From: Acidobacteriota bacterium
GTDB taxonomy: Bacteria; Acidobacteriota; Vicinamibacteria; Vicinamibacterales; CAVVIG01
DNA: 32,170 nt
Assembly: GCA_025358945.1 (NCBI GenBank)
Contig: JANYHS010000008.1
Span: 1 to 32,170 of the forward strand
Direction of reading: 5' to 3'
Shown here: positions 1-32,170 of the stretch, in pieces
Position numbering within the stretch: position 1 is the first letter of the stretch
Layout: every line of letters starts with the position of its first letter
The notes under the pieces: generated by a model
Database searches by the model: none
What the model was told of the DNA's origin: nothing
Seen by the model: only the letters and a program-made list of their open reading frames with translations
Program-made: the position numbers and the translations under genes

Positions 1-2
1 CG

Positions 3-120
3 GAAAGTTAAAAGTTAGAATTGAAAAGATAACAGTGAAAAGATAAGCGCAAGGACTGGCGCGCGCGCCGCGTCTTTCCCGCTTTCACTTTTCAGTTTTC
101 GCTTCTAAGTTTTAGCTTTC
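3..120. repeat. Imperfect A/T-rich inverted repeat upstream of the ABC-F gene
   Basis: The left half is built of GTTAAAAGTTAGAA- and GTGAAAAGATAAG-like units. The right half (about 78-120) is their approximate reverse complement (CTTTCACTTTTCAG, CTAAGTTTTAGCTTTC). The centre holds the palindrome GGCGCGCGCGCC near 58-69. Base composition is far more A/T-rich than the surroundings, as expected of a dispersed palindromic repeat. It runs to the start codon of the next gene, so it must form or overlap that gene's leader. I see no clear promoter hexamers in it. Confidence 0.55.
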
Positions 121-123
121 TGC

Positions 124-2181
124 ATGATCCAGCTCTCAGACCTCACCAAGACATTCGGCGACCGCGTCCTGTTCGACCACGTCACGTGGCAGATCACGGA
201 TCGCGAACGCGTCGGCCTCTGCGGCCCGAACGGGGCCGGCAAAACCACGCTGCTGAAGATGATGGCCGGGATCGACGAGCCCGACGAGGGCGCGATCCTC
301 AAGCCGTCGGCGCTGACCGTCGGCAATCTGCCGCAGGACGGGCTGAACCATTCGGGCCACACCGTGTTCGGGGAAGCGTCGAGCGCCTTCGGCGAACTGC
401 TCGCGATCAAGGCTGAGATGCACGAGATCGAGGAGCGGCTCGGCGACGGCGCCGTCTCCGAAATCGACCACCAGGCGATGCTGCACCGCTACAGCGATCT
501 CCAGGATCGTTTCCGGCTGCACGACGGCTACAGCATTGAATTGAAAACCGCGACGGTGCTCCAGGGGCTCGGGTTCAAGACGAGCGATTTCGAGCGGCCG
601 ACCGAAACGTTTTCCGGCGGCTGGCAGATGCGCATCGCGCTGGCCAAGCTCCTGCTCGGCCAGCCGAACCTGCTGCTGCTCGACGAGCCGACGAACCACC
701 TGGATCTCGAAGCGCGCAACTGGCTCGAGGAGTACCTGAACGCCTACCCGCACGCGGTGATCCTCGTCTCGCACGACCGCTTCTTCCTCGACGCCGTCGT
801 CACGCGCATCGCCGACCTCACGCTGCGGACGCTGACCGACTACCACACCAACTACAGTGGCTACCTCGCCGAGCACCACGAGCGCATCGAGGCGATGCGC
901 AAGGCCAAGCGCGACCAGGACGAGGAAGTCGGGCGCGTCAGGATGTTCATCGATCGCTTCCGCTACCAGGCGACGAAAGCCTCGCAGGTGCAGAGCCGGA
1001 TCAAGATGCTCGAGAAGGTGGTGCCGATCGAGGTGCCGCTCGAGCGGAAGAAGATCAACTTTAACTTTCCGGCCTGCGCCAAGAGCGGGCGGATCGTGCT
1101 GGAGCTCAAGCACGTCGGCAAGGCGTACGGCGAGTTAAGCATCTTCAAGGACCTGAACCTCCACATCGAGCGCGGCGATCGCATCGCGCTGGTCGGCCCC
1201 AACGGCGCCGGCAAGTCAACGCTGATGCGGATGCTCTCCGGGGAAGAGACTCCCGGCGCCGGTGAGTGCATGCTCGGCCACAACGTCGTCATGCAGTATT
1301 TCGCGCAGGATGAGGCGACGCGCCTGGATCCGGCGCCGACCGTGTACGAGACGCTGTCGTCCGGATCGCCGCTGCAGATGGTGCCGATGATCCGTAACAT
1401 CCTCGGCGGGTTCCTGTTCTCCGGAGACGATGTCTATAAGCACGTGCGGGTGCTGTCGGGCGGCGAGCGCACACGCCTCGCGGTCGCGCGCATGCTGCTG
1501 CGGCCGTCGAACACGCTGCTGCTCGACGAGCCGACGAACCACCTCGACCTCGACTCGAAAGAAGTGCTGCTCGACGCGCTGGTCGACTACGGCGGCACGC
1601 TGATCTTCGTCTCGCACGATCGCTATTTCGTCGAGCGGCTCGCGACCAAGATCATCGAGATTGGCAGCGGCACGGCGATCGCGTTTCCCGGCACCTACAA
1701 GGAATTCCTGTACCACAAGGCGCACGCGGGGGACGCACAGGCGGCAGGGCTGAGGGCTGAAGGAAAAGGGCTGAGGGCTCAGGGCTCAGGGCAGAAAACC
1801 GAGGCCGCCGCAGCCTCCCACGGCCGCGAAAAAGAACGCAGCCCGAAACGGGCTGCGCCACATCAAGCCGCACCACCGCCGACGGCCGCGCCGAAGCAGA
1901 ACCACGACGAAAAAAAGCGCGGCGATGCCGAAGCGCGCAAGAAACAGAAAGCCGCCGGCGCGCGCCAGGCGCGCATCGCGACACTCGAAGCGCGCATCGC
2001 CGAGACGGAAGCCGCGATCCGCGACACCGAAGAACAGATGTCCGCCCCCGGCTTCTATGAAGACCGCACGGCCTCTCAACCGGTGATCGACCGCCACCAG
2101 GCGCTGATGTGGCAGGTCGGCAACCTCATGCACCAGTGGGAAGAACTCCAGTCTCTCGCAGACCTGCCAGTCGACGCCTGA
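124..2181 (+). CDS. ABC-F family ATPase (Uup/EttA/YheS-like)
   Basis: Soluble protein of 685 residues with two ABC ATPase domains and no membrane segments, the layout of ABC-F proteins that act on ribosomes (translation factors, antibiotic protection). Domain 1 has Walker A GPNGAGKTT (about residues 34-42), signature FSGGW and Walker B LLLLDEPTNHLDL. Domain 2 has Walker A GPNGAGKSTL, signature LSGGERTRL and a second LLLDEPTNHLDLD. The linker between the domains is charged and helical. The C-terminus is a charged, probably coiled-coil region (KKQKAAGARQ...IAETEAAIRD), as in Uup/YheS. Between domain 2 and the coiled coil lies a low-complexity stretch (about residues 540-620) made largely of repeat DNA read in frame (see the repeats at 1746 and 1838). 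The ATG at 124 follows the upstream repeat and lacks a good Shine-Dalgarno site. Family certain, precise role not assigned. Confidence 0.93.
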   Translation: MIQLSDLTKTFGDRVLFDHVTWQITDRERVGLCGPNGAGKTTLLKMMAGIDEPDEGAILKPSALTVGNLPQDGLNHSGHTVFGEASSAFGELLAIKAEMHEIEERLGDGAVSEIDHQAMLHRYSDLQDRFRLHDGYSIELKTATVLQGLGFKTSDFERPTETFSGGWQMRIALAKLLLGQPNLLLLDEPTNHLDLEARNWLEEYLNAYPHAVILVSHDRFFLDAVVTRIADLTLRTLTDYHTNYSGYLAEHHERIEAMRKAKRDQDEEVGRVRMFIDRFRYQATKASQVQSRIKMLEKVVPIEVPLERKKINFNFPACAKSGRIVLELKHVGKAYGELSIFKDLNLHIERGDRIALVGPNGAGKSTLMRMLSGEETPGAGECMLGHNVVMQYFAQDEATRLDPAPTVYETLSSGSPLQMVPMIRNILGGFLFSGDDVYKHVRVLSGGERTRLAVARMLLRPSNTLLLDEPTNHLDLDSKEVLLDALVDYGGTLIFVSHDRYFVERLATKIIEIGSGTAIAFPGTYKEFLYHKAHAGDAQAAGLRAEGKGLRAQGSGQKTEAAAASHGREKERSPKRAAPHQAAPPPTAAPKQNHDEKKRGDAEARKKQKAAGARQARIATLEARIAETEAAIRDTEEQMSAPGFYEDRTASQPVIDRHQALMWQVGNLMHQWEELQSLADLPVDA
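1746..1793. repeat. GGGCTGA/GGGCTCA direct repeats inside the ABC-F gene
   Basis: Tandem units of AGGGCTGAGGGCTGA / AGGGCTGAGGGCTCA / AGGGCTCAGGGC encode the low-complexity segment LRAEGKGLRAQGSGQ. The length keeps the reading frame. It looks like an intergenic-type repeat that has entered or expanded in a tolerant linker after the second ABC domain. Confidence 0.6.
1838..1856. repeat. 8-bp palindrome inside the ABC-F gene
   Basis: GCAGCCCG-AAA-CGGGCTGC is a perfect 8-bp inverted repeat with a 3-base loop, followed by GCCAC. It is read in frame in the same linker as the GGGCTGA repeats and resembles REP-type palindromes. Confidence 0.55.
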
Positions 2182-2285
2182 CGAAATCGTAACTGCATTA
2201 CAATATTGTGATTAACGGCTAGGGATCTCACTCCTTCACCGTCTGAATTTACGCGGCTTTCCGCGATCTGTAACGGTCGATGCGC

Positions 2286-2300
2286 GGGCACACGCCTTGC
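2286..2300 (+). promoter_or_regulatory. Candidate sigma-54 (-24/-12) promoter
   Basis: GGGCAC-N5-TTGC, with GG at 2287-2288 and GC at 2299-2300 separated by exactly 10 bases. It matches the sigma-54 consensus TGGCAC-N5-TTGC at all but one core base. The predicted start is near 2312, just before the kinase gene. That leaves about 9 bases to the GTG at 2321 or about 21 to the ATG at 2333. It precedes a kinase gene followed by a sigma-54 activator gene, so autoregulation is plausible. The match is by eye. Confidence 0.45.
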
Positions 2301-2320
2301 CCCTTCGATGTTGAGTTCCA

Positions 2321-3505
2321 GTGCACGCCGCCATGTCCGACATGCCATCACGTCCAGACGCTGGTCCGCGCCGCCGCCCGGCTGCCTCGCGGGCCGCTGC
2401 TCGCCCGGCGCCTGACGATCGTTTCTTCCGCCACATCGTCAGCAGCATGCGCAACGGCGTCATCGCGTTCCGACGCGACGGCACGCTCGCGCTGATGAAC
2501 GACGAAGCCTACCGCGTCTTCGGGCTGACGCCGTCTGCTGGTGACGTGGGACGGCCGTTCGCTGATGTGCTTCGCGTGTGTCCGGAGATCATCCGCGTGC
2601 TGTCGGGTGCATTCGAGCTCAGCCACCTTCCGAACCGCGCGGAACTTCGGCTGAAGGAGCTTGACCGCGTGATCGGCTACACGCTCTCGCAGGTGAAAGA
2701 CGACGGCGGTGCGCCGATCGGCGCCGTGCTCTTCTTCAAGGACCTGACGCAGGTCGAGCAACTGGAAGAACGCGAGCGGCTGCGCGGTCGCCTCGCGTCG
2801 CTCGGTGAGATGGCGGCCGGCATCGCGCACGAATTGAAGAATCCGCTGGCTGGCATCGAAGTGATGGCCGGACTCCTCCGCCGCCAGGTGCCCGACTCGA
2901 AAGATGCGCAGTCGCTGCTCGCCGACATCCTCAGCGAAGCGAAGCTCGCCAACGCGATTGTCGTCGAGATGCTGGAGTTCGTGCGGCCGGTGCGCCTGCA
3001 GGTGGAGCGCACCGATCTCCGCGACGTGCTGCAGCAGTCGGTGATGCTGGCCGAATCGACGGTGCCTCGCCGTGACGTCGTGGTGCGCGTGCTGGTCGAA
3101 GAGGGGCTGCCGATGATCGACGGGGATCATCACCAGCTCTCGCAGGTCTTCACCAACCTTGTCGCCAACGCGTTCGAAGCGCTCGACGGCAAGGGCGCCC
3201 TGACGATTGTGGCGGCCACGGCGACCATCGAGGCCGATCCAGCGCTCGCCGGTCAGTATCCGCCCACGCCGGCGGTGATCGTCGACGTCTCGGATGATGG
3301 CCCCGGGATCCCGGCGGATCTGACGGATCGCATCTTCAATCCGTTTTTCACCACCAAGGTCACGGGCACAGGCCTCGGCCTCGCGATCGTACGAAAAATC
3401 GTCGACGCCCACGACGGGCGCATCGACGTCAGCAGCACGCCGGACACCGGCACGCGGTTCAGGATCACGCTGCCGGTGAGCAGCGCTTCGGGATGGTTCA
3501 AGTAG
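2321..3505 (+). CDS. PAS-containing sensor histidine kinase (NtrB-like)
   Basis: Cytoplasmic kinase of 394 residues with no membrane segment. A PAS-type sensor region occupies about residues 35-145 (NGVIAFRRDGTLALMNDEA; VLFFKDLTQVEQLE). It is followed by a HisKA domain with phosphoacceptor His170 in GIAHELKNPL and a HATPase domain with an N box (QLSQVFTNLVANAFEA), G1 box (DDGPGIP), F box (FFTTK) and G2 box (GTGLGLAI). It should phosphorylate the response regulator encoded 31 bases downstream. Start: GTG 2321 is the longest choice. ATG 2333 (residue 5) is equally possible and fits the candidate sigma-54 promoter better, because GTG lies only about 9 bases from the predicted transcript start. 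Neither has a strong Shine-Dalgarno site. The signal sensed is unknown. Confidence 0.93.
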   Translation: MHAAMSDMPSRPDAGPRRRPAASRAAARPAPDDRFFRHIVSSMRNGVIAFRRDGTLALMNDEAYRVFGLTPSAGDVGRPFADVLRVCPEIIRVLSGAFELSHLPNRAELRLKELDRVIGYTLSQVKDDGGAPIGAVLFFKDLTQVEQLEERERLRGRLASLGEMAAGIAHELKNPLAGIEVMAGLLRRQVPDSKDAQSLLADILSEAKLANAIVVEMLEFVRPVRLQVERTDLRDVLQQSVMLAESTVPRRDVVVRVLVEEGLPMIDGDHHQLSQVFTNLVANAFEALDGKGALTIVAATATIEADPALAGQYPPTPAVIVDVSDDGPGIPADLTDRIFNPFFTTKVTGTGLGLAIVRKIVDAHDGRIDVSSTPDTGTRFRITLPVSSASGWFK

Positions 3506-3536
3506 GTCGGGGGCGGTCAGGTAGGGAGACACGACG

Positions 3537-4943
3537 ATGGGTCGAATTCTTGTTGCGGATGATCATGATGCGCTGCGCCGCGGACTCGTACGCGGCCTGA
3601 CCGATGCCGGCCACGAAGTTCAGGAGGCGTCCAACGGCAACGCCGCCATCGAGAAACTGCACGACAGCTATTTCGACGTCGTGCTCAGCGATCTCAAGAT
3701 GGGCGGCAGCGACGGGATGGACGTGCTGCGGACGACGCGCGCCATGCATCCGACCACGGCCGTGATCCTGATGACCGCATTCGGCTCGGTCAACACCGCC
3801 GTCGAGGCGATGAAAACCGGGGCGTTCGACTACGTGCAGAAGCCGTTCGAGATCGAGGAGATGGAGGTCAAGATCGAGAAGGCGCTGGAAATGAAGCGCC
3901 TGAAGAACGAGATCGAATACCTCCGCGGCACACAGCAGGACATTTACGAGTTCGACAAGATCGTCGGCACCAGCGCCGCCCTCCAGCACGTCCTCGACAT
4001 CGTCAAGAAGGTGGCGAAGAGCAACACCACCGTGCTGATCCGCGGCGAAACGGGTACGGGCAAGGAGCTGATTGCGGGCGCCACGCATCACAACTCCCTG
4101 CGCAACAACCGCAACTTCGTGAAAGTGAACTGCGCCGCGCTGCAGGAGAACCTGCTCGAGTCCGAATTATTCGGCCACGAGAAGGGCGCGTTTACCGGCG
4201 CCGACAAGCAGCGGATCGGGCGCTTCGAGCAGGCGGACGGCGGGACGCTGTTCCTCGACGAAATCGGCGACATGAGCCCGAGCACGCAGGCGAAAATTCT
4301 GCGCGTGCTGCAGGAGCACGAATTCGAGCGGCTCGGCGGCACCCGCACGCTGCGCGTCGACGTGCGGCTGATCGCCGCGACCAACCGCGACCTGTCGCAG
4401 ATGGTCCAGTCCGGACAGTTCCGCGAAGACCTCTACTACCGGTTGAACGTGGTGTCGATCGAGATGCCGCCGCTGCGCGAACGCAAGGACGACATCGTGC
4501 CGCTGGCGCTGACCTTCATCCGCAAGTTCGCCGGCGAACTGAAGAAGAAGATCGACGGGCTCGAACCCGAAGCGCAGAAGCTGCTGATGCGCTACAACTT
4601 CCCCGGTAACATCCGCGAGCTCGAGAACACCATCGAGCGCGCGATTCTGCTGGCTGAAGGCAAGGCGATCGCCGCGATCGACCTGCGGCTGGGCGAAGTG
4701 GCGAGCCTGGGCAGCTCGCGCGAACACGCGTCGGTGGTCAAGATTCCGCCGACCGGCATCCCGCTGGAGGACATCGAACGTCACGCGCTCGTGGAAGCGT
4801 TGAAGATGTCGAACTGGGTGCAGAAGGACGCCGCGGAACTGCTGTCGATCAGCCCGCGCGTGATGAATTACAAGATCAAAGTACTGGGCATCGAGTTCCC
4901 GCGCGGCCGCCGCGCCGCGCCGCTGGTCGCCGCGGCCAGCTGA
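3537..4943 (+). CDS. Sigma-54-dependent response regulator (NtrC family)
   Basis: 468 residues in the standard NtrC order. The receiver domain (1-120) has the acidic pair DD at 8-9, phosphoacceptor Asp52 (VVLSDLKM) and Lys in QKPF. The AAA+ domain has Walker A GETGTGKE (170-177), the sigma-54-contacting loop GAFTGA (217-222) and Walker B GGTLFLDEIGD. The C-terminus is a Fis-type helix-turn-helix (QKDAAELLSISPRVMNYKI). It activates transcription by remodelling sigma-54 holoenzyme after phosphorylation by the adjacent kinase. The HTH reads SPRVMNYK where SRRALRYK-type sequences are usual, so the recognition helix is somewhat divergent. The targets are unknown; the promoter in front of the kinase is one candidate. 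It is the last gene before the accessory island. Confidence 0.95.
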   Translation: MGRILVADDHDALRRGLVRGLTDAGHEVQEASNGNAAIEKLHDSYFDVVLSDLKMGGSDGMDVLRTTRAMHPTTAVILMTAFGSVNTAVEAMKTGAFDYVQKPFEIEEMEVKIEKALEMKRLKNEIEYLRGTQQDIYEFDKIVGTSAALQHVLDIVKKVAKSNTTVLIRGETGTGKELIAGATHHNSLRNNRNFVKVNCAALQENLLESELFGHEKGAFTGADKQRIGRFEQADGGTLFLDEIGDMSPSTQAKILRVLQEHEFERLGGTRTLRVDVRLIAATNRDLSQMVQSGQFREDLYYRLNVVSIEMPPLRERKDDIVPLALTFIRKFAGELKKKIDGLEPEAQKLLMRYNFPGNIRELENTIERAILLAEGKAIAAIDLRLGEVASLGSSREHASVVKIPPTGIPLEDIERHALVEALKMSNWVQKDAAELLSISPRVMNYKIKVLGIEFPRGRRAAPLVAAAS

Positions 4944-5028
4944 TCACGAAATTCACGAAAGGAACGAAGCACACGAAGAAGATCGATCTCTTTTTTGTGC
5001 TTTTCGTACGCTTCGTGTGTTTTCGTGA
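4944..5028. repeat. Long imperfect palindrome, CACGAAA/TTTCGTG type (left edge of island)
   Basis: The left arm TCACGAAATTCACGAAAG...CACACGAAG pairs imperfectly with the right arm CTTTTCGTACGCTTCGTG...TTTTCGTGA. It starts directly after the ntrC-like stop codon, so the transcript could form a long hairpin, with TTTTTT near the centre. A repeat of the same style lies at 10047-10105 on the other side of the accessory genes. Confidence 0.65.
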
Positions 5029-5051
5029 CAACACGATCTGTCCGGCAGGGT

Positions 5052-5079
5052 GTGATACTGTATTCACTACAGGATTCAC
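5052..5079. promoter_or_regulatory. Candidate operator/promoter of the toxin-antitoxin operon
   Basis: GTGATACTGTATTCAC is an imperfect inverted repeat (GTGAaTAC style) and a further ATTCAC half-site follows 12 bases after the first. GATACT could serve as a -10 element. RHH antitoxins commonly bind such half-sites just upstream of their own gene. Seen by eye only. Confidence 0.25.
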
Positions 5080-5082
5080 CTT

Positions 5083-5313
5083 ATGCCCGTCCGTCTCAAC
5101 ATCACCATCGACGAAGACGTTCACGACCGTCTCAAGCGTGAATTGCCGGCCAAAGGCATCAGCCGATTCATCAATGCGGCGATCCGGGCGCAGCTGCACC
5201 CCTCCCGCAAATCGCTCGACGAGGCATACCGGGCATCGGCAGACGAACGATCGCGGACGGCCGAAAGCCACGCTGACTGGAACGCCACCGAGATCGAAGG
5301 ATGGCCCGAGTGA
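5083..5313 (+). CDS. Ribbon-helix-helix type antitoxin
   Basis: A 76-residue protein. The N-terminus VRLNITIDEDVHDRLKREL...GISRFINAAIRAQL reads as a beta strand followed by two helices, the ribbon-helix-helix DNA-binding fold. The acidic C-terminal tail (DEAYRASADERSRTAES...) is suited to wrapping a MazF-type toxin. Its stop lies 13 bases inside the next gene, so the two are translationally coupled, as in type II toxin-antitoxin pairs. It probably neutralises the toxin and represses the operon. The assignment rests on the fold pattern plus the neighbour, not on a recognised subfamily. Confidence 0.8.
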   Translation: MPVRLNITIDEDVHDRLKRELPAKGISRFINAAIRAQLHPSRKSLDEAYRASADERSRTAESHADWNATEIEGWPE

Positions 5314-5648
5314 GCCGGCCCCCACGGCGGGGCGATGTGTACTGGGTGAACCTCGACCCGGTTGTGGGCACCGAAATTCGCAAGACCCGCCCTGCGGTCA
5401 TCGTCTCGAACGATTCCTGTAACCGCTACGGCACGCGCGTCGTGGTGCTGCCGATCACCAGCAACGTCGATTCCTTGTATCCGGGCGAGGCCTCAGTGGA
5501 GGTGAAGGGGAAACGCGGACGCGCGTTGGGTGATCAGATCCGGTCGATCGACAAAATCCGTCTGAAGGCGCGAGTGACCACGCTGACGGCCGGCGAAATG
5601 GCCGACGTCGATGAAGCGCTAGCCGTCACGCTTGCGCTCCAGCGGTAG
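5301..5648 (+). CDS. mazF: MazF/PemK-type endoribonuclease toxin
   Basis: A 115-residue protein of the usual MazF length. It carries the family pattern RGDVYWVNLDPVVGTEIRKTRPAVIVSN near the N-terminus, VVVLPITSN in the middle and the basic stretch GRALGDQIRSIDKIRL, where the catalytic Arg and the dimer interface lie. MazF toxins cut mRNA at short sequences. ATG 5301 overlaps the antitoxin stop by 13 bases. The pair is the first element inside the accessory region between the ntrC-like gene and xerC, and may be addictive cargo that stabilises the island. It appears intact. Confidence 0.93.
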   Translation: MARVSRPPRRGDVYWVNLDPVVGTEIRKTRPAVIVSNDSCNRYGTRVVVLPITSNVDSLYPGEASVEVKGKRGRALGDQIRSIDKIRLKARVTTLTAGEMADVDEALAVTLALQR

Positions 5649-5677
5649 CGCCGGACGCGACATCAATCCGCAAGAAA

Positions 5678-5705
5678 GAACGCAGAGACAAGATTCTCTG
5701 CGTTC
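5678..5705. repeat. Perfect 11-bp hairpin downstream of mazF
   Basis: GAACGCAGAGA-CAAGAT-TCTCTGCGTTC is a perfect inverted repeat with a 6-base loop, 30 bases after the mazF stop. No T-run follows, so it is not a classical intrinsic terminator. It resembles the other short palindromes scattered through this genome and could still stabilise or end the mazF transcript. Confidence 0.7.
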
Positions 5706-6328
5706 AAGCGTCAGCAGGAGTACTGATTGAGTGTTATCGGACGCCGAATACGCCAAGATCGAACGCCCCTTGAGCTTCCGTAAATTGTAGACGGCAAAGC
5801 TTCAGAGTCAACGCCGAAAACGGATGGATGTGGTGATTCAGGGGACCGCTTTCGCCGCCAACCGCAACTTGCTGCCCGCGAATGGGATAGGAACCCTCGA
5901 GGGCGATGCGCGCTCCGGCCGCACGCCGTGCATCCCGAAATGTTTCAGCGCTTCACCAGATTTCGATCGAAACCGCTCACGGAACGTGGCTCGCTACACC
6001 TTTTTCGAACGCCGATCTTGTGGCGCTCCCGATTGAAGCCGGCCGCCGAGCAGCGTAGAATCGCGCGGGAAGGCCCGGCGAAGGGTCGGGGGCTGTTGGA
6101 TGGTTGGGCCGGCGGTCGCCGGTACACTTTCCCTGGTTGCGGGCGGTTGGCTCGGATAATCACTACGGTCTCAGGGCAGTACGGGCTCTGTGCGAAGAGT
6201 GAGGTCCGTTCACTACCTCCGCGAACCCGCGTATTCGGCCGCGTCTGATCAACGCGGTAAGCTCCCGCCTCCGCTTCGTCACAATCTGCCGTTCACGGAG
6301 ATCAGCAGGCTCACCTCACGGCCCGCGC

Positions 6329-6341
6329 CTCGGAGGCCGAG
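6329..6341 (+). promoter_or_regulatory. Ribosome site of the HTH gene inside a small hairpin
   Basis: CTCGG-AGG-CCGAG forms a 5-bp stem over the GGAGG Shine-Dalgarno sequence, ending 2 bases before the ATG at 6344. It decides the start choice and could limit translation. The short stem may also be chance in G/C-rich DNA. Confidence 0.35.
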
Positions 6342-6343
6342 CC

Positions 6344-6784
6344 ATGCCCCGCTGTTCGCCTCGTCATCGTCTGCAACACCTCGCAAGAGTCGCCGATCAC
6401 GACGGCGCCGCGCGCCAAATCACCGTCGCCAAACGCAACGGCCGTTACGCCATCGCCGTGTCGGCGCCCGGCGATAACGAGCCGACATCCGCCGAGCCTG
6501 GAGTCGCTGACGCGTCCGCGGCCGACCGGCGCGAGCGCCTCGAACGGATGGTCGACAGCGGTCGATTCACCACGACGGAGCTTCGCACTCTGCGCTGCCT
6601 TATCGTCGAGCAGCTCACGATCCTCGAAATTGCCGCGCGCGAGCGTTGCACACGCCAGGCGATCGTCGCCCGCCTCGTCGGCAATTCCAAGGGGCAAGGT
6701 GGCCTGGTCCGCAAGGCCGACCGCTTCTGGCGCGAGTGGGAGGAGGCGTTGCCAGTCCTACCTGCCGTCGTCCCTCATGAGTAG
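6344..6784 (+). CDS. Small helix-turn-helix-like protein, first gene of the RT-Cas1 operon
   Basis: A 146-residue protein I cannot assign to a family. Residues 1-70 are low-complexity. Residues about 75-130 (FTTTELRTLRCLIVEQLTI then LEIAARERCTRQAIVARL) look like a helix-turn-helix of the sigma region 4 / Trp-repressor kind, followed by a basic aromatic helix (VRKADRFWREWEEAL). The ATG has a strong Shine-Dalgarno site, GGAGG at 6332-6336, 7 bases upstream. A 5-bp hairpin (6329-6341) covers that site. The stop lies 6 bases before the RT-Cas1 start, so the genes are almost certainly co-transcribed. It may regulate the operon or bind nucleic acid for it; this is inference from fold pattern and position. 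Confidence 0.7.
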   Translation: MPRCSPRHRLQHLARVADHDGAARQITVAKRNGRYAIAVSAPGDNEPTSAEPGVADASAADRRERLERMVDSGRFTTTELRTLRCLIVEQLTILEIAARERCTRQAIVARLVGNSKGQGGLVRKADRFWREWEEALPVLPAVVPHE

Positions 6785-6790
6785 GACGAC

Positions 6791-9124
6791 ATGACGGCGA
6801 CCAGCACGGAAACCGCGGCTCCCCTGATCGAGGCGATGGCGCAGCCCCACCGCCTGCGCGACGCCTGGTTCCGGGTTCGCGCGGCCGCCGGCGCGCCCGG
6901 CACCGACGGCGTGTCCGTCGAGGTCTTTCGGCGACAAGCCGAAACGCGACTCGCCGATCTTCAGCGCTCGGTGGAGTCGCGCTCGTACGCGCCCAGTCCA
7001 TTACGGCAAGTGCGAATCCCGAAAGCCGCCGGCGGGTGGCGGCTTCTGGCCATCCCGACCGTGACGGATCGAATCGTTCAGACGGCCTGCGCGCTAGTGC
7101 TGCAAGACCGCCTGGCCTCGTCGTTCTCGGATCGCAGCTTTGCCTATCGTCCATTTCTCGGCCCACGTCGCGCCGCGCTGTACCTCTCGGGACGATTGTC
7201 ATCGGCGACGCACGTCGTGACCGCCGATATCGAGAAATTCTTCGACAACGTGGAGCATCGGCTCGTCGCGCAGCAGTTGAGCGCGCAGGGCGTCGATGAC
7301 GAGGGTGTCGCATTCGTGTTGCGATAGCTGCGTGCGCCGATCGTCGAGGGCGCCACCAAACTGCATCCCCTTAAAGGTATTCCTCAAGGCGCCCCGGTGT
7401 CGCCGGTGCTCGCCAACCTGTTTCTCACCGGATTCGACCGCATGCTGGAGGCGGCGGGCCGCGAGCACGTGCGCTACGCCGACGATTTCGTCGTCCTCGC
7501 ACGCACCCAGCCGGATGCCGAAGAGGCGCTGCAATCGATCGCCGACTACCTTCGCGTACATCTGCAGCTCGCGCTCAAGACGCAGAAGACGCAGTACGTC
7601 ACCGTCGACGAAGGCTTCACCTTCGTCGGCTTCAGATTCACGAATTCGTCGTGGCTGGTGCCGGAGGCGTCGCTCGACGAGTTCAGATCCAGAATCGGCG
7701 CGATCCTCGCGGACCGGCGCCGCGAACGGGTGTTCGACGCCGCCAAACAGCACAACGACCTGGTCCGCGGCTGGCGGAACTACTACGGCGGCAACTCGCC
7801 TGAGATGGACAGGCAGCTCGAAGTTCTCGAGGCATGGCGAAGCGTTTCGGGCAACGCGTACTTGCAGGCGGTCGGCGCTGATTCGGTCCTGGGCCGGTCC
7901 GCGTTCGAGAGCCTGACCAGCTCGTTTACCACTGCCGGCCCCCGCGGTTCGTACACGGACGATCGTACACCCAGCAGCTCGTTCGAGGACCTCGGCTGGC
8001 CGTCGGACGACCCCTGGCGAGGCGGCGAGGCGGTTGCGGTGACGCGCCCGGCACGAGCCCATTCCACACGAACGCAACTCCGCGTCCACGATGTCGCGTC
8101 ACGTCAGCGGCCGTCGATCCTCTTCGGACGTTTGCTTCGCATACCGACGTATGGTGCGTTCGTCACGCACACGGGGCCAATCCTGGTCGTCCGCCGGAAA
8201 AAGCAAACCATCTTCGAATGCCCGTTCGACGACGTGGGGCACGTCAGCATTGAATCGGACGGCGTGTGCGTATCGACCCGTGTACTGAGCCAATGCGCGC
8301 GGCGACGGATTTCGGTGACCGTGTCCACCTCCTCCGGCCTTCCGGTGGTACGCATTCTGCCGGTGCGCTCGGAGCTGAAACCCGGGTTGGCGGAGCGGCA
8401 GCTCCTCGCTCGCCTGACGACGGACGGAACCGGGATCGCGCGCGCCATCCTGTCGGCGAAGATTGCGAATCAGCGAGCGCTCCTGCTCTATCACGCAAAG
8501 TATTCCAAGCGCGACGACGACGTTCGCGCGTCGCTGAAATCGGCCGCGGCGGACTTGCGGTCGCTCCAGGCCAGAATCCGGACGGTCACCGGAACGTTGT
8601 CGTCGATGCGCACGCCGCTGTTCCTCGCGGAAGCGAGGGCGGCCGCACGTTACTGGAGCGCCTTCGCGATGGCGATTCCGCCCGCCGCGCAATTCACCGT
8701 TCGCCGCGGACGCGGCGCGACCGATCTCGTCAACAAACTCCTCAACTTCGGATACTGGTCGCTCCACCTGCGGGTGCGACACGCCATCGAGCACGCGGGG
8801 CTCGATCCCTCGATCGGCCTGCTGCACACCAGCCGCCGGAAAACCCCCGGGTTGGTCTTCGACGCGATGGAGGAATTCCGACAGCCTCTCGTGGATCGCG
8901 TCGTCCTCTCCCTGGTGGGCCGGGGCAGCCGACTCGAGCTCAACGACCGCGGCGACCTCACGTCGCACACTCGAACCCTCGCCCAGCGTGCCTTCGCCCG
9001 CGCGCTGGAGCGACGCGACGACAGCAGGCACAGCATGCTTGCCGTCATCCATCGACAGGCTCGAGCGCTCGCTCGCGCCCTCGACACCGGATCCACCTAC
9101 GAGCCCTATCGGTCCCTGTGGTGA
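6791..9124 (+). CDS. cas1: Reverse transcriptase-Cas1 fusion, interrupted by one in-frame TAG
   Basis: One continuous frame of 777 codons broken only by TAG at 7325-7327 (codon 179). The N-terminal half is a group II intron-like reverse transcriptase: APGTDGVSVEVF (35-46), RLLAIPTVTDRIVQ (84-97), motif A TADIEKFFDNVEH with Asp146, GIPQGAPVSPVLAN (196-209), motif YADD (229-232), LKTQKTQY, and a GWRNYYG helix (327-333) as in maturase/thumb regions. After a linker (about 350-435) comes Cas1: a beta-rich N-terminal part (GPILVVRRKKQTIFECPFDD) and the integrase core with Glu614 (FLAEARAAARYW), His679 (GLLHTS) and Asp691/Glu694-695 (FDAMEEFRQPLVDR). RT-Cas1 proteins of type III CRISPR loci take spacers from RNA. 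The Cas2-like start overlaps this stop by one base (TGATG). If TAG is not read through, only a 178-residue fragment lacking motifs B and YADD results. The downstream open frame could start at GTG 7397 but would lack the PQG motif. Confidence 0.9.
7325..7327 (+). other. In-frame amber codon between RT motifs A and B
   Basis: The frame reads ...FVLR-TAG-LRAPIVEG... and both sides align with RT sequence without shift or loss; related RTs commonly have Trp or another residue here in a 'WL.AP' pattern. TGG or CAG to TAG needs one base change. Neighbours such as the kinase, mazF, the HTH gene, the TPR and lipoprotein genes, obgE and the STAS gene end in TAG, so TAG is a working stop in this genome. 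Confidence 0.9.
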
Positions 9125-9381
9125 TGGTCCTCGCCGTGTACGACGTGGCGACTCTCGCCGCAAGAAAGAGAGCGGAGCGCGTCCTGCGTCAGGCGAACTT
9201 CGTGTTTCTATTCGGCAATATGCGGTGGGCCAGCAGAACGGTGGACCTGGCCCTGCTGAAGCGTCGCCTGCGATCGGCGCTGCGCGGAGACGCCTATCGC
9301 ATTCTGCTGCTTGAAATACCCGTTGGCTCGATCGAGCATGCAGCATGGCTGCACGGCTCCTTTCGCGGGAGACCTGAATGA
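9124..9381 (+). CDS. cas2: Divergent Cas2-like protein
   Basis: An 85-residue protein, close to the usual Cas2 length. It begins MVLAVYDV, matching the first strand of Cas2 with its conserved Asp (residue 7). A helix follows (LAARKRAERVLRQ), then FVFLFGNMRW where Cas2 normally has a Q-SVF strand, a helix (LALLKRRLRSAL) and a last strand YRILLLEIP. The order fits the ferredoxin-like fold of Cas2, which bridges two Cas1 dimers in the spacer integrase. ATG 9124 overlaps the RT-Cas1 stop by one base; its own stop overlaps the next start by four (ATGA). The SVF-type motif is not conserved, so the call rests on length, the YD strand and position. Confidence 0.7.
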   Translation: MVLAVYDVATLAARKRAERVLRQANFVFLFGNMRWASRTVDLALLKRRLRSALRGDAYRILLLEIPVGSIEHAAWLHGSFRGRPE

Positions 9382-10016
9382 GACTGCAGGTGGTCGCGTT
9401 GTATGCCGGACGGATCGCCGAGGCGCTCGGCCAGCCGGGGGTCAAGGAGCGGAAGAGAAAGGGAGGAAGCTGGACCCAGATCGCGTGCGAGCTAATCGCA
9501 TCGGATACGGTGACCAAGGCCAGGCCCGTGCACGCGCCGGCGAACGGTCCTCAGCCGCAATTCCGGATGCAGCTCGAGTTGACGAAAGCCTCGGACGCCG
9601 GCAAGGTGGTGGCCGTGGTCCTGCCCGAAGAGTCACAAGGCGGCGATCCCGAGCAACACGTGCTCGCGCCCATCTACAATAACGGGCGGCGCGTGCTCTT
9701 CGAGTTCCAAAAGGCCGACATTCTTGTCGTCAGCGCCGACGGGCTCGCCGAGTTGCGGCTGGTCGTCGTTCATCCACTCACGGGCGAGGTCGGCACGAAG
9801 ACAAAGTACGTGTTTCACGCTCAGTTCGTGAAGTTGATGCTACGCTGCCAGGCGCACCTCGCGGGATCGATCGATCTCTTTCCGGCACTCGACCGCGCGA
9901 CCTCGAAGTTCAAGAATGTCCGAGTGCCGGCGGGTCGCGCCAACCTGGATCCCAAGCCCGCGATTGAATTCGGTCACGTCAAGACCGACCAGCGCAACAG
10001 TGCGGGTGCAAAATGA
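9378..10016 (+). CDS. Unknown protein coupled to the RT-Cas1/Cas2-like genes
   Basis: A 212-residue protein I do not recognise. It starts inside the Cas2-like stop (ATGA), so it belongs to the same translationally coupled operon. The sequence looks soluble and mixed alpha/beta: a short helical N-terminus (VVALYAGRIAEALG), a basic loop (KERKRKGGSW), several strands in the middle (KVVAVVLP, RRVLFEFQKADILVVSA, AELRLVVVHP), a helix with FVKLMLRCQAHL, and a basic C-terminal tail. No metal-binding cluster, P-loop or known nuclease motif is visible. No membrane segment or signal peptide. By position it may be an adaptation partner, a nucleic-acid-binding factor or an effector; none of these is shown by the sequence. 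It is the last gene before the right-edge palindrome. Confidence 0.8.
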   Translation: MRLQVVALYAGRIAEALGQPGVKERKRKGGSWTQIACELIASDTVTKARPVHAPANGPQPQFRMQLELTKASDAGKVVAVVLPEESQGGDPEQHVLAPIYNNGRRVLFEFQKADILVVSADGLAELRLVVVHPLTGEVGTKTKYVFHAQFVKLMLRCQAHLAGSIDLFPALDRATSKFKNVRVPAGRANLDPKPAIEFGHVKTDQRNSAGAK

Positions 10017-10046
10017 TGGCAGGCGTGGCGACCACCTGAGCATTTC

Positions 10047-10105
10047 GCCACGAAAACACGAAAGAGATCTCGGTGTCTTTTTCGTGTCTTCCGTGCTTTC
10101 GTGGC
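10047..10105. repeat. Long palindrome, CACGAAA/TTTCGTG type (right edge of island)
   Basis: GCCACGAAA at 10047 pairs with TTTCGTGGC at 10097-10105. Inside, ACACGAAAGAGAT pairs imperfectly with TCTTTTTCGTGTCTT. It ends on the first base of the xerC stop codon and lies between convergent genes, so it may act as a two-way terminator. It is the same style as the repeat at 4944-5028. Confidence 0.65.
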
Positions 10106-11025
10106 TAGTTCTTCGCCCTTGGATGACTCTTCTGGTAAACCTCGAGCAGCTGCGCCGAGTTCACGTGGGTATAGCGCTGCGTCGTGCTGAGGCGGGCGTG
10201 GCCGAGCAGTTCCTGGATCACGCGCAGGTCGGCGCCGCGCTGCAGCAGGTGCGTCGCGAAGGAGTGGCGCAGCGCGTGCGGGCTGATCCCTAGCCGCGCG
10301 CTGCTGACGGCGACGTAGCGGCGCACGAGCCGGTCGATGCTGCGCACGGTCAGCCGGCCGCCGAGGTAATTCACGAACAACGGGTCGCGCGCCCGGCGGC
10401 CGCGGGCTTTCATCTGCACCAGCAGCTCGCGATCGGGCCAGTAGGCGCGGATCGCACGCGCCGCCGTCTTGTTGAACGGCACGATCCGTTCCTTGCCGCC
10501 CTTGCCGAGCACGCGCACCATGTTCGCGCTCAGGTTCACATCGTCCACGTCGAGCCCGGCGAGTTCACTCAGGCGCAGGCCTGACGCGTAGAACAGCTCG
10601 AGGATGGCGCGATCGCGGCGGCCGAACGGTGTGTCCGTCGAGGGCGCCTCGAGCAGCGCGGTCATTTCGCTTTCCGACAGATGTGCCGGCATGCGGATGT
10701 CGCGCTTCGGCGTCGCCACGAGCGCGCCGGGGTCGTCGGCGATCAGATCCTCGCGGAGCAGGTAGCGCAGAAACGTCCGCGCCGCCGCGAGCTTGCGCGC
10801 CGCAGACGCGCGCGACTTGCCCTGCTTGTGCAGGTCGCCGAGGAAGCCGCGCAAGGCGATCCGATCCAGCTGCGCCGGCGCAAGATCGCGCACCTTCACA
10901 CCCGCACCGGCGGCGGCATGTGCGAGGAACTGCGTCAGATCGCTGTCGTAGGCGCGCACGGTGTGCGCCGACGCGTTGCGGTTAAGCGCGAGAAACTGCA
11001 GAAACGCTTTGAGATGTGCGGTCAT
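10105..11025 (-). CDS. xerC: Tyrosine recombinase XerC
   Basis: 306 residues from ATG 11025 (MTAHLKAFLQFL...), the usual XerC length. A longer frame to 11091 exists but adds only an Arg-rich, unlikely N-terminus. An N-terminal SAM-like core-binding domain (HTVRAYDSDLTQFL) is followed by the catalytic domain with the full tyrosine recombinase set: Arg in ASGLRLSELAGL, Lys in GKGGKERIVPF, HALRHSFATHLL (His and Arg), His in LLGHARLSTTQRYTHV and the Tyr nucleophile in the same motif. It resolves chromosome dimers at dif together with XerD. The start overlaps the end of trmFO by 44 bases, giving an operon topA-trmFO-xerC. All catalytic residues are present, so it is a housekeeping gene and not a phage integrase, although it abuts an island. 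Confidence 0.93.
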   Translation of the reverse strand: MTAHLKAFLQFLALNRNASAHTVRAYDSDLTQFLAHAAAGAGVKVRDLAPAQLDRIALRGFLGDLHKQGKSRASAARKLAAARTFLRYLLREDLIADDPGALVATPKRDIRMPAHLSESEMTALLEAPSTDTPFGRRDRAILELFYASGLRLSELAGLDVDDVNLSANMVRVLGKGGKERIVPFNKTAARAIRAYWPDRELLVQMKARGRRARDPLFVNYLGGRLTVRSIDRLVRRYVAVSSARLGISPHALRHSFATHLLQRGADLRVIQELLGHARLSTTQRYTHVNSAQLLEVYQKSHPRAKN

Positions 11026-12472
11026 GGACCCACTCCTGCAGATCGGCGAGCGCGCGCGCCGACAACGCCTCGTTGCGCGCCTTCTTGCCACGCGGCGCCT
11101 TGCCGGCCCCGAGCCTGGAGGGGTCCAGCGCCTGGATGATCCCGAACGTGATGTTCGACGGCTCGTAGTGCGCCGGGTTGGCGTGCGACACGTAATACGC
11201 GAGGGCGCCGATGGCCGTCGTGCGCGGGGGGGATGATACCGGCTCGCCCTTGGCCAGGGCGGCCGCGTTGATCCCGGCGAGCAATCCTGACGCCGCCGAC
11301 TCTACGTACCCTTCAACACCAGACATCTGCCCCGCGAAGAACAGCGTGGGACGCGAACGCACTTGCCACGTTTCGGCGAGCACGGTCGGGCCGTTCACGT
11401 AGGTGTTCCGGTGCACCATGCCGAAGCGCACGAACTCCGCCTGTTCGAGGCCGGGAATCATCCGCAGCACACGCGCCTGATCGCCCCACTTGATCTGCGT
11501 CTGGAACCCGACCAGGCTGAAATGATCGCCGGCGAGATTGTCCTGACGCAATTGCACTGCGGCGTACGGCTCGCGACCGGTGCGCGGATCGGTGAGGCCG
11601 ACCGGCTTCATCGGCCCGAATCGCAAGGTATCCGGTCCACGGTGCGCCATCACTTCGATTGGCAGACAGCCTTCAAAGAAACGCTCCTTGTCGAAGTCGT
11701 GCACGGTCGCCGATTCAGCCGTCGTCAGCGCGCGGTAAAACGCTTCGTACTCCTCGCGCGTCAGCGGACAGTTCAGGTAATCACCTTCGCCATCGTCCAC
11801 GCCGCACGCGGGGCCGGCGGCCTGCGCCACCGGCGTCATCGCAGGACTGAAGTCCTGCGCCACGGGTGTCCCGGCGGGTGTCATGATGTGGCGCGGCGCT
11901 TCAGCGTTGCGAAAACTCCGATCCCACCGCGACTGACGAAAGACCTTCAAACGATCGATCGACTCGGCGAGGACGATCGGGCTGATGGCGTCGTAGAAAT
12001 ACAGATGCGCCTGTCCGACCACCGAGACAAGGTCTGCTGACAGCGCGTCAGAGGTCAGCGGACCAGTGGCGAGAATCACCGGCTCGCGCTCGCTCGACGC
12101 CGGGATCGACGCGATCTCCTCACGCACGATCGTGATCAGCGGGTGCGCGGTGAGTGTGTCGGTGATGATCTCGGCGAACCGCTCGCGATCGACCGCAAGC
12201 GCCGCGCCCGCTGGCACGCGGCTGGCCTCGGCCGCGCGCATGACCAGCGAATCGAGCCGCCGCATTTCTTCCTTGAGCAGGCCGACGGCGTTGTCGAGCT
12301 TGTCACCGCGAAAGGAATTACTGCAGACCAGTTCGGCGAGCCGATCGGTCTTATGCACGGCGGTGGGACGCACCGGCCGCATCTCGTAGAGCGTGACCGG
12401 CACGCCGCGTGACGCTGCCTGCCAGGCAGCCTCTGAACCCGCGAGGCCACCGCCGACGATGCGAATCGCCAT
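10982..12472 (-). CDS. trmFO: Methylenetetrahydrofolate-tRNA (uracil-5-)-methyltransferase TrmFO
   Basis: 496 residues, somewhat long for the family (about 435-460). It makes 5-methyluridine-54 in the T loop of tRNA, using methylene-THF and FAD. The N-terminus has the FAD-binding dinucleotide motif IRIVGGGLAGSEAAWQAA, followed by YEMRPVRPTAVHKTD and LVCSNSFRGD, typical of TrmFO (Gid). The C-terminal half has LFFAGQMSGVEGYVESAASGLLAGINAA. Extra length comes from an insert near the middle (TPVAQDFSPAMTPVAQAAGP), which is palindromic repeat DNA read in frame (11841-11858). ATG 12472 overlaps the topA stop by one base. The enzyme is typical of Gram-positive bacteria and several Gram-negative phyla that lack TrmA. 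Confidence 0.95.
   Translation of the reverse strand: MAIRIVGGGLAGSEAAWQAASRGVPVTLYEMRPVRPTAVHKTDRLAELVCSNSFRGDKLDNAVGLLKEEMRRLDSLVMRAAEASRVPAGAALAVDRERFAEIITDTLTAHPLITIVREEIASIPASSEREPVILATGPLTSDALSADLVSVVGQAHLYFYDAISPIVLAESIDRLKVFRQSRWDRSFRNAEAPRHIMTPAGTPVAQDFSPAMTPVAQAAGPACGVDDGEGDYLNCPLTREEYEAFYRALTTAESATVHDFDKERFFEGCLPIEVMAHRGPDTLRFGPMKPVGLTDPRTGREPYAAVQLRQDNLAGDHFSLVGFQTQIKWGDQARVLRMIPGLEQAEFVRFGMVHRNTYVNGPTVLAETWQVRSRPTLFFAGQMSGVEGYVESAASGLLAGINAAALAKGEPVSSPPRTTAIGALAYYVSHANPAHYEPSNITFGIIQALDPSRLGAGKAPRGKKARNEALSARALADLQEWVHDRTSQSVSAVSRA
11841..11858. repeat. Palindrome inserted in trmFO
   Basis: GCAGGACT-GA-AGTCCTGC is a perfect 8-bp inverted repeat. The motif CTGCGCCAC also occurs twice around it (11822-11830 and 11854-11862), so the insert looks like a repeat unit of about 30 bases. 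It is translated as TPVAQDFSPAMTPVAQ, which duplicates TPVAQ, without a frameshift. Confidence 0.6.
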
Positions 12473-15198
12473 CAGCTCGCGCGCGTGCGAACGGCCTTCT
12501 TCCTGGCCGCGGCCTTGGGCTTCGCCAGCGCCTTCACCTTCGACTTCGCCACCGGTGCCGCCTTCGCGGCACTCTTCCTGGACGGTTTGGCCGCGCGGCG
12601 TCCGCGCTTCTCACGCGGCGGCGCGCCGCGGCGCGCTTCGAGCAGCCCCTGCGCGTCTTCCAGCGAGATCGTTCCAGGGTCGACGCCCCTGGGAATCGAC
12701 GCGTTCGTTTCGCCGTCGGTCACGTACGGACCGAATCGTCCTTCGAGCACCTGCAGCGCGGCGCCACCGTCCGGCACCTCAATCTTCCGAATGACCCGCT
12801 TCGCTGCCTGACGCGACGACCGTTTCGGCGCCGCCAGCAGCGCGAGCGCGCGTTCGAGATCGACGGTGAAGAGGTCGTCCGACTCTTCGAGCGAGCGGTA
12901 GTCGTCGCCCTTCTTGATGTACGGGCCGAACCGTCCGAGCCCCGCGACGATGACCTCGCCTGATTCCGGGTCCGCGCCGAGATCGCGCGGCAACTCGAGC
13001 AGCTTCAGGGCCTCTTCGAGCGTGACCGACGCCTCGGTCATGCTGCCAATCAGCGATGAGCGCCTCGGCTTTTCCTTGCTCTTCTCCGGTGTCTCGCCCA
13101 ACTGGACGTAGACGCCGAAGCGACCGTTGATCACGTAGACCTTCATCCCGGTCTTCGGATCGTCGCCGAGCGTGCGCGGCCCCGCGGCCTTGAGGCGGAT
13201 CAATGTGACGGCCTTTTCGATCGTCAGATCGGCCGGCGCCTGCGTCGGCGGCAGACCCGCCGTCTTGCCTGGTCCGCCCTCGCCCTGCTGGAGGAACGGG
13301 CCGAACCGGCCGATGCGCACGCGAATTTTCTCGCCCGACGCCGGATCGACGCCGACGTCGATCAGCGGATACTCCGCGTTCTCCTGCGCCTGCTTGACCG
13401 CTTCTTCGAGCCCGCGATGATTCTTGTCGCCACGATAAAACTGCTTGATGAAGTCGAGCCACTCACGCTCGCCGCGCGAGATCTGGTCGAGGTCTTCCTC
13501 CATCTCCGCGGTGAACTCGACGTCGATGAGGTCGCCAAAGTGCTCGCGCAGCAGACGCGTGACGGCGAATGCCGTGAAGCTGGGCACCAGCGCCTTGCCC
13601 TGCCGGAACACGTAGCCGCGCCGTTCAATCGTGCCGATGGTCGCGGCAAACGTCGACGGACGGCCGACACCGATCCGCTCGAGTTCCTTGATCAGCGACG
13701 CTTCCGTGTAGCGCGCGGGCGGGCTGGTCTCGTGGCTCTTGGACTCGAGCCCGGTGAGGAGCACGCGCGTCTGCGCCCGGTTGATCCGCTCGCCGACAGT
13801 CAGCACCGGCAGCACGGTCTCCTGCTCTTCCAATTCGGCTGACGGATCGTCGCTGCCCTCGACGTAGGCGCGGCGGAAGCCGGCGAACTCGATCGCCTTG
13901 CCAGACGCGGTGAACACCGCACGCTGGTTGTTGGTCGCCGTACCGGAAATCTCGATCGTCGTGCGCAGCACGCGCGCGTCCACCATCTGCGACGCCATCG
14001 TCCGCTTCCAGATCAGTTCGTAGAGGCGGAGATCGTCGCCGGCAAGCACGCCTTCGAGCGCGGCGGCAGCGCTGGTGAACGCCGTCGGCCGGATCGCTTC
14101 GTGCGCTTCCTGCGCATTCTTGACCTTGGTCGCGTAGCGGCGCGGGCCGGCGTAGTAGTCGTTGCCGAACATCTCGCGGATGGCGCTGGCCGATGCCGAC
14201 AACGCCTCATCGCTGAGCGTCGTCGAGTCGGTGCGGTGATACGAGATGTGGCCGTCCTGGAACAGCCGCTGCGCCGCCTGCATCGTCCGCTGCGTGGAGA
14301 AACCGAGCTTGCGGCTGGCTTCCTGCGTCAGCGTCGAGGTGGTGAACGGTGCGGCGGGGCGTTCGACGCCCGGCTTCGCCTCGACGCTGGTCACGCTCCA
14401 CGGGAGATTGCGGTTCAGCGCGTCGGCCAGCGACGCCGCATCCGCATCGGACAGCAGACGCACGTTCTTGCCGGTCAGCACGCCCTGCTGATCGAAGTCC
14501 TTGCCGCTGGCGACCCTGACGTCACCCACGCGCGTCAGGGTGCCGCCAAACGTCCGCCCCTCGGCCGAAAACTGCGCGTCGAGATCGGCGTAGCGCGCGC
14601 CGCGAAACGCGAGCCGCTCTTCTTCGCGATCGACGATCAGCCGCACGGCCACGCTCTGCACGCGGCCGGCGCTCAGTCCGGTCTGGACCTTCTTCCACAG
14701 CACCGGCGACAGCGTGTAGCCATACAACCGATCGAGAATGCGGCGGCTTTCCTGCGCGCGCACCAGGTTGTCGTCCACATCGTGCGCTTCGAGAATCGCC
14801 TGCTCGACCGCCTTCTTCGTGATCTCGTGAAAGACGATGCGCTTGACGGGGACTTTGGGATTCAGCACCTGCAGCAAGTGCCAGCTGATCGACTCGCCTT
14901 CACGATCGGGGTCGGTGGCGAGCATCACGGAGGAGGCGCCCTTGAGCGCGGTCTTTAATTCAGCAACGTTCTTGCGCTTGTCGTCGGGCACGACGTAATA
15001 CGGCTTGAAGTCACCGTCGGTGTCGACGCCAAGGCGTCCCCACTTCTGTTTTTTGATTTCCGCCGGCACCTGGCTCGCGGAATCGGGAAGATCGCGGACG
15101 TGTCCGTAGCTCGACCTCACCACATATTTATCGCCGAGGAATCGCTCGAGCGTGCGCGCCTTGGTCGGCGATTCCACGATTACCAGGGTTTTTGCCAT
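12472..15198 (-). CDS. topA: DNA topoisomerase I
   Basis: 908 residues, type IA topoisomerase relaxing negative supercoils. The TOPRIM domain starts at the N-terminus with Glu9 (VIVESPTKA) and has DPDREGE at 96-102. The active-site Tyr is Tyr320 in GHISYHRTDST. Other family motifs are TGLSAGRVQSVAV, RIGVGRPSTFAATIGTIERRGYV and EDLDQISRGE. The C-terminus has no Cys4 zinc ribbons. Instead it carries four copies of a GRFGP(F/Y)-type repeat (for example GRFGPFLQQGE, GRFGVYVQLGE, GRFGPYIKKGD, GRFGPYVTDGE), then a Lys/Ala/Arg-rich tail of about 50 residues that probably binds DNA. This C-terminal type is known in several phyla. ATG 15198; dprA ends 14 bases upstream in the direction of transcription. 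Confidence 0.96.
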   Translation of the reverse strand: MAKTLVIVESPTKARTLERFLGDKYVVRSSYGHVRDLPDSASQVPAEIKKQKWGRLGVDTDGDFKPYYVVPDDKRKNVAELKTALKGASSVMLATDPDREGESISWHLLQVLNPKVPVKRIVFHEITKKAVEQAILEAHDVDDNLVRAQESRRILDRLYGYTLSPVLWKKVQTGLSAGRVQSVAVRLIVDREEERLAFRGARYADLDAQFSAEGRTFGGTLTRVGDVRVASGKDFDQQGVLTGKNVRLLSDADAASLADALNRNLPWSVTSVEAKPGVERPAAPFTTSTLTQEASRKLGFSTQRTMQAAQRLFQDGHISYHRTDSTTLSDEALSASASAIREMFGNDYYAGPRRYATKVKNAQEAHEAIRPTAFTSAAAALEGVLAGDDLRLYELIWKRTMASQMVDARVLRTTIEISGTATNNQRAVFTASGKAIEFAGFRRAYVEGSDDPSAELEEQETVLPVLTVGERINRAQTRVLLTGLESKSHETSPPARYTEASLIKELERIGVGRPSTFAATIGTIERRGYVFRQGKALVPSFTAFAVTRLLREHFGDLIDVEFTAEMEEDLDQISRGEREWLDFIKQFYRGDKNHRGLEEAVKQAQENAEYPLIDVGVDPASGEKIRVRIGRFGPFLQQGEGGPGKTAGLPPTQAPADLTIEKAVTLIRLKAAGPRTLGDDPKTGMKVYVINGRFGVYVQLGETPEKSKEKPRRSSLIGSMTEASVTLEEALKLLELPRDLGADPESGEVIVAGLGRFGPYIKKGDDYRSLEESDDLFTVDLERALALLAAPKRSSRQAAKRVIRKIEVPDGGAALQVLEGRFGPYVTDGETNASIPRGVDPGTISLEDAQGLLEARRGAPPREKRGRRAAKPSRKSAAKAAPVAKSKVKALAKPKAAARKKAVRTRAS

Positions 15199-15212
15199 AG
15201 TCCCGCTTCACC

Positions 15213-16298
15213 CTAACACGTTCTGTCAATCCGTATGAACCGCCCGCCGCCGGCGCGGCGCACGAGCCCCTGCAGTTCGAGCTCGAAGAGCCGCGGCAGC
15301 AAACGTGACGAACCCAGGCCCGATCGTTCGGAAATCTCGTCGAGATCGGCGGCCTCGCCAGGCACCAGACAGTCGAGCACGGGATCACGCGGGGTCAAAC
15401 CCCGTTCGTCCTCGGCACCCGGGGGTCTGACCCCGCTGACACCGGCGCCGCGGGTCATCCCCAGTTCCTCGAGGATATCGTCCGCAGACTCCACGATCTT
15501 TGCGCCGTCCTTCAAGAGCGCATGGGCGCCGCGGTTGCGGCCGCTCAGCACATTGCCCGGCACCGCCAGCACATCGCGCCCCTGATCGAGCGCGCAGCGC
15601 GCCGTGATCAGCGACCCGCTTTTCTCCCCCGCCTCGATGACGACGACGGCTCGCGACAGCCCGCTGATGATCCGGTTGCGCCGTGGAAAAAACCACGGCA
15701 TCGGCTCTGTCCCCGGCACCAGCTCGCTGACGACGGCGCCGGCGCGGTCGATCTCCTTCGCCAGCGACGCGTGCTCTGGCGGATACAGGACGTCGACGCC
15801 CGATCCGAGGACCGCGACCGTGACGCCGCCGGCGGCGAGCGCTCCGCGATGTGCGGCGGAATCGACGCCGCGCGCAAGGCCACTGACGATCACCAGACCG
15901 CTGGCGGCGAGGTCTCCCGCGAGTTGTTCGGCCACCGACAGCGCGTAGGGCGAGGCCGCCCGCGACCCGACGATGGCGACCGCTGGTGCGCTGAGCGCCG
16001 CGACGCGCCCGCGCGTCCACAACACCGGTGGCGGATCCGCAATCGTCGTCAACGCGACGGGATAGTCCGGATCGTTCCAGGCGATCGCGGTGATCGACGC
16101 GGCCTGCGCGCGACCGACAGCGGTCTCGGCCAGCGAGCGCAGCGCCGGAACGCCGTCCGGCTCCTTGCCCCATCGCGCGGCGAGCAGCCGCCGGACGACG
16201 AGGTCGGATGGATCGCCGCGTCGCAACCAGTCGGCTGCCACCCGCCAGCACCACGGGGGCAGGAGCGACAACGCCACGAAATCCAGAAGTTCACTCAT
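15213..16298 (-). CDS. dprA: DNA-processing protein DprA
   Basis: 361 residues from ATG 16298 (MSELLDFVALSLLP), preceded by GAGG about 7 bases upstream. The longer frame to 16556 is rejected because it crosses the terminator-like leader. The N-terminal helical region is followed by the Rossmann-like DprA fold: YPVALTTIADPPPVLWTRG, VAIVGSRAASPYA, SGLARGVDSAAHRGAL, GGVTVAVLGSGVDVLYPPEH, FPRRNRIISGLSRAVVVIEA, GSLITA. DprA loads RecA on incoming single-stranded DNA during transformation. A C-terminal winged-helix domain (LDEISERSGLGSSRLLPRLFELELQGLVRR) is kept. Between the two lies an insert made by two 13-base palindromes (15391 and 15422), read in frame. The ComF-type gene elsewhere in the window also points to a competence machinery. 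Confidence 0.95.
   Translation of the reverse strand: MSELLDFVALSLLPPWCWRVAADWLRRGDPSDLVVRRLLAARWGKEPDGVPALRSLAETAVGRAQAASITAIAWNDPDYPVALTTIADPPPVLWTRGRVAALSAPAVAIVGSRAASPYALSVAEQLAGDLAASGLVIVSGLARGVDSAAHRGALAAGGVTVAVLGSGVDVLYPPEHASLAKEIDRAGAVVSELVPGTEPMPWFFPRRNRIISGLSRAVVVIEAGEKSGSLITARCALDQGRDVLAVPGNVLSGRNRGAHALLKDGAKIVESADDILEELGMTRGAGVSGVRPPGAEDERGLTPRDPVLDCLVPGEAADLDEISERSGLGSSRLLPRLFELELQGLVRRAGGGRFIRIDRTC
15391..15434. repeat. Paired GGGGTCNNACCCC palindromes inside dprA
   Basis: GGGGTCAAACCCC (15391-15403) and GGGGTCTGACCCC (15422-15434) lie 18 bases apart and are read in frame (GVRPPGAEDERGLTPR region). The second is identical to a 13-mer inside uvrA at 28269-28281. Confidence 0.7.
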
Positions 16299-16334
16299 CA
16301 CGCACCTCAACTTGGCGCGCGACGGCCCACAAAC

Positions 16335-16379
16335 AAAAAGAGGCCGGTCTCGCGCGGTTACGCGCGGAACTCGACCTCT
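16335..16379 (-). terminator. Terminator-like hairpin in the dprA leader
   Basis: On the minus strand AGAGGTCGAGTTC + CGCGCG pairs with CGCGCG + AGACCGGCCTCT around a TAAC loop, with one bulge and one mismatch, followed directly by TTTTTG. It has the form of an intrinsic terminator. It sits about 10 bases downstream of a TATAAT box and about 40 bases upstream of dprA, so it would act as an attenuator or would end a very short RNA. Confidence 0.55.
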
Positions 16380-16389
16380 CTGCGTGTCT

Positions 16390-16395
16390 ATTATA
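16390..16395 (-). promoter_or_regulatory. Candidate -10 box upstream of dprA
   Basis: Minus strand TATAAT, a perfect -10 hexamer in otherwise very G/C-rich DNA. No good -35 hexamer is seen at 16-18 bases. The predicted start is near 16383, immediately before the hairpin. Confidence 0.45.
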
Positions 16396-16558
16396 GGCGG
16401 TGTCGCGCCGCCCGCGACGTCCAGAGGACAGCACCGCCCGCGTTTCGTAAATCGCCGACGAATGATCGTGCAAAAACCGCCTGTTTTGCCACATCCGTCA
16501 TGGCATACGGCTTGCTCGAACCGCTCCTGGAGTACGGTATAGTGGCCGACAATCACCT

Positions 16559-16915
16559 ATGAAAGTGCCCGTTGTCGCTCTCGTCGCGCTGGCTGCGGCT
16601 GTGTCGGCCTCGTCGGCATTCGCTGACGCGAAAAGCGAGGCGAAGTCGCAGGTGGAATTCGGCATCAACGTCGCGCAGCGTGGCCTGTGGCGCGAGGCGA
16701 TTTACCGCTGGCAAAAGGCGACCGAACTCGATCCCGCCTACGTCGCCGCCTACAACGATCTCGCGATCGCGTACGAGCACGAGGGACAACTCGACAAGGC
16801 CCGCAAGGCCTACGAGAAGGCGATCGAACTGGATCCGAACAACGCCCAGGTCCGTCAGAACTACGAGCTGTTCAAGGAAATCAATGACCGGACCAGCCAG
16901 GCTAAAGAGAAGTAG
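16559..16915 (+). CDS. Secreted/periplasmic TPR protein
   Basis: 118 residues. The N-terminus MKVPVVALVALAAAVSASSAFA is a signal peptide with a probable cut after AFA. The mature part is two to three tetratricopeptide repeats: VEFGINVAQRGLWREAIYRWQKATELDP, then AAYNDLAIAYEHEGQLDKARKAYEKAIELDP, then a partial third. It is therefore a periplasmic protein-protein adaptor. A TATAGT box at 16538-16543 could be its -10 element. Its stop lies 32 bases inside the lipoprotein gene, so the two proteins probably work together. No specific function can be read from the sequence. Confidence 0.88.
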   Translation: MKVPVVALVALAAAVSASSAFADAKSEAKSQVEFGINVAQRGLWREAIYRWQKATELDPAYVAAYNDLAIAYEHEGQLDKARKAYEKAIELDPNNAQVRQNYELFKEINDRTSQAKEK

Positions 16916-17669
16916 TCTCGCGTTCGCGATCATCGCGGCGTGCGGCGCGGTGTTCGCGCTTGCGTGCGGGCCGGACATGGTCGAGATCGCGATCGAAACG
17001 CCGATCCAGCCGAAGATGGACGTCTCGCCGTTCCAGCGCGTCCTGGTCATCGGCTTCGTGGCCGGCGGCAGTGAGGACGTCGACGCGAATCAGGAGACGG
17101 TGCGGCTGCTGCGCAGTCAGTTGCGGACGAAGTCGTCGCTGAAAGTCATCGACGCCGACATCCTCCAGCTCATCGAGATCGCCAAGGAACAGAGCCCGAC
17201 CGACAAGGCCAGCCAGACGCTGGCGCTGCCCAAGGACATCAAGGAAGAAAAAGATCTCGAGCCGTACGAACGGCTGTTCGCGAACACGGCGTACTGGAAG
17301 CGCATCGGCGAAGAGTTTCAGAACCCGCTGATCGTCACCGGCACGGTCCTCTTCTCCAGTCGGACGACGTCGGGCTTCGTGCAGCGCGATCAGGAAACCT
17401 ACGACAGCCTCGGCCGCCGTATCGTCCGCCCCGTGCGGCAATACATGGAGCGCAAGGGGTTCATCCTGCGGCCGAAGTTCGTGTTCATCGACGGCCGCAC
17501 CGGCGCGACGATGTACTCGGAGAGCTACCGGGAAGAAGTGATGTACAACGCGCAGCAGAACACGCCGGCGCTGTCGTCCTACTTCGAACTGATGGACCGC
17601 CTGGTGCCGAACTTCCTGAGCGCGCTGAGCAGCCAGAAAATCCGCGGCACGCGCGTCCTGCTCAAGTAG
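16884..17669 (+). CDS. Putative lipoprotein
   Basis: 261 residues from ATG 16884. The frame is open further upstream but there only antisense-like Arg/Ser-rich sequence precedes. The N-terminus has basic residues, a hydrophobic stretch (SLAFAIIAACGAVFA) and a lipobox ending LACG, so the protein should be lipid-anchored. The mature part reads as a soluble alpha/beta domain: VLVIGFVAGG, VRLLRSQLRTKSSLKVIDAD, NPLIVTGTVLFSS, and KFVFIDGRTGATMYSES. That pattern (strand-helix, a 'tgtv' strand, 'fidgrtG') resembles TolB-N/CsgG-like lipoproteins, which I state only as a resemblance. It overlaps the TPR gene by 32 bases. Confidence 0.8.
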   Translation: MTGPARLKRSSLAFAIIAACGAVFALACGPDMVEIAIETPIQPKMDVSPFQRVLVIGFVAGGSEDVDANQETVRLLRSQLRTKSSLKVIDADILQLIEIAKEQSPTDKASQTLALPKDIKEEKDLEPYERLFANTAYWKRIGEEFQNPLIVTGTVLFSSRTTSGFVQRDQETYDSLGRRIVRPVRQYMERKGFILRPKFVFIDGRTGATMYSESYREEVMYNAQQNTPALSSYFELMDRLVPNFLSALSSQKIRGTRVLLK

Positions 17670-17702
17670 CCATCTGCCCCCATGGCCTCAGGAAGGCCGT
17701 CC

Positions 17703-17732
17703 TTTACACCTGAGCGATTTCGATAGTAAAAT
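17703..17732 (+). promoter_or_regulatory. Candidate sigma-70 promoter of the rplU operon
   Basis: TTTACA (17703-17708), an 18-base spacer and TAAAAT (17727-17732). It lies 25 bases before the L21 start, just after the lipoprotein gene. The TTTACA/TAAAAT pair is one of the better matches in the window. Confidence 0.5.
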
Positions 17733-17756
17733 GTCCCCTTTCCACAGGTGCCGATT

Positions 17757-18071
17757 ATGTACGCAATCATTCAGAGCGCCGGACACCAGTTCAAGGTGAC
17801 CCCAGGTGGTTTTGCCACCATCGCGGGAACCGCCGGTGAACCGGGCGCAGAACTCACGATTACCGACGTGCTGCTGGTCGAAAAAGACGGCGGTGAAATC
17901 CTCGCGGGCGCGCCCTTCGTGGCCAATGCACGCGTCATCGCCGTGGTCGAGGGCGAGGAGCGCGGGCCGAAGATCCGCGTCTTCAAGAAGAAGCGCCGAA
18001 AGGGCATGCGTCGGACCAACGGACACCGCGCCTTCCACACGCGCGTGTTGATCAAAGACATCCTTCTGTAG
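17757..18071 (+). CDS. rplU: 50S ribosomal protein L21
   Basis: 104 residues, the normal bacterial length. MYAIIQSAGHQFKVTPGG at the N-terminus and KIRVFKKKRRKGMRRTNGHR near the C-terminus are diagnostic. ATG 17757 gives the canonical start and follows AGGTG; an in-frame GTG three codons earlier is less likely. First gene of the conserved block rplU-rpmA-obgE-nadD-rsfS. Confidence 0.97.
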   Translation: MYAIIQSAGHQFKVTPGGFATIAGTAGEPGAELTITDVLLVEKDGGEILAGAPFVANARVIAVVEGEERGPKIRVFKKKRRKGMRRTNGHRAFHTRVLIKDILL

Positions 18072-18089
18072 GATTTTCAAGGCTAGGCA

Positions 18090-18347
18090 ATGGCTCACAA
18101 AAAAGGACAAGGCAGCTCACGTAACGGCCGCGATTCGAACTCGCAGCGGCTCGGCGTGAAAGCACACGACGGCAACCTCGTCTCCGGCGGGACGATCATC
18201 GTTCGCCAGCGCGGACGCCGTTTTCAGGCCGGCCTGAACGCGGGTCTCGGCAAAGACGATACGATTTTCGCGAAAACGGCCGGGCGCGTGAAGTTCGAGG
18301 ACCACGGCCAGCGCGGCCGGGTCATCAGCATCCAGCCGCTCGATTAA
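18090..18347 (+). CDS. rpmA: 50S ribosomal protein L27
   Basis: 85 residues. [24 protein letters not shown] is the L27 N-terminus; its flexible tail reaches the peptidyl transferase centre. [10 protein letters not shown] and [11 protein letters not shown] complete the pattern. There is no extra N-terminal extension of the kind cut by Prp protease in Firmicutes. Located 18 bases after rplU. Confidence 0.97.
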
Positions 18348-18348
18348 C

Positions 18349-19392
18349 TTGTTCGTCGACGAAGTCGACATTCACGTTGAAGCGGGCCACGGTGGGCGAG
18401 GCTGTCTCGCCTTCCGCCGCGAGAAGTTTGTCCCGCGCGGCGGCCCGAGCGGCGGTGACGGCGGTCACGGCGGGTCGGTGTATTTCGTCGCCAGCCCGCA
18501 CATCAATACCCTCATCAACTACCGGTACCACCCGAAGTCGGACGCCGAGCCGGGTGAGCACGGCATGGGTTCGAACTGTACCGGCTCCGCCGGCAAGGAC
18601 CTCGAGCTTTCCGTGCCCATCGGTACGCTGGTTTACGAAAAACACGTCGACCCCGAAAATCCCGAATCTCCGTACACATTGCTCGCCGACCTGTCGGCAG
18701 AGGGTCAGCGCGTGCTTGTCGCAAAGGGCGGCCGCGGCGGCATGGGCAACGCCCGCTTTGCCACCGCCACCAACCGCGCGCCGCGCAAAGTGCAGCCGGG
18801 TGAAGAAGGCGAGATCAAGGATCTGCGGCTCGAGCTGAAACTGCTCGCCGACGTCGGGCTGGTCGGTTTCCCCAACGCGGGCAAGTCGACGATGATCGCG
18901 CGCATCTCGGCCGCGCGGCCGAAGATCGCCGACTATCCGTTCACCACGCTGATTCCGAATCTCGGCGTCGTCCGCATCAGCGAAGACCGCAGTTTCGTGG
19001 TCGCCGACGTGCCCGGACTGATTGAAGGCGCGCATCGCGGCCTGGGCCTGGGCCACCAGTTCCTGCGCCATCTCGAGCGGACCAAGCTCCTGGTTCACCT
19101 GATCGACATGTCCGGCGGCACCGGACGCAACCCGGTCGAGGATCTCGACACCGTGCGCAAGGAGCTCGAACTCTTCGCGCCAACGCTCGCCGCCAAACCG
19201 CAAATTGTCGTCGCCAACAAGATGGACGCGTTCGATCCCTCGAACGAGGAGGCGTTGAAGGCGCTCGAGAAACGCGCAAAGAAGCTCAAGCTGCCCTTCC
19301 TGAGGGTCTCTGGCGTCAGCGGACAGGGCGTGCCGGAGTTGCTCGAAGCGATGTGGCGGGGACTGGCGGCCTCGCGCGAGCCGGCTGCGTAG
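18349..19392 (+). CDS. obgE: GTPase ObgE/CgtA
   Basis: 347 residues from a TTG start one base after the rpmA stop. TTG is chosen because FVDEVDIHVEAGHGGRGCLAFRREKFVPRGGPSGGDGG is the canonical Obg beginning. The Gly-rich Obg fold (1-158) is followed by the G domain: G1 GFPNAGKSTM, G2 TTLIPNLG, G3 DVPGLIEGA, G4 NKMD. It ends soon after the G domain, so the C-terminal OCT domain of some homologues is absent, as in many Gram-negative Obg proteins. It takes part in 50S assembly and stress control, which fits its place after L21 and L27. Confidence 0.96.
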   Translation: MFVDEVDIHVEAGHGGRGCLAFRREKFVPRGGPSGGDGGHGGSVYFVASPHINTLINYRYHPKSDAEPGEHGMGSNCTGSAGKDLELSVPIGTLVYEKHVDPENPESPYTLLADLSAEGQRVLVAKGGRGGMGNARFATATNRAPRKVQPGEEGEIKDLRLELKLLADVGLVGFPNAGKSTMIARISAARPKIADYPFTTLIPNLGVVRISEDRSFVVADVPGLIEGAHRGLGLGHQFLRHLERTKLLVHLIDMSGGTGRNPVEDLDTVRKELELFAPTLAAKPQIVVANKMDAFDPSNEEALKALEKRAKKLKLPFLRVSGVSGQGVPELLEAMWRGLAASREPAA

Positions 19393-19396
19393 CCAC

Positions 19397-20116
19397 ATGA
19401 AATCGTCCGCGCGCCGCATCGGCATCCTCGGCGGCACGTTCGATCCGATTCACTGGGGCCATCTCGATCTCGCCGATGTCGCGGTGAAGGCGCTGGAGCT
19501 GACGCGACTGTTCGTGATCACCGCGAACGTCCCGCCGCACCGGCCGCAGCCCCTGGCCTCGTCGTATCACCGGTTCGCGATGGTGTCGCTCGCCGTGCTT
19601 GAACGTCCCGACTGGCGCGCGGCGGACATGGAATTGCGGCACGACGCGCCGTCGTTCACGTCGCGCACGCTGGATCTGTTTCACGAGCGCGGCTACGTGT
19701 CGTCGGAGCTGTTCTTCGTGATCGGCGCCGACGCGTTCGCCGAGATCGCCAGCTGGCGCGACTATCCCCGGATCCTCGACTCGGCGCATTTCGTCGTCGT
19801 CTCGCGCCCGGGATACTCCGCGATCGAACTGCCGCGGCGGCTGCCGAAACTGGCCAACCGGATGGCCAAGCCGCCGATCGACGCGATGTCTCAGATTGAT
19901 CCGTTGATCATTTTGATCGATGCGCCGACGGCCGACGTGTCAGCAACTGCGATCCGGGAGCGGCGGGCCGCCGGCGAGTCGATCGCCGGCCTGGTGCCGC
20001 CACACGTGCAGCAACATATTGAACAACACGGACTTTACACGTCGATGACACCGGGGCGGAGAAAGCTCGACGCCCCGCCGAGTCAGGCGGCAGGCAGGTT
20101 GCATGAAAAAGAGTGA
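19397..20116 (+). CDS. nadD: Nicotinate-nucleotide adenylyltransferase
   Basis: 239 residues. It converts nicotinate mononucleotide and ATP to deamido-NAD. The nucleotidyltransferase motif GGTFDPIHWGHL (with the two catalytic His) is at the N-terminus and the ISTT/ATxIR-type motif appears as VSATAIRERRAAG. FFVIGADAFAEIASW is also typical. A short C-terminal tail after QHIEQHGLY runs into the next gene by 14 bases. Start ATG 19397 is 4 bases after the obgE stop. Confidence 0.95.
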   Translation: MKSSARRIGILGGTFDPIHWGHLDLADVAVKALELTRLFVITANVPPHRPQPLASSYHRFAMVSLAVLERPDWRAADMELRHDAPSFTSRTLDLFHERGYVSSELFFVIGADAFAEIASWRDYPRILDSAHFVVVSRPGYSAIELPRRLPKLANRMAKPPIDAMSQIDPLIILIDAPTADVSATAIRERRAAGESIAGLVPPHVQQHIEQHGLYTSMTPGRRKLDAPPSQAAGRLHEKE

Positions 20117-20498
20117 CGCGAAGAAGACTGAAGCGAAGACGCCGAAAGTGAAGAGGACTAAGAAACTGCCGGCGGAGATCGCCTTGGCGATCGCGGCGGC
20201 GGAAGACAAGCAGGCGGTGAACGTGGTGCTACTCGACCTGCGGAAGTCCGCGGTCTTCACCGACTTTTTCCTGATTGCCTCTGGCACCAACACCCGCCAG
20301 GTGCGCGCAATCGCCGACGGGGTGAGGGACGCACTGGCCGCCAAGGGCGTCAAGCCGGCGTTTGTCGAAGGCTACGACCGCTCCGAGTGGATCCTGCTCG
20401 ACTACTTCGACTTCATCGTCCACGTCTTCGGGCCGCAGACGCGCGTGTTTTACGATCTGGAACGACTATGGGGGAACGCGGAACGAATCGAACCGTAA
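20103..20498 (+). CDS. rsfS: Ribosomal silencing factor RsfS
   Basis: 131 residues of the RsfS/YbeB/Iojap family, which binds L14 and blocks subunit joining. Core motifs: VVLLDLRKSAVFTDFFLIASGTNTRQVRAIAD, FVEGYDRSEWILLDYFDFIVHVF and FYDLERLWG. The N-terminal 25 residues are Lys-rich and extra compared with short homologues; a start further inside is possible but no better ATG is evident. It overlaps nadD by 14 bases, the usual order. Confidence 0.95.
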   Translation: MKKSDAKKTEAKTPKVKRTKKLPAEIALAIAAAEDKQAVNVVLLDLRKSAVFTDFFLIASGTNTRQVRAIADGVRDALAAKGVKPAFVEGYDRSEWILLDYFDFIVHVFGPQTRVFYDLERLWGNAERIEP

Positions 20499-20557
20499 AC
20501 CGTGCATGGTGCATCCTGCACGTTGCACGGTGCACTCTGCACGGCGCCTGGTGCACG
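20499..20557. repeat. GTGCA/TGCAC repeat cluster
   Basis: Seven or more GTGCA or TGCAC units in about 60 bases (GTGCATGGTGCATCCTGCAC, GTTGCACGGTGCACTCTGCAC, GGTGCACGATGCA) form overlapping small palindromes between rsfS and comF. A frame passes through it, so an N-terminal extension of ComF from an earlier start cannot be fully excluded. Confidence 0.55.
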
Positions 20558-21292
20558 ATGCAAGCGCTTCGCACCTCCGCCGACGCCGTTCTCTCGGTCG
20601 TCCTCTCGCCGGCCTGCGCGGCGTGTGAACACCCGCTCCTGTATCCGACCCGCGGCCCCGTCTGCGACGACTGCTGGCAGTCCATTCTTCCACTCACGCC
20701 ACCGCTCTGCGATCGCTGCGGCGATCCGCTGCCGACGTGGCGTCTCGTCAGCCTGCCGCTGGCCTGCTGTGCACGCTGCCGCCGTGGGTCGCCGGCAATC
20801 GATCGCGCCCGCGCCATCGGCGCCTACGACGGCGCGCTGCGCGCCATCATCCACGCGCTGAAGTACGACGGACGACGATCCCTGGCTCGCCCGCTGGGCC
20901 GGCTGATGCGCGAGCGCGGCGCCGATATCCTCGACGGCGTCACCTGCGCGATTCCGGTGCCGCTGCATCCGTCGCGCCGGCGCCATCGCGGGTTCAATCA
21001 GGCCGCCGATCTCGCGCGTCGCGTCGGCATCCCGGTCCGGTCGGCGCTGCGGCGCATTCGCGCAACACCGACGCAGACGGGACTGCCCGCTGCCCGGCGC
21101 CATCGCAACATGCGGGACGCGTTCGCCGCCACGCCCGCGGCGCGTCAGTTGACGGGTGCGGCTGTGGTGCTGATAGACGATGTGAGCACGACGGGGGCGA
21201 CGCTGGAGGCGTGCGCGCGTGTGCTCAAAGAGGCTGGTGTCGGAGAAGTGCGCGCCCTTACGGCAGCGCGAGTCGTGACGCTACCGCGATGA
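20558..21292 (+). CDS. ComF-family phosphoribosyltransferase-like protein
   Basis: 244 residues from ATG 20558. The frame is open upstream to 20387 but only across rsfS and a repeat. The N-terminus has a zinc-ribbon pattern (CAACEHPLL...VCDDCW...CDRCGDPL...CCARC). The C-terminal half is a type I phosphoribosyltransferase domain with VVLIDDVSTTGATLEACA, the PRPP loop, and IHALKYDGRRSLARPLG, CAIPVPLHPSRRRHRGFNQA. ComF/GntX proteins are needed for DNA uptake in competent bacteria, but many genomes keep them with unclear roles. Its 3' end overlaps the convergent tmk gene by 35 bases. Confidence 0.92.
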   Translation: MQALRTSADAVLSVVLSPACAACEHPLLYPTRGPVCDDCWQSILPLTPPLCDRCGDPLPTWRLVSLPLACCARCRRGSPAIDRARAIGAYDGALRAIIHALKYDGRRSLARPLGRLMRERGADILDGVTCAIPVPLHPSRRRHRGFNQAADLARRVGIPVRSALRRIRATPTQTGLPAARRHRNMRDAFAATPAARQLTGAAVVLIDDVSTTGATLEACARVLKEAGVGEVRALTAARVVTLPR

Positions 21293-21851
21293 ACACGTCC
21301 GCGGCGATCGCGTCTTTCGATCGTTCGCCGTCGAGGACGATCCAGCCCTGCTCTGTCGCCTGACGGCGATAGCTCTCGCGCACGCGACCCTGCATCGCGA
21401 GGTCGCGCTCGTAGCGGTCGCGGTCCACGGACTTGCGCGTCACGGCGGTCTCCGGCGCGATGTCGAGCATGATCGTGATCGCGGCGGCCGGCAGGAACTT
21501 CTGGATCTCGCTCAGCCATGCGGGATCGAGCCCTAGCGCCTCGCCGTACGCAACGCTCGACGCGGTGTAGCGATCCGACACGAGAATCAATCCACCTTCG
21601 AGCCAACGCAGCAACTCCGGCTTCTTTTCGTAGCGATTCGCCACATAGAGCAGTTGCATCACGTCTGGACCGTAGTCGCGCTCGTTCGACAGCGCGCGTG
21701 CAATCTCCTCACCGATCGAGGTGCCGTAATCGGGAAACGACACGAGTCGCGCTTTTCGCCCCTGCTCTTTCAGGCGATCGCGCAGCATCTCGGCCTGCGT
21801 CTGCTTGCCGCTTTGATCGAGACCTTCGAACGCGATGATGTGTCCTGACAT
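21258..21851 (-). CDS. tmk: Thymidylate kinase
   Basis: 197 residues. It phosphorylates dTMP to dTDP. The P-loop is GLDQSGKQTQ near the N-terminus, where most bacterial Tmk have GxxGxGK(S/T)T; the FEGLDQSGKQTQ form is known in a subgroup. DRYTASSVAYGEALGL is the DRY motif for dTMP binding, and SFPDYGTSIGEEI is typical. It is 21 bases downstream of lysA on the same strand and probably co-transcribed with it. It overlaps the convergent comF-like gene at the 3' end. Confidence 0.93.
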   Translation of the reverse strand: MSGHIIAFEGLDQSGKQTQAEMLRDRLKEQGRKARLVSFPDYGTSIGEEIARALSNERDYGPDVMQLLYVANRYEKKPELLRWLEGGLILVSDRYTASSVAYGEALGLDPAWLSEIQKFLPAAAITIMLDIAPETAVTRKSVDRDRYERDLAMQGRVRESYRRQATEQGWIVLDGERSKDAIAADVFIAVASRLALP

Positions 21852-21872
21852 GGTGGTCGTTGGACTACTCCT

Positions 21873-23144
21873 CTACGATTCCAACAAGAGTTGATCGTCA
21901 ATCGTCTGGCGGCGGCGAATCACGCGCCACGCGCCGGCATCCACCAGCACTTCCGCCGGCAGCGGACGCCGATTGTAGTTCGACGCCATCGCCGATCCGT
22001 ACGCGCCGGCATCGCGAATCGCCACGACGTCGCCCACCTTCAGCAGCGGCAGCATCCGATCGCGGCCAACGACGTCGCTGCTCTCGCAGACCGGGCCGAC
22101 GATTTCATAGTGATGATCGCCGGCAGCCGGCCCCGACACCGGTTCGATGCGGTGGAACGCGCCGTACATCGCCGGGCGGATCAGCTCGGTCATGCCGGCA
22201 TCGATGATCACGAAGTCGCTCTCGGCCGTGCGCGGTTTCACGTCGATGATGCGCGCCACGAGCACCCCGGCCGGCGCGGCAATCGAGCGGCCCGGCTCGA
22301 GGACGATCGGCAACGAGGTATGCCGCACAGCATCGACAAGTGCGTGCACGTACTCCGCCGACGACGGTACTTCGCTGCCGTCGTACGACACGCCGAGCCC
22401 GCCGCCCAGATCCACATACTCGAGCGGAAAGCCCTGCTGCTGGAGCTCCTGGCTCAGCCCGGCGACCAGCGCCGCGGCGCGGCGCAGCGGATCGAGCGAC
22501 GTGATCTGCGATCCGACGTGCACGTGAATCGCGACCAGGGTCAGCGACGGCCGCGCCTTCAACGTCTGCAGCAGCGCCCGCGCATCGTCGAGCGGCACGC
22601 CGAACTTGTTGATCTTGAGACCCGTCGAAATCTTTGGATGACTCTTGGCATCGATGTCCGGGTTCACGCGAATCGCGACGCGGACGCTGCGCCCCAGGCG
22701 CGACCCGATGGCCTCGAGGCGCGCGAGTTCGCCGGCCGATTCCACGTTGATCGCCTTCACGCCGAGCGCGACCGCCGTCTCCAACTCCTCGGGCGTCTTG
22801 CCGACACCGGTGAAGACGATCTGCGAGGGCGCGAAGCCGGCCTTGCGGGCGACCTCGATCTCCCACACGGAGTTGGCGTCCACGGCGCTGCCAAGTTCGC
22901 GCAGCAGCCGCGCGATGGCCAGCGTGGAGTTCGCCTTCAGCGCATAGTGCAGCGCATGCGGGTAACCCTGAAACGCCTCGTCGATCGCCCGGTAGCGCTC
23001 GCGCAGCAGCGCCGCGCTATAGACGTACAGCGGCGTCCCTTCGGCCGCCGCGATCGCGGCCAGCGGCACGTCGTCGCAGACGAGCGAATCGTCGATACCG
23101 TCGTTGTGCCTGTAGAAGCCGGCCGGGCGAGTCGCTTGAGCCAC
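21873..23144 (-). CDS. lysA: Diaminopimelate decarboxylase
   Basis: 423 residues. It makes L-lysine from meso-diaminopimelate with PLP. The PLP-binding Lys is in HYALKANSTLAI. Other family motifs are DANSVWEIEVARKAGF, HVHVGSQI, VDLGGGLGVSY, LEPGRSIAAPAG, and the substrate-binding region VGPVCESSDVVGRDR and GAYGSAMASNYNRRP. The start is GTG 23144; no ATG further in fits the conserved N-terminus (TPLYVYSAALLRERY). Only 27 bases separate it from the divergent sigma factor gene, with TAGAAT (minus strand, 23156-23161) as a possible -10. Confidence 0.95.
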   Translation of the reverse strand: MAQATRPAGFYRHNDGIDDSLVCDDVPLAAIAAAEGTPLYVYSAALLRERYRAIDEAFQGYPHALHYALKANSTLAIARLLRELGSAVDANSVWEIEVARKAGFAPSQIVFTGVGKTPEELETAVALGVKAINVESAGELARLEAIGSRLGRSVRVAIRVNPDIDAKSHPKISTGLKINKFGVPLDDARALLQTLKARPSLTLVAIHVHVGSQITSLDPLRRAAALVAGLSQELQQQGFPLEYVDLGGGLGVSYDGSEVPSSAEYVHALVDAVRHTSLPIVLEPGRSIAAPAGVLVARIIDVKPRTAESDFVIIDAGMTELIRPAMYGAFHRIEPVSGPAAGDHHYEIVGPVCESSDVVGRDRMLPLLKVGDVVAIRDAGAYGSAMASNYNRRPLPAEVLVDAGAWRVIRRRQTIDDQLLLES

Positions 23145-23171
23145 CGTGATACGCTATTCTACTCAACCCAC

Positions 23172-23789
23172 ATGATCCCGGATCCTGGCGACGCGGTCGA
23201 GGCGCTGATTCAGCGCTGCCTGCAGGGCGATCAGCTCGCCTGGGAGCAGATCGTCCGCCAGTACTGGCGCAAAGTCTTCAACGTCGCGTACAAGTTCGTC
23301 GGCAAACACGATCAGGCCGAGGATCTGACGCAGGACATCTTCCTGAAGATCTTCAAGTCGCTGCACACCTTCGACCGCCGCGCGAATTTCCAAACCTGGC
23401 TGATCAGCATCAGCCGCAATCTGTGCATCGATCACTACCGCAGCGTCCGCAAAGAGCGCGAAACGATCGACCGCGACGTGGACGCCAACGAGCTGTCGCC
23501 GTTGTCGCACGACCCGGGTCCCGTGGCCGCGCTCGAGCAGCAGGACCGCGTCCAGCTGCTGAAAGAAGCGATGTCCTCGCTGCCTGAAACGCTGCGGACC
23601 GCGGTCCTCATGCGAGACATCCAGGAACTGTCCTACCAGGAGATTGCCGACAGCCTGCGGTTGCCGGAAGGCACCGTGAAGTCGCGCATTAACCGCGGCC
23701 GCACGGAACTGGCCCGGCAGATCCGCAAACTACGCGGCGATGATTTCGGTCCGAGTCGTGCGACGCTGAAGCGCACAGGAGCCAACTGA
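23172..23789 (+). CDS. ECF-type RNA polymerase sigma factor (RpoE-like)
   Basis: 205 residues from ATG 23172. Region 2: AWEQIVRQYWRKVFNVAYKFVGKHDQAEDLTQDIFLKIFKSL...ANFQTWLISISRNLCIDHYR, including the conserved D-A-EDLTQD-F core. Region 4: LPETLRTAVLMRDIQELSYQEIADSLRLPEGTVKSRINRGRTELA. It directs RNA polymerase to its own promoters. No anti-sigma factor gene with a zinc motif follows; the next gene, overlapping by one base, is a STAS protein, pointing to control by partner switching. A short basic tail follows region 4. Confidence 0.95.
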   Translation: MIPDPGDAVEALIQRCLQGDQLAWEQIVRQYWRKVFNVAYKFVGKHDQAEDLTQDIFLKIFKSLHTFDRRANFQTWLISISRNLCIDHYRSVRKERETIDRDVDANELSPLSHDPGPVAALEQQDRVQLLKEAMSSLPETLRTAVLMRDIQELSYQEIADSLRLPEGTVKSRINRGRTELARQIRKLRGDDFGPSRATLKRTGAN

Positions 23790-24130
23790 TGAATGTGAAA
23801 ACCGACAAAACCGGCGGCGTCTCCATCGTCCGCGTCGGCGAGACCCGGCTGATGTATCCGATCCTCTCCGACTTCTCCACCGCAGTCAGCGGCCTGATTG
23901 CCGCCGGCGAGAAGGAGATCCTCATCGATCTGACGCCGGTCACCTACGTTGACAGCGCCACGATCGGCTGCCTGATGGACCTCTATCGCCAGGTGCACAA
24001 CGCCGGCGGGCACCTGAAGCTGTCCGGCGTCCAGAAACGCGTCGAGACGATGCTGACGATGACCGGCGCGCAGAACTTCATCGAGATACACGCCGACGAG
24101 CCGGCCGCTGTCAAAAGCTTCGGGGTATAG
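23789..24130 (+). CDS. STAS-domain protein (anti-sigma factor antagonist type)
   Basis: 113 residues, single STAS domain as in SpoIIAA/RsbV. GVSIVRVGETRLMYPILSDFSTAVSGLIAAGEKEILIDLTPVTYVDSATIGCLMDLYRQVHNAGGHLKLSGV contains the usual DSATIG site, where the Ser is phosphorylated by a partner kinase. NAQNFIEIHADEPAAV is the end of the fold. Start overlaps the sigma factor stop (TGATG). No RsbW-like kinase is present here, so the partner would be encoded elsewhere. Confidence 0.92.
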   Translation: MNVKTDKTGGVSIVRVGETRLMYPILSDFSTAVSGLIAAGEKEILIDLTPVTYVDSATIGCLMDLYRQVHNAGGHLKLSGVQKRVETMLTMTGAQNFIEIHADEPAAVKSFGV

Positions 24131-24132
24131 CG

Positions 24133-24399
24133 ATGCGCACCATCAAGACCACCAGCGGCGAAGCAATCAGCATCGATGGCGACCTTCTGGCCGTTATGGA
24201 GGCGCTCTACAAGGAAGTCACGGCCAAGCGCGAGTTCGAGCGGTCGTTCGAGGACATGGTGAAGGAGATTCAGCACCTCATCGGACAGATGGACGAAGAG
24301 GAGCGGCGGACGTACCTGGCCGAGAGCCTGTTTCTGAACACCGTGAAGTACGAGAACGACAAGCTCGAAGCCTACATGAAGAAGCTCTCGAAGAAGTAA
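24133..24399 (+). CDS. Small helical protein of unknown function
   Basis: 88 residues, 2 bases after the STAS stop. It begins with a strand-like segment (MRTIKTTSGEAISIDGDLLAVMEAL) and continues as long charged helices (VTAKREFERSFEDMVKEIQHLIGQMDEEERRTYLAES) ending in KKLSKK; a coiled coil is likely. No signal peptide or membrane segment. I do not recognise the family. Position suggests a link to the sigma/STAS pair or to the radical SAM protein that follows after 17 bases. Confidence 0.8.
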   Translation: MRTIKTTSGEAISIDGDLLAVMEALYKEVTAKREFERSFEDMVKEIQHLIGQMDEEERRTYLAESLFLNTVKYENDKLEAYMKKLSKK

Positions 24400-24416
24400 G
24401 CGCAGCCCGCCGATCG

Positions 24417-25787
24417 ATGTCCCTGAACTTCCTCGCCACGCGGTTTCAGTGCACCTGGCCGTGGAGCACCCTGGTGATGCTCTGCGACGGCCGGATCGTG
24501 TGCGGCTGCGCGGACCCCTACGGCCATCGCGTGCTCGGCGACACACGCACGGCATCGGTGCGCGACGTCTGGACCGGACCGACGATCTCGACGCTGCGTG
24601 CGGATCTGAACGCCGGCGGCTCGAAGTTCTGCGGCGACTGCCCGCTGAAGCTGCCGCTGACAAAAGACGAGGCGGCGCCGGTCCGCCCGATCGACGTCGG
24701 CCCGCTGCCGTCGCGGATGTACATCGAGTGCACTGCGGCCTGCAATATCTCCTGCACCGAGGCGTGCTGCGCGCCGGAAACCGGCATCACGCGTACGCGA
24801 CAGGCCGGCATGCTGGATTTCGAAGTCTTCCGCCGCGTGATCGATGAAGCGGGACCATCGCTGGTCCGCGTCGATTTCTTCAATTACGGCGAAGCCTTCC
24901 TGCACAAGCGCGCGGTCGAAATGTGCGAGTACATCAAGGCGCACTTCCCGCACATCTATCTCTACACCAGCACCAACGGTCTGGCGCTGACCGAGGTGCA
25001 GGCGCGGCGGCTGGTGCACTCGGGCATCGACGAGGTGACGTTCTCGATCGACGGCGCAACGCCGGAGTCGTACGTGAAATACCGGCAGCGCGGGAAATTC
25101 GACGTCGCGATTGCGAACCTCCGCGCGATGGCCGACGAGAAGCGGAAGAGCGGGCGCGACCTGCCGTTCCTGAACTGGCGCTACATCCTGTTCACCTGGA
25201 ACGACAGCGAGAAGGAGATGAACGAGGCGCGCGAGCTCGCGAAGGAGATCGGCGTCGATCGCCTGTGCTGGGAGATGACCGATCATCCAGAGAACGCCTA
25301 CTCGCGCCGGTTCGTGCCGGGTTCACCGGATCTCGAAGCCGTGCGCTACGAAGTCTGGGATCACAACAACCTGGGGAACGCGATCCCCGGCGCCACGCCA
25401 CGCGCACGCATCGACGTCCGCACGCCGTGGCCGGGCCTGCCCAGCCGGCCGCTGCGGGCTCGCGCCGGGCAGCCGCTTCAGGTCCGCACGCGCGTGCAGA
25501 ACCTCTCGACCCGCGCGTTTCCCGCGCAGGCCACCTACGGCCGCCGCCTCGTTCGCCTCGGCGCGCAGCTGTGCGCCGCAGACGGCACGGTGATCAACCG
25601 CGACTTCGCGCGCGCGTGGCTGCCGCAGCCGCTCGGCCCTGGCGACCGGGCCGATATCGCGATCGACATTGAGGCACCAGGCGAACCCGGGCGGTATGCG
25701 CTGAAATTTGATCTGGTGAGCGAGGGGATCGACTGGTTTGAAAGCTGCGGATCGCCGACGACGACCCGCGGCTTCGTCGTGAGTTAA
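24417..25787 (+). CDS. Radical SAM protein with N-terminal Cys-rich and C-terminal beta domains
   Basis: 456 residues. The first 80 residues hold five Cys after residue 20 (C23, C29, C31, C72, C75: MLCDGRIVCGCADP, FCGDCPLK), resembling a SPASM-type auxiliary cluster domain placed before the radical SAM core instead of after it. The core begins at about 100: MYIECTAACNISCTEACCAPE has Cys at 105, 109, 113, 117, 118, so the cluster motif reads CX3CX3C and not the standard CX3CX2C. FFNYGEAFLHK, YTSTNGLALT and VTFSIDGATPESY support the family. The last 110 residues (RARAGQPLQVRTRVQNLSTRAF...PGEPGRYALKFDLVSEGIDWFE) look like a beta-sandwich domain. The substrate is unknown; a peptide, sugar or cell-wall modification is conceivable. 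Confidence 0.85.
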   Translation: MSLNFLATRFQCTWPWSTLVMLCDGRIVCGCADPYGHRVLGDTRTASVRDVWTGPTISTLRADLNAGGSKFCGDCPLKLPLTKDEAAPVRPIDVGPLPSRMYIECTAACNISCTEACCAPETGITRTRQAGMLDFEVFRRVIDEAGPSLVRVDFFNYGEAFLHKRAVEMCEYIKAHFPHIYLYTSTNGLALTEVQARRLVHSGIDEVTFSIDGATPESYVKYRQRGKFDVAIANLRAMADEKRKSGRDLPFLNWRYILFTWNDSEKEMNEARELAKEIGVDRLCWEMTDHPENAYSRRFVPGSPDLEAVRYEVWDHNNLGNAIPGATPRARIDVRTPWPGLPSRPLRARAGQPLQVRTRVQNLSTRAFPAQATYGRRLVRLGAQLCAADGTVINRDFARAWLPQPLGPGDRADIAIDIEAPGEPGRYALKFDLVSEGIDWFESCGSPTTTRGFVVS

Positions 25788-25789
25788 TA

Positions 25790-25842
25790 GCGCGAGGCTT
25801 TAGCCTTGCGTCCGAACGTGGCGCGAGGCTTCAGCCTTGCGT
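25790..25842. repeat. Two tandem GCGCGAGGCTTNAGCCTTGCGT units
   Basis: Copies at 25790-25811 and 25821-25842 differ at one base. Each contains AGGCT-NN-AGCCT, a short palindrome. They lie just after the radical SAM stop. The remaining bases to 26011 hold no gene that I can support. Confidence 0.75.
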
Positions 25843-26011
25843 GCTACGACTTGGTGTCGCCCGCCTTGCGATTCCGATCGCCCTGCGGCGTCGAGATCGA
25901 CGTTTCAACCCGTCATGTCCTGGCCGGCGGCGCTCAGGCTGCGGACCTCTTTCGTCGTGAAAGGGTGTAAGTCCAGGCCGGGCCAGGCCAGGCCGGTGTG
26001 AAACTTCTGTG

Positions 26012-26929
26012 TTAGTTGGCGAGGCGGGGAACGGCGCCCTTGACGCGGGCAGACAGCGGCAGCGGAGCCGCGTCGGCCTCGGACGACTCGACGAGCCGCC
26101 AGGCGTTGGTCTCTTCGAGGATCTTCGCGGCGAATTCCGTGTGCAGCGCGTGCCCGGCACGGTGGGCCACGAGGTGACCGATCACCGGGTAGCCGACCAG
26201 CGCGAGGTCGCCGATCGCGTCGAGCATCTTGTGGCGGACGAACTCGTCTTCGAAGCGCAGCGCGTTGTTGAGGACGCCGGTCTCGCCGAGGACGATCGCG
26301 TTATCGAGCGAACCGCCGAGCGCCAGGCCGTTCTGCCGCAGCATCTCGACGTCCTTGAGGAACGTGAACGTGCGCGCCGGCGCCAGCTCTTCGACGAACG
26401 ACTCTTCGGTGATCCGCAGCGTCCGCGACTGGTGCCGCAGGAGCGGATGATCGTAGCTGATGCTGTAGGTGACCTTGAAGTGATCCGACGGATACAAGGC
26501 GATCCGCTTGTCCCCACGCGAGAGCGCGATCGGGCGGACGATCTTGAGATATTTCCGGGGCGCCGCCAGACGCTTCACGCCCGCTTCGTGAATGAGATAA
26601 ATGAACGGCGCCGCGCTGCCATCCATAATCGGCACTTCGGGCGAATTCAATTCGACGATGACGTTGTCGATGCCGACGCTGACCAGCGCGGCGAGCAGGT
26701 GCTCGACCGTCTCGACCGACACGGAGTTAAGCGCCAGACCGGTCGCGAGCTGAATTCCAGCGAGGTTGTGCACCGTCGCCGGCACTTCGTGATCGCCCAG
26801 ATCGGTACGCCGAAACCGGATGCCGAAATCAGCCGGTGCAGGTTTAAGAGTGAGATTGACCTTGTTGCCGGAGTGAAGACCGATTCCGTTACAAGAAATC
26901 TGACGACGAAGTGATCGCTGTGCGTCCAT
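26012..26929 (-). CDS. lpxC: UDP-3-O-acyl-N-acetylglucosamine deacetylase
   Basis: 305 residues from ATG 26929 (MDAQRSLRRQISCNGIGLHSG), the start that matches other LpxC proteins and has GAGAGG close upstream; an ATG 10 codons earlier is possible. It catalyses the committed step of lipid A synthesis. Zinc ligands: His in VEHLLAAL, His and Asp in HKMLDAIGDL. The catalytic His is in HRAGHALH. NSPEVPIMDGSAAPF and ARTFTFLKDVEMLR are also conserved. Its presence shows an LPS-type outer membrane. It stands apart from a dcw cluster, next to uvrA. Confidence 0.96.
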   Translation of the reverse strand: MDAQRSLRRQISCNGIGLHSGNKVNLTLKPAPADFGIRFRRTDLGDHEVPATVHNLAGIQLATGLALNSVSVETVEHLLAALVSVGIDNVIVELNSPEVPIMDGSAAPFIYLIHEAGVKRLAAPRKYLKIVRPIALSRGDKRIALYPSDHFKVTYSISYDHPLLRHQSRTLRITEESFVEELAPARTFTFLKDVEMLRQNGLALGGSLDNAIVLGETGVLNNALRFEDEFVRHKMLDAIGDLALVGYPVIGHLVAHRAGHALHTEFAAKILEETNAWRLVESSEADAAPLPLSARVKGAVPRLAN

Positions 26930-26959
26930 GAGCCTCTCAGGCGACGTGGGACGTGCCAT

Positions 26960-27137
26960 GAAAGGATGAGCAAAGACGATGCCCTTGTAACGGATATCTC
27001 ATACGATCTGATAACAAGCTTATTTACAGAAACTTACGGTCGAGTTTCAGTGTCAGATTACGCGACGGATTCCGGCTTTGTGGTACGAGGACCACAGCCA
27101 TTCCCACCACGATTGTGGCAATTCTACCACAGGGGAT
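26960..27137. other. Intergenic between uvrA and lpxC
   Basis: It is A/T-richer than its surroundings. It holds repeated GTGGT/ACCAC motifs (27080-27132: GTGGTACGAGGACCAC, CCACCACGATTGTGG) that can fold into hairpins downstream of uvrA. It also holds an A/T-rich segment near 26985-27040 that may carry the lpxC promoter. No gene seen. Confidence 0.4.
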
Positions 27138-29978
27138 CTACCCTGCCACCGAGCGCACGGGACGACCCCGCTCCTGCGCCAGGAGGTCCGCCAGGAAGCG
27201 TCCAGTGGCCGACAGGTCGTGCTGCGCGACTTCTTCCGGAGTGCCAGCGGCGACGATGCGCCCGCCCGCAGCGCCGCCCTCCGGTCCGAGATCGATGACG
27301 TAGTCGGCCGACTTGATCACGTCCAGGTTGTGCTCGATGACGACGATCGTGTTGCCCTGATCGACCAGCTTCATCAGGACGTCGAGCAGTTTCCTCGTAT
27401 CCTCGAAGTGCAGGCCGGTCGTCGGCTCGTCGAGGATGTAGAGCGTGCGGCCGGTGCCGCGTTTCGACAGTTCCTTCGCCAGCTTCACGCGCTGCGCCTC
27501 GCCTCCCGACAGCGTGGTCGCCGACTGGCCGAGCGCGACGTAGCCGAGGCCGACGCTCTGCAGCGTACGCAGCTTATTGGCGATCGCCGGCAGATTTTCG
27601 AGCAGCGGGGCCGCCTGGTCGACCGTTAGTTCGAGGACGTCGGCAATCGACTTGCCGCGGTATTTGATCTCGAGCGTCTCGCGATTGTAGCGGCGGCCCT
27701 TGCACTGCTCGCACGTCACGTAGACGTTGGGGAGAAAGTGCATCTCGATGGCGATCACGCCGTCGCCCTGGCACGCCTCGCAGCGCCCGCCCTTGACGTT
27801 GAACGAGAAGCGTCCCGGCTTGAAGCCGCGCGCTTTCGCGTCGGGCATCCATGCGAACAGATCGCGGATGAACGTGAACAACCCGGTGTAGGTCGCAGGG
27901 TTCGACCGCGGTGTGCGGCCAATCGGCGACTGATCGATTTCGATCACCTTGTCGATCAGTTCGATGCCCTCCAGGCGATCGTGTTCGCCGGGCTCGTCGC
28001 CGGCTTTGTAGAGCGTCTTGGCGAGCGACTTGTAGAGGATGTCGTTGACCAGCGTCGACTTGCCAGATCCGCTGACGCCGGTGACCGCGGTCAGCAGGCC
28101 CAGCGGGATCTTCACGTCGATGTTTTTCAGGTTGTTCTCGCGTGCGCCGCGGATGACGAGTTCGCCTTTCAGCGCGGGCCGCCGCACAGCCGGGGTTGGA
28201 ATCGCGCGCGCGCCGGTGAGGTACGCGCCGGTCAGCGAAACGGGGTCAGACCCCCGCTGGTCACCCCTGGGGTCTGACCCCGCTGCGGCTGTCGCCATCA
28301 ACTGGCTGGGCGTGCCCTGGAAGATCACGTGACCGCCGAGATCGCCCGCGCCCGGACCGAGATCGATCACGTAGTCGGCCACGCGGATCGTCTCTTCATC
28401 GTGCTCGACGACGATCACCGTGTTGCCGAGATCGCGCAGACGCGCCAGCGTGCCGAGCAGCTTCCTGTTGTCGCGCTGATGCAGGCCGATCGACGGTTCG
28501 TCGAGGACGTACAGCACCCCGGTGAGGTTCGCGCCGATTTGCGTTGCCAGGCGGATGCGCTGTCCCTCGCCGCCCGACAGCGACGCGGCGCTTCGGCCGA
28601 GGCTCAGGTAGCCGACGCCGACGTCGTTCAGAAACCGCAGCCGCTCCTGAATCTCTTTGAGGATACGTTCCGCGATGATCGTCTCGCGGTCGGTCAGCTG
28701 CAGCCCGTTGAACACGTCGAGCGCCTCGACGATCGGCAGGTTGACGTAGTCGGAGATCGTGCGGCTCTTCACCTTCACCGACAGGCTCTGCTGTTTCAGC
28801 CGGTGTCCATGGCATGTCGTGCACGGCCGCAGCGTCCGGAACGCGTCGAGATCGGACTGCTCCGCCCAGCTGCCCTCCTCGTACCGGCGGCGCAGATTGG
28901 GCAGCAGCCCCTCGAACGCCTTGCCGGATCCGGACAGCAGCAGCTCGCGCGACTTCCTCGTCAGGCGCGAGAACGGCACGTCCAGGTCGATCCCGAAGTC
29001 ACGCGACAGCCCGTGCAGCGCGTCTTTGACGAACTTGCGATCGCCTTTCGCCCACGGCACGATCGCGCCGTCGGCCAGCGACTTGCTCTCGTCGGGCACG
29101 ACGCGGTGCGGATCGAAGTCGATCATCGCGCCGAGACCCTGACACTCCGTACAGGCGCCGTGCGGCGAGTTGAACGAGAACGCGCGCGGCGTCATCTCGG
29201 GCATGCTCAAGCCGCAGTCCACACACGCCAGCCGACGCGAGAACAGCCGGTCGCCGCCGTCGAACGTGTTGATGACGACGATGTCATCGGCGAGGTTGAG
29301 CGCGATATCCACCGATTCGGTGAGCCGTTTCTCGACGCCGCCGCGCACGATCACGCGATCGACCACGACCTCGATGGTGTGGTTGCGACGCCGATCGAGC
29401 TTGATGTCCTCTTCAAGGGCACGGAACTGTCCGTCGATGCGGGCTTTCGTGTATCCGCGCACGCGCAGCCCGGCGAGCTCTTTCTTGAACTCGCCTTTGC
29501 GGCCACGGACGATCGGCGCCAGCACGTTGATCCGCTCGTCCTGCGGATACAGCATCACCATGTCGACGATGCGCTCGAGCGACTGGCTGGCGATTTCCTT
29601 GCCGCAGTTCGGGCAGTGGGGCACGCCGATGTTCGCGAACAGCAGGCGGAGGTAATCGTAAATCTCGGTGACGGTGCCGACCGTCGAGCGCGGATTCGAG
29701 CCGGTGGTTTTCTGTTCGATCGAGATCGCGGGCGAGAGGCCTTCAATCAGATCGACGTCGGGCTTCTCCATCTGCTCGAGGAACTGCCGCGCGTACGCCG
29801 ACAGCGACTCGACGTAGCGCCGCTGTCCTTCCGCGTAGATGGTGTCGAAGGCGAGCGACGATTTCCCGGAGCCGGACAAACCCGTGATGACCACCAGCTT
29901 GTGGCGCGGGATGTCGACGTCAATGTTCTTGAGGTTGTGGACGCGCGCGCCGCGTACGGAGATCCATTCGTGGGCCAT
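27138..29978 (-). CDS. uvrA: UvrABC system protein A
   Basis: 946 residues, excision repair damage sensor. Domain I Walker [21 protein letters not shown] and the following [17 protein letters not shown] are unmistakable. Zinc-binding Cys pairs appear in [17 protein letters not shown]...CTECQGLG and CTTCHGHR. Signature motifs are [16 protein letters not shown] and [21 protein letters not shown]. Domain II Walker A is [13 protein letters not shown], with a zinc region [11 protein letters not shown]...CEQCKGRRY. Walker B segments are [15 protein letters not shown] and [15 protein letters not shown]. Between the halves there is an insert (about [24 protein letters not shown]) created by two 13-base palindromes, read in frame (28242-28281). 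ATG 29978. Confidence 0.97.
28242..28281. repeat. Paired GGGGTCNGACCCC palindromes inside uvrA
   Basis: GGGGTCAGACCCC (28242-28254) and GGGGTCTGACCCC (28269-28281), 14 bases apart, are read in frame in the inter-domain linker. The second copy is identical to the one in dprA at 15422-15434. Confidence 0.75.
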
Positions 29979-30089
29979 AAGAGGGACTTGAGACTAGAGG
30001 CTGAGGACTCGGAGCCAGCCGATCCCAAATCGTAGCATGGCCGGCCGGTCCAGCTCCGCGCAAGCCTTCGGGCCGCTCAGAGTTCTGTG

Positions 30090-30524
30090 TTACTCGAGGC
30101 CGTCGACGTCGACGAGATCCTTCGGTCGCCCGGTAGCGCGCTTGTTTCGAATGAAGGACTCCTTGCCGATGAACTCGACCTCGACATCACCGAAGTGATG
30201 ACGCACGCGTTCCGGCCAGACCTCCGCGAACGTCACGCCGGTCAGATCCGTGAGGACATCGATGCGGCAGGGATCAACACCCATCTGATACGTCACACCG
30301 GGCTGAGAGAAATCCTTCCGGGAGATGTCGTTGAGAGGTGCACCAAACGCCGCGAGTGCGGTCATGACACGCGCGGCATTCTCCGGCGTCGCCTCCACCC
30401 ACACGTCGAGGTCGCCCGTGCCGCGCGGACGCCCGTGCAGCGCCAGCGCGTACGCGCCAACGACGAGGAAACGGACGTCAGCGTTGACGAACGCTCGCAA
30501 CAGATCGACAAAGTCCGGGTTCAT
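30090..30524 (-). CDS. Nucleotidyltransferase-fold protein
   Basis: 144 residues from ATG 30524 (MNPDFVDLLRAFVNADVRFLVVGAYALALHG). The pattern VVGAYALALHGRPRGTGDLDVWVE is the nucleotidyltransferase motif GG/GA(x)...(x)TxDhD, with acidic residues Asp35/Asp37-type for metal binding; later CRIDVLTDL gives a third Asp. RATGRPKDLVDVDGL is the usual end of this family, which includes AbiEii/MNT-like proteins. The upstream small gene overlaps it by 47 bases, so the two are co-translated. It may be a toxin-antitoxin style pair or a substrate-modifying enzyme; the sequence does not decide. Confidence 0.85.
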   Translation of the reverse strand: MNPDFVDLLRAFVNADVRFLVVGAYALALHGRPRGTGDLDVWVEATPENAARVMTALAAFGAPLNDISRKDFSQPGVTYQMGVDPCRIDVLTDLTGVTFAEVWPERVRHHFGDVEVEFIGKESFIRNKRATGRPKDLVDVDGLE

Positions 30525-30702
30525 CGGGAAACTCGCCACGCATCCGCCAGAATTCTTCGCTGAGGCGCCACGTCTGCAGCACGCGTTCGGCCGGCGACAT
30601 CTGCAGCCAGAACTCGCGGTCGTGACGATCGGCGTCCGCATGGGACGTGAAACGCCGGACCGTCATACGCGCGCGCCGAGCCGCCGCTCGCTCCTCAGTC
30701 AC
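30478..30702 (-). CDS. Small protein coupled to the nucleotidyltransferase
   Basis: Up to 74 residues from GTG 30702, or 62 from ATG 30666; neither start has a clear Shine-Dalgarno. The conserved-looking core is FTSHADADRHDREFWLQMSPAERVLQTWRLSEEFWRMRGEFPDE, which reads as two helices. Small proteins of this look are often found before nucleotidyltransferase genes. TACAAT (minus strand, 30709-30714) might be a -10. It could be the partner (antitoxin or adaptor) of the enzyme. Confidence 0.7.
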   Translation of the reverse strand: MTEERAAARRARMTVRRFTSHADADRHDREFWLQMSPAERVLQTWRLSEEFWRMRGEFPDEPGLCRSVASVRQR

Positions 30703-30773
30703 TCACCGTATTGTACGCCCGATCATCTCGGCGGTTCTGCGGTCTCCCGCCTCCGCTCGGCGCGATCGACCAC

Positions 30774-30800
30774 GCGCTTCGGCGAGGCTCGCCGAAGCGC
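30774..30800. repeat. Perfect 13-bp hairpin between two minus-strand genes
   Basis: GCGCTTCGGCGAG-G-CTCGCCGAAGCGC is a perfect inverted repeat around one central base, 37 bases after the stop of the CaiB-type gene. There is no T-run, so it is either a REP-like element or a G/C-only processing signal. Confidence 0.7.
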
Positions 30801-30836
30801 CTCCGGCGCGAAGGCGGCTGCGTCGATCGTCGTGAG

Positions 30837-31832
30837 CTAGATCACGCCGGATGTGCGGAGGCGGACTCGAGCCGCCGCATCGACTCCTGCGGTTTCGAGC
30901 ATCGCGTCGGTATCTGCGCCGAGCACGGGCGCAACGCCTGCGGCGATGGTCGCGGCGCGCGCGGTGAGATGCGGATCGGTCTTCACCTCGTCGGGCGTGT
31001 GCACAGTGGTCAGACACACATCGGCATCTGCAAAATGCGCGAGCCACGCGTCGCGCGGGCGCGAGCGCATCCGCTCGCGCACCTCGTCCTCGGTCGCGGT
31101 GACCGGCAGGCCGGCGCGCTCGCAGAATCCCGACCAGAACTTCGTCTCGAGCGCGCCGAGCGCGAGCCATCGGCCGTCCGCGGTTTCGTAGACGTTGTAA
31201 CTGGCTTGCGCGAGATCCTGGGTGGTCGGAAATACCGACCAGTCCAGCGCGGCTTCGTGAATCGACACCTCGATGGTGCTGCCCGCGCCGGTTCGCGATC
31301 GTTCGACGATGGCGGCAGTGATCGCGAGGGCGGCCTCATGCGCGGATCCGATGTCGCCGACGAGCGGACCAGGGAGAGCGGGAGGCCGCAGCAGGCCCGC
31401 GAGCGCCTGGTAATTGATGTCGTGCGCGGCCTTCTCGACGTACGGACCGTTCAGACCGAAGCCGCTAATCGACGCACAGATGAGCCGCGGATGCCTCGCG
31501 CGAAGCGTCGCGGCATCGACGCGCAGCCGCCGCGCCGTGGACGGGCGGAAGCTCTCGATGACGACGTCGGCATGCACGATCAGCGCATCCAGCACGGCCG
31601 CCGCATCCGGCGATCGCAGATCGAGCGTGACGCTCCGCTTGCCGCGATTCAGGGGGGCGAAATACTGGCTGGGACCGCCGCGCAGCGTGCGCATCGTGTC
31701 GCCGCCGCGCGGATCCTCGACCTTGATCACCTCGGCGCCGAGATCCGCGAGCAGCAGCGTCGCGTACGCGCCGGGGAGCAGCCGTGTCAGATCGAGGACG
31801 CGGACGCCGTCAAGCGGCTTTGTTGTGCGCAC
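30837..31832 (-). CDS. CaiB/BaiF-family CoA transferase or alpha-methylacyl-CoA racemase
   Basis: 331 residues, slightly short for the family (about 350-400). The N-terminus PLDGVRVLDLTRLLPGAYATLLLADLGAEVIKVEDPRGGD and LNRGKRSVTLDLRS are family hallmarks. ISGFGLNGPYVEKAAHDINYQALAGLL matches the alpha-methylacyl-CoA racemase motif with its catalytic His (His137). An Asp follows at VGDIGSAHEA (Asp160), in the place of the racemase Asp. I favour a racemase of 2-methylacyl-CoA type over a formyl/carnitinyl CoA transferase on the basis of the HDINY motif. ATG 31832 lies inside the end of the permease gene (overlap 23 bases). Confidence 0.9.
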   Translation of the reverse strand: MRTTKPLDGVRVLDLTRLLPGAYATLLLADLGAEVIKVEDPRGGDTMRTLRGGPSQYFAPLNRGKRSVTLDLRSPDAAAVLDALIVHADVVIESFRPSTARRLRVDAATLRARHPRLICASISGFGLNGPYVEKAAHDINYQALAGLLRPPALPGPLVGDIGSAHEAALAITAAIVERSRTGAGSTIEVSIHEAALDWSVFPTTQDLAQASYNVYETADGRWLALGALETKFWSGFCERAGLPVTATEDEVRERMRSRPRDAWLAHFADADVCLTTVHTPDEVKTDPHLTARAATIAAGVAPVLGADTDAMLETAGVDAAARVRLRTSGVI

Positions 31833-32170
31833 GCAGCTTGCTGTGACTGAACCCGTACGAGAAGTACAACACCAGGCCGATCACGAGCCACCAGAAGAAC
31901 CGCTCCCACGCCTGCGCCGGCAGGCCGTACATGATGAACAGGCAGCCCGCGGCGGAGAGCAGGCAGACCGGCCACACGAACGGCACGCGGAACGGACGCG
32001 GACGATCGGGTTCCTTGTAGCGCAGCACCAGCACGCCGATGCTGACGAGGATGAACGCGAACAGCGTTCCGATGTTCGTCAGGTCGTAGGTCTCTCCTGC
32101 ATCGCCGACGAGCGACCACAGCGCCACGAACACACCGGTGATGATCGTCGTCGTCGACGGGACCCTGGTG
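31810..32170 (-). CDS. Amino acid permease (APC family), C-terminal part
   Basis: Partial gene: the window edge cuts it and the frame stays open to 32170. About 120 C-terminal residues are visible. TRVPSTTTIITGVFVALW, then a soluble loop GDAGETYDLTNIGTLFAFILVSIGVLVLRYKEPDRPRPFRVPFVW, then two more hydrophobic segments (VCLLSAAGCLFIMYGL, WWLVIGLVLYFSYGF). That layout (R-x-P..RPFRVP loop between membrane helices, YG(F/Y)SHS end) is typical of bacterial cationic amino acid/polyamine transporters of the APC superfamily. It should take up amino acids across the inner membrane. Confidence 0.88.
   Translation of the reverse strand, partial: TRVPSTTTIITGVFVALWSLVGDAGETYDLTNIGTLFAFILVSIGVLVLRYKEPDRPRPFRVPFVWPVCLLSAAGCLFIMYGLPAQAWERFFWWLVIGLVLYFSYGFSHSKLRAHNKAA

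Follow-up and report, generated by a model that had tools for sequence, protein, structure and literature searches.

Does the small gene directly upstream of an RT-Cas1 fusion in an Acidobacteriota genome encode a helix-turn-helix (HTH) partner of RT-Cas1, and what might such a protein do there? An earlier note on this DNA had proposed that an HTH gene, here called P0001, leads an RT-Cas1 operon and has its ribosome site in a hairpin. The window, meaning the stretch analysed at its full length of 32,170 nucleotides, represents an entire draft-genome contig (assembly GCA_025358945.1, contig JANYHS010000008.1). The reading we favour, at slightly under an even chance, is that P0001 is a lineage-specific HTH regulator at the head of an array-less RT-Cas1 module undergoing decay.

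Organization of the proposed RT-Cas1 operon

P0001, RT-Cas1, a Cas2-like frame and an unnamed gene, p212, follow one another closely on the forward strand (Table 1). The P0001 stop (TAG, 6782-6784) is followed by six bases and then by the RT-Cas1 ATG at 6791, AGGA lies on that stop, and the two subsequent junctions are overlaps of 1 and 4 bases. Based on this spacing, we infer a four-gene operon whose members would be co-transcribed. The six-base gap was read directly as previously described, and the proposal that an HTH gene leads the operon holds with respect to gene order and spacing, the HTH identity of the leading gene being only probable.

Table 1. Coordinates of features at the RT-Cas1 locus.
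Feature	Position	Strand	Basis
CTCGG-AGG-CCGAG, 5-bp stem, chance-like	6329..6341	+	direct reading, folding, stem counts
GGAGG, Shine-Dalgarno of P0001, 7 bases 5' of ATG 6344	6332..6336	+	direct reading
P0001 (HTH gene), 146 aa	6344..6784	+	direct reading, translation
Predicted tri-helical HTH, P0001 residues 76-113	6569..6682	+	profile A5, low-confidence AlphaFold2 helices
P0001 tail G113-W132 (GNSKGQGGLVRK...FWREW), partly common to one G086 protein	6680..6739	+	
AGGA across P0001 TAG, candidate RT-Cas1 ribosome site	6783..6786	+	direct reading
RT-Cas1 fusion, one in-frame stop	6791..9124	+	Pfam RVT_1, Cas_Cas1; translation
In-frame TAG inside RT domain	7325..7327	+	direct reading, translation
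Cas1 domain of RT-Cas1	8141..8926	+	Pfam
Cas2-like frame, 85 aa, one-base overlap with RT-Cas1 stop	9124..9381	+	direct reading
p212, 212 aa, unnamed	9378..10016	+	recurs beside RT-Cas1 or remnant
Tyrosine recombinase gene	10105-11091	opposite to p212	Pfam

The RT-Cas1 frame is interrupted by an in-frame TAG, which had been absent from the earlier note. Pfam RVT_1 is matched on both sides of this stop and Cas_Cas1 after it, and the relatives at two other loci (L049 and L050, see below) are open at the same position. Past the TAG, 598 codons remain open, including the YADD motif and the Cas1 domain, and the lesion therefore looks recent or may be an assembly error. The interruption of RT-Cas1 may leave the operon non-functional. 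Among Cas models, PADLOC Cas1_IIIb fits the Cas1 half best. No model matched the Cas2-like frame of the window, its relative at L049 matched PADLOC Cas2 at E 0.0063 and the piece at L050 matched none. Alignment to two true Cas2 proteins using hhalign gave a probability of 2.4 and an E of 0.02. No family match was found for p212 in Pfam, PADLOC or NCBIfam, and it was not found in plasmids or viral contigs. Its structural model is beta-rich with low confidence (mean pLDDT 56), and a PDB fold search with this low-confidence model yielded 0 matches at E 0.001. PDB profile searches with the Cas2-like frame and with p212 returned nothing significant.

Several further features surround the operon. 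A MazF/PemK-like toxin gene is located upstream at 5301-5645 (Pfam E 1.4e-27). On the other side, an imperfect CACGAAA-type inverted repeat, perhaps a terminator or a dispersed repeat, lies at 10040-10105 between p212 and the recombinase gene, which, judging by gene order, is presumably housekeeping XerC. A repeat with the palindrome GGGGTCTGACCCC is present in two copies, at 15418-15449 and 28265-28296.

The ribosome site of P0001 and the proposed hairpin

Direct reading recovered the GGAGG, at a favourable distance from the ATG, and the CTCGG-AGG-CCGAG stretch as described earlier, as well as the HTH-like segment LEIAARERCTRQAIVARL, which corresponds to residues 94-111 of P0001. The hairpin itself could not be upheld. 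A 91-nt stretch (6290-6380) folds with z = 0.15, 104 of 200 shuffles folding at least as well, and in this fold GGAGG is paired with another stretch, not within the reported stem. The shorter stretch 6322-6352 (31 nt) does fold into the reported stem, at z = 0.82 with 153 of 200 shuffles as good. Perfect 5-bp stems with a 3-base loop are frequent, with 80 in the window or 2.5 per kb. The stem is thus no better than chance, and a hairpin acting as a translational switch was rejected on these z values.

Upstream of P0001, a promoter-like site with 9 of 12 positions matched is found at 6033-6061. Two promoter-like sites occur in 5600-10200 compared with 0.5 in shuffles, the second one on the minus strand. 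No operator-type inverted repeat of at least 8 bases was found wholly inside 6012-6420.

Prediction of a C-terminal HTH in P0001

Against Pfam, PADLOC, NCBIfam and PHROGs, P0001 yields no match better than chance; PHROGs lists a D5-like regulator for residues 72-135 at E 0.34. A search of 162 genomes of the order returned 15 weak non-self places in 14 other genomes at E 0.01, with 1.6 expected. Alignments were examined for 8 of these 15, and none but the one in G086 looks like kin; no close homologue of P0001 was found. The G086 candidate (L008) is a 129-aa ORF with the same HTH and a GxGGxVRK tail. It shares 41% with P0001 over the C-terminal alignment and reaches a Smith-Waterman score of 87, the maximum of 2000 shuffles being 63. 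Its match has an E of 0.0028 per genome, and since about 0.5 such chance matches are expected over 162 genomes, kinship is suggestive only. No P0001 homologues were found in plasmids, phages or viral contigs, and the G086 protein was likewise not found in phages or viral contigs and had one plasmid match at E 0.7.

The C-termini of P0001 and the G086 protein were combined into a two-sequence profile, A5. Searched against 162 order and 396 phylum genomes, A5 matched 13 places beyond its two training rows, four in G063 and nine elsewhere; viral contigs gave no match. A Pfam check covered ten of the 13 (a single G063 place plus the nine elsewhere), and in eight of these A5 aligns with a Pfam HTH domain (three TetR_N, three GerE and two HTH_3), the exceptions being L110 and L114. 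All TetR proteins belong to a single genus, and those with GerE to a single family in which the domains are nearly identical, so that about four cases are independent. The TetR matches are driven by the G086 row. Used alone against the eight HTH proteins, P0001 matched five at E 0.19-1.7 (for 1000 sequences), the three TetR proteins being unlisted; non-HTH L110 scored better at E 0.028, and L114 was matched at E 0.24.

AlphaFold2, run on the single P0001 sequence without an alignment, places helices at the HTH positions with a mean pLDDT of 42. In the PDB, A5 matched the UPF0122 protein 1xsv at a non-significant E of 0.81, the matched positions 4-40 being the HTH part. UPF0122 proteins are HTH proteins that presumably resemble sigma-70 region 4. 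Sigma70_r4 was not listed for C-terminal pieces of P0001 within a limit of E 10, at filters that drop most matches above 0.1. A C-terminal HTH in P0001 is likely, not proven: the evidence for it is the recurrence of a weakly matching profile on HTH domains, and no library names the protein.

P0001 homologues at other RT-Cas1 loci

P0001 was searched by tblastn at other loci. No homologue was found at the three loci carrying the same module (L049, L050 and L051; a single match at L051, at E 0.9 and distant from the RT-Cas1 remnant, is attributed to chance), at any of five distant RT-Cas1 fusions (L095, L096, L097, L098 and L127), or at L099-L101 and L128, where Cas1 was not seen fused to RT. 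It should be noted that the full upstream side is visible only at L096, L097, L098 and L127. L049 and L095 cover about 600 bases upstream, so that absence there is not complete, and L050 and L051 lack the RT-Cas1 start. At three loci other elements precede RT-Cas1: a different 119-aa ORF before the RT remnant of L050, a CRISPR array at L095 and an AAA_24 ATPase at L098. The idea of a neighbourhood conserved around RT-Cas1 is thus largely contradicted, and a conserved HTH partner of RT-Cas1 was rejected within the upstream limits of these loci.

Distribution and apparent decay of the RT-Cas1/p212 module

Three other genomes of the order likewise carry RT-Cas1, a Cas2-like frame and p212, whole or as remnants. 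In G159 (L049), RT-Cas1 is intact at 44% identity and p212 is split over two frames. The RT-Cas1 of G101 (L050) is truncated and has lost internal sequence, and in G091 (L051) only a remnant of RT-Cas1 is left beside an open p212. Including the window, all four loci are damaged somewhere, and the flanks of the module differ from genome to genome. p212 is present in four of the 162 genomes of the order and, in the phylum sample, in three of 396 (G101, G091 and the host genome, G000). In a tree of 13 rows, which included six RTs from other loci and the RT-Cas1 fusions L095-L098 and left out L127, the RT domains of the window, G101 and G159 group together at 100/99, separate from the other RTs. 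One Cas1 match each was found in G000 and G159, none in G091 and three on two contigs in G101.

Broader searches returned partial relatives. Nine loci in genome contigs and five in viral contigs were matched by RT-Cas1 through the RT part only (tblastn for the former, with L060 covering 46 residues). The Cas1 domain was found in 37 plasmid records, all below 60% identity. A tblastn search for RT sequences beside Cas1 covered 59 locus records centred on Cas1 matches, several of which overlap and most of which have flanks of 1.5 kb; similarity was seen in L020, L021, L023, L067, L069, L076, L085 and L093, and in the longer loci L095-L098. L098 encodes an RT-Cas1 protein of 1115 aa at 4757-9213 with about 280 extra N-terminal residues, followed by a Cas2b-like frame (E 0.00033) and preceded by an AAA_24 ATPase. 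No array was detected in its 16 kb and no RAMP match in that genome.

CRISPR arrays were sought with a scan requiring three exact 20-mers. No array-like repeats were detected in the window, L049, L050, L051, L098 or L099; the same scan was positive at L095, L096, L097, L100, L101, L127 and L128, and thus at four of the five distant RT-Cas1 fusions (L098 being the exception). A whole-genome test, based on a single repeat ending (TGAAAC) and thus missing other repeats, gave one match in G000 without direct repeats around it, nine in G050, 191 in G273 and none in G159, G101, G091 or G188. RAMP proteins, as type III effectors (PF03787, E 0.001), had 0 matches in G000, G159, G101 and G091, which are drafts of 93-97% completeness; overall, three of eight genomes searched had PF03787 matches.

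Comparison with known systems

The locus resembles type III RT-Cas1 adaptation modules, in which RT is likewise fused to Cas1 and a Cas2-like frame follows directly (see also Toro 2018, PMC6013744). About half of RT-cas loci are reported to be without effector genes, such loci often including a CRISPR array, and RT-Cas1 modules of this kind are described as spreading by horizontal transfer (Silas 2017, PMC5513706). The array is reported to lie within 1 kb in most cases (Toro 2017, PMC5541045). The window and its three sister loci differ from these modules in having no detected array, and p212 and P0001 differ in having no match in the scanned libraries.

The earlier note had held that a regulator at an RT-Cas1 operon is not part of standard gene sets, which is too strong in light of Csa3a, a MarR-like factor that adjoins cas1/cas2 on the opposite strand and activates adaptation genes in Sulfolobus (PMC4333418). 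Csa3a is similar to the role proposed for P0001 in being an HTH-type factor beside cas1/cas2 that controls adaptation genes. As described in that source, it is located on the opposite strand and outside the operon, whereas the P0001 gene heads the operon. Csa3 proteins are described as combining an N-terminal CARF domain with a winged HTH (PMC8699464). In contrast, P0001 has 146 aa, and no CARF match was found for it in Pfam at E 1. Casposons carry a PolB gene and terminal inverted repeats together with a solo cas1. Overexpression of a CARF-HTH protein is reported to induce a casposon cas1-solo gene (PMC7465815), and one further source mentions both RT-Cas1 and helix-turn-helix (PMC6452270).

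Possible roles of P0001

In the reading we favour, P0001 would be a small DNA-binding protein with a C-terminal HTH, encoded by the first gene of the operon. It may bind DNA upstream of the operon and thereby regulate production of both itself and the RT-Cas1 integrase. RT-Cas1, p212 and the Cas2-like frame would form the core: a module of the adaptation type, with no array detected, that occurs in a few genomes of the order and appears to be decaying. The HTH gene would be a lineage-specific addition outside this core, since the core recurs elsewhere without a detectable HTH homologue.

P0001 could also be a leftover of a mobile or integrative element, lodged in front of the RT-Cas1 module without any functional tie to it, which we consider rather unlikely. 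The failure to find P0001 at other RT-Cas1 loci, the variable flanks of the module and the tyrosine recombinase gene after p212 fit such an origin, as does its only candidate homologue, in G086, which lies directly before an ORF with weak matches to TrwB, HerA and FtsK-type ATPases below Pfam cut-offs. However, the six-base spacing and overlapping candidate ribosome site follow the pattern of an operon partner, and no other ORF among the ten scanned with Pfam in the window resembles a transposase or integrase.

It is improbable that P0001 is an integration accessory which, by binding a site on DNA, directs RT-Cas1 together with the Cas2-like protein to a non-array target. Its operon position and the lack of a detected array nearby would suit this function, and an accessory CRISPR factor affecting Cas1 binding and integration is reported in Sulfolobus islandicus (PMC9456107). 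However, no homologue was found at other members of the RT-Cas1 clade, indicating that P0001 is not generally required, and RT-Cas1 is interrupted here.

Finally, P0001 might be a chance open frame in 65% GC DNA. Codon use was scored with nine long ORFs of the window as training set, three of them Pfam-checked. P0001 scores 0.054 per codon, the training windows average 0.376, and only two of 80 such windows score as low. Among 34 spurious ORFs, each lying within a training ORF and no shorter than 100 aa, eight reach the P0001 score, as does its own antisense ORF (0.073), making composition weak support for P0001 as a gene. All eight are antisense, however, and none of seven same-strand spurious ORFs reaches it (-0.27 to -0.62). 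The undoubted Cas2-like and RT parts of the operon also score low, its genes other than P0001 spanning 0.012 (Cas2-like) to 0.156 (p212). The sense frame is favoured by the ribosome site and the operon junctions, and the likeness to the G086 protein also counts against a spurious ORF, whereas the lack of a certain homologue would fit one. We regard a spurious P0001 as improbable.

If P0001 is just a local regulator, as in the reading we favour, it would be an ordinary accessory, and the RT-Cas1/p212 module is of more interest than the HTH gene. We regard it as unlikely, yet worth stating, that RT-Cas1, the Cas2-like frame and p212 constitute a distinct array-independent RT-integrase module that inserts copies of nucleic acids elsewhere, with p212 as a dedicated third protein and the HTH added here to control or aim it. 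An array-less RT-Cas1 clade with p212 was not met in the literature searched and may still have been published. An RT-Cas1 clade in which an unnamed partner recurs, and in which neither an array nor a RAMP protein was detected, would offer a test of whether RT-Cas1 works outside CRISPR memory.
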